This document shows, in pieces, positions 1 through 64,000 of a stretch of 64,000 bases of DNA. The stretch spans positions 62,001 through 126,000 of the forward strand of contig JAAFJP010000015.1 in NCBI GenBank assembly GCA_013298125.1, read 5' to 3'. Source of the stretch: Cytophagales bacterium. Lineage in GTDB: Bacteria > Bacteroidota > Bacteroidia > Cytophagales > Spirosomataceae. Positions within the stretch are counted from its first letter, which is position 1; each line of letters opens with the position of its first letter. Below the pieces are notes generated by a model. That model was given only the letters and a program-made list of their open reading frames with translations, had not been told where the DNA came from and searched no databases. The position numbers and the translations under genes are program-made.

Positions 1-194
1 TCACTAACATTATCTGACATCAATTCACAAAAAGCTGAGTAATTACCCTTTGGATAGGCATTTACCAAAACCTCAGATATTTTTGCGGGAGTATCAATAT
101 CCGTTCTATTATCTGGAATAGTGTCTAAATAATTATCGCAACCTGCCAATGTTAGCAAGCTGAATGTACCTATATATATGATGAATTTCTTCAT
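1..194 (-). CDS. SusD/RagB-like outer membrane lipoprotein (partial, truncated by window edge)
   Basis: Reverse-strand reading from ATG at 194 gives MKKFIIYIGTFSLLTLAGCDNYLDTIPDNRTDIDTPAKISEVLVNAYPKGNY...: lipobox plus typical SusD N-terminus, immediately downstream of susC. Confidence 0.85.
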   Translation of the reverse strand, partial: MKKFIIYIGTFSLLTLAGCDNYLDTIPDNRTDIDTPAKISEVLVNAYPKGNYSAFCELMSDNVS

Positions 195-276
195 GTGTCT
201 TTTATTTTTAATTGATAACTAATTGTTTTCTAATATGTTATATTGAAACTTTTAATTACTAATTGTACATTTTTAA

Positions 277-3200
277 TTAAATACTTGCTCTTAAAGAAAA
301 TGAAACTTGTTGTGGAACTGGCAACGCAACTCCGCCTGAACCAAAGAACTCAGGGTCTTGACCCAACAAACGTTTATCTGAATATAACAACATTAAATTC
401 GTTGCTGATACTTTTGCAGATAAGGTTTTAACGCCAATCTTTTTTGCCCATTCGACAGGTAAACTATAGCCGATTGAAACATTTTTTAATCTTACAAAGT
501 CACCATTCACAACTCTGGCAGTTGATAGATTATAAACCGTCAATGGGAAAGTTCCTGTACCTAAATTAGATTGCGTTCTTCTATCTAAAATAGAGGGAAT
601 ACTTGTTGTACTTTCATCACCTGATAGCACCCATCTATTTGAAAATTCTTTTGGGGAAGCAATCAAGTCAGTATATATTTCTGAAAACTTGGGATCAAGT
701 TTGATTTTATTTCCTCCTTGGAAAGACACAAAGAAATTAAAGTCCCAGTTTTTGTATTTAAATGTATTTGAGAAACCCCCATTGATGGTTGGGTCAAGAG
801 AACCTAAGTATTTCAGATATTGTGTCTCTTGACTTTGAATATCAATTTTGGTACTTACCTCGCCTTTTTCATCAACGAATGTTGGAATACCATTTTGATT
901 TAATCCTTTAAACTCTAATCCAAAAATACCTCTCACTGGGTAACCTTGTTGTGGTCCACCTTCTTGTTTTACTAAATCAAAAATCAAAGGCAAGCTTTTC
1001 AAGTTGGTAATTTCAGTTTTATTAAAGCCAAAGTTGAAGTTAGTTTTCCATTGAAAAGCCTTGTAATTCAGAACTGTTGCAGATAAACCAATATCTATAC
1101 CGCCCGATTTCATGTCAGCATAGTTGGCATCTTTGAACAGCTCTCCACCTACGCCCGCAGTTTTTATTCTACCGATAAGGTCAAAACCTTTTCTTTGGTA
1201 GGCATCCACGATTAAACTAATTCTATTATTGAAAAGTCCCAAGTCAAAACCAATATTAGTTTCGTATTGTTTTTCCCACGTCAGTTCAGAGTTTTCTAAG
1301 TTATCAATGATGATACGAGACTCTTTTTCTATTTGAATAGGTCTGGTTGTGATTTCATTTTTGAAGATGGCTGTCGAATTCTTCGCTCTACCGATACTGG
1401 CTGTAAGTCCGTAAGTTCCTCTTAACGACAAACGGCTAATCACGTTATTGTCTTGTAAAAATGGCTCTTCCTTAGCATTCCATGAACCACTAATGTTCCA
1501 AGTTGGTAAATATCGTGCAGAAGTAGCACGCCCCAATTGGTTTGAACCGTCAATACGTCCTGTTAGGTTAAGCGTATATTTATTCTTGTATGAATAACTG
1601 GCATTAGAGAAGAAGGCTACAAAGCGGTCTCTAATATTATTGACTCCAAAATAATTGAAGTTATAATCTAATCCCTGCTTTACGATTCTATAGTCAGTAA
1701 ATGGAACGCCTCCTTTATCAAACTGATAACCATAGCCATTCAAAAACGATTCTTGTCTATTGGCAAATCTGATTTCTTGTCCAAGTAACACATTCACATT
1801 GTGATCTACATTGAAAGTATTGTTCCAGTTTAACTGATGTCTTGCGTAATAATTCACTAATCTATCTTCATTTTGTCGATAAATACCTCCTTGTGGTAGC
1901 ACGACTACGGGTTGAGCTTCTGGATTGGCAGGGTCACGATACAGATATTTATTTGCCTGTATTACTGTGGAATTCTCAGCAGCACGATAAGCATTAGCTT
2001 GGTTAGAGCTTTCGAGTGTTTTGTTTTCTCTATTTGAGTTTACATAACGCATTGTTCCCAAAATATTATAAGTCAGGTTTTTACTGAACTTGTATTGAGT
2101 CTCTAATTGAAGTTTAAGGTCTAACTGATTCAAATCCAAATAGTTAGACTCTGTTTCTTTCAAGATATTAAAAGGAGCAAAGTCTCTTTTGAAGTATTCC
2201 AGATTACCATTTTCATCATAAGCCGTTAATGCTCTACTGGTATTGAGGGCATAACTGAACGGATTAACATCAAAATCTCTATCATATCTTCCTTGAACAA
2301 CATTATTTGTTCTATCCTGAGACCCAGGAGCTCTTTGTTCTCTGACAGAACCAACGGTGGTGAATCCCAAAGAAAACTTTTTACTCAGGTTAAAATTGGC
2401 TCGCATCGTGGCAGTATATCGTCTTACTTTATCAGCAATTGACCAACCGCTATCATCATAAACTGAAGTTGAGAAATAATACTGTGCTGCATCTGTACCT
2501 GCATTGATGCTCAAAGAATGTTCTTGTGTAAGAGAGTTACGGAACAATAATTTAAACCAATCAGTATTAACCCCAGCGTATCTTTGAAGAAAATTAGAAC
2601 GTGCTTCGGGTGTATTCTCTAAACCAAATTTCTTAGTGGCGGGGTCATAAGTACTTATTAAGTCATACATTTTTCCATAAACACCCGAATTTGAACGACG
2701 AGAAACATCACTGTAAGTTAGCCAGCCTTTACGTTCCATTTCGGCATAAACGCCCATTTGTTCATTTGAATTCATGATATTATAAGTATCATAAGTAGGG
2801 CGAAGCGTAATAGCGAAGTTACTTGAATAACTAACGGTTGGAGCTTGTACACGTCCTTTTTTAGTCGTGATTACTACCACACCATTCATAGCTCTTGCAC
2901 CATAAAGTGCTGTTGCCGAAGCATCTTTCAAGATTTGGAAAGATTCAATATCATCAGAGTTGAGACCCGCCACGGCAGAACCTAAGAGTGTATTGGCATT
3001 TCCAGAAGATAAATCATCGTTAGAGATATTTACGACATCTTCTAAAACTACGCCATCAATTACCCAAAGCGGTTTGTTCTCACCCGTGATAGAAGTTGCA
3101 CCACGCACCCTGATTTTAGGAGCTGTACCAAACGTACCCGAAACGTTCTGAACAGAAACCCCTGCCGCACGACCTTCGAGCATACGCCCTACGTCAATCG

Positions 3201-3657
3201 TACCTGCGAGTTTTACGTCCTCCGCTTTCAGTTTGACGGCTGCCCCTGTGAAGTTGGCTCGGTCAATTTTCTGATAACCCGTTACAACCACCTCATCAAG
3301 AGCTTTTGTATCAGACTCTAAGGACACATTGATGCGAGATTGTTTGTTTACTGCCACTTCTTGGGTAGTAAATCCAATGGCAGAGAAAACCAGCGTAGCA
3401 CCGTCTTTGACTTTGATGGTATATTCACCATTCACATTAGCGGCAACCCCATTTTTAGTTCCCTTCTCTCTGACAGCAGCTCCTGGAATAGCTACACCTT
3501 CGCTACCAGCTTCGGTAATTTTACCAGAAACCGTGATTTCGAGTGTATTATTTTTTGAGGGTTCTGTCTTGGCATGAACATAATTTGTCAATAAAGCCAA
3601 ACAAAATATGAGTGGATTTATCCATTTTATGTGAAACATAGTTAAGTTTTTCTTCAT
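277..3657 (-). CDS. SusC/RagA family TonB-linked outer membrane protein
   Basis: 1126 aa; carboxypeptidase-like N-terminal domain (ITVSGKITE...GVAIPGAAVREKGTKNG), TonB plug, ALDEVVVTGYQ, outer membrane barrel. Confidence 0.96.
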   Translation of the reverse strand: MKKNLTMFHIKWINPLIFCLALLTNYVHAKTEPSKNNTLEITVSGKITEAGSEGVAIPGAAVREKGTKNGVAANVNGEYTIKVKDGATLVFSAIGFTTQEVAVNKQSRINVSLESDTKALDEVVVTGYQKIDRANFTGAAVKLKAEDVKLAGTIDVGRMLEGRAAGVSVQNVSGTFGTAPKIRVRGATSITGENKPLWVIDGVVLEDVVNISNDDLSSGNANTLLGSAVAGLNSDDIESFQILKDASATALYGARAMNGVVVITTKKGRVQAPTVSYSSNFAITLRPTYDTYNIMNSNEQMGVYAEMERKGWLTYSDVSRRSNSGVYGKMYDLISTYDPATKKFGLENTPEARSNFLQRYAGVNTDWFKLLFRNSLTQEHSLSINAGTDAAQYYFSTSVYDDSGWSIADKVRRYTATMRANFNLSKKFSLGFTTVGSVREQRAPGSQDRTNNVVQGRYDRDFDVNPFSYALNTSRALTAYDENGNLEYFKRDFAPFNILKETESNYLDLNQLDLKLQLETQYKFSKNLTYNILGTMRYVNSNRENKTLESSNQANAYRAAENSTVIQANKYLYRDPANPEAQPVVVLPQGGIYRQNEDRLVNYYARHQLNWNNTFNVDHNVNVLLGQEIRFANRQESFLNGYGYQFDKGGVPFTDYRIVKQGLDYNFNYFGVNNIRDRFVAFFSNASYSYKNKYTLNLTGRIDGSNQLGRATSARYLPTWNISGSWNAKEEPFLQDNNVISRLSLRGTYGLTASIGRAKNSTAIFKNEITTRPIQIEKESRIIIDNLENSELTWEKQYETNIGFDLGLFNNRISLIVDAYQRKGFDLIGRIKTAGVGGELFKDANYADMKSGGIDIGLSATVLNYKAFQWKTNFNFGFNKTEITNLKSLPLIFDLVKQEGGPQQGYPVRGIFGLEFKGLNQNGIPTFVDEKGEVSTKIDIQSQETQYLKYLGSLDPTINGGFSNTFKYKNWDFNFFVSFQGGNKIKLDPKFSEIYTDLIASPKEFSNRWVLSGDESTTSIPSILDRRTQSNLGTGTFPLTVYNLSTARVVNGDFVRLKNVSIGYSLPVEWAKKIGVKTLSAKVSATNLMLLYSDKRLLGQDPEFFGSGGVALPVPQQVSFSLRASI

Positions 3658-3872
3658 AAGAATTGTTGATTGTAAATTTTTAAAGGGAATAGTTTTGCAA
3701 GTTTTACGATTGTCAAATACGAATATATTAAAAAATGTTTATATTTAACTTAACCCTTGTTCAATATTAACGTTTAAACGGTGATTCTATTTTTTTTGTT
3801 TGGAATATTATCTTTATCAATTAATTCTAAGATGTATATTTGTGCCATTCTGATAACTCAATCTCCAAAAAT

Positions 3873-4382
3873 ATGCCTTTAATCAAACCCGTAAGGGGAA
3901 TATTACCCAAATTTGGGAATAACTGTTGGTGTGCCGAGAACTCAACAATCGTTGGAGATGTAACGATGGGAGAAAACTGTACGGTCTGGTTTAATGCTGT
4001 TGTGCGTGGAGATGTTAATTCCATTGTTATCGGTAATAATTCTAATATTCAAGATGGTGCAATTATTCATTGCACTTATCAAAAAACCAAAACCATCATT
4101 GGTAATTATGTCTCAATTGCACACAATGCCATTGTACACGGTTGTATCATTGAAGATAATGTATTGGTAGGAATGGGGGCAATTATCATGGACGGTGCAG
4201 TTGTTGAAACAGGCTCTATCATCGCCGCAGGGGCAATTGTTACGCAAAACACTCGTGTACCCGCAGGTACAATATACGCTGGAAACCCCGCTAAATTTTT
4301 GAAAAATGTTTCGCCCGAAGCCTCAGAAGTCTCTATGAGAACAGCTAATAATTATGTTATGTATTCGGAGTGGTTTAAATAA
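3873..4382 (+). CDS. gamma carbonic anhydrase family / left-handed beta-helix hexapeptide protein
   Basis: Hexapeptide repeats (NSTIVGDVTMGENCTVWFNAVVRGDVNSIVIGNNSNIQDGAIIH); start set at second Met of the ORF (MPLIKPVRG). Confidence 0.9.
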   Translation: MPLIKPVRGILPKFGNNCWCAENSTIVGDVTMGENCTVWFNAVVRGDVNSIVIGNNSNIQDGAIIHCTYQKTKTIIGNYVSIAHNAIVHGCIIEDNVLVGMGAIIMDGAVVETGSIIAAGAIVTQNTRVPAGTIYAGNPAKFLKNVSPEASEVSMRTANNYVMYSEWFK

Positions 4383-4388
4383 AATATC

Positions 4389-4470
4389 GGTTAAAGGTAA
4401 ACGGTACACGGTGAACGTATATATCATCGTATCATTTTCCCATATACCGTTCACCTTTTACCGTTTACCA
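4389..4470. repeat. Intergenic imperfect inverted repeat built of ~7-nt units (GGTAAAC-GGTACAC-GGTGAAC / ACCGTTC-ACCTTTT-ACCGTTT)
   Basis: Read directly; left and right arms are approximate reverse complements. Confidence 0.7.
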
Positions 4471-4475
4471 AAAAA

Positions 4476-4865
4476 ATGACAATATTCACAAAAATCGTCA
4501 ATGGCGAAATTCCTTGCCATAAAATTGCGGAAGATGATAATTTTCTTGCGTTCTTAGACATCACTCCATTAGCAGATGGACATACGCTGGTGATTCCCAA
4601 AAAAGAGATTGATTATATCTTTGATTTAGAGGATAATTTACTGGCTGGATTGATACTATTTGCTAAAAAAATAGCCCCTGCCATCGCACAGGCGTGTCCG
4701 TGTAGGCGAGTAGGGGTGTCGGTGATAGGGTTAGAAGTACCTCACGCCCACGTACATTTGATTCCTCTGAATTCGATGAATGACATTAATTTTACGAGAG
4801 AAAAAATGAAGCCTTCACAAGAAGAATTGAAGGCAACTGCCGAGAGAATTGTGGGGTGTTTATAA
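4476..4865 (+). CDS. HIT family (histidine triad) protein
   Basis: 129 aa with HAHVHLIP histidine triad motif. Confidence 0.93.
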   Translation: MTIFTKIVNGEIPCHKIAEDDNFLAFLDITPLADGHTLVIPKKEIDYIFDLEDNLLAGLILFAKKIAPAIAQACPCRRVGVSVIGLEVPHAHVHLIPLNSMNDINFTREKMKPSQEELKATAERIVGCL

Positions 4866-4891
4866 ACAAAGCGGTTTAATGTTTTCAAATC

Positions 4892-4956
4892 GTAGGGGCG
4901 TATCGCATACGCCCACATTCTGACAAACAATGTGGGCGTATGCGATACGCCCCTAC
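4892..4956. repeat. Perfect 28-bp inverted repeat with 9-nt loop (GTAGGGGCGTATCGCATACGCCCACATT)
   Basis: Arms 4892-4919 and 4929-4956 are exact reverse complements; lies between convergent genes; related copies at 13109 and 18670. Confidence 0.9.
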
Positions 4957-4973
4957 CTAATATCACCAAATAC

Positions 4974-5963
4974 TTACTTACTAATCTCCAACATCGCCTT
5001 CAAAGCCTTCAAAGCTGGCACTCTCACGTCTTCTGGCACTTGAATTTCAGGCAATTCATAAAACATGGCGTTGTACAATTTCTCCATCGTGTTCATCTTC
5101 ATATACGGACACTCAGAACACGCACATGAATTTTTCTCATTAGCAGGGGCAGGAATCAGCTTTTTGTTAGGTACTGATTCTTTCATTTTATGCAAAATCC
5201 CCGCTTCGGTTGCTACGATAAACTCCTGATTTTCAGAGGTTTTGACGAAATTCAAAAGAGCCGTAGTCGAACCCACAAAATCAGCTTGTGACAAAACCAC
5301 TTCCTTACATTCTGGGTGGGCAATCAACAGTGCATTGGGATTTTCTTCTTTGACTTTCTTTAATTTTTCCAAAGAAATATCAATGTGAACCATGCACGCA
5401 CCTTCCCACAAAATCAAATCACGACCTGTTTTCTTGGCTACGTAGCGACCCAAATTTTCATCGGGAGCAAAGATAATTTGCTTGTCTTTTGGGATAGATT
5501 CCACCACTTTCACAGCATTGGATGACGTGCAGATAATGTCGGTCATTGCCTTGATGTCGGCAGTACAATTGATATAACTTACCACGACGGCATCAGGATG
5601 TTTTGCCTTAAAAGCCGCAAACTCCTCTTTGGGAGCAGCATCTGCCAATGAACAACCTGCATTAAAATCTGGGAGAACCACCTTTTTGTTGGGGTTCAAG
5701 ATTTTGGCGGTTTCACCCATAAAATGCACGCCACAGAATACAATCATGTCGGCATCGGTTTTCTCGGCGGCTTGTGCCAATCCGAGGCTATCGCCCAAGT
5801 AATCAGCAATATCCTGAATCTCGGAATCGACATAATAATGAGCCAAAATGACCGCATTTTTCTCTTTTTTCAATTTCAAGATTTGCTCTTTCAAATCTCC
5901 GCCCTTGAAAGGCACTGAACGGCTCACGTAGCCAACTCGTTGTGATTCTTCTAATAAATTCAT
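4974..5963 (-). CDS. nadA: quinolinate synthase NadA
   Basis: [31 protein letters not shown]; Cys residues for Fe-S cluster. Confidence 0.97.
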
Positions 5964-5967
5964 AATA

Positions 5968-6028
5968 TGTAGCCCGATGCTTCCGCATCGGCTTTTATAC
6001 TTTTCCGATGTGGAAACATCGGGTTACA
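5968..6028. repeat. Intergenic inverted repeat TGTAGCCCGATG...CATCGGGTTACA
   Basis: TGTAGCCCGATGcTTCCGCATCGG / CCGATGTGGAAACATCGGGTTACA, imperfect hairpin. Confidence 0.8.
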
Positions 6029-6042
6029 GTTTTATTTCAAAT

Positions 6043-6591
6043 CTAAACTATTAAATATTGTATCAAATCATTGTCTCTGAACCAGTTAGGAATGTGATTT
6101 GGTGAAACTTCAATGATATTCATATCAGAAACATCCAGAAATTTTATCGTTTTAAAAAGTTCTATATTTTCTCTAAACAATCGAAAAGTATTCTCAAACA
6201 TTTCTTCAATAATTGCTTGTTCAACTAAATGTCCTCCGTTCCGATGTCTTGTTTCAGCTCTCAATAAACACAATTCTATATTATCCGTAAAATAAAGAAT
6301 TAGATGAATATGATTACTTGAATCAAAATACGCAATTGATTTCAAGTAGTCGTAATGAGACTGAAAACCTAAATTGAGTTCTAAAACAAAGTCTTTTTTC
6401 TCGAATAGATGATTTTTAATTTTTTGATTAACGCCAAATGTTGCTAATTGTTGATAATCCTGAAAACCCTCTTTTCGATATTGATACGCCGCTAAATCTT
6501 GGTCAATAATTGATATTCCATCAGGAACATAATCAAATGAACTTGAACTTTTCCCGATACCTGGTGGTCCAGCAATGAGGTATATATTCAT
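6043..6591 (-). CDS. zeta-toxin-like P-loop kinase
   Basis: N-terminal Walker A AGPPGIGKSS; size and layout like zeta toxin/AAA kinases. Confidence 0.7.
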   Translation of the reverse strand: MNIYLIAGPPGIGKSSSSFDYVPDGISIIDQDLAAYQYRKEGFQDYQQLATFGVNQKIKNHLFEKKDFVLELNLGFQSHYDYLKSIAYFDSSNHIHLILYFTDNIELCLLRAETRHRNGGHLVEQAIIEEMFENTFRLFRENIELFKTIKFLDVSDMNIIEVSPNHIPNWFRDNDLIQYLIV

Positions 6592-6791
6592 CTTAATTTC
6601 TCTATTCTACCATCTTTATATTCAGCGACGGGGACACCTTCTAAATAATAAACCAATGGCTGATTAATAGAAAAGAGATAATTTCTTATGTTTTTTTTAC
6701 TTTGTTCTTGCCAATTTTTATACTCGATTGGTGACATCTGACTCGTAGGTTTAGTCATTTTACCTGTTCTATATTGAATTTCTTTTACCAT
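6588..6791 (-). CDS. small protein, putative antitoxin partner of the zeta-like kinase
   Basis: ~67 aa from MVKEIQYRTGKM; stop overlaps start of the kinase ORF by 4 nt (translational coupling). Confidence 0.55.
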   Translation of the reverse strand: MVKEIQYRTGKMTKPTSQMSPIEYKNWQEQSKKNIRNYLFSINQPLVYYLEGVPVAEYKDGRIEKLR

Positions 6792-6862
6792 TATTTTATT
6801 TGTAAATATTTGAATGCCAGAATATTGCAAAAATTATTCCCCCTAATTCCCAATCCCTAACC

Positions 6863-7717
6863 TCAATACGCTTTCAAACTCAAATCTAAACTATTCACAT
6901 GATGTGTCAAAGCTCCGCATGAAATATAATCTACGCCACATTCGGCATATTCCCGAATCGTGGTTTCATTGATGCCTCCCGATGCCTCGGTCATGAATTT
7001 TCCATCAATCATCTTGACGGCTTCACGGAGGTTTTCAAACGAGAAATTATCCAACATAATTCTATCCACTTGCCCAATTGCTAAGACCTGACGGAGTTCA
7101 TCCAGATTTCTGACTTCAATTTCTATTTGTAAATTACGACCCGTAACTCGCAGATATTCAAGGGCTTGATTAATGGCGTTGTGTATGCCACCTGCATAAT
7201 CCACGTGATTATCCTTTATCAAAATCATATCGAATAAAGCATAACGGTGATTGACGGCACCGCCAATTTTGCACGCCCATTTTTCGCATAATCTGAAATT
7301 TGGCGTAGTTTTACGAGTGTCCAATAATTTGGTATTTGTACCTTCTAATAATTTTACCATCGAAGCCGTGTAGGTGGCAATGCCCGACATTCGTTGCATA
7401 CAGTTCAGCACCAAGCGTTCAGCTTTGAGAATGGACTGCGACGAACCCGCCACCGTCAAAACGATTTCACCTTTCGAGATGCTTGCACCGTCTTGTAAAA
7501 TGGTTTCTACCACTAAGTTAGCATCTACTTCGGCAAAAATCATTTTGGCTAATTCGACTCCCGCCAAGATGCCCGTATCTTTCACCAAAAGCCTTGCCCG
7601 ACCTGTGGCAGTGCTTGGAATCGTGGAAAGGGAAGTATGGTCTCCATCACCCACGTCTTCGTGCAGGGCGGTTTGAATGAAGTTTTTTAGGTAAGTTGGT
7701 TCTAAGTAATTGAACAT
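6863..7717 (-). CDS. nadC: nicotinate-nucleotide pyrophosphorylase (carboxylating) NadC
   Basis: LNCMQRMSGIATYT...LLDTRKTTPNFR...IKDNH...GGINETTI motifs. Confidence 0.97.
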   Translation of the reverse strand: MFNYLEPTYLKNFIQTALHEDVGDGDHTSLSTIPSTATGRARLLVKDTGILAGVELAKMIFAEVDANLVVETILQDGASISKGEIVLTVAGSSQSILKAERLVLNCMQRMSGIATYTASMVKLLEGTNTKLLDTRKTTPNFRLCEKWACKIGGAVNHRYALFDMILIKDNHVDYAGGIHNAINQALEYLRVTGRNLQIEIEVRNLDELRQVLAIGQVDRIMLDNFSFENLREAVKMIDGKFMTEASGGINETTIREYAECGVDYISCGALTHHVNSLDLSLKAY

Positions 7718-7784
7718 AAATTAATTTGGTAATTTGAAGATTTGAAAATGAATTTACGGTTAATATCTGCTTTCCCTAAAAGCT

Positions 7785-7824
7785 AAAATTGGTCGTTGGT
7801 TTATAAATCAACGACCAATTTTTA
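7785..7824. terminator. hairpin terminator (TTGGTCGTTG...CAACGACCAATTTTTATTT)
   Basis: Inverted repeat followed by T-rich tract. Confidence 0.75.
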
Positions 7825-7896
7825 TTTCTACTATTTCCATCATTCTAAAAGATTTGTTGCTCAAAAATAACGGTTTTTATTTGATAAATGTTTGTC

Positions 7897-8835
7897 CTAC
7901 TTCAACACCCCCTCAAAAAACGCCAAAACCTCTTCCTTCGTTGGTTGTTTCACAGGGCGAACGACTCTGAAACCCACAAAAGGAGAATCAGCATTCCACC
8001 ATTTACTTTTGGGAATTTGAGGATCACGGCGGTTCCAAATTGGGTCGGATTTTAGGCGGTCGGCACTGCGTAATTCTGTGGCTTCGCTTTGGTAATTTCC
8101 GCCTTTTACGGTGCTTGGATAACGCTTTAATTTTACGTTGTATGGATTAGTTTGTCCTTCCGAAATGGTTTTGTAAAAACCTTCGTCATATTGGTCAAGT
8201 GTCCATTCTGCCACATTTCCTAGCATATCATACAAGCCCCAAGGGTTCGGTTTTTTCTCTGCCACATGATGATATTTTTCTTCTGAATTGGTTTTAAACC
8301 ATGCGTAATTACTTAATTCTGAGGCATTTGCTCCAAAAAAGAAGGACGTTTTGCTTCCTGCCCTACACGCATATTCCCACTCGGCTTCGGTGGGTAATCG
8401 GTAGAACAAACCTGTTTTAAAATATAACCATTTGCAGTACATCAAAGCCGCATATTGTTGCATCGAATTGGCTGGAAATCCGCCTACTTTACCCATCCCC
8501 AAGGTGAAATCTATGTACGGTGGCGATGGTCTCGTGATGGCATCGGGTTTGGGCTCGGGGTCACGTTCTTCTTCAAAAAATAGTTGATATTCATCGTACG
8601 TCACTTCGGTTGCTCCCATCCAAAGGGCTTCGATTTTCACCTTGACTTGTGGACTTTCATCTGCCTCATGTCCTATTTCATTTTCGGGACTTCCTAACAT
8701 AAATTCCCCCGCAGGAATCGGCATCATTTTAAACTTCACAGTCGTATTAGGAATCACTTGCTCATACGCCTTAAAATCCTGTGAAATAGCGATTTGGGAG
8801 ATAAAAAGGAAGATGATGAAAAATATTTTTTGCAT
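7897..8835 (-). CDS. SUMF1/formylglycine-generating-enzyme-like protein, secreted
   Basis: Signal peptide; MPIPAGEFMLGSPENE...RLPTEAEWEYACRAG...NPWGLYDMLGNVAEWTLD...GFRVVRP. Confidence 0.93.
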   Translation of the reverse strand: MQKIFFIIFLFISQIAISQDFKAYEQVIPNTTVKFKMMPIPAGEFMLGSPENEIGHEADESPQVKVKIEALWMGATEVTYDEYQLFFEEERDPEPKPDAITRPSPPYIDFTLGMGKVGGFPANSMQQYAALMYCKWLYFKTGLFYRLPTEAEWEYACRAGSKTSFFFGANASELSNYAWFKTNSEEKYHHVAEKKPNPWGLYDMLGNVAEWTLDQYDEGFYKTISEGQTNPYNVKLKRYPSTVKGGNYQSEATELRSADRLKSDPIWNRRDPQIPKSKWWNADSPFVGFRVVRPVKQPTKEEVLAFFEGVLK

Positions 8836-8872
8836 GATTTTGGTAAAAAAATTAAGAGTTCAAAAGTACACA

Positions 8873-9925
8873 TTATTTCTCTAAATAACCCTCAAAACCC
8901 TCTGATTGCCACATTTTTAATTTTCCTTTTCGTATTTCAGCCATCAATAATTCACAATTTGGCATAGACCTTATCAACCTCAAAGCCTTCTTGACCGACA
9001 GCACACTACACGCTGTTGCAAGCCAATCCGCCGTTGCACCATCGGGAGCAATTACGGTTACATTCCGTTGATGCGTTACGCCCAAACCCGTATGTGGATT
9101 CACAATATGTGAGTATCTTTTTCCATTAATTTCCACAAACTGATACATATTTCCAGAAGTCGCAACTGCCTGATTTTGAAGAACTAAATATCGTGAAATT
9201 AGCTCTTCGGAGTTAGGAATGGTTACGCCAATGCGTAGCCCCCTACCCCCCCGAGGGGGAATTGACACGGAAGAATCTTTGGATGTTGTAGCTCCTCCTC
9301 TGGGGGCGGGGGGGGCGTACATCGCCAAATCTCCTCCCGCATCCACCAAAACCTTTTCAATGCCCTCATTCCTACAAAAATTAACAATTACCTGAGCAAC
9401 ATATCCTTTGGCAATTCCTCCTAAATCTAATTGTGTATTAGGTTCTAAAAGTTTAACAGAATAATTTAATGAATCTAAGATAATAGATTGATAACCAACA
9501 CTTTGTAACGTATTTTTCAAAACATTTTTTTCTGGTAAAACCTTTTCTTTCCGTGCTTTTCGCCATAGTTTTACGATGCCTCCAACGGTTATATCATACG
9601 CCCCTTTGCTTTTGTTTGATGCCTTTATAGATAAATCTAATATATCCCATAAAGCGGGTGAAACCGTTGTAAATTCATTTGTACCAGCTTTTTTACTCAA
9701 CAAATTCAGCTCACTATTTTCTACATAATCACTGTAAATTAAATTCAAAGAATCCGCAATTTTGTAGGCTTCTGTGGCGATTTGATTGGCTTTTGTAGAA
9801 TCATTAGCATACAGAGTAATGTTCAAAGGTGAACCCATTTTAGGTTGCGAGAAGGTGTATTTTTTGGGTTGAGAGTAAGTAGATAATGAATTGATTATCA
9901 GAAAGATAAATAATAGTTTTTTCAT
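8873..9925 (-). CDS. apbE: FAD:protein FMN transferase (ApbE family)
   Basis: MGSPLNITLYA...DLGGIAKGYV...VDAGGDLA...YSHIVNPHTG; contains an odd Pro/Gly/Arg segment (see findings). Confidence 0.93.
   Translation of the reverse strand: MKKLLFIFLIINSLSTYSQPKKYTFSQPKMGSPLNITLYANDSTKANQIATEAYKIADSLNLIYSDYVENSELNLLSKKAGTNEFTTVSPALWDILDLSIKASNKSKGAYDITVGGIVKLWRKARKEKVLPEKNVLKNTLQSVGYQSIILDSLNYSVKLLEPNTQLDLGGIAKGYVAQVIVNFCRNEGIEKVLVDAGGDLAMYAPPAPRGGATTSKDSSVSIPPRGGRGLRIGVTIPNSEELISRYLVLQNQAVATSGNMYQFVEINGKRYSHIVNPHTGLGVTHQRNVTVIAPDGATADWLATACSVLSVKKALRLIRSMPNCELLMAEIRKGKLKMWQSEGFEGYLEK
9234..9320. repeat. G/C-tract inverted-repeat element inside apbE, in frame
   Basis: gtagccccctaccccccc-gaggggga...gctcctcctctgggggcgggggggg-cgtac; encodes PPAPRGGATTSKDSSVSIPPRGGRGL. 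Confidence 0.7.
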
Positions 9926-9970
9926 TTAGTATCTTCTAATTTTATACGATTTCAGATTATGAAGCAATAA

Positions 9971-10027
9971 AAAAGACTTCCTACAAAAGTGTTTTATAAT
10001 TCAAAACACTTTTGTAGGAAGTCTTTT
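9971..10027. terminator. Perfect 25-bp inverted repeat with 7-nt loop; bidirectional terminator-like or small palindromic element
   Basis: AAAAGACTTCCTACAAAAGTGTTTT (9971-9995) / AAAACACTTTTGTAGGAAGTCTTTT (10003-10027). Confidence 0.8.
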
Positions 10028-10139
10028 AAAGATCAGAAAGTTGAATTAAGCATATCTCTTTTTTGAAGAAAGGGCTTTATAATTTCGCATTTCATTACTT
10101 TCGAGTAGAAAGAGATTTGACCAGTATTTCAACCAATCA

Positions 10140-10748
10140 CTATTTCGCTGCCTTATAACGAGCCTCTGCACCATTCCAATCAACTACATTCCAGAAAGTG
10201 TCGATATAGTCAGGGCGTTTATTTTGGAATTTCAAATAATATGCGTGTTCCCAAACGTCCAAAGCAAGGATTGGTGTACCTTTTACATCTGCAACGTCCA
10301 TCAATGGATTGTCTTGATTTGGTGTTGAAGTTACTGCCAATGTTCCGTCAGCCTTCACGATTAACCACGCCCAACCCGAACCAAAACGCCCGATACCCGC
10401 TTTTTTGAATTCAGCTTTTAGGTTGTCTAATGAACCAAAAGTAGCATCAATGGCAGTTGCCAAAGTTCCTACTGGCGAACCCCCAGCGTTAGGTGCAAGG
10501 ATATTCCAGAAGAAAGTATGATTCCAGTGTCCACCGCCATTGTTACGTACAGGGGCAGGTAGTTTACTAATGCCAGCCATCAATTCCTCGATGGATTTTC
10601 CTTCTAAATCTGTTCCTGCAACGGCTGCATTAAGATTTGTGACATAAGCGTTGTGATGACGGTCATGGTGGATTTCCATAGTCAGTGCATCAAAATGAGG
10701 TTCTAACGCATCATTTGCGTAAGGTAATGGGTCTAATACGAATGCCAT
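10140..10748 (-). CDS. superoxide dismutase (Fe/Mn)
   Basis: [33 protein letters not shown]...[19 protein letters not shown]. Confidence 0.98.
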
Positions 10749-10782
10749 TTTATTTGAGTTTATTTCTTTTTAATTTAATGAA

Positions 10783-10890
10783 ATTTTCAATTTTCAATAT
10801 TCAACACTCAATTTTCAAGTTTAGAGTAGTAAAACACTTGTACATTGAGCATTGAATGCGGAACGCCGCCCGATTGTGTATTGAAAATTA
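10783..10890. repeat. Intergenic inverted repeat with ~7-nt periodicity (TTTTCAA units / ATTGAAA units)
   Basis: ttttcaa ttttcaa tattcaa cactcaa ttttcaa gt ... acttgtacattgagcattgaa...tattgaaaatta. Confidence 0.65.
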
Positions 10891-10925
10891 AATATTGTTC
10901 ATTACGAAAACTATGAAAAAGATGA

Positions 10926-11363
10926 TTAAGTTCTAAGACGAGCAAAAAATCGTTTTAAAATTTCTTCGCAATCTTCTTGAAGTACCCCAAATGTGACTTG
11001 GGTTTTGGGATGAAGGATATTGGATTGGACTTTCTGAAAGCCTCTTTTTTCATCGGATGCACCCCAGACAATTCGCCCGATTTGTGACCAAAATATTGCC
11101 CCTGCACACATCACACAGGGTTCGAGTGTTACGTATAAAGTGCAGTCTTTCAGATATTTAGCTCCTAATTTTTGACTTGCCGCCGTCAATGCCAACATTT
11201 CTGCATGGGCGGTTACATCATTTAACTTTTCAGTTTGATTATATCCTTTGGCAATGATTTGGTCTTGGCAAACTACCAATGCCCCCACAGGAACTTCTCC
11301 TTCATCAAAAGCATTTTCGGCTTGTTGAAGGGCAAGGGACATGAAGTATTGGTCAGAAAACAT
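10926..11363 (-). CDS. tadA: tRNA adenosine(34) deaminase TadA / nucleoside deaminase
   Basis: DVTAHAEMLAL and TLEPCVMCAGAI zinc deaminase motifs. Confidence 0.94.
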   Translation of the reverse strand: MFSDQYFMSLALQQAENAFDEGEVPVGALVVCQDQIIAKGYNQTEKLNDVTAHAEMLALTAASQKLGAKYLKDCTLYVTLEPCVMCAGAIFWSQIGRIVWGASDEKRGFQKVQSNILHPKTQVTFGVLQEDCEEILKRFFARLRT

Positions 11364-11976
11364 TTTTGTATATTTCTTTCATTTGAACGGTGTAAGAGTC
11401 TATTACAATGGCATCTTCCATTTTATCATAATCTACATTTAGCCAAACTGTTCCATCGTCTGAGCGAACATAAGAATAAATTAATGCCTCGTACTGATTG
11501 ATGAGTATTATCTGTTTGACTGAAGGTATTTTTTTGTAGTTATGGAGTTTCGTCGAAAAATCATAACGACCCGTTGATGCGGATAATACTTCAATAATGA
11601 TGTATGGGTTTTCTAATTCCGTTTGGGCATTATCTCTAAAAGTGGGTTTACCTGAAACAACAGTTACATCTGCTTGATGAAAATTAGTTTGCCCTGGAAT
11701 TACGATTCCAAGACTACTACCCAGAACGTAGAAATTTGGTTTATCTTGATATATATTTCCCAAAATTCTACTGAGTGTTCCCACTATTAATTCATGAAAA
11801 AAAGAAGCAACTCCCATTAGTACAATGTTTCCGTTTATGTATTCAACTTTGTTATATTCTGTTTCGGATAAAAAATCTATAAACTCATCATAAGTAGCGG
11901 AAATAACCACAACTTTACCTTCGGCAAGTGTTTTTTTATCCTCTTCGGAGATATGTATTTTTTCAAGTAATTCCAT
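11353..11976 (-). CDS. Uma2 family endonuclease-like protein (DUF820)
   Basis: YEFI-type N-terminus, HQADVTVVSGKP, NPYIIIEVLSASTGRYDFSTKLHNYKKIPSVKQIILI; overlaps tadA start by 11 nt. Confidence 0.85.
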   Translation of the reverse strand: MELLEKIHISEEDKKTLAEGKVVVISATYDEFIDFLSETEYNKVEYINGNIVLMGVASFFHELIVGTLSRILGNIYQDKPNFYVLGSSLGIVIPGQTNFHQADVTVVSGKPTFRDNAQTELENPYIIIEVLSASTGRYDFSTKLHNYKKIPSVKQIILINQYEALIYSYVRSDDGTVWLNVDYDKMEDAIVIDSYTVQMKEIYKNVF

Positions 11977-12011
11977 ATTCTTTTTAAGTTCTATTATCTC
12001 ATTTTGGAAAT

Positions 12012-13094
12012 CTAACCTCTAATATACGCCTTATTCCGTAAATAAAAATCTACCAAAACCAAAGCCGCCATTGCCTCCACGATAGGCACGGCACGTGGCA
12101 CTACACAAGGGTCATGGCGACCTTTGCCTGACACTTTTACGGCATTACCTTCTGCGTCCACGCTGTCTTGATCTTGCATGATGGTTGCTACGGGTTTGAA
12201 GGCTACTCTGAAATAAATATCTTCTCCGTTCGAGATACCTCCTTGAATGCCCCCCGAGTGATTAGTTTTTGTTCTAACTCGCTCATTTTCATCTAAATAC
12301 ATCTCGTCGTTATGTTCTGAACCGTACATCTCTACACCCTCAAATCCACTGCCATATTCAAAACCTTTCACGGCATTGATGCTCAACATGGCTTTGCCTA
12401 ATTCGGCGTGAAGTTTATCAAAAACGGGTTCGCCCAAACCCACAGGTGTACCTGTGATTACGCAATTGACCACGCCCCCGATAGAATCTCCTTTTTTGCG
12501 AGTTTCATCAATTAAATCAAACATTTGTTGGGCGACCACTGGGTCAGGGCAACGGACGGCATTTTCTTCTGCCTTCGAGATGTCTAATTGTTGGTAAGGA
12601 GTCGATAATTTCAACTTCCCAACTTGCGAAACGTACGACTGGATTTCAACGCCCATTTCTTTCAAAATCATCTTCGCAATTGCCCCAGAGGCTACACGAG
12701 CGATGGTTTCACGGGCAGAACTACGCCCACCCCCACGATAATCACGATTGCCGTATTTGGCTGTATAGGTATAATCAGCGTGCGATGGACGAAACTGTTG
12801 GGCAATGTGTGAATAGTCCTTTGAACGTTGGTCTTCGTTCCGAATCACCATCGCAATGGGTGTGCCTGTGGTTTTGCCTTCAAATATGCCCGAAAGAACC
12901 TCAAACTCGTCAGCTTCACGACGTTGGGTCGTGATGCGAGATTGTCCAGGTTTGCGGCGGTCTAATTCTGATTGAATATAGGCAGAATCAAAGGTTACGC
13001 CCGATGGACAACCGTCTATAATTACGCCTACTCCTATGCCGTGAGATTCTCCGAAGGTGCTGATTTTGAATAACTTACCGTATGTACTGCTCAT
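12012..13094 (-). CDS. aroC: chorismate synthase
   Basis: [32 protein letters not shown]...; start reset from 13139 to the conserved Met, since the extension is repeat sequence. Confidence 0.97.
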
Positions 13095-13126
13095 TTTAAA
13101 TTTATATTGTAGGGGCGTATCGCATA

Positions 13127-13250
13127 CCAATGCTGTCAACTTAAGGATTTACTTTTGTCAAAATATATTTAAAAAACCCGTTTGAACGCTGGTAGGGTTC
13201 AAAACCCTACCAGCGTTAGTCGGACAGATTTCTTAAATTGACAGCATTGG
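13127..13250. mobile_element. MITE-like element: terminal inverted repeats CCAATGCTGTCAA/TTGACAGCATTGG flanked by TA dinucleotides
   Basis: CCAATGCTGTCAACTTAAG...CTTAAATTGACAGCATTGG, ~124 bp, TA at 13125-13126 and 13251-13252, no ORF. Confidence 0.7.
13185..13217. repeat. Perfect 15-bp hairpin within the MITE-like element (AACGCTGGTAGGGTT caa AACCCTACCAGCGTT)
   Basis: Exact reverse complement arms, 3-nt loop. Confidence 0.9.
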
Positions 13251-13312
13251 TATAGCATACGCCCTCACCTGTACAAAGGGCGTATGCTATACGCCCCTAC
13301 CTATTAACAATT

Positions 13313-14788
13313 TTACTTTTTTCTATTGGGTAACAAAATATAAATCATCCCAATCAACATAATGACTATCAGGATGTTAGCTTCGTCTTTCAAGAGTTTG
13401 GTGATATTACTTTGCTCTTCTGACGAATCCACATTTTCTAAACCATCATAGACTGATGCCCCTTCCGTTGGGGTATCGGCAGTTTGGATAGTTTGCCCCG
13501 TAACGCCCAAGGCAATGTTTGATTTCAGCGTATCGTATCGGGCGGTTTGGGTATTGAAGTATATCCACTGAAAATATTTATTTAACACAAAGTTACCAGC
13601 CCGTTTTGGAATTATCTGAAAAGTGAAGGAATTTGTGGTAATAATTTTCCCATTTTGTGGTTCTGGGCGAACGTCTATTTTAGGCGTAAAAAAGTCAAAA
13701 ATACTATCATTCTTGATTTGAGGCAGTTTTACGTTATACCCATCACCCGTAATCTGGAGTTTGTATTGGACAGATTTTCCTGTACTGACCTTGTATTTAT
13801 CCAACGATTCTCGCCAAGAAAATTGACCCACCGATACCTCATGTTTCAAGGGGTGAGAAGGTAATTCTTTGGCTTTGATAGTGAATGGACGGGTTGTGAA
13901 AGAGATAAAACTGGTATTTTTTTTGCCATTTTTATCGGGTGTAAATTTCAATAAACGAAGATTAACCGAAGGAAAAAGAATGGCTTTGTTATTAAGAGGG
14001 TAAAATGTGGCTTGATAAAATTTGTATTGGGTATAATTTTTACCTTTAAGTGTAATGTCTGCGACCTTTGCCTCCTCAATTCCAAACGATTCCTCCCAAC
14101 AGTTTTCGGGTTTTATTTTTTTGGTAATAACAGGTATTTGTACTTCATTATGGTCAAATTGAATATCTGCGGCATTGTTTTTCGCTACATAAAAAGCTAA
14201 GGTTACTGTAAAGCCCTCTCCAACATAAGGATTTGATTTTGAAGAACTTAATGATAAAAAAGCATCCTCTTTTGTATTAATATTTTGTAATTCTTCCTCT
14301 TCATTTTTACCCTCAATAAAATCCGTAAAATCTTCTTTTTCCTTAAAAAGTGGCGTGTCCTGATTGTTTGGGTCTTTTTTATCGGGCGAAATTGCTTTGC
14401 TCACTTTCACAGTAAATCCCTCCGCTTTCAGTTCAGAACCATTGACCATCACACTAAACGCAGGTACTTTTAGATTTCCCTCTTTTTGGGCTGCATAATT
14501 TTGGGTAATCGTACAGGTTGTAACTGACTGCCCACTTACAAACGAGCGTGCGGTCTGTTTTGATTTTCCTCTATCTTTAAAATTAGGCAACTTCGGAAAC
14601 ACACATTCTGGAGCAGGAGCATCGCCCACGAACTTAACCACCACCGTTACAATGAGGGGGTCTTCGAGCGTAATATTTTTATCTCCTATAACAAGGGAAA
14701 CATCGCTATTTTGTTGTGCTTTTGTCGTAAAACACAAAAAAAAGCAAAAAAATATTGGAATATTGATATAATAATTCTTAACTTTCAC
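13313..14788 (-). CDS. BatD-like (oxygen tolerance) membrane protein
   Basis: Signal peptide, VSLVIGDKNITLEDPLIVTVVVKF, tandem Ig-like domains, C-terminal TM (ILIVIMLIGMIYILLP). Confidence 0.85.
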   Translation of the reverse strand: MKVKNYYINIPIFFCFFLCFTTKAQQNSDVSLVIGDKNITLEDPLIVTVVVKFVGDAPAPECVFPKLPNFKDRGKSKQTARSFVSGQSVTTCTITQNYAAQKEGNLKVPAFSVMVNGSELKAEGFTVKVSKAISPDKKDPNNQDTPLFKEKEDFTDFIEGKNEEEELQNINTKEDAFLSLSSSKSNPYVGEGFTVTLAFYVAKNNAADIQFDHNEVQIPVITKKIKPENCWEESFGIEEAKVADITLKGKNYTQYKFYQATFYPLNNKAILFPSVNLRLLKFTPDKNGKKNTSFISFTTRPFTIKAKELPSHPLKHEVSVGQFSWRESLDKYKVSTGKSVQYKLQITGDGYNVKLPQIKNDSIFDFFTPKIDVRPEPQNGKIITTNSFTFQIIPKRAGNFVLNKYFQWIYFNTQTARYDTLKSNIALGVTGQTIQTADTPTEGASVYDGLENVDSSEEQSNITKLLKDEANILIVIMLIGMIYILLPNRKK

Positions 14789-14959
14789 CGTTATTTCTAA
14801 TGTTCATTCAATAAAGTTAAATACTTAGGGCGTGATTATTAGGAATAGAATTAATGAGTATTTAATACTAATTTAATCGTTAGTGCTTGACAACCAAGGA
14901 TTTACTCATTACTTTTAACCAAATTTAATCCTTCCCCCATAAAAAACACAATTAAAGCT

Positions 14960-15178
14960 ATGACAACTTTAGATTACGTCAAAGTTATTCTTGAAAAAGT
15001 TAGCTTCGATGCAAAATTATTCGAGAAAGAGTTAAGAAAAGCAATTAAAACCTTATTAACCGAAGAAATCAAAGAATTACGAACGTGGTGTTCCGAACAA
15101 TTCGGAAAAATGTACAATCAAGTGATAGACAAATGTTTCAGCAGAATGCGTAGAAAAAACGTCAGTTTAGCTATTTAG
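14960..15178 (+). CDS. small conserved-type hypothetical protein (72 aa)
   Basis: Clean ORF with following terminator; charged helical sequence. Confidence 0.6.
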   Translation: MTTLDYVKVILEKVSFDAKLFEKELRKAIKTLLTEEIKELRTWCSEQFGKMYNQVIDKCFSRMRRKNVSLAI

Positions 15179-15187
15179 AATTAATAA

Positions 15188-15225
15188 AAGAGCCGTTTCA
15201 AATTGTTTGAAACGGCTCTTTTTTA
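15188..15225. terminator. Rho-independent terminator
   Basis: AGAGCCGTTTCAAATTGTTTGAAACGGCTCTTTTTT. Confidence 0.92.
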
Positions 15226-16395
15226 TTCTTGATACACCTTCTTGTAAGCCGCTCCATCCACGACAATTTTTCCGATAATTTCTTTCATAATTTCTGATGT
15301 ACCACCCGCAATCGTACCTACACGAGCATCACGGTAGATTCTGCAAATGGGATAGTCCTCAATGTATCCAAATCCTCCAAAAAATTGCAAACAACCATCT
15401 GCCACTCGTTTTGCGAGTTCGGAGGTGAAGAGTTTTGCCATTGAACATTCTTTTACAACTACTTCGCCTTGTGTGAATTTCCAACAGGTTGAATAGACGT
15501 ACTCACGAGCAATGTCCACCTCGGTAGCCATTTCTGCGATTTTATGACGGATTGCCTGATATTTCGCAATTGGACGACCAAAGGTTTCTCTTTCGTGAAG
15601 GTATTGAATCGTTAACTCTAAACTCAATTCTGACCCTGCAACTGCCATAACGGCGGCAACTAATCGCTCTAATTGCAGACTTTCCATCAAATAATAAAAA
15701 CCCGCATTTTCCTGCCCGATTAAGTGCGTTACGGGTACACGCACATTGTCAAAACGTATTTCGGCAGTGTCTGAGCTATGCCAACCCATTTTGTTCAACT
15801 TAGTTCGAGAAACGCCTTCTGCATCCAAATCTACTACGATTAGGCTCACGCCTCCTGCTCCTGCCGCAGTATTGGTCTTGCAAGTTAGGGTGATAAAATC
15901 GCCATAAGTGCCGTTGGTGATGAAGGTTTTTGAACCATTGATTACATACTCATCGCCCTCACGAACAGCGGTTGTGAGAATAGCGGAAACGTCTGAACCA
16001 GCATTGGGTTCAGAGATACCGAGAGCCGCAATTTTTTCGCCCGCAATGGCAGGGGCAAGGTATTTTTCTTTCAAAAATGGACTCCCAATTTTGGCGATAT
16101 GATTAACCGCCATGTATTGATGCACACTCACGGCAGTTGAAAATCCGCCCATCGTGGAGCGGGCGATTTCTTCTAAAAACACTACTGAATACCACAAATC
16201 GGCATTTGTTCCTCCGTAATCTTCTGGAAAATTGATGCCTAAATAGCCTAAATCGCCCATTTTTTGGAAGACAGATTTAGGAATTTGGCGTTCAGTTTCC
16301 CATGTTTCAGCATTTGGGATAACTTCTTTTTCGATAAATTGACGAACTGATTGACGAAAAAGTTGATGGTCTTGATTGAAATATTGTGATGGCAT
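15223..16395 (-). CDS. acyl-CoA dehydrogenase
   Basis: ALGISEPNAGSDVSAILTTA, QFFGGFGYIEDYPICRIYRDARVGTIAGGTSEIMKEII. Confidence 0.96.
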   Translation of the reverse strand: MPSQYFNQDHQLFRQSVRQFIEKEVIPNAETWETERQIPKSVFQKMGDLGYLGINFPEDYGGTNADLWYSVVFLEEIARSTMGGFSTAVSVHQYMAVNHIAKIGSPFLKEKYLAPAIAGEKIAALGISEPNAGSDVSAILTTAVREGDEYVINGSKTFITNGTYGDFITLTCKTNTAAGAGGVSLIVVDLDAEGVSRTKLNKMGWHSSDTAEIRFDNVRVPVTHLIGQENAGFYYLMESLQLERLVAAVMAVAGSELSLELTIQYLHERETFGRPIAKYQAIRHKIAEMATEVDIAREYVYSTCWKFTQGEVVVKECSMAKLFTSELAKRVADGCLQFFGGFGYIEDYPICRIYRDARVGTIAGGTSEIMKEIIGKIVVDGAAYKKVYQE

Positions 16396-16579
16396 GAGTT
16401 TGTTGTTGAATTTTTCGTAAGTTCATAATAAACTTCTGATTAACAAAAAATTAAGTGAAACAAAAATGTTTGACCTTACGTTGTTTTTATGAGATAAATC
16501 AGTAATTTAGAGTGTGTAAAATTAGCAATAACAAACAATGATGGTTGATAAATAACAGATAAATAAACATTACAGAATT

Positions 16580-17104
16580 ATGGGTCGGAAAGTTTTAATT
16601 TTAAATCAAGATTATAGTGCATTAACGGTTTGTTCTATTCCCAAAGCATTTTTATTGGTCTTTTTGAAAAAAGCTGATTTGGTAGCGGAGTCTGCCACGG
16701 AGCAACTGCATTCCATTTCGCAATCCTTTCCGATGCCCTCTGTCATTCGTTTGCACCGTTATGTTTACTTGCCTTATAAGGGCGTGATGTTATCACGTCA
16801 GAATATTTTTAGGCGAGATAATAATTGCTGTCAATATTGTGGAAAAACGGACGATTTGACCCTCGACCACGTAATGCCAAAATCAAGAGGAGGAAAAACA
16901 TCGTGGGACAATCTCACAACGGCTTGTAAACGTTGTAATTCTCGAAAGGGAGACAATACGCCCGAAGAAGCCCAAATGCCTTTAAAAATCAAGCCATTCA
17001 AGCCTTCATTTGTGATGTTTTTGAGAGATTTTGGAGGAAGTATAGAAGATAGCTGGTTGCCGTTTTTGGGTAAGAAGAAAGAGAAAGTGTTGGTTGATCC
17101 TTGA
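16580..17104 (+). CDS. HNH endonuclease
   Basis: CCQYCGKTDDLTLDHVMPKSRGGKTSWDNLTTACKRCNSRKGD. Confidence 0.95.
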   Translation: MGRKVLILNQDYSALTVCSIPKAFLLVFLKKADLVAESATEQLHSISQSFPMPSVIRLHRYVYLPYKGVMLSRQNIFRRDNNCCQYCGKTDDLTLDHVMPKSRGGKTSWDNLTTACKRCNSRKGDNTPEEAQMPLKIKPFKPSFVMFLRDFGGSIEDSWLPFLGKKKEKVLVDP

Positions 17105-17668
17105 TTACGAATTATTTGGCTCTTTTCAAAGTTTTGACATACACTCAGACATCACTTACAACTTTTGGCACGTACATAGGTCATTTTGTTGAAAACTGTT
17201 TGCTGATAAAACCAAAAATTACCAAATAGACAATAATTTTCATTTCGTTAAACTACTAAAAATCAACGAGAATCAACAGTTTTGAAGTAATAGATTTCTA
17301 AATTTGATAATAATTTTTCAAAAGCACAAAACAATTTACTTCATCAGTTTGTAACACCTCTTAGTAAATCACAACACTCCACCAAGTAATTCTAAGAAAG
17401 ATATTTTTCATAAAAATTCATTCGTCTGGAAAATTAAGATTTTATCAAATTTCTTAACTAATCATCCCCAAAAAAGTCTTATTTAAAATCAATATTTGTA
17501 AATTCGTTTTCAAATTTTAATATAAAAGTAAGTTTAATTTTAATCATTAGTTTTTTTCTGATAAACCGCCACAAGTTGTAATACGTTTTTGCCAATTTAT
17601 TTGTCTGAACAAAACATCCTTGCTTTAAAACCAATATCAGTCCAGAACTATAATCCTTTCCTAAAACA

Positions 17669-18655
17669 ATGAGCAATACGCAACAACAGGTAGAACCTCT
17701 GTTAGTCGAAGACCCAAATCGCTTCGTACTTTTTCCTATCAAGCACAATGATATTTGGCAATTTTATAAAAAAGCCGAAGCCTCTTTCTGGACTGCCGAA
17801 GAGATTGACCTTTCGCAAGATACCAACGATTGGGAAAATCGTTTGAACGATGGTGAAAGACATTTCATCTCACACGTATTAGCCTTTTTTGCTGCCTCAG
17901 ACGGTATCGTGAACGAAAACTTAGCGGTTAATTTCCTTTCAGAAGTACAATACGCCGAGGCAAAATGCTTCTACGGTTTTCAGATTATGATGGAGAATAT
18001 TCACTCAGAAACGTATTCGTTGTTGATTGATACTTACATCAAAAATCCAACTGAAAAAGACAAAATGTTGCGTGCTGTTGATACAATTCCATGCGTTAAA
18101 AAGAAGGCAGATTGGGCTTTGCGTTGGATTGAGTCGGGTAATTTTGCTGAAAGATTAATTGCATTTGCAGCCGTTGAAGGTATTTTCTTTTCGGGTTCTT
18201 TCTGTTCTATTTTTTGGTTGAAAAAACGTGGTTTAATGCCAGGATTATCATTTTCAAACGAATTGATTTCGAGAGACGAAGGCTTACACTGTGATTTTGC
18301 CTGTATGTTATATACCGACCATATCAAAAATCAATTAGATCCAGAATCCATTTATACCATTATTTTGGATGCTGTTTCTATCGAAAAAGAATTTGTAACT
18401 GATGCTTTGCCAGTTTCGTTAATCGGAATGAATGCTGAGTTGATGTGTGAATATATTGAGTTTGTAGCTGACCGTTTGTTGGTGGCTTTGGGCTTAGATA
18501 AACAATTCAATACACAAAATCCTTTCGATTTTATGGAAATGATTTCGTTGCAAGGCAAAACAAATTTCTTTGAGAAACGTGTAGCTGAGTACCAAAAATC
18601 AGGTGTAATGTCAGAGAAAGAGACGATGGCGTTCTCGTTGGATGAAGATTTTTAA
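17669..18655 (+). CDS. nrdB: ribonucleoside-diphosphate reductase, beta subunit (class I)
   Basis: [38 protein letters not shown]...[20 protein letters not shown]...[16 protein letters not shown]. Confidence 0.97.
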
Positions 18656-18669
18656 TCTATTGAATTGAC

Positions 18670-18725
18670 GTAGGGGCGTATCGCATACGCCTCGGACAAA
18701 ACGGGCGTATGCAATACGCCCCTAC
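18670..18725. repeat. GTAGGGGCGTATCGCATACGCC inverted repeat between convergent genes
   Basis: gtaggggcgtatcgcatacgcctcggacaaaacgggcgtatgcaatacgcccctac. Confidence 0.88.
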
Positions 18726-18737
18726 AATTCGTAAATG

Positions 18738-18777
18738 TAAAAAAGCCTTAAATCATTACGATTTGAGGCTTTTTTGC
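18738..18777. terminator. Rho-independent terminator (bidirectional)
   Basis: AAAAAAGCCTTAAATCATTACGATTTGAGGCTTTTTT. Confidence 0.85.
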
Positions 18778-19154
18778 GTTTCAAGCATCATTTTCATTTT
18801 TTCATGAATCAAATTAATCGCTTTTAATGGACGTACCATCACTTTGAAATCTACGATTTTTCCTTCTTCATTCCACGAAATCATATCCACACCATTTACA
18901 AAAATTCCATCAATTTCAGTGGTGAACTCCAAAATAGCGTTTGAGTCATTAGTTAATTCTCGCACATAGGTAAACTTAGGCGTTACGAAGGTGTGAAATG
19001 CCGCCATCAGATAGAGCGTAACGATTTTCTTACCTTCGATTAGATTATGTACAATGGGCGAATGTAGCACAACTTCATCTGCTAAGATAGTGTCGAGGTG
19101 ATTAGTATTTCGTTCTTTGATGGCTTGATGCCAAATTTCGAGGGGATTATTCAT
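18756..19154 (-). CDS. SnoaL/NTF2-like domain protein
   Basis: MNNPLEIWHQAIKERNTNHLDTILADEVVLHSPI; ~130 aa NTF2-like architecture. Confidence 0.8.
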   Translation of the reverse strand: MNNPLEIWHQAIKERNTNHLDTILADEVVLHSPIVHNLIEGKKIVTLYLMAAFHTFVTPKFTYVRELTNDSNAILEFTTEIDGIFVNGVDMISWNEEGKIVDFKVMVRPLKAINLIHEKMKMMLETQKSLKS

Positions 19155-19180
19155 GTTTAGTTTTTGTTTTTGAATATTGT

Positions 19181-20206
19181 TTATTTCAAAAAACTCTTCA
19201 AAATCCCAATCTCAGCCATTGGGTTTCCTTTTTCGTAAAGAATCCTGTAAACAGCATCAATAATGGGCATTTCTACGTCGTGCTGTTCGTTGATTTTGTG
19301 AATACTTTTTACGGCATAAAATCCTTCTGCAATCATATTCATTTCTATTTGTGCCGACTTCACAGAGTAACCTCTCCCAATCATATTCCCGAAGGTACGA
19401 TTCCTTGAAAATTGTGAATAAGCTGTTACCAACAAATCTCCCAAATAACCCGAACTATGTAAATCTCGATTGGCTTGTGGGTAAACAATATCTAAAAACC
19501 TCTTGATTTCCTGCATGGCGTTGGAAACCATCACCGCCTGAAAATTATCTCCAAAACCCAAGCCGTGCGTTATTCCGCACGCCATTGCTACGATATTTTT
19601 GATAACGGCACAATACTCAACACCGTACAGATCTGCCACGGGATTGGCTTGAATATATCGACAAGTCATCAAATTTGAAAACTCTTGGGCTAAGGCAAGA
19701 TTGGGTGAACCAATGGTAAGATAGGACTGTTTTTCCTGAGCCACTTCTTCGGCATGGCAGGGTCCCGCAATCACGCACATTTGGGTTATGGGTACGCCAA
19801 AGACCTTTTCCATCCAATCCGTTACCAACATATTTTCATCGGGAATCATACCTTTGATGGCTGAAACGACCTTTTTCCCTGCAAAATGATTGCGAGTCAA
19901 GTTCTTCAACGCATCAGGCACAAAAGCCGCTGGCACTGCAAGTACCACATAATCAACCCCTTGGAGGGCATCGTACATTTTATAATACGCCTTCACCTTC
20001 CTCGGATTTAGTGGGGCATCGGTCAGATAAGATGGATTGTGATTGTATTTCTTGATAAAATCTACGTCCGATTTACGGCGTAACCACCACTTGACACGGA
20101 CGTTGTTTTCAGTCAAAATCTTAATAATTGCCGTAGCCCAACTACCACCACCCAATACTGCGATTTGGGTTGGGAGATTCTTTTTAAATGCTGGAATTTC
20201 TGTCAT
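19181..20206 (-). CDS. gpsA: NAD(P)H-dependent glycerol-3-phosphate dehydrogenase
   Basis: IAVLGGGSWATAIIKILTEN...VVLAVPAAF...GPCHAEEVAQ...YCAVIKNIVAMACGITHGLGFGDN. Confidence 0.96.
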   Translation of the reverse strand: MTEIPAFKKNLPTQIAVLGGGSWATAIIKILTENNVRVKWWLRRKSDVDFIKKYNHNPSYLTDAPLNPRKVKAYYKMYDALQGVDYVVLAVPAAFVPDALKNLTRNHFAGKKVVSAIKGMIPDENMLVTDWMEKVFGVPITQMCVIAGPCHAEEVAQEKQSYLTIGSPNLALAQEFSNLMTCRYIQANPVADLYGVEYCAVIKNIVAMACGITHGLGFGDNFQAVMVSNAMQEIKRFLDIVYPQANRDLHSSGYLGDLLVTAYSQFSRNRTFGNMIGRGYSVKSAQIEMNMIAEGFYAVKSIHKINEQHDVEMPIIDAVYRILYEKGNPMAEIGILKSFLK

Positions 20207-20355
20207 TCTGTAAAGTTACGGATTTAACAAAATATCATTCCAAAACAATTCGTTAAATTTACAGTGTGAGCAAGGAGTAAAGTTTGTAGTGGTATATTTT
20301 TTATACTGCCTACTGCCAACTACTCACTGCCTACTATCAATAATCTGTAAAATCT

Positions 20356-23300
20356 ATGAACACCAAATCGTTAGTGTTGAGCGTGATGCTCGTGTTGGGA
20401 TATTTTTTTTCAAATGCACAAGGACTGAAATTGTCTGATAAACCCGAAGAGTTTTTGGCGGATGCTAAGAATTTTTTGGTGCTGTCAAACAATCCACAAG
20501 CGGATGCTATTTCCTTGAATTTTGATAAACTCTGGAACTCTGGTAAGCTGACCGACCCACAGAAAGCGAAGCTGGCGAGTGTCTCTAATCTGATGTTCAA
20601 AAAGGGCTACAAACCACCGCAGTTTGTGGGACTTTTTGATGCCATTATTTTGGGGGTAAATAACTCTCTGATACCTCAAACTTTATTGGATAATTATTTA
20701 GAAACCCTTAAAAAATCCGTAGAAACGGGTGATACAAAAACGACTTTACGTTACATTGATATTAGCCGTTTGTACTTCAATAATCGGAGTGTTTATTTCA
20801 CGAATTTCAACCGTTTGTACGCTCAAAATGGTTCAGTTGGGTTTAGATTCAATGAACAAAAAATAGAAATCAATAAACCTGAAAAGCCCTTTACGCCAAA
20901 TCAGCCTACAAATACATCGCCTGAGCCAGTAAAAAAAACTGATGCTTGGGATGATTGGGATGCTCCCCTTCCCACAGGCGGAAATGCCCCCGCACAAGCT
21001 CCTGTGGAAGAACCCGCCATGCAGTTTTTGAACCCTGGACCAGTCATAGAGTTTACTAAAATCGACTTATCAATTGCTACTGCCAACGACTCCGTTACGC
21101 TGAAAAGTACCTCAGCAATTTTGAGTATAAAAGATGGTATTTTGTTGGGTACAGGAGGCGTTTTTTCTTGGGAAAATGTGGGGATTCCAGGCGTTTTTGC
21201 GACCTTGAATAATTACAACATGGAAATCCGAAATCCGAAAATCACCTCTGAATTTGCGACTATTACCAATAATCAAAAACTGAATGCTCCGATTAAAGGA
21301 ATCTTTGAATTTGTGAGTAAAAAACGAGCCAAAAATGCCCCATCGCTTTACCCAAGATTTATGTCTTTGCAGAATGATGTCGTCTTGAAAAATAGTGGTG
21401 ACATTGACTATAAAGGCGGTTTTACGATGGTTGGCAATAAGATTTCGAGTGCCTCTTTACAGTCAAAATACGCTACGATTATTGTTAAAAAGGATGGAAA
21501 AATAGCTTTTAGGGTTACCAGCAAACGCTTTGAAGTGGGTGATTCGTTGATTACTTCTCCGTCGGCTATTTTTACGGGTTATTTTGCGGGTACAGATTCC
21601 CTATATCACCCTTCGGTAAAGTTGAGTTATAACCGTAAAGATTTCATTCTTCGTTTGAATAAAGTAGATGCGGGTGGATTCAGAGAGTCCTCATATTCAG
21701 ACAGTTATCACAAATTAGACATCACTGCCGATGCGATGAGTTGGAACATGAACGACCAACGCATGGACTTCTCAATCCTCACGGCAAAGAACGTTGTGCC
21801 AGCCCTTTTTGAGTCTTTTGACTATTACAATCCAGAACGTTTCGCTCAACTTTCAGCAAATTATAATTTCAATCCGCTTTTAGTGGTGTCTAATTATATC
21901 CGAAAAAATAATTTGCCATCAACTACGCTTTCTAACCTTGCCGCTGCCTTCCAAAAAGATGTAAACGTCCTTAGACCCGTATTTTTGGAGATGATGCAAA
22001 AAGGGTATTTTGAGTACGACCCTGACGTAGAAAACTTAAAATTATCTCGAAAAGGAATGCACAATTTAGCGGCTTATGGGGCGAGAAAAGACTATGATAA
22101 CTTCTTGATTCCTTCGTTTTATTCTTCCAATAAAAAGGATTCTACAACTAATGCTACTTTAAATTTGAAAGATAACCAATTGATTGTCAGAGGAGTAAAA
22201 CAGTTTTACCTTTCAGATTCCCTTAACGTTTTCATGGCTCCTTATGACAACATTATAAAAGTAAACAAGGATAGAAACTTTGGAATCAGTGGCGAATTGA
22301 AGACAGGTAATTTTAGATTTAGAGGGAAAGATTTATCCTTTAATTACGGTGAATTTAGTGTAAAATTGAATAAAATCGACTCCATCACTTTCGTTCCACA
22401 AAAAGAATTAGCCAAAAAAGGACGAACTGAAATCGGAGGAGATTTGAAGTATGAAGCGGGCGTAATTTACATCAACAAACCCGACAATAAATCGGGTCGT
22501 CAGCGATTGGTCGAGTACCCACGCTTGGTTGTCCCCACAGGTGTAACCGCCTATTTCGACCACTCGTATCGTGCCAATGGCGTTTACAACAAAAAGGTGT
22601 TTTTCAAAGTCCCAAGTATTGATTTTGATAGTTTGAATATTAAAGATATTGACTTTGTGGGAACGTTTAATTCTGACGGCATTTTCCCTTCATTCAAAGA
22701 AACACTTATCTCAATGCCAGATAACTCGCTGGGTTTCAGGCACAAAGTTCCCGAGGGAAAGTACAATGTCTATAATTCAAAAACCTTCGTGAAGTTTGAC
22801 AAACCGCTTTTGATGGATAAGGAGGGGCTTCATGCAGAATGTGAAATCAACCATTTGACTTCACAAATTCAAGCAAAAAATGCCTTGTTTACGCTTGATT
22901 CTGTCACAGCAAACGGCACAACGGGTATTGTCAATGAAGGCACGATTGACCAAGCCTATTATACGAAAGTTGATATAAAAAATTATACCTTGAAATGGCA
23001 ACCGAAAGCCGACAGTATGTTGATTGAAACCAAAGGAAATTCGTTTGATTTTTATGCTTCCAGCTCAAAATTAGAAGGAAAATTATTGGTTCGTCAGACG
23101 GGTTTATTTGGTTTTGGAAAAGTAAAACGTCAAGATTCAGAGACGGAATCGGATAACATAAAATTCGGAAAAGAGGCTTTCACGGCTGATTTAGCCAATC
23201 TTTCGGTGGGAAATAACTTGAAAACTTCCAAGCCCGCTTTGTTAGGAAAGAAAATGAATGTCAGTTTTAATCTGGCAACGGGTTTGGTCAATATCAAAAC

Positions 23301-25074
23301 ACCTGCAAACCTGAAAATTGAAGATTCGACCAGTTTGTATTTCCCTTATACCGCCTACAAAACCTCTATCAACAGTGCCGAGTGGGACATTAACAAAAAG
23401 ACAATCACTATGAAAGGCGATGTTCGGAATACGACTTTCACGTCCATCGAACCATCCCAAGAAGGACTTTCATTCAATGGCTCAGAAGCCCTGTATGAGA
23501 TTGAAAAACAGTCACTTAACATCAACGGTGTACCTTTTATCAAGTCGGCAGATGCCAAAATTATTCCTGACAAAGGGGCAGTTTCTATCCGTAGAGATGC
23601 AGAAATGCGAGGTTTTTATAATGCCAAATTGCAAATTGATACAGTCAATGGTTATCACAATTTAGTGAACGGAAATATCAGAATTATCTCACGAATAAAA
23701 TTTGAAGGTGATGCTACTTACCGTTTTCCAAATTTGGCGGGCGATACCATGAATATCAAAATGGGCAATTTTGATTTCAAAGAGTCCATCGTGGATGCTC
23801 GTAAAAAAACCAAAGGCTACGTAACTACGGCAAAGGCAACAGTTGAACAAACGGATAAATTTCACTTATCGCCCAAGGTACTTTATCGTGGCGATATTAC
23901 GATGGTAGCAACCGATAAAAACCTGATGCTCAACGGTTTCGTGCGTCCAGAATACAAAAATCGGGCGGATGTGGTCAATTGGGTAGCGTACAAAGGTAAT
24001 AGTACAGACGATGTGAATATTCAGATTCAACCCAATATGAAAGGGGATTTGAACCTTCCTATATACGCAGGTCTTCACGCCAGAAGTGCTTCTACGGGCT
24101 TATACACGACCTTTTTGACGAGTAAAGAAGACCCGAAAGATGAAGATATTTTTACGGTAAATGGTCAATTACGAGATATTCCAAAAACTTCCCGTTTTGA
24201 GATTGGTCCAGATGATAAAAATAAATCTTACGAAGCCAGTCGCTATACGTATGATGACGACAAGCGAACCTTGAAATTGGAAGGGAATTTTAATTTTTAT
24301 AATCCTTCAAATTATATTCAAACGGCTGGTTTTGCAGAAATGCGAGTGGATAGTGGCAAGTATAAATTTGACCAAATGATGGTCTTGAATTTTCCAATGC
24401 CTGCGGAGGTTTTGAAAGCTATGGCGGATAAAGTCGTGAAAACTAATCTTGATAGCCGAGACAATGCCAGTGCCGACGAACCAGAGGATAAGGAGAAATT
24501 AATGTCAAAATTAGCCAATATTTTAGGCGGAAAAATCATTGAACCTTTCGAGCGAAGACTGAAAAATGAACACGTGCCATTGCACACGATAAATGCCAAA
24601 TTGAATACAACAATGGTAATTTCTAAGGCAAATTTGCGATATTCAGAACAAGCCTCCGCCTTTTATTCAGTCGGAAAATTGAGCATTGCCAGCATCGGAG
24701 GAACGGACATTAATTCGGAAGTAGAAGGCATGGTCGAAATCAAAAAAACTGCCGAAGGAGACGAATTTTATCTGTATTTAGAACCCTCAACGGACGTTTG
24801 GTATTTCATGGGATATTTGAAAAACGAAATGGGCGTAATCTCCTCAGACGGTGAATTTAACAACGCCGTAGCTGCCAAATCGAAGGGTGTCAAGAAAGGA
24901 AGTGGTAAAAATGCTTATGCTTTCTTGGGCGTGGGTGCAGAAGAAAAATTTGCCTTCACTGAACGTTTCACAGACTCATACAGAACCAAAACCGAGAAGG
25001 GCAAAAAGGTTGTGAAAAAGGACGAAGTGAAAAAAGAAGAGAAAAAGAAGGAGGAAACCAAGGAAGGGTTTTAA
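20356..25074 (+). CDS. very large secreted conserved-type hypothetical protein (1572 aa)
   Basis: Signal peptide; long beta-rich body; Pro-rich linker with DAWDDWDAP; Lys/Glu-rich C-terminal tail. Confidence 0.85.
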   Translation: MNTKSLVLSVMLVLGYFFSNAQGLKLSDKPEEFLADAKNFLVLSNNPQADAISLNFDKLWNSGKLTDPQKAKLASVSNLMFKKGYKPPQFVGLFDAIILGVNNSLIPQTLLDNYLETLKKSVETGDTKTTLRYIDISRLYFNNRSVYFTNFNRLYAQNGSVGFRFNEQKIEINKPEKPFTPNQPTNTSPEPVKKTDAWDDWDAPLPTGGNAPAQAPVEEPAMQFLNPGPVIEFTKIDLSIATANDSVTLKSTSAILSIKDGILLGTGGVFSWENVGIPGVFATLNNYNMEIRNPKITSEFATITNNQKLNAPIKGIFEFVSKKRAKNAPSLYPRFMSLQNDVVLKNSGDIDYKGGFTMVGNKISSASLQSKYATIIVKKDGKIAFRVTSKRFEVGDSLITSPSAIFTGYFAGTDSLYHPSVKLSYNRKDFILRLNKVDAGGFRESSYSDSYHKLDITADAMSWNMNDQRMDFSILTAKNVVPALFESFDYYNPERFAQLSANYNFNPLLVVSNYIRKNNLPSTTLSNLAAAFQKDVNVLRPVFLEMMQKGYFEYDPDVENLKLSRKGMHNLAAYGARKDYDNFLIPSFYSSNKKDSTTNATLNLKDNQLIVRGVKQFYLSDSLNVFMAPYDNIIKVNKDRNFGISGELKTGNFRFRGKDLSFNYGEFSVKLNKIDSITFVPQKELAKKGRTEIGGDLKYEAGVIYINKPDNKSGRQRLVEYPRLVVPTGVTAYFDHSYRANGVYNKKVFFKVPSIDFDSLNIKDIDFVGTFNSDGIFPSFKETLISMPDNSLGFRHKVPEGKYNVYNSKTFVKFDKPLLMDKEGLHAECEINHLTSQIQAKNALFTLDSVTANGTTGIVNEGTIDQAYYTKVDIKNYTLKWQPKADSMLIETKGNSFDFYASSSKLEGKLLVRQTGLFGFGKVKRQDSETESDNIKFGKEAFTADLANLSVGNNLKTSKPALLGKKMNVSFNLATGLVNIKTPANLKIEDSTSLYFPYTAYKTSINSAEWDINKKTITMKGDVRNTTFTSIEPSQEGLSFNGSEALYEIEKQSLNINGVPFIKSADAKIIPDKGAVSIRRDAEMRGFYNAKLQIDTVNGYHNLVNGNIRIISRIKFEGDATYRFPNLAGDTMNIKMGNFDFKESIVDARKKTKGYVTTAKATVEQTDKFHLSPKVLYRGDITMVATDKNLMLNGFVRPEYKNRADVVNWVAYKGNSTDDVNIQIQPNMKGDLNLPIYAGLHARSASTGLYTTFLTSKEDPKDEDIFTVNGQLRDIPKTSRFEIGPDDKNKSYEASRYTYDDDKRTLKLEGNFNFYNPSNYIQTAGFAEMRVDSGKYKFDQMMVLNFPMPAEVLKAMADKVVKTNLDSRDNASADEPEDKEKLMSKLANILGGKIIEPFERRLKNEHVPLHTINAKLNTTMVISKANLRYSEQASAFYSVGKLSIASIGGTDINSEVEGMVEIKKTAEGDEFYLYLEPSTDVWYFMGYLKNEMGVISSDGEFNNAVAAKSKGVKKGSGKNAYAFLGVGAEEKFAFTERFTDSYRTKTEKGKKVVKKDEVKKEEKKKEETKEGF

Positions 25075-25101
25075 ATTTGCCCCTTAATTTAGAGAGAACA
25101 A

Positions 25102-26268
25102 ATGATCATAGACCGCTATATGCAGCGAGGCGTTTCTGCCTCCAAAGAAGATGTCCACAAAGCCATCGAAAAAATAGATAAAGGGCTTTTTCCAAAGGCT
25201 TTCTGTAAAATTTCGCCCGATATGTTGGGTGGAGATGAGGCATATTGCAACATCATGCACGCCGACGGGGCTGGCACAAAATCATCCTTAGCCTATCTTT
25301 ATTGGAAAGAAACGGGCGATATTTCCGTGTGGAGAGGCATTGCCCAAGATGCCGTGGTGATGAATACCGACGACATGATTTGCGTTGGTGCAACCGATAA
25401 TATGCTCTTATCCAGCACGATAGGTCGTAATAAAAATCTAATCCCAGGCGAAGTTATTGCCGAACTCATCAACGGAACGGAGGAAGTTTTGGAAATGCTC
25501 CGTGACAATGGTATCGGGATTTGGAGTACAGGTGGCGAAACTGCCGATGTGGGCGATTTAGTCCGCACTATCATCGTGGATTCTACCGTAGTTGCCCGTA
25601 TGAAACGTACCGATGTGATTTCAAATCATACCATTCAAGACGGTGATGTAATCGTAGGTTTAGCCTCAGACGGACAAGCTAATTATGAGAAAGTTTACAA
25701 CGGTGGTATGGGTTCAAACGGACTCACTTCTGCCCGTCACGATGTTTTAGGGCATTATTTAGCCACAAAATACTCAGAAAGTTTTGACCCAGCCGTTCCA
25801 CAAGAATTGATTTATAGTGGTTCAAAAAAATTGACGGATTCTGTGGAAGGTAGTCCTTTGAATGTGGGGCAATTAATCCTCTCACCTACTCGCACGTATG
25901 CCCCCGTAGTGAAGGCTATATTGAACGAACTACGTCCTGTGATTCACGGCATGGTACATTGTTCGGGTGGGGCTCAAACGAAAGTTTTGCATTTTGTCGA
26001 TAATGTTCATATCATCAAAGACAACCTGTTTGCACTGCCCCCACTTTTCAAAATGATTCAAGCCGAATCAGGCACGGATTACAAAGAAATGTACAAGGTT
26101 TTCAACATGGGACATCGTTTGGAAATATACCTAAATCCACAATATGCTCAGGCGGTAATTGATATTTCAAAATCATTTGGAATCAATGCACAGATAATTG
26201 GACGAGTGAAAAGTGCTGAGGGTAAAGAAGTTACCATAAAATCTGAGTTTGGGGAGTTTGTTTATTAG
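25102..26268 (+). CDS. purM: AIR synthase family / phosphoribosylformylglycinamidine cyclo-ligase
   Basis: HADGAGTKSSLAYLYW...AQDAVVMNTDDMICVGATDNMLLSSTIGRNK; IWSTGGETADVGD. Confidence 0.9.
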   Translation: MIIDRYMQRGVSASKEDVHKAIEKIDKGLFPKAFCKISPDMLGGDEAYCNIMHADGAGTKSSLAYLYWKETGDISVWRGIAQDAVVMNTDDMICVGATDNMLLSSTIGRNKNLIPGEVIAELINGTEEVLEMLRDNGIGIWSTGGETADVGDLVRTIIVDSTVVARMKRTDVISNHTIQDGDVIVGLASDGQANYEKVYNGGMGSNGLTSARHDVLGHYLATKYSESFDPAVPQELIYSGSKKLTDSVEGSPLNVGQLILSPTRTYAPVVKAILNELRPVIHGMVHCSGGAQTKVLHFVDNVHIIKDNLFALPPLFKMIQAESGTDYKEMYKVFNMGHRLEIYLNPQYAQAVIDISKSFGINAQIIGRVKSAEGKEVTIKSEFGEFVY

Positions 26269-26311
26269 GAGAGTTTTATTAATTTACCTTAGATTTCTAA
26301 ATAACAGTAAT

Positions 26312-26770
26312 ATGACAACGATTCTAAAAGATATTATACAACCTCTATTTGTCGTTTTTGGAGGAATATTTGCCTTGTACCAGTATCAAAAACAGCAAAA
26401 ATTCAAACGTTTACAGAATTTATCAGCACTTTGGAAAACCTTTCTCAATGATGAAAAAATGTTAGATTTATTTAATCTCCTTAATCTTGCAGAAAATAAA
26501 GACCCACAAGTAATTGAAAATATCCGAAATTATGACCAAAAATTGAAGTATAAATATTTGGCGATGATTGAAGAAGTAACTCTTTACGTTGATACTTTCG
26601 AGATTGACAAACCCCAAGCAAAATACCTTTTTCAATGGCATTTTTATTTCGCTTATCAATCGCCCGATACGGTTGAAAACTTTTGGAGTAATTTGGGCGG
26701 AGTAGAAGAGATGAATGCTTCGTATTGGGCAAAATCTCGAAATCTGTCAAAAGTGTTTTTACCAAGTTAA
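26312..26770 (+). CDS. small membrane-anchored hypothetical protein (TM + helical cytosolic domain)
   Basis: MTTILKDIIQPLFVVFGGIFALYQYQKQQKFKRLQNLSALWKTF. Confidence 0.7.
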   Translation: MTTILKDIIQPLFVVFGGIFALYQYQKQQKFKRLQNLSALWKTFLNDEKMLDLFNLLNLAENKDPQVIENIRNYDQKLKYKYLAMIEEVTLYVDTFEIDKPQAKYLFQWHFYFAYQSPDTVENFWSNLGGVEEMNASYWAKSRNLSKVFLPS

Positions 26771-26777
26771 TATCAAT

Positions 26778-26815
26778 AAAAAAGCCGTCTCAATCATCTG
26801 AAACGGCTTTTTTAT
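26778..26815. terminator. Rho-independent terminator
   Basis: AAAAAAGCCGTCTCAATCATCTGAAACGGCTTTTTTA. Confidence 0.85.
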
Positions 26816-26963
26816 TGAATCCAGTCAAACGAAACCTTATCTTAATCTGGGTTTATTTTATCATATTGATTTACTAAAACTCTTCTATTTTTCTGAAAAT
26901 TTCGCCAACCATTTTGTTGAAAAATTGCTATTTACCAAGGGATGCTATAATGGTATTTCCCCT

Positions 26964-29288
26964 CTACAATATCCTCAACTTAGCAAAACTCAACAGCAAA
27001 GTCTTCTCCCCAATACTCCCCTCAAACTGAATCGTCGCTTTGCGGTCTGTGCCGTTGGTATCTATCTTTTTTACTTTCCCAAAACCAAATTTTAAATGTT
27101 CTACTCTATCGCCTTCGGCTAAGTTTTTGGTATCGCTTGGGGCAAAATCTGAGGAGGGTTTGTACGTATTTCCAACCACTTGTGGGCGTGCTACATTGGG
27201 TCTTTGAATCAAAATATTCGTTGGTGTTGGGTTGTTGCTTGTTCCAAAATCAGGCATTTTTTGCTCACGATTCGACATCTTGACAAAACCTTGTGGGAGT
27301 CGCTGTGTGTCTTCAACAGCCTTGCGAATATTTTTGGCAAATTGTAAATATTTAGGGTCTATCTCATCCAAGAAACGACTTGGTTCACAGGGTTTTAGCC
27401 TTCCCCATTGGTATCTTGTCTCGGCATAAGACATCACTAATTTCTTCTCCGCACGAGTAATTGCCACATAAAAAAGACGACGTTCTTCTTCCAAATCCTG
27501 ACGACTTTGTAGCATCATTTGGCTTGGAAAAAGGTCTTCTTCCATCCCCACCACATACACATGATTGAACTCCAAACCCTTCGCCCCGTGAATGGTCATC
27601 ATCGTTACTCGGTCATTGTCTCCATCGGGGTCGTCTTGGTCGGCTGTGGTCATCAAAGATACCGTTTGAAGGAAGGTATTGAGGTTTTTCTCTTCAACGC
27701 CCGTGTCGGGGTCGTCCACAAATTGTTTGATGGAATTCAATAATTCCTGTACGTTCTCGTATCTCGAAAGCCCTTCAACGGTTTTATCTTCGTGTAATTC
27801 TTTCAACAATCCCGATGATTTCGCAATGTGCGAAGCCACTTCGTAGGCATCTTTTTTCTTAGAATCGACCATGATTTTGAAGGACTTAATCAAGTCCGCA
27901 AAACCTTCAATCGTATCTGATAATCGCCCAGTTTGGTACTGTTTGATATTAGCAATTACTTCCCAAATTGGAATCTGTTGTTCAGCCGCCGTGATAGTCA
28001 ATTTGGCGATGGTTGTATCACCAATGCCACGTTTTGGCAAGTTGATAATTCGCTTGAAGGCCTCTTCGTCGTTTTGATTGATGGTGTATCTAAAATACGC
28101 CAATAAATCTTTAATCTCACGACGTTGGTAGAAAGACAAACCGCCAATAATTCGGTATTTGATATTCAGTTTTCTGAGAGATTCTTCAAAAGTTCTGGAC
28201 TGGGCATTGGTTCGATATAAAATCGCAAAATCAGTATTACGAAGTCCCAAGTTCATTTTTGACTCAAAAATATGGGTCGAAATCAGTCGTCCTTCTTCAT
28301 TATCCGAACTTGCTTTTACCAATTCAATCAACGAACCTTCTTCGTTTTCGGTAAAAACCGTTTTCTTTAATTGGTTCTTGTTTTTGGCAATAATTGAGTT
28401 GGCAGCCTCCACAATATTTTGGGTAGAACGATAATTCTGTTCCAACTTAATCGTGGTCATGTTGGGGTAATCTTTCTCCAAATTCAAGATGTTATCAATA
28501 CTCGCACCACGGAAAGCGTAGATGGATTGGGCATCATCGCCCACGACACAAAGATTCTGTGAAATATCAGATAACTTCTTGACAATCAGGTACTGAGAGA
28601 CGTTGGTATCTTGAAACTCATCCACCATCACGTACTTAAATTTGCGTTGGTATTTGTCTAAAACGGCAGGATGGTCACGAAAAAGGATGTTGGTATTATA
28701 CAACAAATCATCAAAATCCATGGCATTGGCTTGGAAACAACGGAGGGCATAAATCTTATAAATCTTACCCATTTCTGGCAATTTTGCCGCCACGTCGTCT
28801 GCCGCAATGATAGGATTGGTTACGTACTCATCGGGCCCAATTAAGCGGTTTTTTGCTCCTGAAATTCGGTTGTAAACTACGTTTGGTTTATAGATTTTGT
28901 CATCCAAACCTCGCTCTTTGACGATGCTTCGGATGAGGGATTTTGAGTCGTCGGTATCATAAATCGAGAAGTCGGAAGTATAGCCTAAATGCTTGCCATC
29001 AAAACGAAGGATTTTGGCAAAAACTGAGTGAAAAGTCCCCATCCAGAGGTTTTTAGCATCATTTCCAATGACTTTTTCCACCCGCTGACGCATTTCTCCT
29101 GCGGCTTTATTGGTAAAAGTCAGTAATAAAATCTGAAATGGATCAACCCCTTTTTCGATAAGATGAGCCGTGCGATAGGTCAGCACACGGGTTTTGCCCG
29201 AACCCGCCCCCGCAATAATCATGAGTGGTCCGTTACTATGTTTTACCGCATCTTGTTGCGGTTGATTTAATCCTTCTAAGTAATTCAT
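26964..29288 (-). CDS. ATP-dependent DNA helicase UvrD/PcrA family
   Basis: GLNQPQQDAVKHSNGPLMIIAGAGSGKTRVLTYR...VDEFQDTN...VGDDAQSIYAFRGA...LFYVAITRAEKKL. Confidence 0.97.
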   Translation of the reverse strand: MNYLEGLNQPQQDAVKHSNGPLMIIAGAGSGKTRVLTYRTAHLIEKGVDPFQILLLTFTNKAAGEMRQRVEKVIGNDAKNLWMGTFHSVFAKILRFDGKHLGYTSDFSIYDTDDSKSLIRSIVKERGLDDKIYKPNVVYNRISGAKNRLIGPDEYVTNPIIAADDVAAKLPEMGKIYKIYALRCFQANAMDFDDLLYNTNILFRDHPAVLDKYQRKFKYVMVDEFQDTNVSQYLIVKKLSDISQNLCVVGDDAQSIYAFRGASIDNILNLEKDYPNMTTIKLEQNYRSTQNIVEAANSIIAKNKNQLKKTVFTENEEGSLIELVKASSDNEEGRLISTHIFESKMNLGLRNTDFAILYRTNAQSRTFEESLRKLNIKYRIIGGLSFYQRREIKDLLAYFRYTINQNDEEAFKRIINLPKRGIGDTTIAKLTITAAEQQIPIWEVIANIKQYQTGRLSDTIEGFADLIKSFKIMVDSKKKDAYEVASHIAKSSGLLKELHEDKTVEGLSRYENVQELLNSIKQFVDDPDTGVEEKNLNTFLQTVSLMTTADQDDPDGDNDRVTMMTIHGAKGLEFNHVYVVGMEEDLFPSQMMLQSRQDLEEERRLFYVAITRAEKKLVMSYAETRYQWGRLKPCEPSRFLDEIDPKYLQFAKNIRKAVEDTQRLPQGFVKMSNREQKMPDFGTSNNPTPTNILIQRPNVARPQVVGNTYKPSSDFAPSDTKNLAEGDRVEHLKFGFGKVKKIDTNGTDRKATIQFEGSIGEKTLLLSFAKLRIL

Positions 29289-29392
29289 TTATGTTGTTTA
29301 ATTCAAAATCATTTCACCTTCACGCCATTCTTTTTTCTTTGCCATCGTAAAATTGCCTTGTATATTTACAAAAATACAAAAAGAAGAGCAAA

Positions 29393-29722
29393 ATGAATCA
29401 AACCAGAAAAATAAGACAAAACGAAAGAGATTTAATCCTGTTTTTATTAGAAAAACTCAACCTAAACGTAGCGGATTATCCCATCAACGAAGAGGTTTTT
29501 GAATATGAAGGAGGGAAAATGGGAAGCATCAGTCTGAACAATAATCCAGATGCTTATGCAGGAGATTTGATACAGGTAGAATACATTGATACTGACAATA
29601 CGCCCGTAATGATTACGCTCACCCACGACGCAGAAGGGCAATTATTGGATTTAGATTTCTGGAAAACTGATTTTTCTAAATTGTTGAAATATCCAGCGGT
29701 TGAAGAAATTGTATTCAAATAA
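29393..29722 (+). CDS. hypothetical protein (109 aa)
   Basis: Clean ORF followed by terminator. Confidence 0.65.
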   Translation: MNQTRKIRQNERDLILFLLEKLNLNVADYPINEEVFEYEGGKMGSISLNNNPDAYAGDLIQVEYIDTDNTPVMITLTHDAEGQLLDLDFWKTDFSKLLKYPAVEEIVFK

Positions 29723-29723
29723 A

Positions 29724-29759
29724 AATGCTCTGTGAACGAAAATTCACAGAGCATTTTTT
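29724..29759. terminator. Rho-independent terminator
   Basis: AAATGCTCTGTGAACGAAAATTCACAGAGCATTTTTT. Confidence 0.88.
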
Positions 29760-30591
29760 AGATTCTTTCAAAAACTACCGCTGCCCAATTATTCTTTTGG
29801 TCGGCACGGGTTTTTACTAAACCAACCGACTTGGCTACTTCTTCAATGTCCGCAATGTCATGTTCATAAAAACCACTAACCACTAATTTTGAAGGGGCGG
29901 GTTTCATAAATTCTATATATTTTGGAATATCACGCATCAAAATATTACGATTGATATTTGCCAAAACGATGTCATATTGCTCCGTAGGTTCATCTTCAAT
30001 TGTTCCTTGGCGAATGATAACATTCTGACAATCATTCAATTGGCAATTTTCACGAGAATTCTCTGCCGCCCATTCCTCAATATCAAACCCAGCGATTTCG
30101 GAAGCTCTTAATTTAGAAGCAAAAATTGCTAAAATACCCGTTCCACAACCTACATCAAGCACTTTTTTGTCTTGGTGGTCAATATCCATTTGTAGTCCCA
30201 AGACCATCGAAGTCGTTTCGTGGTGTCCCGTTCCGAACGACATTTTTGGATTAATCAACAATTCATAGTCCACATTTGGGTCAGGTTCGTGGAAATTTGC
30301 CCGTACTCGTACCCGCCCGTTAGCCGCTAAAATGGGTTCATAATTCTTCTCCCATTCTTCGTTCCAATTCTTTTTTTCTAAGGTTTTGTAAGAATAACTA
30401 ATCGGAGTCATACCAAGATACCGCTCCATGATTTCATCCACAGCCTCTTCCGAAAAAATATCTTCGGTGATATAGGCATTCAGTGAATCAGATTCTTCGG
30501 TAAAAGTTTCGTAACCAATTTCACCCAATTCAGCCATGAAAATATCTGAAAATTCAGGATTGATATTTAGTTTTAATTCAATGTAATTCAT
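29758..30591 (-). CDS. prmA: ribosomal protein L11 methyltransferase
   Basis: INPKMSFGTGHHETTSMVLGLQMD...KVLDVGCGTGILAIFASKLRA. Confidence 0.95.
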   Translation of the reverse strand: MNYIELKLNINPEFSDIFMAELGEIGYETFTEESDSLNAYITEDIFSEEAVDEIMERYLGMTPISYSYKTLEKKNWNEEWEKNYEPILAANGRVRVRANFHEPDPNVDYELLINPKMSFGTGHHETTSMVLGLQMDIDHQDKKVLDVGCGTGILAIFASKLRASEIAGFDIEEWAAENSRENCQLNDCQNVIIRQGTIEDEPTEQYDIVLANINRNILMRDIPKYIEFMKPAPSKLVVSGFYEHDIADIEEVAKSVGLVKTRADQKNNWAAVVFERI

Positions 30592-30628
30592 GGTTTTTGG
30601 GAGCTTATTTTAAATTATAGTGCAAATA

Positions 30629-30664
30629 AAAGCCCTAAACCGTTAAGTTTAGGGCTTTCTTAAA
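30629..30664. terminator. Rho-independent terminator
   Basis: AAAGCCCTAAACCGTTAAGTTTAGGGCTTTCTT. Confidence 0.85.
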
Positions 30665-30676
30665 AATATTATGACT

Positions 30677-31537
30677 TTACCTACGAACAATATGCCCAAC
30701 AATCTCCCCTGAATAATCGTCAAACTGTGGCTCTTCAATGATTTTCTTTGAGGTCGGTACTGATTCCAAAACTCTCAAAGCCTTGTCGTAAGAAGCAAAA
30801 AGGTTTCTTGATGATGGGCGACTTACTAAAATATCAAAAGTGTAATTTTTATCCTTTGCTGTTTGATTTAGCAAGGTCAAATACCCAAAATTACGGGCAG
30901 ATTTCTCTTGGATTCCTTCTTCTGTTTCCAAATCAAACGCCAAAGGTTTAACCAAATGTTTTTGAAGATTCTGCCAAGCGTATTCAAACTTTAAGGTCAA
31001 TTCGGGCGATTCTACGATAATATCTTTCTGCAAATATTGTTCAACGTCTTTACTCTTGGCAATGATATTTTTATATAGTTTTTGACTAATATATTTTTCG
31101 TTGCGTTGATGCTCTTTTTGCTCTTGCTCTTCATAATCACCGAAGTAAAGCTCATAATAAGACTTTGCTAAACCGTTGAAATCGTCCGTATCAAGCACGC
31201 CTACACGCAAATCGCTGAACTGTAAGGCAGTGGCATCTTCTAATAAAAATTCACGGGCTATGAATGTTCTTTGGTCTTTTAGAATTTCGTCCGAAAACAA
31301 ATTCCAATCACTACTTACTTGCTGTACTTTTTGCTTAATCCCTTTCAAATGTGCCTTAACGAGCCATTCAGAGAAGTTTTGGTAAGTGTGTGATAATCTT
31401 GAAAGTTTTTGGGGAGCGTGAAAAATAACTTGTTTTTGCTCTGGAAAAATGAACAAAATACCCACGTTCAAGGCTTCTCCTGACGAAGCTGAATGCACGT
31501 ATCGTAAGAGGCTATATGTGAAAATGTTGGTGTTCAT
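30677..31537 (-). CDS. DUF3037 domain-containing protein
   Basis: FTYSLLRYVHSASSGEALNVGILFIFPEQKQVIFHAP; 4-nt overlap with upstream HipA-like gene. Confidence 0.8.
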   Translation of the reverse strand: MNTNIFTYSLLRYVHSASSGEALNVGILFIFPEQKQVIFHAPQKLSRLSHTYQNFSEWLVKAHLKGIKQKVQQVSSDWNLFSDEILKDQRTFIAREFLLEDATALQFSDLRVGVLDTDDFNGLAKSYYELYFGDYEEQEQKEHQRNEKYISQKLYKNIIAKSKDVEQYLQKDIIVESPELTLKFEYAWQNLQKHLVKPLAFDLETEEGIQEKSARNFGYLTLLNQTAKDKNYTFDILVSRPSSRNLFASYDKALRVLESVPTSKKIIEEPQFDDYSGEIVGHIVRR

Positions 31538-32334
31538 TGGAGTATTCCTTTCAAAAGGGTTACAAATTTATAACTATTTTGCTTAGTATGTTGCAAATAG
31601 AGTTTTAAAATTTCAATATCAGGCATCGGGAAGTTAAGTTCCTCTAATTGAGCCACATACGAATTTATCTTATTAACGTTCAACCGCTTCAATAGTTCTT
31701 CAAAGTCATTAAAATACTCTGATTTAGTCTGTTTACTGTGACCTAATAAGAACGGATAAAACACATGATTCTTATAAAGGTATGTCCAATTTTGAGTTTC
31801 CAAATCTTTAAAATGCTCTAAATCAATTATTAAACAGTATTCATGGTCTATCAAATAAATGTCGTGATTGAGTAATAATAAATTAGTCTTTTCAGTAAAA
31901 CGTCTATCAAAATTTCGTACCAAGTTATCGAATGCAAAAACCGTGTCAATTCCCATAAGTCCCTCCAAAGTATTTTTGGCAATGTTTTCGCCAAAATTAT
32001 TTGCACCTGGCAAAAACTCGCAACCAAAATTTAGATAAGCCTTTTTTTGCTTAATTTCCTCTTGTAAATCTTTTGAAAGTGTTTGTAAAAAACCCTTATT
32101 GAAACGAATATAGGCGGGTGAGGGCGACAATAGTTCAAATTCATCTGCCAAAGCCACCGTCAGCACATCACGAGCGATGGACAAGTTGTTTTGAACTTCA
32201 ACTTCACTGTAAAGTTTTACAACGTATTGTTTGAGTTTACCCTCTTCATCTCTGACCGTTACAATTATTGGACGTGTTCTCCCTCCTTTCATTATTCGGC
32301 TCTCAAAGGCTATGGCATCGTAGATTGGTAACAA
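31534..32334 (-). CDS. HipA-like kinase (HipA_2-type)
   Basis: RIMKGGRTRPIIVTVRDEEGKLKQYVVKLY...VFAFDNLVRNFDRRFTEKTNLLLLNHDIYLIDHEY; paired with DUF3037. Confidence 0.78.
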   Translation of the reverse strand: MLPIYDAIAFESRIMKGGRTRPIIVTVRDEEGKLKQYVVKLYSEVEVQNNLSIARDVLTVALADEFELLSPSPAYIRFNKGFLQTLSKDLQEEIKQKKAYLNFGCEFLPGANNFGENIAKNTLEGLMGIDTVFAFDNLVRNFDRRFTEKTNLLLLNHDIYLIDHEYCLIIDLEHFKDLETQNWTYLYKNHVFYPFLLGHSKQTKSEYFNDFEELLKRLNVNKINSYVAQLEELNFPMPDIEILKLYLQHTKQNSYKFVTLLKGILQ

Positions 32335-32532
32335 GCTGGCTTTGTTTATGTTGTATTTTCAAAGATAGTGATTTTATGACATTTTTGACTAAATTATGTT
32401 TCTCTTTGTCACTTCTCAATAGTATGAGGTCAATTTCGTCTTTACGAGTAGGCAATATCTTGTAAAAAAGGCTTGACATTTACCCCAAACTACCGCTTAA
32501 TAGAAAAGCCCTTATGTTTGTGAAGAAAAAGA

Positions 32533-32540
32533 TATATTTG
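32533..32540 (+). promoter_or_regulatory. Candidate Bacteroidota -7 element (TAnnTTTG: TATATTTG) upstream of cas13b
   Basis: Exact match to TAnnTTTG consensus 36 nt before ATG; no convincing -33 element. Confidence 0.45.
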
Positions 32541-32575
32541 TGATGTAAAACAATGAAAACTAAAAGCATCATAAA

Positions 32576-35500
32576 ATGAATCCACAAGCACGTACACGTA
32601 AACCTGAAACACCACTTAAACCCGTAGGAAATGAACATTTTGCTGTATTTATCAATATCGCACGCCACAATGCTTTTATTGCTATCACTGAGCTAAGTAA
32701 AATCTACGGTATGACTCCTCCCAATGAAGATGAATTAGCTACATCTCGTTTTATAGCCGCCTTTGACTCCACAACAATTGATGTACGTAAGCTAAAACAG
32801 CGATTGAAAAGACTTTCAAGTTTGATGCCTTTTTTGAAATCTTTACAGGATAAAACCGATGCTGAAATTATCGGAATCCTTAAAGACCTCCTCTCTCTTG
32901 TTAATCAATTTAGAAACTACTATTCTCACTATAATACTTCCGATTTTCTCACAATCAATAGTAACGAATTTATTACTTCTGATAAAGTTTCAATCTTAGA
33001 AAATATTTTTGAAAAGGCTGTCTTATCATTAACCAATTCAGAAAAGGCTTATGATAGATTTGAAATTATTTCTTTACTGAAAAGTGAAAAACGAGCGGAT
33101 AAGCCTTATTTCTATGAATTTATCGAAAACAACAAAATCTCTGAAAAAGCTATTGCTTTCTTCTTCTGTTTGTTTTTGGATAAACCCAACGCCATGAAGT
33201 TCTTAAAAAGGCTCAAAGGATTTAAAGGGGCTGATACTAAGCAATTTAGAGCAACTTTGGAAGCCTATACGACTTACTGTATTCAGTTACCTGAACCTAA
33301 ATTTCTATCTGACCGACCAAATCTTGCCATAATCTTAGACGGAATCGAACATCTAAAAAGGTGTCCAATTGAAGTTCATAAAACCCTTAGTTTCAGAGAC
33401 AAACAAAAATTTGAACGAAAAGTAATGAGGGAAGACCTCAATGGGGACTTGCAGGAGGAAAATATTGAATTACTCAGATATGATGATAGATTCGCTGAGT
33501 TTGCCATGCGTTATTTGGATGATTTTGATATTTTGTCCGATGCCAAAAAACAGAACACATACCGTTTTGAAATTCAATTAGGAAAGAAGGTGGTAGAATC
33601 TAAAAAATTGGCAGAAGAAACTACCGAGGCACAGGATAAAATCCCTGTCAGGTTCAAGCCTGTGAAGGCATTTGGCAAATTGGCGGATATTCCTCGTAAG
33701 AAAGATGAAGCCGTTATTGACTGGCAACAAGATTTGGAAGAACTATACGCTTACGAACCTCATTACAAGATTGAAAATCACTCTATTGGTATCAAGAAAA
33801 TTGCAACCGAAGATACTTTTCGTTTGAACAATCCCGAAGAATTACCTGATGCTTATCTGAGTGAATATCAGTTGCGTAACATTATTTTTCTGAGTTTAGA
33901 ATCAAGCAACAAAGAAGAATTTTTCATGGCTTGCCAAATACGGATTGGTAAAATCAAAAGCCTATACAAAGCTCTCTCAGCACCTACACACTACAAAGAA
34001 AGCATAAAGCAAAAATATAATGAGCTGATTAACAATAATTTACTACCTAAGCCATTGGTCAAATACTTAACGCATAGTTTAGACGAATTGCCAACTTACA
34101 AATCAAAAGCCATCAAAAAATTGAAGTTTTGGCAAGACGAAACAGAAAATTTATTGGCGGAAGTCAAAAGACATAATGAGAAATCGGAGAAGGCTCGAAA
34201 GGAAAATAAATTCTTTAAGTCCTTCTTGAAATCAGGGCAAATAGCTACTTGGTTGATAAAAGATATTCAGCACTTTTTGCCTTTGCAAGGTAAACTTTCT
34301 GTGCTAAAATATAATGCACTTCAAGCTAAATTGGCGATTTACAATTCGGAAGAATTGAAAGAGATGCTCACTGATTTTCAAGTCTATGATACCCCAAAAG
34401 GAACGGACAGAAATATGCCTGAAAAAGGCGGAGGGCATCAATTTATCAAGACTGTTTTTGATAAAAATCCCCAAAAATTACCTCCTCATTGGTTGCATTT
34501 TTATAATGATTACCTCAATGCTAAAAAGCAATGGATTGAAGACAAAATCAAGTTTCTGACAGCCATGCCAGACACTGAGGCTGAAATTATGAAGCAACAG
34601 CCACTTTTCTACTTTTTGGATTTAGGTTCAAATTATGAAGAGGGTGAGAAAATAGTCTATTTCCGTGAGAACTCGCCCGCATACATAGCCAAGTATTGCG
34701 AAGAGTTACTCAAAAAGCCCGTTGATTTACCGATTGCCCTGAGCTATGACCTTGTGGCTAATATGCGTACAGGCTTAGAAAAAGCTAAATCTGTTACCGA
34801 TTTTATTGACGATAAATATCAATCAGAACCTCCATATTATCATCTCCCAAGACAATACGATTTATTCAAAGCATTTGGCGATAAACCTTCTGAAAAACTG
34901 TTTGCTACTGACAAAAAGCCCCTGCATGAAGTGTATGGAGAGTATAAAGCCAAGAAAACAGATCCAAGAACGATTAAAAAGATAAAGGGATTTTTAGACC
35001 AAGAACAACGCATCCGATACCTGAAAGTTTGTGATAAACTCTTGGTGAAAATATTAGAAAAATACCTTGCCAAAGAAACGGAGCTTAAAAACGTTCAATT
35101 GACGGACGCACAAGGAAAATTGATTTTGGATAAAGTGTTAGAGACAGAATTTGAAATGCCTCCCTATGGTTTCAAGGTGCGTTTGAAGGACTATGGACGT
35201 TATCGCCGTTTTGTCAAAGACCGCCGATTGGTTTCTATGCAAGACTATCTCAATCAAAGTGTCTTTACGCCCGACACGCTCATTACAGAATTAAATCTTT
35301 ACGAAAAACAGCGAAGTGAGTTTTTGAAAATAGTGCTTGAATTTGAAAAACGACTTTTGTCTGCCTCAGACACATTGAACATTAACTTAGCTGACCAACA
35401 AACAACATTAGGTGAGGATAAAATACGAGACTACATAACCCACAACTACCTTTTGGAAGTGGCTTTACGAAATAATTTTATCTCAGAAAATGAAGCAAGA

Positions 35501-35653
35501 GCCATGTTGTGGTTTAGAAATGGAGCATTGCATAACCAATTGCCCGACCTACAAAAATTAGTAGGTTTGATTGATACCGAAGAACAAAAAACACAAAGAT
35601 ACTTTCTGAAAGGAATGGAAATGTATAAAAAAGGAATTGAGAAAATATCATAA
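32576..35653 (+). CDS. cas13b: CRISPR-associated RNA-guided RNase Cas13b-like effector (type VI-B)
   Basis: 1025 aa; terminal HEPN motifs RxxxxH: R113NYYSH118 (nt 32912-32929) and R981NGALH986 (nt 35516-35533); followed at once by a 36-bp-repeat array of VI-B form (GTTG...ACAAC). Confidence 0.95.
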   Translation: MNPQARTRKPETPLKPVGNEHFAVFINIARHNAFIAITELSKIYGMTPPNEDELATSRFIAAFDSTTIDVRKLKQRLKRLSSLMPFLKSLQDKTDAEIIGILKDLLSLVNQFRNYYSHYNTSDFLTINSNEFITSDKVSILENIFEKAVLSLTNSEKAYDRFEIISLLKSEKRADKPYFYEFIENNKISEKAIAFFFCLFLDKPNAMKFLKRLKGFKGADTKQFRATLEAYTTYCIQLPEPKFLSDRPNLAIILDGIEHLKRCPIEVHKTLSFRDKQKFERKVMREDLNGDLQEENIELLRYDDRFAEFAMRYLDDFDILSDAKKQNTYRFEIQLGKKVVESKKLAEETTEAQDKIPVRFKPVKAFGKLADIPRKKDEAVIDWQQDLEELYAYEPHYKIENHSIGIKKIATEDTFRLNNPEELPDAYLSEYQLRNIIFLSLESSNKEEFFMACQIRIGKIKSLYKALSAPTHYKESIKQKYNELINNNLLPKPLVKYLTHSLDELPTYKSKAIKKLKFWQDETENLLAEVKRHNEKSEKARKENKFFKSFLKSGQIATWLIKDIQHFLPLQGKLSVLKYNALQAKLAIYNSEELKEMLTDFQVYDTPKGTDRNMPEKGGGHQFIKTVFDKNPQKLPPHWLHFYNDYLNAKKQWIEDKIKFLTAMPDTEAEIMKQQPLFYFLDLGSNYEEGEKIVYFRENSPAYIAKYCEELLKKPVDLPIALSYDLVANMRTGLEKAKSVTDFIDDKYQSEPPYYHLPRQYDLFKAFGDKPSEKLFATDKKPLHEVYGEYKAKKTDPRTIKKIKGFLDQEQRIRYLKVCDKLLVKILEKYLAKETELKNVQLTDAQGKLILDKVLETEFEMPPYGFKVRLKDYGRYRRFVKDRRLVSMQDYLNQSVFTPDTLITELNLYEKQRSEFLKIVLEFEKRLLSASDTLNINLADQQTTLGEDKIRDYITHNYLLEVALRNNFISENEARAMLWFRNGALHNQLPDLQKLVGLIDTEEQKTQRYFLKGMEMYKKGIEKIS

Positions 35654-35686
35654 CTCACAGATATTGAATAACTTATAATGTCCAGC

Positions 35687-38087
35687 GTTGTTACAGCCCT
35701 TAGTTTGTAGGGTAATGACAACTCTTTTCATTAATTATCATAAGCCTTTCAGTTGTTACAGCCCTTAGTTTGTAGGGTAATGACAACAATTAATCAACTT
35801 TGGTAGAACACTATTAAGTTGTTACAGCCCTTAGTTTGTAGGGTAATGACAACAGGTGGTCAAACCAGTAATTTTCAATCAAAGTTGTTACAGCTCTTAG
35901 TTTGTAGGGTAATGACAACCATACTGGAATTATCGTTACTACGCCCCCTGTTGTTACAGCCCTTAGTTTGTAGGGTAATGACAACAAGTTTGACAATATT
36001 TCGCATCAATCAATGGTTGTTACAGCCCTTAGTTTGTAGGGTAATGACAACAAAGAACTCCATATCCGCAATGTGCCAACCGTTGTTACAGCCCTTAGTT
36101 TGTAGGGTAATGACAACCAGGACGACAAGCGTATATTGTCCAAAACGTTGTTACAGCCCTTAGTTTGTAGGGTAATGACAACTGGTTTTTGTAAAGATTG
36201 TCAATGTGTAAAGTTGTTACAGCCCTTAGTTTGTAGGGTAATGACAACCACTGATACCCAATTTTCAATTCTCTTTTTGTTGTTACAGCCCTTAGTTTGT
36301 AGGGTAATGACAACAGTAAATGGTTTTGTTAGGGTTCTTTTTTCGTTGTTACAGCCCTTAGTTTATAGAGTAATGACAACACCTGTATATGATGATTTTT
36401 GCATTGGATGTTGTTACAGCCCTTAGTTTGTAGAGTAAATGACAACTTCTCTTATTAGCTGATTTTTTAGCGTGAGTTGTTACAACCCTTAGTTTGTAGG
36501 GTAATGACAACTTAAATTGTTTTAATACATCTCCTTTACTTGTTGTTACAGCCCTTAGTTTGTAGGGAAATGACAACTATTTTTCAATATATTGTTGTAT
36601 TGTTAAGTTGTTACAGCCCTTAGTTTGTAGGGCAATGACAACACATAACATTGAATTTAAAACGTTGATAATGTTGTTATAGCCCTTAGTTTGTAGGGTA
36701 ATGACAACAGTCATTTCCCATGATTAAATTTACCAATAGTTGTTACAGCCCTTAGTTTGTAGGGTAATGACAACACATAATTTACAGCGTTTGCATTTCA
36801 AAATAGTTGTTACAGCCCTTAGTTTGTAGGGTAATGACAACTATCTGGTAGTATTCATAAAATCCGCTGTGGTTGTTACAGCCCTTAGTTTGTAGGGTAA
36901 TGACAACTAAAATCTGTGTTGAGTGATTTGATTTCCAGTTGTTACAGCCCTTAGTTTGTAGGGTAATGACAACTTGAAAGTGTTACTAAACTGTTTCAAA
37001 AGGTTATTACAGCCCTTAGTTTGTAGGGTAATGACAACCATCGTCCACGTGAGCCGTATTTTTCTCAGTTGTTACAACCCTTAGTTTGTAGGGTAATGAC
37101 AACTAAATCCTAAAATCATTGTTTTTGTTGGTGTTTTTACAGCCCTTAGTTTGTAGGGTAATGACAGCTGTCATAATATTTGTGTTTTAATTCCGACCGT
37201 TGTTACAGCCCTTAGTTTTTAGGGTAATGACAACAAGACTGTCAAGTTTCATGGCAACTTTATGTTGTTACAGCCCTTAGTTTGTAGGGTAATGACAACC
37301 ATTTCAATAAAACATTTAATTGTTGTAAAGTTGTTACAGCCCTTAGTTTGTAGGGTAATGACAACAGGGTGATAATCAAAATATTTTGCCGCTTTGTTGT
37401 TACAGCCCTTAGTTTGTAGGGTAATGACAACTATTCCCTGTTCTTCGTAAATATTGACGTTGTTGTTACAGCCCTTAGTTTGTAGGGTAATGACAACCAA
37501 AAGGCATTATTGAATCATCAAACATAGTTGTTACAGCCCTTAGTTTGTAGGGTAATGACAACACATTTACTCAATTATCCAATCTGGGGTAAGTTGTTAC
37601 AGCCCTTAGTTTGTAAGGTAATGACAACTGGACTCGTATCGCTTTGTATTACCTGTTCGTTGTTACAGCCCTTAGTTTGTAGGGTAATGACAATAATTTA
37701 TCAGTCAATACCTGTCAATCTCAGTTGTTACAGCCCTTAGTTTGTAGGGTAATGACAACCAAAGTCCGTCATCAACAGCACTTTTTCGGTTGTTACAGCC
37801 CTTAGTTTGTAGGGTAATGACAACCTAATGAAAGTAGAGTGATGATTAGTAAGTGTTGTTACAGCCCTTAGTTTGTAGGGTAATGACAACTCATACCGTT
37901 TGATAAGTTTTAATGATTTTGTTGTTATAGCCCTTAGTTTGTAGGGTAATGACAATAAGGCTCAACAAAGCCCCATTTGATTAGGGTTGTTACAGCCCTT
38001 AGTTTGTAGGGTAATGACAACAAAAGTTTCAATTTCCTATATACTAAAAAAGTTGTCGCAGCTCTTAGCTTGTAGAGTATTGACAGC
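35687..38087 (+). CRISPR. CRISPR array, 37 repeats (36 + terminal degenerate) / 36 spacers, consensus GTTGTTACAGCCCTTAGTTTGTAGGGTAATGACAAC
   Basis: Repeat starts counted by eye: 35687, 35752, 35818, 35884, 35950, 36016, 36082, 36147, 36213, 36279, 36345, 36410, 36476, 36542, 36607, 36673, 36739, 36806, 36872, 36938, 37003, 37068, 37133, 37199, 37264, 37330, 37396, 37462, 37527, 37593, 37659, 37724, 37789, 37855, 37921, 37986, 38052; spacers 29-31 nt. Confidence 0.99.
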
Positions 38088-38097
38088 GGATTTTATT

Positions 38098-38105
38098 TAC
38101 ATTTG
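38098..38105 (+). promoter_or_regulatory. Candidate -7 element TACATTTG (TAnnTTTG) just after the array
   Basis: Exact match, 18 nt before ATG of the 38124 ORF. Confidence 0.4.
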
Positions 38106-38123
38106 TAAGAAAAAAGAAAATTT

Positions 38124-38657
38124 ATGAAGCCAGAAACAACCCTTAGTGATGTTCTTTTAACCGCTTTGCTTACCGCCCTTGCTTCGGGTTTAGCGTCCAG
38201 TTTATTGAGTTATTTTTTTTGGAGAAGACAAAAGAAAGACGAAATCAATTACGGTATTCGTAATGCTCATTACGTAAAAGCCCAAGAAGCCCTCATGGCA
38301 ACATGGAGTTTATTAGGCAGAATGACTGATACAGAGAATCCGCAAAGTATTTTGGTGTGGGAAAAAGCAAAAGATAAGACCGTTACCTACGTTCTCAGAG
38401 TAGCCCAAGCACAAGAATTTATGAGTGATTTGTCGGAAGTATTCTACAAAAAAGGGTACGGTATTTTCCTAAATCAAGACATCAAATCACTATTGTTTGA
38501 GTATCGGAGCATTTTATACGGTCTATTACTCAGTGAAAAGAGTAACGCAGAGCCACAATTTGTAGTAAAAAATGAAGAAGTCGTTGAAAGAATGAAAAAA
38601 ATCTATGAAGAGCTAAACAAAGCCCTTCAAGAAGAGATGAATGTATCGGTAAACTAA
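38124..38657 (+). CDS. single-TM small protein next to Cas13b array, Csx28-like candidate accessory
   Basis: 177 aa; N-terminal hydrophobic segment LLTALLTALASGLASSLLSYFF then WRRQKK and a helical cytosolic domain; starts 36 nt after the last repeat, same strand. Confidence 0.65.
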   Translation: MKPETTLSDVLLTALLTALASGLASSLLSYFFWRRQKKDEINYGIRNAHYVKAQEALMATWSLLGRMTDTENPQSILVWEKAKDKTVTYVLRVAQAQEFMSDLSEVFYKKGYGIFLNQDIKSLLFEYRSILYGLLLSEKSNAEPQFVVKNEEVVERMKKIYEELNKALQEEMNVSVN

Positions 38658-38670
38658 TATCTCCCAAAAT

Positions 38671-38722
38671 AAAAGCTAAAAGAGCATTCACACAATTTGT
38701 ATGGATGCTCTTTTAGCTTTTA
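38671..38722. terminator. Rho-independent terminator closing the type VI-B locus
   Basis: AAAAGCTAAAAGAGCATtcacacaatttgtatggATGCTCTTTTAGCTTTT. Confidence 0.85.
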
Positions 38723-38860
38723 TTTTCTCACTATTTATCAAGAAAGTCTTTAAAAATGACTGGCGAAAGTTTCACATTCATTTTTTTACGGAAGATAAAA
38801 TGAAATATTTTTAAAAAATCAAAATATTTTCTACTTACCCATTTGCTTACCCAATCAATA

Positions 38861-38895
38861 AAAAACCCCTCATACGTTACGTACAAGGGGTTTTT
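38861..38895 (-). terminator. Rho-independent terminator downstream of tRNA-Phe
   Basis: AAAAACCCCT...AGGGGTTTTT hairpin. Confidence 0.8.
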
Positions 38896-38897
38896 AG

Positions 38898-38970
38898 TGG
38901 TAAAAGGCGGACTCGAACCGCCGACACACGGATTTTCAGTCCGATGCTCTACCAACTGAGCTATTTCACC
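38898..38970 (-). tRNA. tRNA-Phe (GAA)
   Basis: Reverse strand GGTGAAATAGCTCAGTTGGTAGAGCATCGGACTGAAAATCCGTGTGTCGGCGGTTCGAGTCCGCCTTTTACCA, anticodon GAA, cloverleaf arms pair. Confidence 0.96.
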
Positions 38971-39106
38971 ATTTACTTGTTTGGTACTACCCAATGTGTC
39001 ATTTGGGACTGCAAAGGTAGGAACTTTTTTTTTATTTCAAAAACCATTCTTTAAAAAAGATAGAAAAAAAATGAATCCATCTCATTCTCAGCGATTTATA
39101 AATAGT

Positions 39107-39200
39107 AGGCAGCATTTAGTTTTACAGTAGGCAATCTAATAAATTTACACTTAACAATCTTATTTTTAACTACTTACTGCCTACTGCCAACTAATTTTTA
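39107..39200. repeat. Intergenic inverted repeat with ~7-nt units (AGTAGGCAG... / ...ACTGCCTACTGCCAACT)
   Basis: agtaggcagcatttagttttacagtaggc ... aactacttactgcctactgccaactaatttttact. Confidence 0.65.
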
Positions 39201-39243
39201 CTAAATAACTCTTTACCTTTATTTTTATAAAATTTTCTCCCTT

Positions 39244-39948
39244 TTACATTCTAACCAAAGTATTCCCTCTCAAAACAGGCAACACATCATGTAAATCATG
39301 TTGAAGACAGTAGGCAATATCTTTCTGAATCCCGAGGCGTTGAAGTCTCTTTACGTGTGATGATGAGGCTACGAATGAAAGCAAATCGTCTTTACCCTGA
39401 GCATACAAACGTTGTGCCATTAGGGCGGCATCTTCTTCTACTATAAACTCATCGTTGAGGCGTTCTACTAATGCTCCTGCAAAGAGGGTATCTTCCAAAT
39501 TGGGTTTGCCTTTCCAGCCTGCACAAAGTACCAGAACGTCGTATTGTTGATTGCGGAGATAAGTTGTCAATGCCCCTAAGTTCAGAAATGCCCCTACCAT
39601 TACTTTCACGGCAGATTTTGATTTGGTAATTGCCAGCGTTCCATTGGTGGTAGTTACGCAAATGGTTGCTCCTTGTACTTTATCGACCATGTAATTAAAT
39701 GGTGAATTATCAAAATCGAAGCCTTCGGGAGTTTTGCCGTCTCTTTCGGCTGCTGCCAAATAACCTTGTTGTTGATAGGCTACACATTCGTCGATGGTGG
39801 CAACGGGGATAATTGCCTCTACACCATGAGCGAAGGCGGTTGTCATGCAAGAAGTAGCTCTAAAAATATCCACGACCACTACAATTGAATTTTCGATGTC
39901 GTGCAGATGTAATAATTCAGGAGTTAAGCAAACGTCTATTTTTTTCAT
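39244..39948 (-). CDS. comB: 2-phosphosulfolactate phosphatase family (ComB)
   Basis: VVVDIFRATSCMTTAFAHGVEAIIPVATIDECVAYQ...AAERDGKTPEGFDFDNSP. Confidence 0.92.
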   Translation of the reverse strand: MKKIDVCLTPELLHLHDIENSIVVVVDIFRATSCMTTAFAHGVEAIIPVATIDECVAYQQQGYLAAAERDGKTPEGFDFDNSPFNYMVDKVQGATICVTTTNGTLAITKSKSAVKVMVGAFLNLGALTTYLRNQQYDVLVLCAGWKGKPNLEDTLFAGALVERLNDEFIVEEDAALMAQRLYAQGKDDLLSFVASSSHVKRLQRLGIQKDIAYCLQHDLHDVLPVLRGNTLVRM

Positions 39949-39950
39949 TT

Positions 39951-41051
39951 TTACTTCAAAAAAGGCATTTTTGTTACGACTGCCTTCAAATATTTATTAC
40001 GAATGTTGATATAAATTTCAGAGCCATTTTTAGCGTATTCTGTTGCCACATAACCCATTCCGATTCCTTTGTTCATGGATGGTGATTGTGTTCCAGAGGT
40101 TACTTCTCCGATGATATTCCCTGCCGCATCCATGATTTCGTAGTGTTGTCTCGGAATACCTCGGTCTATCATTTCAAAGCCTACTAATTTCTTGGTAGCT
40201 CCGTTTTCTTTGATTTTTTTGTGTAAATCAGAACAAATAAATTCTTTGTTGAATTTAGTAATCCAACCCAAACCTGCCTCAATGGGCGAAGTCGTGTCGT
40301 CAATATCATTTCCGTAAAGACAATAACCCATTTCTGTACGTAGCGTGTCTCTTGCCCCTAAACCTACTGGTATGATATTGAATTCTTCGCCTGCCTCAAA
40401 AATGGCTTTCCACATGGCTGCGGCGTGTTCATTTGGTATGTACACTTCCATTCCTCCAGCACCCGTATAACCAGTTGTGGCAACTAAAACATTGCTTATT
40501 CCTGCCACAGTCCCTTCTTTGAAAGTATAATATTCCATTGAACTCACATCCAAATCAGTTAATTTTTGCATCGTAGCTACGCCCTTTGGTCCTTGCACGG
40601 CAAAAAGACTCATTCCTTCACTGATGTCACTCATTTCTACACCAAACGAGTTGTGAGAAGTCATCCAATTCCAATCTTTTTCGATATTTGAGGCATTGAC
40701 GACTAAAAAATATTCATTATCGTTACGTTTATAAACCAAGAGGTCATCTACAATACCACCTTTATCATTCGGTAAACATGAGTATTGCACTTTTCCATCC
40801 ACCAAAGCTGAGACATCGTTTGAAGTAACATACTGCAAAAACTCAGTAGCACGCTCGCCTTTCACCACGAACTCACCCATGTGAGAGACATCAAAAACGC
40901 CCACCGAATTACGAACTGCTAAATGTTCTTGGATAAGATTTGTATATAAAACGGGCATCGAATAACCCGCAAAAGGTACCATTTTAGCCCCCAGAGCCAC
41001 ATGAATATCGTTGAGGTGTACGTATTTTAATTGTTCAGTTTGTTGTTCCAT
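39951..41051 (-). CDS. gcvT: glycine cleavage system aminomethyltransferase
   Basis: GAKMVPFAGYSMPVLY...VGVFDVSHMGEFVVKG...GLGARDTLRTEMGYCLYGNDID. Confidence 0.97.
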   Translation of the reverse strand: MEQQTEQLKYVHLNDIHVALGAKMVPFAGYSMPVLYTNLIQEHLAVRNSVGVFDVSHMGEFVVKGERATEFLQYVTSNDVSALVDGKVQYSCLPNDKGGIVDDLLVYKRNDNEYFLVVNASNIEKDWNWMTSHNSFGVEMSDISEGMSLFAVQGPKGVATMQKLTDLDVSSMEYYTFKEGTVAGISNVLVATTGYTGAGGMEVYIPNEHAAAMWKAIFEAGEEFNIIPVGLGARDTLRTEMGYCLYGNDIDDTTSPIEAGLGWITKFNKEFICSDLHKKIKENGATKKLVGFEMIDRGIPRQHYEIMDAAGNIIGEVTSGTQSPSMNKGIGMGYVATEYAKNGSEIYINIRNKYLKAVVTKMPFLK

Positions 41052-41081
41052 AAGAGATTTTTGTTGTTGATGATATTCCCT

Positions 41082-44000
41082 TTATTTTTGGGTAATGACT
41101 ACTTTTCGTGTTTTTTCATATCCTGCCGCAGATACTTTCACGATGTAAGTACTACCTTCGTAGTTAGGTACTGAGATTTTCTTCAAGGTATTGTATTTAT
41201 CTACCACATATTCTGTGACTAATCTTCCATAATAATCATAAACGGTGATAGTTGCTCCAATCAAATCTTCCAAAACTTCCACATTTATTTCATTATTTGG
41301 ACTTGGATTCGGGAAAACGCTCATTCCCTCAAAGGTCAAATCTTGTTCGTATTTGAGTATATCCGAAGACTTAGAGTAACAAACTAAACGCCCCCCTGCC
41401 AACGAAACATTGTTGTAGGTAATACTTGCTTGTACTTGGTAATCTCCGTTTCCAATAGTTTTGATTATCCTTGTGGTCAGATTAGGCTTTACATCTCCAT
41501 TGTATCGCCAAAAGTATCCATTTTCATCTCCAATTCCCTGAGCATCGAGGGTGAATGCACCAACTTTCTTAATAGTTGTGGGGGTTGGGTTTGGTCGAGA
41601 ATCCACTAAAATAAGGTTTGATGGTAGAGAAATACATTCGTTCCCGTCTTTGACTTTGGCGAAATAATTACCCGATTTAGAGACGACAATCGAAGTCAGG
41701 TCTGTACCTTTTCCGATAGAATCCGTTGTGCTTCGCCACCAATAAGCCTGAAATGGGCTTGATGAATTTAGTCGTACTTGTGAGCCTTCACAGAAAGTCG
41801 TAACACCATTAGCCGTTAATTGTGGGGTAGCTGGCAAAGGATATACTCTTACCAAAATTGGCTGTGATGGTTTAGAAAAACAGCCAAAATTATTGATGCT
41901 TTGGGCAGTGATATTTCCTGGGACATTGGTGGTAATATTGGTGGTAGTTGCTCCTGTACTCCATTTGAAGGTTACGCCGCTTGTTCCAGACACGCTTAAT
42001 GTCACGTTTTTATCAGCACAAAAAGGAATTGCTCCCCGTGCCGTAATGGTTGGAGCATCTGGAAGGGGATTCACAGTTGTTTTGATGGTATCTGAGATGG
42101 CGAGTGCTTTACAACCATTGGTATCAGTTACAGCAACGGCAATACTCCCTGCCTTTTTCCACGAAAATTGACGATTAAATGATTCAAGAACCGTCTGCCC
42201 ATCCACAATCCAGCGGTATTTATTTTTTGTACCATTAGGCGTTGTGGTTAATAAACTTGATTGTACGATGGTGCTATCTTCATCACAGAATACTTTTGAT
42301 TTTACAATCTGAATACTCGGTTTGGCGGGTAATGGGCTTATCATAATTTTTCGAGGATTTGAATAGTTAGCAAAACATCCAAAACTATCCCTGACTCTAA
42401 CACTGAATGAACCTGTGGTACTTACAGAAATCTCAGAGTCTGTCGAAACCTCTTTACTATTGCTTTCGTCTCGCCATGAGTACTGTCTTATGTTGGTATT
42501 GGCAACCAGAGCTGTAAGTATCACTTTTCCACCATCACAGATTGTTCCAGATGCAGGATTTGTCAGGATACTGGCTGGTTCGGGGGCATCCCGTACGGTG
42601 ATAGTTACATTTCTGGATGTATCTGACAAACAGTTTTTATCACTAATGGTTCGTACATAAAATTTCCCGATTTTTCCATCGCCATTAATAGCTTTATTGA
42701 AATATTTGCTTGTAGTATCAATAAGTACCGATTTTTTATCACTAAATTCCTTGTTATCTTTTGTATTTATCCATTTATAAACACCCGTTGGTGAATCACT
42801 TGATGTTAAAGTTATCGTTGAGTCAGGACAGAAGATAAACGCTCTATTTCCTGTGATAGTGGGTGTAGTGGGTAAAGGATTTACGATAATCGTTCTGGTA
42901 TCAGATGGGAATTGAGACCTACAACCTTTATTAGAAACAGATTTGACAGAGACTAAAATAAAGTCTTGAAAAGTTTTTCGGGTATAGCTATTCAGCGGAA
43001 CATCCAGCACTGGTGCTTGAATAGGTTGTGAGCCTGGGTAATTCCACTCAAAAGTTACGGGAGAAGTTGCAGAGGATGCTACCAAAGTTACAAATTGACC
43101 AAAGCAAAACTCATCACTTCTCGAATTGCTAATGGTTGGTCTGGCGGGTAATGGATTAATAGTCAAGACCGTTGGTGCTGAAACTAACGACTTACATTGA
43201 TTTACTGGTTCTGTAAATTCGAGGGTATAAGAACCACCTGTTTTTAAGGTAATATCCCTATTTGTACCAACAATCGAATTTCCGTTCTTCCAACTGTATG
43301 TACCCCCTGTATAATTATTGGTTGGACTCAATCCAGTACTATCTAAATCACATATTTCAATGAAGCCTAATCTATTCAAAATAGGCTTCGCTGGTAAAGC
43401 ATTCACCGTTACGATAAATGGGGTTGAAGTAAGTGAAATACAACCATTGACATCTTTCGCTTTTACGAAGTAAGTATTTATCCCAACACTCTGGGTAGTT
43501 ACGCCATCTACGCCCGTAGTTGTGGTGTCAGCCAAAGTTATCGTGCCACCAGTTGTGGTAGTAATTGTTTTAGTCCAAATATTAAACCCAGTTGGCGAGG
43601 TATAAGACGAGTTTAACTTTACACTTCCTCCTTCACAGAATGTAACTGCTCCCGTGGGAGTAATGGTAGGAGTAGCTGGGATTGTTGGGAAAAGCTGAAG
43701 TGTAACACCTGGCTGAGAATCATCTGAAATACAACCCACCGAATTTTTTAGATAAACTGTAAAAGTATAAGACCCTCCTGTAGTTATGCTATTGCCCGCC
43801 ACAGAATAAGTCGTTGCAGTTGTACTATCAATAAGGGTTGTATTACGTTTCCAATAATATTTAGTTCCTCCGCTACTAACATTTAGTGTTTGGGTTGATA
43901 TTCCACAAAACAATGTTGTACTTGTTTGTGCTGTAACAGTTGGAGCAGCGGGTTTTGGGGATACTTTTAATGGTATAGGGGTGGCATCATTTGAGAGACA

Positions 44001-45326
44001 GCCTGTGGCATTTTGAACAGCAACTGTATAATTATAAGTCCCAGGGCTTGTTACATCGTTACCCGTAACAGTAATTGAATTAGTCGAACCACTTATAGTT
44101 ACACCGTCTCGTTTCCAAAAATATGTTGAACCAGCAACATTCGTAGTCGTCAAGGATTGTGTAGCAGTTCCACAAATCGGATTTACGATAGGGGTAACTA
44201 ATGAAACAGTTGGTGCTGGAAGGGCTGGTGCCAATGTTAAAGTTACTCCCGTAGTTGAATAATCAGAAACGCAACCCACAGAATTTACTGAGGCTGCTTT
44301 ATAAAGAAAAGTCCCTGTTGCATCTGTTCCTGTAACTGTCAGCGTGTTAGTAGTAGGAGTTAAAACCGTACTACCCCGTTGCCACAAATAGGAACTTCCA
44401 CCAGCACTTGCGGTGAGTGTTTGAGTTGATGTTCCACAAAGTAAAGTAGCTGTGGTCAGAGCCGATACGGTTGGTGCTGCGGGTTTTGGGGACACTTTCA
44501 AAGCCACAGGAGCCGAATCATCTGAAAGACATCCAGCAGCATTTTGAGATGAAACTGTATAGTTATAAGTCCCCGCTGTGGCAACGTCATTACCTGTAAC
44601 CGTAATCGTATTTGTCGTACCTGTTATCACCGAACCATCACGTTTCCAAACATAGGTGGAACTACCAATATTAGAAGCCAACAAAGCCTGTGTACCTGTC
44701 CCACAAATGGGTGTAGTGAGGCTTGCGGGTGTTATAGTAGGTGCAGCTGGTTTAGGAGAAATAGTTACCGACACACCATTGCTGGTTGCAGTACAACCCG
44801 TAGTAGCGTTTGTGGTGGTAACAGTATATGAATACGTACCTGCTGGGGCTGAACTTCCATCAACAGATAATGTACTGGTTGTAACGGCTGGCGAAATTGC
44901 TACACCATTACGATTCCAAGAATAATTGGCAGCAACACTTGATGTTAAGGTCTGGGTGGACGATGCAACTGGACAAAGTGGCGTTACAACAGTTGCAGGA
45001 GTTACCGAGGGTGCGGCGGGTACAATATTGGCAGGAATTGGAAATCCGTTCGCCCCGCCCAAAGTACTGGGAATGTTATTTCTTGTGATTGTAACATTGT
45101 ATGAACCTGAGGATTGCGTGATAGTAGCCGTTGTAGCAGTAAAGCCCCCACCTGTTCTTGACCAGACGTATGAGGTAATCCCAGTAGATGGACTAACTGC
45201 CAAAGTAGCACTTCCTGTTCCTGTACAGGTGTAGCCAGAAATACCAATATTTTGTGACAACGATGATTGGGTAGTCACAAATATTACGGAAAGTATGAGA
45301 ATGATTGTTTTGGAGATATTCATCAT
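41082..45326 (-). CDS. secreted multi-domain Ig/PKD-like repeat protein with type A T9SS C-terminal sorting domain
   Basis: 1414 aa; repeated ~90-aa modules (AAPTVTAQTSTTLFCGISTQTL..., PATPTITPTGAVTFCEGGSVKLNSS...), C-terminal FPNPSPNNEINVEV...YEKTRKVVITQK. Confidence 0.92.
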   Translation of the reverse strand: MMNISKTIILILSVIFVTTQSSLSQNIGISGYTCTGTGSATLAVSPSTGITSYVWSRTGGGFTATTATITQSSGSYNVTITRNNIPSTLGGANGFPIPANIVPAAPSVTPATVVTPLCPVASSTQTLTSSVAANYSWNRNGVAISPAVTTSTLSVDGSSAPAGTYSYTVTTTNATTGCTATSNGVSVTISPKPAAPTITPASLTTPICGTGTQALLASNIGSSTYVWKRDGSVITGTTNTITVTGNDVATAGTYNYTVSSQNAAGCLSDDSAPVALKVSPKPAAPTVSALTTATLLCGTSTQTLTASAGGSSYLWQRGSTVLTPTTNTLTVTGTDATGTFLYKAASVNSVGCVSDYSTTGVTLTLAPALPAPTVSLVTPIVNPICGTATQSLTTTNVAGSTYFWKRDGVTISGSTNSITVTGNDVTSPGTYNYTVAVQNATGCLSNDATPIPLKVSPKPAAPTVTAQTSTTLFCGISTQTLNVSSGGTKYYWKRNTTLIDSTTATTYSVAGNSITTGGSYTFTVYLKNSVGCISDDSQPGVTLQLFPTIPATPTITPTGAVTFCEGGSVKLNSSYTSPTGFNIWTKTITTTTGGTITLADTTTTGVDGVTTQSVGINTYFVKAKDVNGCISLTSTPFIVTVNALPAKPILNRLGFIEICDLDSTGLSPTNNYTGGTYSWKNGNSIVGTNRDITLKTGGSYTLEFTEPVNQCKSLVSAPTVLTINPLPARPTISNSRSDEFCFGQFVTLVASSATSPVTFEWNYPGSQPIQAPVLDVPLNSYTRKTFQDFILVSVKSVSNKGCRSQFPSDTRTIIVNPLPTTPTITGNRAFIFCPDSTITLTSSDSPTGVYKWINTKDNKEFSDKKSVLIDTTSKYFNKAINGDGKIGKFYVRTISDKNCLSDTSRNVTITVRDAPEPASILTNPASGTICDGGKVILTALVANTNIRQYSWRDESNSKEVSTDSEISVSTTGSFSVRVRDSFGCFANYSNPRKIMISPLPAKPSIQIVKSKVFCDEDSTIVQSSLLTTTPNGTKNKYRWIVDGQTVLESFNRQFSWKKAGSIAVAVTDTNGCKALAISDTIKTTVNPLPDAPTITARGAIPFCADKNVTLSVSGTSGVTFKWSTGATTTNITTNVPGNITAQSINNFGCFSKPSQPILVRVYPLPATPQLTANGVTTFCEGSQVRLNSSSPFQAYWWRSTTDSIGKGTDLTSIVVSKSGNYFAKVKDGNECISLPSNLILVDSRPNPTPTTIKKVGAFTLDAQGIGDENGYFWRYNGDVKPNLTTRIIKTIGNGDYQVQASITYNNVSLAGGRLVCYSKSSDILKYEQDLTFEGMSVFPNPSPNNEINVEVLEDLIGATITVYDYYGRLVTEYVVDKYNTLKKISVPNYEGSTYIVKVSAAGYEKTRKVVITQK

Positions 45327-45465
45327 AATAAGGTATGCTAAGAATGGTTGGCGGGTTTGTTTATTTTATTTGATTAACGTTTTTTGTTATAATAAATTTT
45401 TCCTCTCTCACCCAAAAAGACAAGGCATTACCTTGTCTCTACTGATTTCCACAAATAATCACCTC

Positions 45466-46506
45466 CTAAAAATCAGTATCATCTACTTCTGGAACTACAA
45501 CAACGGGTGGTTGGGCATTTTGTAAACTCTTCCAAATCATATCTTTCATTTCTACTAAACCTTGTTGTAGGGCAGACGAAAACAAAAGATAAGGTAAGCC
45601 TTCGGGAATTTGTTTCAAAATACGCTGATGGTCTTCTTCATCTTGTACTAAATCCATTTTTGAAATTGCCAAAATCCGTTCTTTGTCTAACAGAGCGGGA
45701 TTATACAATTTCAATTCATTTAGTAAAATATTGTATTCTTCGTCAATATTTTCAGCCGTTGCGGGTACTAAAAACAAGAGAATAGAATTACGTTCAATAT
45801 GGCGTAAGAATCTCGTTCCTAACCCTTTACCTTCGGCAGCACCTTCGATAATCCCAGGAATATCCGCCATTACAAATGACCTATAACCACGATAAGACAC
45901 TACGCCCAAATTTGGAACAATCGTTGTAAATGGATAATCGGCAATCTCTGGTTTGGCGGCTGACATGACGGAAAGTAAAGTCGATTTTCCAGCATTTGGG
46001 AAACCTACAAGCCCCACATCTGCCAATACTTTCAATTCTAAAATTACCCACATATCGCCTCCGTCTTCGCCTGGTTGGGCATAATGCGGGGCTTGATTGG
46101 TTGATGATTTGAAGTTAGAATTTCCTAAACCTCCACGTCCCCCCTTCAACAAAATAAACTCTTCGTCTTGTTTCGTAATTTCAGCAAGAATCTCTCCAGT
46201 TTCTGGGTCTCTCACTATTGTTCCCAATGGTACTTCGATGATGGCATCGTCGCCTTCTGCACCTGTGCGTCTGCCACCTTCGCCACCTTTACCTTCTTTG
46301 GCAAAGATATGCTTTTGGTATTTTAAGTGTAGCAATGTCCAGTGCTGAGAATTTCCCCTCAACACCACGTGTCCACCACGTCCACCATCACCCCCGTCGG
46401 GTCCACCTTTTGGTACGTGTTTCTCACGACGAAAATGGCTCGAACCACTCCCCCCATGACCAGAACGGACATTTATTTTAACGTAATCTATAAAGTTTGA
46501 TGTCAT
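45466..46506 (-). CDS. obgE: GTPase ObgE/CgtA
   Basis: [41 protein letters not shown]...[13 protein letters not shown]. Confidence 0.98.
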
Positions 46507-46510
46507 TTTT

Positions 46511-46684
46511 AGGGATTAGGGGATTGGGGATTAGTGATTGGGTAATTAGGGATTAGGGATTAGGGATTGGGGTAAGTCTTTTATGGATAATAAATTTTAA
46601 TTTAATGGTTAAATTTATTATCCTCAAATTCTAATCCCTAATTACCTAATCCCCAATTACCTAATCCCTAATCCCTAATTACCT
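46511..46684. repeat. Large intergenic inverted repeat of AGGGATT/AATCCCT heptamers around a ggataataaattt...aaatttattatcc palindrome
   Basis: Left arm of G-rich heptamers, central 13-bp-arm palindrome, right C-rich arm. Confidence 0.85.
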
Positions 46685-47255
46685 ATTTTAACAAATCAAT
46701 TGCGTTGCAAACATTATTGAAAATCTCTTCAATATCACCAATACCGTTTACCTTCGTTACCTTGTTTTGGGCTTCGTAGTAGGGTAAAACGTGAATGGTT
46801 TTTGAGAAATATTCGTCAATTCTCTTTAATAATTTATCTGCATCATCATCCGCACGTCCAGATACTTTCTGACGTTCAGCGATGCGATGTTTGATTTCTT
46901 CTTGGTTTACATCTAATTGTACAACCCCGTTGATTCCTTCGCCTTTTCCTTCTAAAAACACATCCAAAGCCTCTGCCTGAGCCACGGTACGAGGAAAACC
47001 ATCAAAAATAAAGCCTTTTGCCTCTGGGTTACGTTGTACTTCCTCCTCCAACATTTCAATCGTGATAGAGTCTGGCACTAACATTCCATCTGCCAAGATT
47101 TGTTTCACACGTTTACCAAGTTCAGTATCGTTTGAGATGTGCATACGGAACATATCGCCCGTAGAAATATGTGATAGTTTGTACTTTTCAATCAATTTTG
47201 CCGATTGAGTTCCTTTACCTGCCCCTGGAGGTCCAAACAAGACGAGATTTAACAT
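46683..47255 (-). CDS. adk: adenylate kinase
   Basis: LNLVLFGPPGAGKGTQSAKLIEKYKLSHISTGDMFR...GFIFDGFPRTVAQAEAL. Confidence 0.98.
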   Translation of the reverse strand: MLNLVLFGPPGAGKGTQSAKLIEKYKLSHISTGDMFRMHISNDTELGKRVKQILADGMLVPDSITIEMLEEEVQRNPEAKGFIFDGFPRTVAQAEALDVFLEGKGEGINGVVQLDVNQEEIKHRIAERQKVSGRADDDADKLLKRIDEYFSKTIHVLPYYEAQNKVTKVNGIGDIEEIFNNVCNAIDLLK

Positions 47256-47352
47256 TCGCTTTACAATTATTTTTAAAGAAATAAACTAATAATCACAAAG
47301 TTACGATAAGCGTTTGAATATTAATAATGAATCTTGTGATTGACCATACATA

Positions 47353-47392
47353 AGAAAGCCTTGTAAAATGGTTTTTTACAAGGCTTTTTTGG
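47353..47392. terminator. Rho-independent terminator
   Basis: AAAGCCTTGTAAAATGGTTTTTTACAAGGCTTTTTT. Confidence 0.88.
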
Positions 47393-47410
47393 GTAAATGA
47401 TTAGATTTTT

Positions 47411-47580
47411 TAGTTCCCTAATTTTATCAATTTGGTTGAATACGTTGTATCATTTATCAACAAACGGCAAATGTATGTCCCAGAAGGAAGCTCTTTACCA
47501 ACCATTGGATAAAAATAATGACCTTTGGCAATAAGTTATTTCCCAGTCTATATCTATACCTAAAAACCTCTTGGTCATAC
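47411..47580 (-). pseudogene. Remnant of a T9SS-secreted protein: frameshifted C-terminal sorting domain
   Basis: Reverse strand reads ...MVGKELPSGTYICRLLINDTTYSTKLIKLGN* with upstream coding-like sequence (YDQEVFRYRYRLGNNLLPK) in another frame. Confidence 0.6.
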
Positions 47581-47644
47581 GCAAAAATAAGCCCTTCGTG
47601 TAGAAAATGGATACAGATTCAAAAAACTCTCCCACCTTTGACAC

Positions 47645-47935
47645 ATGATGTTGAAACGAATAAACATAGAACTTCTTTTTTGGGTTATTGGACTAACTTA
47701 CTTAGCTTTGACGAATCCTTCAGAAACACATTTTTCGTTATGTCCGATAAAGAATTTAGGTTTTTCGTTTTGCCCAGGTTGCGGGTTAGGACATTCTATT
47801 TCGTACCTTTTTCACGGACAGTTTACCACATCTTTTCACCATCACCCATTGGGAATATTTGCTTTGGTTGTGATTTTGATGAGAATTTTCAAACTCTTGA
47901 AAGGACAAATAATGAAATTGCATAAATTAAAATGA
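47645..47935 (+). CDS. DUF2752 domain-containing membrane protein
   Basis: FCPGCGLGHSISYLFHGQFTTSFHHHPLGIFAL. Confidence 0.88.
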   Translation: MMLKRINIELLFWVIGLTYLALTNPSETHFSLCPIKNLGFSFCPGCGLGHSISYLFHGQFTTSFHHHPLGIFALVVILMRIFKLLKGQIMKLHKLK

Positions 47936-48004
47936 TTAACGATAAAATTTTATCTCTCAACTGTTTGCCGTGAACCGTTCACTGTAAACCAAACAAATAC
48001 AACC

Positions 48005-48364
48005 ATGAACTCAACCGCAATGATGATGCTTTCTAATCTTGAAATGGAAGAATCAATGTTTATCCAAAATTTGATTAAGGATATGGACGAAGAAAAACAA
48101 AAGACCTTCGCCATGATGTACCAAAACAAAAGACGTGACACCACGCTCATTTTAGTAACCACCATTATCGGTTTCTTTGGTTTTGCGGGTATTCAACGCT
48201 TTTTGACAGACCAAATCGGAATGGGAATTCTCTATTTCTTTACGGGTGGGCTGTGTTTTATTGGAACAATTGTCGATTTAGTCAATCATAAAAGTATCGC
48301 AATGGAATACAACCAGAAAGTAGCTCAGGAGACTTTGATGATGATGAATAATTGGAAGAGCTAA
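48005..48364 (+). CDS. TM2 domain-containing protein
   Basis: Two TM segments with GFAGIQRFLTDQIGMGILYFFTGGLCFIGTIVDL. Confidence 0.9.
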   Translation: MNSTAMMMLSNLEMEESMFIQNLIKDMDEEKQKTFAMMYQNKRRDTTLILVTTIIGFFGFAGIQRFLTDQIGMGILYFFTGGLCFIGTIVDLVNHKSIAMEYNQKVAQETLMMMNNWKS

Positions 48365-48683
48365 TGCTAAGAATTAATTGTATTACTCCTCAATTAGATT
48401 ATTTGAGTTATTTACAGGTTGCAATATATTTCTGTGGGGAGTAGAGGATTCTACCGACCATGGAAACAAGAATTACCTTTCTTTAATCTTATTTTCATTG
48501 CTTCAACCTTTCTCAGAAACAAAGCTATATGGGGGATAGTCATAGCTCGCAAAATGTGAGCAAATGCGGGGTTTTCCTTTTATCATATCTCACCACCTTT
48601 CAACCTTCTTCTTGTTTTTCAATTCAAATTCAATCTCTTATATTCGTACAAATTATTATCAATTAAAATCAATACAAAAACAA

Positions 48684-49439
48684 ATGAAAAAGTTTTCACA
48701 AATCCTTTTACTGACGGTTTTATCGTTAGTAACCAATCTTACTTTCGCTCAAACAGCCGATGATGTTATCAACAAATATTTTGAGGCAACGGGCGGAAGA
48801 GCCAAATGGGCAGCATTGAAAGATGTAAAAGCAACAGGTAAATTAAAAGTACCGTCTCAGGGATTAGAATTACCCATGGTCATGCTTCAAAAATCTCCCA
48901 ACAAACAAAAAATGACGATGACTTTTCAGGGAAAAGAAATTGTGCAACCATCGTTTGATGGAAATGAAGGTTGGAATACCAACTTTATGACCATGAAACC
49001 AGAAAAGATGGAAGCCGAAGACAGCGAAATTATGAAACAGGATACTGATTTTCCAGATGCTTTCTGGAATTTTAAAGAAAAAGGCTTTTCAATAACCCTC
49101 GAAGGTGAAGAAAGCATTGAAGGTGTAGCTTGTCATAAAATAAAATTGACTAAAAAACCTGTCAAAGTTGATGGAAAAGAAGAGGAGAATTTTAGTTATT
49201 ATTTTTTCGATAAAGAAAACAGTGTACCAGTAATGTTTCGTTCGGTTGGCAAAAAAGGTCAGATGAAGGGTATTGCCATCGAATCATTTTTGAGTGATTA
49301 TCAGGAGGTGAATGGTGTTTTCTTGCCTTTTACCATTAACCAAAAAATGAACGGCAAAGTAATGGCGAGTGTAGTAATTGAAAAAATAGAGACAAATGTA
49401 AATGTGGATGACAAAGTGTTTGCTTTTCCTCAAAACTGA
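48684..49439 (+). CDS. LolA-like outer membrane lipoprotein-sorting family protein
   Basis: Start reset to MKKFSQILLLTVLSLV; TADDVINKYFEATGGRAKWAALKDVKATGKLK. Confidence 0.82.
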   Translation: MKKFSQILLLTVLSLVTNLTFAQTADDVINKYFEATGGRAKWAALKDVKATGKLKVPSQGLELPMVMLQKSPNKQKMTMTFQGKEIVQPSFDGNEGWNTNFMTMKPEKMEAEDSEIMKQDTDFPDAFWNFKEKGFSITLEGEESIEGVACHKIKLTKKPVKVDGKEEENFSYYFFDKENSVPVMFRSVGKKGQMKGIAIESFLSDYQEVNGVFLPFTINQKMNGKVMASVVIEKIETNVNVDDKVFAFPQN

Positions 49440-49578
49440 TAACTTATTAATGAATTAAAATATTTAACATAGAGGTTTAGAGAAATAGAGTTAAAGTTTG
49501 TCTTTACTCTAATCCTCTATACTTCTATGTTTTATTCCATATAATTACAGATTGTTTTCTTAATTTACCTTAATTCTT

Positions 49579-52500
49579 ATGAAAAAGTACATTCTATTTT
49601 TCTTCTCAACACTCTTATTTCAAAATCTTTCAGCCCAAGATGCCTTGCCCTTGAAAGGTGATGAAATTTTTGGCTCAATGCGAGCCAGACACATCGGACC
49701 CGCCCTGATGAGTGGTCGGGTGGTCGAATTGGAAGGGCATCCAACCAATGCCAAAATCCTTTACGCAGGTGCAGGAGGCGGAGGCGTGTGGAAAACCAAT
49801 GACGGCGGTGTAACCTATAATCCGATTTTTGAAAAACATAATCAGTCTATCGGTGCAATTGCCATTGACCCTAAAAACCCTGATCAAGTGATTTGGGTAG
49901 GAACGGGCGAGGTCTGGACTCGAAACAGTGTAACCGTTGGTGATGGTATTTATAAATCTACGGACGGTGGTCAAAACTGGACGAATATGGGTTTGCCAAA
50001 TTCAGAAAGGATTAGTTCCATCAAAATCAACCCAAATAATACAAATGAGGTTTTTGTAGGTGTTTTGGGTGCTTTGTGGGGTAATAGTGCAGACAGGGGC
50101 GTATATAAAACCACCAATGGAGGCAAAACGTGGGAAAAGATTTTCTATGTAAACGAATTTACTGGTTGTTCTGATGTTACGATGGACCCAAAAAATCCAA
50201 GTGTGTTGTATGCTTCTTTTTGGGAGTTTCGTCGCACAGCTTATTCGTTTAATTCAGGTGGTGTAAACAGTGCTTTATATAAATCAGCCGATGGCGGTAA
50301 AACTTGGAATAAAATTCACAATGGTTTTCCATCTGGAAAATTGGGCAGAATTGCAGTAGCGATTGCCCCTTCAAATCCGAATATTTTGTATTCGGTGATA
50401 GAATCAGAAAAAGATACCGACAAAGGTTTATATCGTTCAGATGATGCTGGGGCTACTTGGAAACGCACCAACGGCGATTTTGAATTGGTGGTTCGTCCTT
50501 TCTATTTTTCTCGCATCGTAGTTGACCCCAAAGACCCTAACATCATTTGTAAAGCCAGCTTAAATGGTTCAATCAGTAAAGACGGAGGAAAAACTTTTCG
50601 CTCAATTGGCGGAGGTTTTCACAGTGATGTCCATGATTTTTGGTTTGATATTAATAATTCTAATCAAATTTTTGGTTGTGATGATGGTGGAGTTTATCGC
50701 ACCTTAGACGGTGGCAATGTGTGGGAAAAAGCAAAATGTATTCCTGTTTCTCAGTTTTACCAAGTGGCAGTTGATAACCAAAGCCCTTTCAAGGTTTATG
50801 GAGGTTTACAAGACAACGGTTCTTGGGTTGGTCCTTCTTCAAAACCTGGGGGTATCGAAAACCGTGATTGGGTTTCGGTGGGACAAGGCGATGGTTTTAG
50901 GGTTTTTCCACATCCAAAAAATCCGAGTATCGTGTATTCTGAAATGCAAGGAGCTGAATACATTTGGCGAGTAAATATTGAGAAAAACCAAGCAAAAACC
51001 ATTAAGCCCTTTCCAGAAGCCAATGATCCAAAATTCCGTTTCAACTGGAATACTCCAATAACGACAAGCGTCCATAATGCTGATAGATTATATTGTGGAA
51101 GTCAGTTTTTACATAAATCAGACGATATGGGGGAGACTTGGGTAAAAATTTCACCCGATTTAACCACCAACGACCCCACCAAACAACAGCAAGAAAATTC
51201 AGGAGGATTGAGTGCCGATAACTCTGGGGCAGAAAATCACTGTACAATCTTTGCGGTAAACGAATCGCCTTTGGACGAAAAAATAATCTGGGTTGGTACA
51301 GACGATGGCAACGTACAAGTAACTTTTGACGGTGGTAAAAATTGGAATAACGTAACAGCAAATATTCCGAATCTACCCAAAAACACGTGGGCATATTTTA
51401 TCGAACCAAGCAATTTTGATAAAAATACTGCTTATGCAGTTTTTGATGGACATACGCAAAATGATTTTAAGCCTTACGTCTATAAAACTACTGACGGTGG
51501 AAAAACTTGGAAATCAATTGTTACAGCAGATTTAAAATCGTATGTAAGAAATATTAAAGAAGACTTCAAAAATCCAAATTTATTGTTTCTTGGCACAGAA
51601 GGTGGGCTTTATGTTACGATTGATGGTGGACAAAATTGGTCGCAATTCAAAAATAATATGCCGCCAGTAGCAGTGCATTGGATTGCCCATCAAAGGGAAG
51701 AAGATGCCTTGGTGTTGGCTACGCACGGGCGAGGCGTAATTATCGTTGATGATATTTCACCACTTCGTCAGCTTACGAAAGAAACCATCGGCAAAGATTT
51801 ACAATTTTTTGACAGAAAACCAACCGTTATGCGTGAAAATAGCGGTTTTGGGGGATATGCAGCTATGGGTGAGTTTGTCGGTGAAAATCCAACATCCTTA
51901 GCTCAAATCGTATATTTCTTGAAAAGTCGTCATACTTTCGGTAAAATGTCAGTCGAAGTTTTTGACCAAAAAGGCACAAAAGTGGCAGATTTGCCCGCTT
52001 CAAAATCAAAAGGAATTAATATTTTGGAATGGAATTATCGCCTTGTACCACCAAAAGTGGCAAAAGGAAAAACCATCGTGAGAGGTGGATTCACGGGTCC
52101 AACCGTGCCAGCAGGAACGTACAAGGTGAAAATTACGAAGGCGAGTAAAGTCTATGAAACGGATTTGGTACTGAAAGCTGACCCTAAATCAATTCATACC
52201 GACGAAGACCGTAAAGTTCAGAATGAAGTAGCGATGAAACTCTACAACATGAACGAAGAACTCGGCTACGTAGTGGACCAAATTGATAATCTCATGCCAA
52301 CGCTTACTGACATTTCGACAAAATTGACTACTTCAAAATTGAAAAAACAATTCCCTGTTGAAGCAATGACTAAGGAGATGACGGCTTTGAAAGAAACGTT
52401 GGTAGTTTTGAAAGGGGACAATTATGTTGGCACCGCCGAGCCACAATTACGTGAAAAAATATCGGGTTTATACGGTGAAGTAGCAGATTATGCGGGTCGC

Positions 52501-52680
52501 CCGTCGAACGCACAATTAGCAAATTTGAAGGTTTTGACTGATAAACTCAATGCAGCGAAAAGCAAAGTTGATGCTTGGAAAAATCAGTTAAGTGCCTTAG
52601 CTCCAGCTATGGCAAAAGCACAATTGCCAGAAGTGAAATCGGTTAGGAGTTTTGAAGAATTTAAGGCGAGTGATATGTAG
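49579..52680 (+). CDS. secreted sortilin/BNR-repeat (VPS10-like, glycosyl-hydrolase-annotated) beta-propeller protein
   Basis: Many SxDGGxxW repeats (GIYKSTDGGQNWTNMG, GVYKTTNGGKTWEK). Confidence 0.92.
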   Translation: MKKYILFFFSTLLFQNLSAQDALPLKGDEIFGSMRARHIGPALMSGRVVELEGHPTNAKILYAGAGGGGVWKTNDGGVTYNPIFEKHNQSIGAIAIDPKNPDQVIWVGTGEVWTRNSVTVGDGIYKSTDGGQNWTNMGLPNSERISSIKINPNNTNEVFVGVLGALWGNSADRGVYKTTNGGKTWEKIFYVNEFTGCSDVTMDPKNPSVLYASFWEFRRTAYSFNSGGVNSALYKSADGGKTWNKIHNGFPSGKLGRIAVAIAPSNPNILYSVIESEKDTDKGLYRSDDAGATWKRTNGDFELVVRPFYFSRIVVDPKDPNIICKASLNGSISKDGGKTFRSIGGGFHSDVHDFWFDINNSNQIFGCDDGGVYRTLDGGNVWEKAKCIPVSQFYQVAVDNQSPFKVYGGLQDNGSWVGPSSKPGGIENRDWVSVGQGDGFRVFPHPKNPSIVYSEMQGAEYIWRVNIEKNQAKTIKPFPEANDPKFRFNWNTPITTSVHNADRLYCGSQFLHKSDDMGETWVKISPDLTTNDPTKQQQENSGGLSADNSGAENHCTIFAVNESPLDEKIIWVGTDDGNVQVTFDGGKNWNNVTANIPNLPKNTWAYFIEPSNFDKNTAYAVFDGHTQNDFKPYVYKTTDGGKTWKSIVTADLKSYVRNIKEDFKNPNLLFLGTEGGLYVTIDGGQNWSQFKNNMPPVAVHWIAHQREEDALVLATHGRGVIIVDDISPLRQLTKETIGKDLQFFDRKPTVMRENSGFGGYAAMGEFVGENPTSLAQIVYFLKSRHTFGKMSVEVFDQKGTKVADLPASKSKGINILEWNYRLVPPKVAKGKTIVRGGFTGPTVPAGTYKVKITKASKVYETDLVLKADPKSIHTDEDRKVQNEVAMKLYNMNEELGYVVDQIDNLMPTLTDISTKLTTSKLKKQFPVEAMTKEMTALKETLVVLKGDNYVGTAEPQLREKISGLYGEVADYAGRPSNAQLANLKVLTDKLNAAKSKVDAWKNQLSALAPAMAKAQLPEVKSVRSFEEFKASDM

Positions 52681-52855
52681 ATTTTATAGGTAGAGCAATA
52701 ACTATCAAAAAGGGGGCTGTCTCAAAAGTAATTTTGGGTCAGCCTTTAATTTTTATACTCTTTCACTTGGTCGGTTTCCCCACCGTACCATCTTGCGACA
52801 GCCAGCGGAAGAACTTTATACTTGATTCATTCGATAAATTCTTGTATGTTTGTAA

Positions 52856-52939
52856 TTAGAGGTTTTAGGTTTTTGGTATAAGGTTTTAGTATCACCTTAA
52901 CTCCAAATCCCTAATTCCCCAATCCCTAATACCTAAAAT
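52856..52939. repeat. Intergenic inverted repeat of AGGTTTT/CCTAAT-type ~7-nt units
   Basis: agaggttttaggtttttggtataaggttttag ... aaatccctaattccccaatccctaatacctaaaat. Confidence 0.6.
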
Positions 52940-54469
52940 ATGGCTATCCTCAACGAAACAATTGCTTGGCTGATGAAAAGACGCTTGCCCCGAATCCAGT
53001 CGTTTATGGAACGACCCATGGAGACACAGGAGCAAATGCTTTGGAATTTAATCCAGTCTGCCAAACATACCGAGTGGGGAAAACGTTTTGATTATCAGTC
53101 GATTAGCTCTATCAAAGACTTCCAAGAGCGTTTGCCAATTTCCAATTACGAAAGCCTTTACCCGTACATAGAACGCATGATGCGGGGCGAACAAAACATC
53201 CTCTGGCACTCCGATATTCAGTTTTTTTCTAAGTCTTCTGGCACGACCAACGCCCGTTCTAAATTTATTCCTGTCTCCAAAGAATCGCTTGATGATTGTC
53301 ATTTTATGGGTGGAAAAGACATGATGACGCTCTTGGTCGAGAACAAACCCGACACCGAAGTTTTCTCGGGCAAAGGACTTTCAATTGGAGGTAGTTTGCA
53401 GTCTAATCAGTTGAATTCCAGAACCTTAATGGGTGATGTATCGGCGGTGGTGATGAAAAATTTACCGATTTGGGCTCAGTTGATTCGCACGCCTTCTTTG
53501 GATGTGGCTTTGATGGATGTTTGGGAGGAGAAAATTCAGAAAATGGCGGAAATTACGTCTCAGGAAAACGTAACGTCTATCTTAGGCGTTCCGACTTGGA
53601 CGTTGGTTTTGATTGAGAAGGTTTTAGAACTTACAGGCAAAGATAACATCCTCGAAATTTGGCCCAATTTTGAATTTTTTATTCACGGGGCAGTGGCGTT
53701 TCAACCTTACCGTGAGATGTTCAAAACCAGCGTATTTCCTTCAAATTCAGTCAGTTATCTCGAAATCTATAATGCTTCCGAAGGTTTTTTTGGGGTGCAA
53801 GATGATATTTATCGCCCTGACGAAATGCTCTTGATGTTGGATTATGGCATTTTCTATGAGTTTATTCCGATGGAAGAAATTGAGAGCGAAAACCCAAAAG
53901 TTTTGACCTTAGACGAAGTAGAATTGCATAAAAATTACGCCATCATGATTTCGACCAATGCAGGTTTGTGGCGTTATAAAATTGGCGATACCGTAAAATT
54001 TACCTCAAAAACACCATACAGAATCAAGATTTCGGGACGGACAAAGCACTTCATCAATGCCTTTGGCGAAGAACTCATCATCGAAAATGCCGAGCGTGCC
54101 ATCACCCGTGCTTGCGAGGCTACGGGGGCAGTCTTGACCGACTACACCGCTGGACCTGTATATATGAATGACCGCCAGCAAGGTTGCCACGAATGGATTA
54201 TAGAATTTTCGCAAGAGCCTGATAATCAAGAAGTTTTTAATAAAATATTGGATGAAACCCTCCGAGAAATCAACTCAGATTACGATGCCAAACGTTACAA
54301 AGATATGGTCTTGAAAGCTCCCAAAATCAACGTTGTTCCTCACGAAACATTCTACACGTGGATGCGAAATCGAGGTAAATTAGGCGGACAACACAAAGTA
54401 CCAAGACTGAGTAACTCACGGGAGTTTTTGGAGGAGATTTTGTTGGTGGGGAAGGAGGTTTTGGTGTAG
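52940..54469 (+). CDS. GH3 auxin-responsive promoter family protein (acyl-acid-amido synthetase fold)
   Basis: FFSKSSGTTNARSKFIPVSKESL; IYNASEGFFGVQDD; SGRTKHFINAFGEELIIENAE. Confidence 0.93.
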   Translation: MAILNETIAWLMKRRLPRIQSFMERPMETQEQMLWNLIQSAKHTEWGKRFDYQSISSIKDFQERLPISNYESLYPYIERMMRGEQNILWHSDIQFFSKSSGTTNARSKFIPVSKESLDDCHFMGGKDMMTLLVENKPDTEVFSGKGLSIGGSLQSNQLNSRTLMGDVSAVVMKNLPIWAQLIRTPSLDVALMDVWEEKIQKMAEITSQENVTSILGVPTWTLVLIEKVLELTGKDNILEIWPNFEFFIHGAVAFQPYREMFKTSVFPSNSVSYLEIYNASEGFFGVQDDIYRPDEMLLMLDYGIFYEFIPMEEIESENPKVLTLDEVELHKNYAIMISTNAGLWRYKIGDTVKFTSKTPYRIKISGRTKHFINAFGEELIIENAERAITRACEATGAVLTDYTAGPVYMNDRQQGCHEWIIEFSQEPDNQEVFNKILDETLREINSDYDAKRYKDMVLKAPKINVVPHETFYTWMRNRGKLGGQHKVPRLSNSREFLEEILLVGKEVLV

Positions 54470-54480
54470 GGGAAAATAAC

Positions 54481-55116
54481 TCAGACAATCTTCCTATCCC
54501 GAGCAAATTTTAGAAGCCCTACAACGGTCTGGGTATTGGTTTTGCGGTAAATGTTTCTGCGGTGAGTTTCGACGGTACGTTCGGAGATGAACAGTTGGTC
54601 GGCAATCATTTTGTTAGAAAGGTCTTCATAAATCAGTTTGATAATTTCTAACTCTCGGGGCGTAAGCTCCTCTTCATCAGACACTTGTGATTTTACAGAA
54701 GCATCCAAAAGATTTTGTAGAGCCTCTTGGGCGAAGTATTTTTTGCCTTCTCCAACGGTTTTCAATGCCGTAATGAGGTCTTGTTTACTGGTTGTTTTCA
54801 GAATATATCCTGATGAACCTGCCGCTACCATTTCCCGAATCGTCTCACCTTCGGTATTCATCGAAAGGGCTAAAATCTTAATATCTGGGAAATTTGTTCT
54901 GACCAATTTACAAAGTTCAATGCCTGATAGTTGAGGCATATTGGTATCGGTCAAGAGAACGTCTATCGCTAAATGTTGTAGCGTTTCAATTACCGTCGTT
55001 GGATCGTTGGAAGTTCCAACTATCTCAAAATCAGACTCAAAGCCAATCAAAACGTCCAAACCATCAATCACAATTTGGTGGTCATCAACAATAAATATTC
55101 TTAGTGGATTGTTCAA
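54481..55116 (-). CDS. NarL/LuxR-type response regulator
   Basis: IFIVDDHQIVIDGLDVLI...LLTDTNMPQLSGIEL...LTPRELEIIKLIYEDLSNKMIADQLFISERTVETHRRNI. Confidence 0.96.
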   Translation of the reverse strand: MNNPLRIFIVDDHQIVIDGLDVLIGFESDFEIVGTSNDPTTVIETLQHLAIDVLLTDTNMPQLSGIELCKLVRTNFPDIKILALSMNTEGETIREMVAAGSSGYILKTTSKQDLITALKTVGEGKKYFAQEALQNLLDASVKSQVSDEEELTPRELEIIKLIYEDLSNKMIADQLFISERTVETHRRNIYRKTNTQTVVGLLKFARDRKIV

Positions 55117-55156
55117 AATAATAGCTTTGGGGGTGATGGGGGTGAGGTTATATTTA

Positions 55157-57451
55157 TCAACTTATAATCGGTATCTGAATCGCCAATAAAGTTCCTTTTC
55201 CTTTCTGAGAAGAAATATCCACATTTCCTTTCAAAAAAGCTACTCGGTCACGAATATTTTTTAAGCCAATACCCTCATAATCAGTCCCTTTTGAGTCGAA
55301 ACCTACGCCGTTATCTTCAATTGTGGTTTCGATAAAATCTTTATTTTTTGCAATTTGGATGTTCAATTCACTCGCTTTGGCGTGTTTTACCACATTATTC
55401 ACCGACTCCTGAATGACTCTGTAAAGCACCTTTTCGATATTGGGTTCGATGGCTTCGTTGAGGTTCGAGACGTTTAGGTTTATCTTCAGAGTAGGTGCTT
55501 CAACTCTACTAATAAATTCTCGCAAAGCCGAGTATAAACCACTCTTTATCAAGGCATTAGGCATCATCTGGTGAGAGATTGACCGTACTTCTTTGGCAGA
55601 ATCGGTAGCAAGATTTAGGGCATTTTCAAAAACCTTTTGAGCCTTTGGATTCTTAAACTCTATGTAATCTGAAATCCCCGAAAGGTTCATTTTCAGAGCC
55701 ATGATGCTTTGCCCAACGCCATCGTGTAAGTCGGCGGCTATACGTGTACGCTCACGTTCCTCCGCATCCAAAACCGCCTGCGTAGCGAGTTCCTGTTGTT
55801 TGGCTACTTCGGTTTGGAGTTTGGCTTCTTGTTGTAATTTACGACGATTATAGAAAAGGTAAGCCAGTAATAATGCCAACATAAACGTCCCTGCCAAGAT
55901 GGCAAGAAGAAGATTTCTACGTTCTACTTGCAGTCTATTCAATTGATTTTCAGTATCTAAGGTTTTTATTTGAGCTTGTTTTTTTTCATTTTCCAATTCC
56001 GAAGATTTCACTTTGGCATCTTTTTCGGAGATTTCCAATTTCTGATTGGAGATTGCCAAATCTTGATTTCGGAGGGTTAGCAATTGCGTTTCGATGGCTA
56101 AACTTTGTTGCTTTACCAATAGATTTTTATTGTTCAACGCCAAATTACTTTTCTCTAATTCCACCCCTTTCAGTTGGTTTTGGGTATTCAGAATAGAGAT
56201 TTGTTGCTCCTTTTTCTCGGTTTCGTATTTGGTTTTAAGTTCTGAAATCTGACTATTTTTCTTTATATTCAAGATAGAATCTTCCAAAATTCGTTGTTTA
56301 TAATGATACTGAAAAGCACTCTTATAATTTCCCACGGCAGAATCTAACTCAACACGGTGCTTATAAATCTCAATCTTTTCAGACAATAATAAATTCTTCT
56401 GAGCCTCCGCTTTTTCAAAATAAGGTAATGCTTTATCATATTGTTTTGAGCGTGAAAGTGCCGTACCGATATTTTGCAGATACAAACCCATTGAAGTCAT
56501 ATCCTTAGTTTTTTCGGAAGAGGCAATAATTTTTTGATAATATTCAATGGCTTCTTCGTATTTGCCTTGGCGGAGAGCAATTGAACCTAAATTATTCATA
56601 CAAACCGTTACTCCTTTTACAAAACCTATTTTCTCAAAAATCACCAATGCTTTTTTAATGAAAGGCACACCTTCGGAAAGTTTCCCTTTTTCAACATGAC
56701 TATTGGCTAAATTGATATATGCCACGCCAAGATTACGGTCATTATTTGTTTTTTCACAAAGAGTTATTGCCTTCTGACTGTACTCCATACTTTCGTCATA
56801 TCGCTTAGTCTCGTTCAACAGTCGGGCGATGTTATTGTAACCGCTACTCAAAATCTGCATATTATTGGTTTGTTCCGCTATTTTCACCGCATCAATCAAA
56901 GCCCGAATAGCATCTTCTTGTCGTCCTATTTTTAAATAAACCGCCCCCAAGTTGTTTTTAATGGTCGCAATCACTTTTGTAGTACCCGTTTTTTGAGCAA
57001 GTTCTAATGCTTTTTCACTCCATTCTATTGATTCTTTATTTTTTTCTAAAAATCCATAAGCCCTTCCAATACCTGCATAAGCTTGTATCAAGGATATGTC
57101 TTTCCTAAATTTAATGGCAAAATCTCTCATTTTTTCATATTGAATAAGCCCCTCTTGGTTTTTACCTTGAATCATCTTTGTACTACCCAAAGCACCGTAA
57201 GCCCCAATGATTCCATCCTGATAATTGAGTTTTTCAGAAAGCACAAGGAGTTCTTTGGCAGTAGCAATGACCTTTGCCGTATCTTTTTGTTCAGAAATAC
57301 GACCGACTAAATCATTGAGCGTCATAGCTCTGGAAAGACCAACAAGATTCGGATTTTTGAGGACAGTCTCTAAGCTATCAACCGTTTTGGATTGAGCAAA
57401 AGAAGAAAATTGGAAAGACGTAATGAGAGCAAGAAGTATAAGTTTTTTCAT
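55157..57451 (-). CDS. TPR-containing sensor histidine kinase (HisKA_3)
   Basis: N-terminal TPRs, TM, ERTRIAADLHDGVGQSIMALKMNL, DNGVGF...GIGLKNIRDRV. Confidence 0.96.
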   Translation of the reverse strand: MKKLILLALITSFQFSSFAQSKTVDSLETVLKNPNLVGLSRAMTLNDLVGRISEQKDTAKVIATAKELLVLSEKLNYQDGIIGAYGALGSTKMIQGKNQEGLIQYEKMRDFAIKFRKDISLIQAYAGIGRAYGFLEKNKESIEWSEKALELAQKTGTTKVIATIKNNLGAVYLKIGRQEDAIRALIDAVKIAEQTNNMQILSSGYNNIARLLNETKRYDESMEYSQKAITLCEKTNNDRNLGVAYINLANSHVEKGKLSEGVPFIKKALVIFEKIGFVKGVTVCMNNLGSIALRQGKYEEAIEYYQKIIASSEKTKDMTSMGLYLQNIGTALSRSKQYDKALPYFEKAEAQKNLLLSEKIEIYKHRVELDSAVGNYKSAFQYHYKQRILEDSILNIKKNSQISELKTKYETEKKEQQISILNTQNQLKGVELEKSNLALNNKNLLVKQQSLAIETQLLTLRNQDLAISNQKLEISEKDAKVKSSELENEKKQAQIKTLDTENQLNRLQVERRNLLLAILAGTFMLALLLAYLFYNRRKLQQEAKLQTEVAKQQELATQAVLDAEERERTRIAADLHDGVGQSIMALKMNLSGISDYIEFKNPKAQKVFENALNLATDSAKEVRSISHQMMPNALIKSGLYSALREFISRVEAPTLKINLNVSNLNEAIEPNIEKVLYRVIQESVNNVVKHAKASELNIQIAKNKDFIETTIEDNGVGFDSKGTDYEGIGLKNIRDRVAFLKGNVDISSQKGKGTLLAIQIPIIS

Positions 57452-57480
57452 TGGTGGTTATAATAATAGCTTTCTGAAAA

Positions 57481-58011
57481 TCAATATTTCACCTGAATCC
57501 CATGGTAATATTCCTGAGCTTCATAGTCTTTACGAAGGGGATGTCCAACCCAATCTTCGGGCAATAAAATCCGTCGCATATCTGGGTGGTTCGAGAAGTT
57601 AATGCCCAGTAAATCAAAGACTTCACGCTCGTGCCAATCGGCAGTTCTCCAAATATGGCTCACCGTTGGCACTACGGGCAAAGGCTCATTTTCTTGATTT
57701 CTTGGAAAAACTATCTTCAACATCAACGAATGCTCAAAAGGAATCGAATAGAGATTATAGACAATCTCCATCGTATCTTTCTCAACGCCATTATCCAAAC
57801 CCGTCAAGCACGAGAGCATATCAAAATAACAGTCTTCGTGCGTATGTAAGAGCGTACAAACCTCCGCAATGCGTGCTGTTGGTACAGTCAGGCATTGGTG
57901 GTCGGCTTGGAGAATAATGTCTTCGCCGAGGGAGTTTGTTAGTATATTTTTGAATTTTTGTATCAACTTTTTATTTAAATTAATTTTCAATATCGAATGT
58001 TCAATTTTCAA
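57481..58011 (-). CDS. nuoC: NADH-quinone oxidoreductase subunit C
   Basis: WRTADWHEREVFDLLGINFSNHPDMRRILLPEDWVGHPLRKDY. Confidence 0.96.
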   Translation of the reverse strand: MKIEHSILKINLNKKLIQKFKNILTNSLGEDIILQADHQCLTVPTARIAEVCTLLHTHEDCYFDMLSCLTGLDNGVEKDTMEIVYNLYSIPFEHSLMLKIVFPRNQENEPLPVVPTVSHIWRTADWHEREVFDLLGINFSNHPDMRRILLPEDWVGHPLRKDYEAQEYYHGIQVKY

Positions 58012-58108
58012 TGTTCAAGTAAAAAGAAAGTAACACTTTAGAATGTATATTCTCTGCCCGTTTTTACTTGAAAGTTGAGCATTGAAAATTGTACATTGAA
58101 AATTATTA
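57983..58108. repeat. Inverted repeat with ~7-nt periodicity (TTTTCAATGTTCAAGT / ACTTGAAAGTTGAGCATTGAAAATTGTACATTGAAAA)
   Basis: Reverse-complementary arms flanking nuoB-nuoC junction. Confidence 0.75.
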
Positions 58109-58114
58109 AACCTT

Positions 58115-58669
58115 TTAAGCAACAACCGCAAACTCAGGCTTCATATTCCTCGCTTCTTCCTCCTCCATCTCCAAAAGTGCCTTCGGGGCTACTAAACTTT
58201 CGTTTCTAATTTTTTCTTGTAATTTCAAAAAACCGCCAATTAGAGCTTCTGGGCGAGGTGGGCAACCTGGCACATACACATCTACGGGGATGATTCTGTC
58301 CACACCTTTCACTACATGATAGCCATGTTCCCAATATGGACCTCCACAATTTGAGCAACTTCCCATCGAAATCACATAGCGTGGTTCGGGCATTTGTTCG
58401 TATAATCTTCGGATGCGATCAGCCATTTTAAAAGTAACCGTTCCCGCTACAATCATCACGTCCGACTGCCGAGGCGAAGGTCTTGGGAAAACCCCAAAAC
58501 GGTCTAAATCATAGCCAGAAGCCATCGTTTGCATCATTTCGATAGCACAACAAGCCAAACCAAAACCCATGGGCCAAAGCGAACTCAGCCTCGCCCAATT
58601 GATGAGGTCATCTACTTTGGTGATTACTACGCCACCTTCATTGAATTGTTGATCTAATAAACTTTGCAT
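58115..58669 (-). CDS. nuoB: NADH-quinone oxidoreductase subunit B
   Basis: [35 protein letters not shown]; start reset to MQSLLDQQF because the extension is repeat-derived. Confidence 0.97.
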
Positions 58670-58685
58670 TGTAATTAAATAATGA

Positions 58686-58774
58686 ATAATTTTCAATGTA
58701 CAATGCTCAATGTACAAGTATTTGACAGTTAGACACTTGTACATTGAACATTGAAAATTGAGCATTGAAAATTA
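58686..58774. repeat. Inverted repeat TTTTCAATGTACAATGCTCAATGTACAAGT / ACTTGTACATTGAACATTGAAAATTGAGCATTGAAAA
   Basis: Reverse-complementary arms, second copy of the 57983 family. Confidence 0.82.
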
Positions 58775-58792
58775 TTCTTTTTAACGCTAAAA

Positions 58793-61282
58793 CTACCTTA
58801 TTATCGTAACATACCCCGTCAGCGGAGGTACATCTGGACTTGGTTTTATGACGTAAAAGTACGTTCCTGCGGGGAGCCTTTCGCCGTTTTGAATACCAGA
58901 AAAAGGTGTTCTTTCATATTCTCTTGCACCAATAGATGCAAATATTTCACTACCCCAACGGTTATAAATTTTGACTTCCATATTTGGATAATCAAGAATT
59001 TGTTGGTTATTATCTAAAATTTTCCACGTCTCATTTTTTCCTTCTAAATCATTATTAGGCGTAAAGGCGGAAGGTATATCCAAAACCGCTCTTACGAAAA
59101 CAGTCATTTTATCAGTAACGGAGCATTTACCTAATACAGATGATACTTTTACGACATATTCCGTAGTTAAATTAGGACTTGCAATGGGTTGATAAGCATT
59201 GGGCGAATCCAAACCAGTTGCGGGTGTCCATTCGTACAGATATTTAGAACCTGTACTTCCTACGCTTTTTATTTGGACACTTTCCCCTCTAAAAATAGTT
59301 AAATCACTCCCTAATCTCACCGTAGGAACTTGATCAACGATAACCGTTTGGTCAGCCGATTTTTCACAACCTTCCGCTGTTCTGAAAGAATAGGTTAGCT
59401 TAAATGAACCATAACCCGACACAGTAGGGTCAAATTCATAGCCATTTACGATTCCATTTCCCGTAAAAACACCACCGCCTGAATAAAAAGGTGTCACCAA
59501 AGGTTGTAAATTTATTTTGGCAGATTTAGTATTACAAATAGAAGCTATCGGAGCAAAGGTTACCGTTGGATATGGTGTAACCGTAACCGTAATAGTTGGA
59601 TTAGCAAAGGCATCACAAATCCCTAAGGCATCTTCAACTCTTAATCCATAAACTCCCGATTGTTTAACATCTAAATCTGGATTTTTACCCGTTGGTGCTG
59701 GTATGTCGGCTCCATCTTTTACCCATTGATACACTACCCCAGTGGCTTGTTGGGCGGATAGTTTTACGACTTCGCCATCACAAATTTTTGTTCTATTGGT
59801 AACATTGGTAATTTTAGCTTGGGGTACTGGTATGGCGTTTATCTCAACTGAATCGGTATAAGAGCATTTTGGGTCTGCAAATTGTGTCACCACAACTTTG
59901 TAATGCCCTTTTTCTCCTGTATTATAAAACTGCCCTCCTACACCGTTCAGACGCACATTATCTTTATACCAGACCTTATTAAAATTACCCAAAGCTGCCC
60001 CCGTTGATTTTTGAAGAATTGTTAACGTTGTTTGGTCTCCCTCGCAAAATGCTTTTGTGGTAGCATCCAATTTTACATTTTCACCTGCCTGTGGAGTTAG
60101 CTCAGTATTTAGGGATGTTTCAGTCCCTGCCCCACACGCTGAACCTGCGGGACGAGTTACCTTCACCGTATAATCTCCACCACCGCCTGTTGTAGGGTCT
60201 CCAAATACTTTTAATTGATATTTTGTTGCTCCAGGAATATCAACACCACCTTTTTGCCATTGATACGTAAAACCTGTACCGTTGGCAGTCTCTAAGACTC
60301 TGGTAGAACCTTCACAGATAACAAGTCTATTGAGATGTACGGCAGGTGTCCCTTCTAAATAGACTAATGGCTTAGGGTTGTTACAGTCTTCAACAACAAT
60401 TTCAAAATCCATTCGATTTGAGCCGATTTCTCTACCTCCTCTAAACTCCGTACATTCTACTACAACTAAATATTTACCCTTTACAGCAGGAGCTGTTCCA
60501 GAAAGTACACCCGTTGCGGGGTCAATCGTTACGCCCGCACCCATGGGGCTTGTATCCGAAAAACCAGCATTCCAAGCTACGGGAGTGAAACCCCCAACGG
60601 AATTTCGAGGGGTTGGTAGGGTTTGTTTAAAAGAAAACGTATTTAACTGTGGACCCGAATAAGGTATCACCAATTTATAAGTTCGGGTATTACCAGCATC
60701 GGAGTCAGTAGCTCCTAAGTCTATACTAAAAGTTTTACCCACACAAGCAATGATTCCTTTGTCAAGTTTGAATACAGGAGACGAATTATCTTGGACGTTG
60801 AGTGGAGGAAATTTCAGCAACCAGAGCTGTCCTTGACTGGAATTAGCATTGACCGTTACGTTTCTATCGCCGTCTTGCCAAATAAGATAATACCCCGCAG
60901 GATTAGTATATCTGGCTTTATTCAGCGTTACATCAGCCGAAAAAACAACTTTTGAGACAGAGGGCTGATTAAAAATACATTCTTTATCTGTATAATCAAG
61001 GTCTGTAATTGATACAAAATCTAACTTCACATTTTGCATCAAAGGGTCAGGAATGGGTCCCAAAGAATAAATACTGACGTTGATAAAATTATTGATATAC
61101 AAGCTCGGGGCTGTTGCTTTTTGCCCTTTATCAACAAAAATCGTCACTTTGATATTATAAGTACTACCTCCTTTATGCGTAAATTCCATCATTCCTCCTG
61201 CCACACTATTGGCATGAACACGGGAACAATTGATAATAAATACGATGAGGGAAAGAAGTAAATGATAAAAATGCTTTTTCAT
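58793..61282 (-). CDS. secreted Ig/PKD-like protein with gliding-motility-associated (T9SS type B) C-terminal domain
   Basis: C-terminus IPSAFTPNNDLEGKNETWKI...YPNMEVKIYNRWGSEIF...LPAGTYFYVI...LTGYVTIIR. Confidence 0.93.
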   Translation of the reverse strand: MKKHFYHLLLSLIVFIINCSRVHANSVAGGMMEFTHKGGSTYNIKVTIFVDKGQKATAPSLYINNFINVSIYSLGPIPDPLMQNVKLDFVSITDLDYTDKECIFNQPSVSKVVFSADVTLNKARYTNPAGYYLIWQDGDRNVTVNANSSQGQLWLLKFPPLNVQDNSSPVFKLDKGIIACVGKTFSIDLGATDSDAGNTRTYKLVIPYSGPQLNTFSFKQTLPTPRNSVGGFTPVAWNAGFSDTSPMGAGVTIDPATGVLSGTAPAVKGKYLVVVECTEFRGGREIGSNRMDFEIVVEDCNNPKPLVYLEGTPAVHLNRLVICEGSTRVLETANGTGFTYQWQKGGVDIPGATKYQLKVFGDPTTGGGGDYTVKVTRPAGSACGAGTETSLNTELTPQAGENVKLDATTKAFCEGDQTTLTILQKSTGAALGNFNKVWYKDNVRLNGVGGQFYNTGEKGHYKVVVTQFADPKCSYTDSVEINAIPVPQAKITNVTNRTKICDGEVVKLSAQQATGVVYQWVKDGADIPAPTGKNPDLDVKQSGVYGLRVEDALGICDAFANPTITVTVTPYPTVTFAPIASICNTKSAKINLQPLVTPFYSGGGVFTGNGIVNGYEFDPTVSGYGSFKLTYSFRTAEGCEKSADQTVIVDQVPTVRLGSDLTIFRGESVQIKSVGSTGSKYLYEWTPATGLDSPNAYQPIASPNLTTEYVVKVSSVLGKCSVTDKMTVFVRAVLDIPSAFTPNNDLEGKNETWKILDNNQQILDYPNMEVKIYNRWGSEIFASIGAREYERTPFSGIQNGERLPAGTYFYVIKPSPDVPPLTGYVTIIR

Positions 61283-61373
61283 AAAAACAAATCAAATGGT
61301 GTTGTTATAGTTAAACGTAAAGAGTGGGCATTTTTCTATACGAAGGCACATTTTTTTATCATCAGAAGAGTAA

Positions 61374-61492
61374 GTAGGCAGTATTTAGTTTACAGTTTTA
61401 AGGAAAACCAGCGTAAGATATTTATAATCAATTGATAATGTGATTTTGACTCTTACTGCCTACTGCGAACTGATTTTTACTGAATACTTGCA
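61374..61492. repeat. Intergenic inverted repeat (AGTAGGCAGTATTTAGTTTACAGT ... ACTGCCTACTGCGAACTGATTTTTACTGAATACT)
   Basis: Arms reverse-complementary; same family as 39107. Confidence 0.7.
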
Positions 61493-61528
61493 TTTCGATT
61501 ACTTGGTGATAAACACAAATATACGAAA

Positions 61529-61568
61529 AAAGCCCCGCAAGATTTCAAACATCTTACGGGGCTTTTGT
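61529..61568. terminator. Rho-independent terminator
   Basis: AAAAGCCCCGCAAGATTTCAAACATCTTACGGGGCTTTT. Confidence 0.85.
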
Positions 61569-61585
61569 ATAGATAAGCTCAAATT

Positions 61586-62239
61586 TTATTTTGCGGTAAG
61601 TTTGGTCCCCAATGTTACACTCTTAGAGGTCTTTGTCGCAAGACCTGCAAAAGCTGCGATAAGGTACGCATTTTTTTGTGATTGTGTTGCGGTTGCGAGG
61701 TCAGCCACATTCATGCTAATAGAGTATCCTAATGTTTTGTCTGTAATATCGTTGATATCATAGTCTGTATTTTCATTAGTATTCGAGATATTAAGCTGTT
61801 TATCGGAGTTCAGAAATTTCCATGTTCCTTTTGTAGTTTTTTTGTCAGTATCATCATATTCTTCATAACTACCGTCCTTCCCAAACAACTTATAGTCGTT
61901 TGGTGTAACATCAATAGAGGCAGTAGGGGGTAAGGTAATTGCGTTTGGACCATAAATAACAGACTTCTTGCCATCCACAATTACGTAAAGTTCTTGATAA
62001 GCCCATTTACGGACAATTGAAGTAGTTTTTTGAGCGGTTGTTCCAGTAGTTGAACCTCCCGTGGTACCCGTTCCGCCTGTTGTTCCTGTACCGCCACCAG
62101 TAGTACCCGTTCCGCCTGTTGTTCCTGTGCCACCCGTGGGAGGGATAGTATTACCAGGTTCATTTGGTGTAATTCGTTCATCACAACTTTGTAAAAAGAT
62201 GGACATTGCCATCGTTGCCATTAGTAGTAGTTTTTTCAT
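61586..62239 (-). CDS. lipoprotein with Gly/Thr-rich tandem linker
   Basis: MKKLLLMATMAMSIFLQSCDERITPNEPGNTIPPTGGTGTTGGTGTTGGGTGTTGGTGTTGG... Confidence 0.82.
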   Translation of the reverse strand: MKKLLLMATMAMSIFLQSCDERITPNEPGNTIPPTGGTGTTGGTGTTGGGTGTTGGTGTTGGSTTGTTAQKTTSIVRKWAYQELYVIVDGKKSVIYGPNAITLPPTASIDVTPNDYKLFGKDGSYEEYDDTDKKTTKGTWKFLNSDKQLNISNTNENTDYDINDITDKTLGYSISMNVADLATATQSQKNAYLIAAFAGLATKTSKSVTLGTKLTAK

Positions 62240-62283
62240 TACTTTTTAAAATTAATGTTATGATTATTACTCGTATTCGCAAG

Positions 62284-62811
62284 TCATGCAGGTATGAGCG
62301 AGTATTTTGTTGTAAATTCTGTGGTTGTGGCAGGCAAGCCTGTCCGTTTCAATAATTCAGCCCAAAGTGTATCGTCACCAATGGAGGCTTTGGTAATGGT
62401 TTCTGTAAAATCAAACCAAGTTTTTGATATATTTACAATATCAAAAGTACGAACTGTTCCTTTATCTTCCGTTAAAATTAACTGTTTTTCATCAGCTGAG
62501 AACTTCCAAGTTCCTTTTCTGTTTTTGACATTTGAGGTTGTTTCAAATCCTCCGTCGATTTTATAAGTATCTTTTTGAGTACTGATTTCAGATATTGAAG
62601 AGGTAGAATTAGGTCTGGAAAACTGTGTAATGCTTTGTCCACCACCTTTTAATACGACTTCATTATATTGCCACGGATGAGCTGTCAATAACTCAAACTT
62701 TGTAAGTTCGTCTATTGTTTCTATGTTTACTTTGTCAGGATTAATTCGTTCATCACAACCCTGTAAAGTAATTACAAGTGTTAAAAGGCTTATTTTTAGT
62801 AAATATCTCAT
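62284..62811 (-). CDS. lipoprotein, paralogue of the 61586 product
   Basis: MRYLLKISLLTLVITLQGCDERINPDKVNIE...; shares CDERI.P start and KGTWKF..DEKQL segment with neighbour. Confidence 0.8.
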   Translation of the reverse strand: MRYLLKISLLTLVITLQGCDERINPDKVNIETIDELTKFELLTAHPWQYNEVVLKGGGQSITQFSRPNSTSSISEISTQKDTYKIDGGFETTSNVKNRKGTWKFSADEKQLILTEDKGTVRTFDIVNISKTWFDFTETITKASIGDDTLWAELLKRTGLPATTTEFTTKYSLIPA

Positions 62812-62960
62812 GTTATGGGTTTCCTTAAATCGTACAGATATTTATTTTATCCAGTATTTTTTCAGTAATTTGTTTTTACAAATAACGTTTACTGTAAAAA
62901 ATAAACGAAATTTACATGGAAAATCGTACATTTTTCGTTGAGATTTCAAGTTTTCAATAA

Positions 62961-63137
62961 TTGAAACTGTTTAAACTTATTCCTTTTATTGTAAATAGTT
63001 TCATTTTAAACCTACTCGTTCAAGATTTATTCAAAGACTGTGCGTCCCAATAGTATGCTATTCTTCACAAATCTTGAACGAGTAAATTCAAAATGAATTC
63101 GATTTCCATTCAAAACGAAAAGTTTAAACAATTTCAT
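62961..63137. repeat. Large nested intergenic inverted repeat; core 16-bp perfect arms TACTCGTTCAAGATTT / AAATCTTGAACGAGTA (63013-63028, 63069-63084)
   Basis: Core arms exact; outer arms TTGAAACTGTTTAAACTT / AAGTTTAAACAATTTCAT also pair. Confidence 0.85.
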
Positions 63138-63156
63138 CAAAAATCAGTCCTAAATT

Positions 63157-64000
63157 ATGAAAAAGGTCTTCTTGTCTTATTTTTTTATTCTTCTTTTCAA
63201 CAATCAAGCAATCGTTGCTCAAAACAAAACTGAAGAACCCGTCAAAAAATATAAACTCCAAATCAGAGCATACGATTATGAGAGTAGAGATGATCTGGAA
63301 GGAACATATATCAAACTATTTAATTTGACCCTTAAAAAATTAGCGGACTCTGCCGTGGTAATGAACGGTTATGCCACTTTCACACTCGAAAAAGGTTATG
63401 ATTACGATTTGGTCGGGCAACGGGCTCGTTATATGACTCGCCGTGCCAATTTCAATGCAGCTTGTTATAAGCAAGACCCTAAAAAAGTTTTTTGTGTGTC
63501 AGGAATTGATGTTGAAAATGTGGCAAAACAATCAGACGGGACAGATTTAGTAGAAGGGGCAATTGCCATGAAAAAAATCAAAGTTAATGATTCTTTCAAA
63601 ATAGAAAACATCCGTTATGACCTCAATAAATGGGATATTCGCCCAGATGCAGCCAAGGAGTTGGACAATTTAGTTCAGATTTTGAAAGATAATCCTGGCA
63701 TTGTGGTAGAATTAGGTTCACACACAGATTGCCGTGCGAGTGATGATTACAACCTCAATCTTTCTCAAAAACGTGCGGAGGCTGCCGTGAAATACATCAT
63801 CGAAAAAGGGAAAATACCTTCCAATAGAATTTCTGCCAAAGGTTATGGCGAAACAAAATTATTGAATAAATGTGATGATGGTATAGCCTGTTCGGAAGCT
63901 GAACATTCTATCAATCGTAGAACCGAAATCAGAATTACGGGATATTTAGTAGATGGCGTTCCCGTAGATTTAAAAGGAGGAACTGCCGTTTCGGGAGATA
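63157..64000 (+). CDS. OmpA family peptidoglycan-binding protein (partial, runs off window)
   Basis: MKKVFLSYFFILLFNNQAIVAQNKTEEP... IRYDLNKWDIRPDAAKELDNLVQILKDNPGIVVELGSHTDCRASDDYNLNLSQKRAEAAVKYII; not in ORF track because no stop in window. Confidence 0.95.
   Translation, partial: MKKVFLSYFFILLFNNQAIVAQNKTEEPVKKYKLQIRAYDYESRDDLEGTYIKLFNLTLKKLADSAVVMNGYATFTLEKGYDYDLVGQRARYMTRRANFNAACYKQDPKKVFCVSGIDVENVAKQSDGTDLVEGAIAMKKIKVNDSFKIENIRYDLNKWDIRPDAAKELDNLVQILKDNPGIVVELGSHTDCRASDDYNLNLSQKRAEAAVKYIIEKGKIPSNRISAKGYGETKLLNKCDDGIACSEAEHSINRRTEIRITGYLVDGVPVDLKGGTAVSGD

Follow-up and report, generated by a model that had tools for sequence, protein, structure and literature searches.

The Csx28 protein of S. 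buccae (Segatella/Prevotella; PbuCsx28, PDB 8gi1) is an octameric inner-membrane pore that depolarizes the membrane after activation of Cas13b (PMC12669027, PMC13288109). Pore formation, depolarization, and dependence on Cas13b have been published for the VI-B2 Csx28 (PMC12669027, PMC13288109, PMC13153721). The family has been described with a HEPN domain, and the S. buccae pore as positively charged and RNA-binding (PMC13153721); the mechanism of pore activation is stated to be unclear (PMC11014256, PMC12642688). Plasmid interference by the P. gingivalis VI-B2 system has been discussed as the action of Cas13b followed by that of Csx28 (PMC13187072). Csx27 of type VI-B1 is likewise a small membrane protein encoded beside cas13b, but it belongs to a different family.

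We compared these systems with a locus in the 64,000-nucleotide stretch of DNA from a Cytophagales bacterium analyzed here (the window). The window protein and S. buccae Csx28 share a length of 177 aa, a single N-terminal transmembrane (TM) helix, the fold, the TEN..SILxWEK and EYRxIxYG blocks, the Arg of the HEPN-type motif, and linkage to cas13b. They differ in that His157 of S. buccae Csx28 corresponds to Tyr161 in the window protein, and in that csx28 abuts cas13b in S. buccae whereas it lies beyond the array in the window. These are the two uncommon features of the window locus: the position of csx28 beyond the array and the loss of half of the supposed RNase motif. We consider it very likely that the gene is the csx28 of a VI-B2 system and that its product acts as a pore downstream of Cas13b, with a HEPN-like domain that has a structural or regulatory role.

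Assignment to the Csx28 family

A full-length, intact reading frame with an ATG start was found at 38124–38657 on the plus strand. The 177-aa product scored 134.4 bits (4e-39) against NF040556, the NCBI equivalog model for Csx28, with 160 of the 172 positions aligned; the curated cut-off of this model is 50 bits. The PADLOC profiles tm_HEPN and Csx28 matched the protein at 1.7e-45 and 3.5e-44, respectively, and its sequence matched PDB 8gi1 at an E value of 8e-26. No significant match to Pfam was obtained. The identity to S. buccae Csx28 was 33–39%, and the distance from that protein was no greater than that of other family members.

The monomer was modeled with AlphaFold2 without templates, using three homologues (pLDDT 82, pTM 0.68). 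In a Foldseek search, 8gi1 was the sole match at E ≤0.001 (E 1.7e-8; probability 1.00; target-normalized TM score 0.79). By the model and the structure search, the predicted monomer has the Csx28 fold, with one long TM helix and a HEPN-like helical domain. Hydropathy analysis gave a single N-terminal TM segment, placed at aa 10–32 (38151–38219, plus strand): the hydrophobicity peaked at aa 10–28 (Kyte-Doolittle value, 1.98), and all other segments remained below 0.75. The basic sequence WRRQKK (aa 33–38; 38220–38237, plus strand) directly follows the TM helix, and aa 7–64 form one continuous helix in the model. These results establish the family membership and the predicted monomer fold; judged from sequence and model together, the reading frame is real and its product is Csx28, an ordinary member of the family. 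The N-terminal helix and WRRQKK described in the original prediction were therefore recovered, and its guess of a Csx28-like protein was borne out by profile, sequence, and fold, the last of which was not an unrelated one. Its choice between a strongly diverged Csx28 and a new membrane accessory was too cautious, given the score far above the cut-off and the identity to the S. buccae protein.

The possibility that the protein is another membrane accessory, either Csx27 or a CARF-TM/Cam1-type effector, would agree with a weak PADLOC match to CARF_TM (E 0.029) and with the occurrence of Csx27-type VI-B systems in the same bacterial family (G130 and G122). However, the Csx27/tm_4 profile of PADLOC did not match the protein that the Csx28 profile matched so strongly, and the single TM segment and the sole fold match point to Csx28. 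This possibility is already contradicted by profile and fold, and its probability is negligible.

The HEPN-type motif and the proposed role of Csx28

No RxxxxH sequence was found anywhere in the 177-aa protein, as had been predicted. In the alignments, R156-MKKI-Y161 (38589–38606, plus strand) occupies the position of R152-MKKI-H157 in S. buccae Csx28, with His replaced by Tyr, which establishes the loss of the motif His. The aligned sequences of the other three Csx28 proteins are RLFALA (G811), RIQTIR (G1155), and RVWAIR (G1141). The motif Arg is invariant in all five proteins, whereas the His is present in one (H, Y, A, R, and R). RxxxxH is not a hallmark of the Csx28 family, because the His column varies and members above the curated cut-off lack the motif; its absence, common to most of the members examined, is not aberrant in the window protein.

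HEPN RNases normally require the motif His, and RNase catalysis through this motif is unlikely in the window Csx28, because this protein lacks the His and the family does not conserve it. The variation represented by RMKKIY argues against an acid-base RNase role of the motif in most of the five proteins. The HEPN-like domain of the window Csx28 is thus unlikely to be a nuclease and would be structural or regulatory. The His requirement and the absence of RxxxxH in the window protein and in three of the four other Csx28 proteins also count against a window Csx28 that acts as a HEPN ribonuclease with the pore being secondary. Such a ribonuclease, which we regard as very improbable, would fit the invariant motif Arg and the description of the family with a HEPN domain (PMC13153721). 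A natural Csx28 lacking the His, together with the five-member comparison in which the Arg alone is conserved, makes the RNase role of the motif directly testable.

The net charge of the window Csx28 is −1, versus +6 for S. buccae Csx28, so the chemistry of the ring or its RNA binding may differ. This difference, the missing His, and the 2.4 kb that separate csx28 from cas13b would be expected of a protein that is a true Csx28 by descent and has been uncoupled from cas13b, losing the His and decaying or losing its function. In contrast, the frame is intact and full-length, and the alignment indicates that all family-invariant residues (Y108, G111, G113, F115, R128, G133, N150, E152, and R156) are kept. 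Moreover, the gene has its own promoter-like element and a strong terminator, and the His is also absent in three Csx28 proteins encoded in intact, operon-like pairs with cas13b. We therefore judge decay or loss of function to be quite unlikely and retain a functional Csx28 pore as the preferred reading.

In the proposed mechanism, Cas13b and the crRNAs of the array would sense phage RNA. Csx28, predicted to cross the inner membrane once and to place a helical HEPN-like domain in the cytosol, would assemble into a ring, and this ring would serve as the pore downstream of Cas13b and depolarize the inner membrane. The depolarization would slow the cell and strengthen the defense. By analogy with PbuCsx28, the window Csx28 most likely forms an octamer and a pore, depolarizes the membrane, and depends on cleavage by Cas13b.

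Gene order and type of the CRISPR locus

The window cas13b (32576–35653, plus strand) encodes a 1025-aa protein that scored 447.6 bits against NCBIfam NF038190 (cut-off, 150 bits) and matched the PADLOC Cas13b profile at 7e-129. Both of its HEPN motifs, RNYYSH (aa 113) and RNGALH (aa 981), are intact. The first repeat begins 33 nt after the cas13b stop, and the array (35687–38087, plus strand) consists of 37 repeats of 36 nt (GTTGTTACAGCCCTTAGTTTGTAGGGTAATGACAAC) and 36 spacers of 29–31 nt. The last repeat ends at 38087 and the csx28 frame starts at 38124, giving a gap of exactly 36 nt, in agreement with the original prediction. The window array gave no match to known phages. By gene content, with an intact two-HEPN cas13b, csx28, and a 36-nt-repeat array, the locus is of type VI-B2. 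The cas13b with two HEPN motifs, csx28, the 36-nt repeats with ~30-nt spacers, and the lack of a cas1 of its own are VI-B2 features, and the locus is active-looking from its sequence. Cas1 (PF01867) was not detected anywhere in the source genome, which is 95.5% complete. The genome thus carries a 37-repeat array without a detectable Cas1, and spacer acquisition would therefore need outside factors, or the array is static.

The VI-B2 system of P. gingivalis AJW4 resembles the window locus in having cas13b, csx28, 36-nt repeats, and ~30-nt spacers, but its csx28 immediately precedes the leader and the array, whereas the window array lies between the two genes (PMC13187072). A leader-repeat hairpin forms in P. 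gingivalis AJW4; unlike many VI-B systems, none was predicted in the window at 35507–35722 (PMC13187072), where repeat 1, folded together with 33–180 nt of upstream sequence, is predicted to pair internally.

We searched for Csx28 in 1,823 genomes, comprising the window's own family (223 genomes), samples of its phylum and class, and all those taken from the family and order to which S. buccae belongs. Proteins above the cut-off were found in five species: the window species, S. buccae, G811, G1155, and G1141. Linkage to cas13b was established in every one of them: cas13b adjoins csx28 in all four other species and belongs to the same locus in the window. The refuting case named in the original prediction, homologues unlinked to cas13b, was thus not observed among the species with a Csx28. 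In these four, csx28 either adjoins cas13b at its 3′ end or overlaps it there, and the array lies downstream of csx28 in S. buccae and G811 and upstream of cas13b in G1155 and G1141. The window csx28 does not abut cas13b, since the 2.4-kb array intervenes; abutment is the order observed elsewhere, not a defining feature. The order cas13b-array-csx28 was found in the window alone when compared with the four other loci and the published P. gingivalis locus, a small sample, and it may exist elsewhere. With three array positions seen, the array occupies all possible places among these VI-B2 loci. With the array in between, the window csx28 also lacks translational coupling to cas13b, and this order allows csx28 expression to be separated from cas13b in a native context. 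Weak profile matches in G556 (inside a 722-aa glycosidase-like frame) and G1572 (21 bits, five internal stops) were rejected as chance matches, and no Csx28 relative was found in plasmids, phages, or IMG/VR contigs.

The window Cas13b is very diverged, sharing 22–24% identity with the Cas13b proteins of the other csx28 loci. In a poorly resolved seven-protein tree, it joined a Csx27-linked Cas13b (support, 0.79), apart from the csx28-linked ones. This divergence and tree placement count against the Csx28 reading that we prefer.

Two genomes of the same bacterial family carry Csx27-type loci. G122 encodes a divergent 1132-aa Cas13b and a 229-aa Csx27-like protein (L024:1737-5829), and G130 encodes Cas13b, an array, and a 206-aa Csx27 that is intact with a GTG start (L025:6409-10771). 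Csx27- and Csx28-type systems therefore coexist in one bacterial family. In G040, of the same genus, a divergent Cas13b-like gene (L023:6027-9422) is apparently split into two frames of 912 and 135 aa that carry one HEPN motif apiece. The gene lies next to an array with a 66-nt period and looks disrupted.

Putative expression of csx28 and flanking genes

The terminal (37th) repeat (38052–38087, plus strand) is changed at 7 of its 36 positions and keeps all 12 stem pairs, including a compensatory change from C12-G25 to U12-A25. The chance of keeping the 12 pairs is 0.007 for random substitutions and 0.057 for a transition-rich set. The repeat sits 3′ of the spacer in VI-B systems (PMC8209922), and the kept pairs therefore fit a last crRNA that needs this repeat. 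The A29T change creates TTGACA at 38080–38085, 12 nt before TACATTTG, a candidate Bacteroidota −7 element for csx28 assigned by consensus match (38098–38105, plus strand). A candidate TTG lies 15 nt upstream of TACATTTG, within the terminal repeat, at a spacing below the usual one. Matches of this type are expected ~0.02 times by chance in the 36-nt gap. The motif occurs in 3.6% of 36-mers with ≥72% A+T and the gap itself is 83% A+T, for which reason the promoter is only suggestive. The TAnnTTTG element described for csx28 in the original prediction is thus present. The claimed terminator was found as a strong 25-bp hairpin at 38666–38727 (plus strand; −34.1 kcal/mol, z = −11), which is probably bidirectional because A/T tracts flank both sides.

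In P. gingivalis, the array and the cas genes upstream of it are transcribed together (PMC13187072). Between the window array and csx28, no convincing terminator was found on the plus strand, and a transcript of cas13b and the array could plausibly read through into csx28. Expression of csx28 probably proceeds from a promoter of its own within the 36-nt gap, by read-through of this cas13b-array transcript, or by both. In an extended reading, which we regard as unlikely, Csx28 would be a pore whose motif is non-catalytic in most of the family, cas13b, the array, and csx28 would form one transcript, and Cas13b, in processing its pre-crRNA, would cut at the structurally preserved terminal repeat and free the csx28 mRNA, tying the dose of the membrane effector to Cas13b activity.

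Divergent from cas13b, the minus strand at 30677–32334 encodes a HipA-like kinase (PF20613, PADLOC PDC-M66A) and a DUF3037 protein (PDC-M66B), a candidate defense pair beside the CRISPR locus. A tRNA-Phe gene (38897–38970, minus strand) lies directly behind csx28, and given this tRNA the CRISPR module may be located at a tRNA insertion hotspot.
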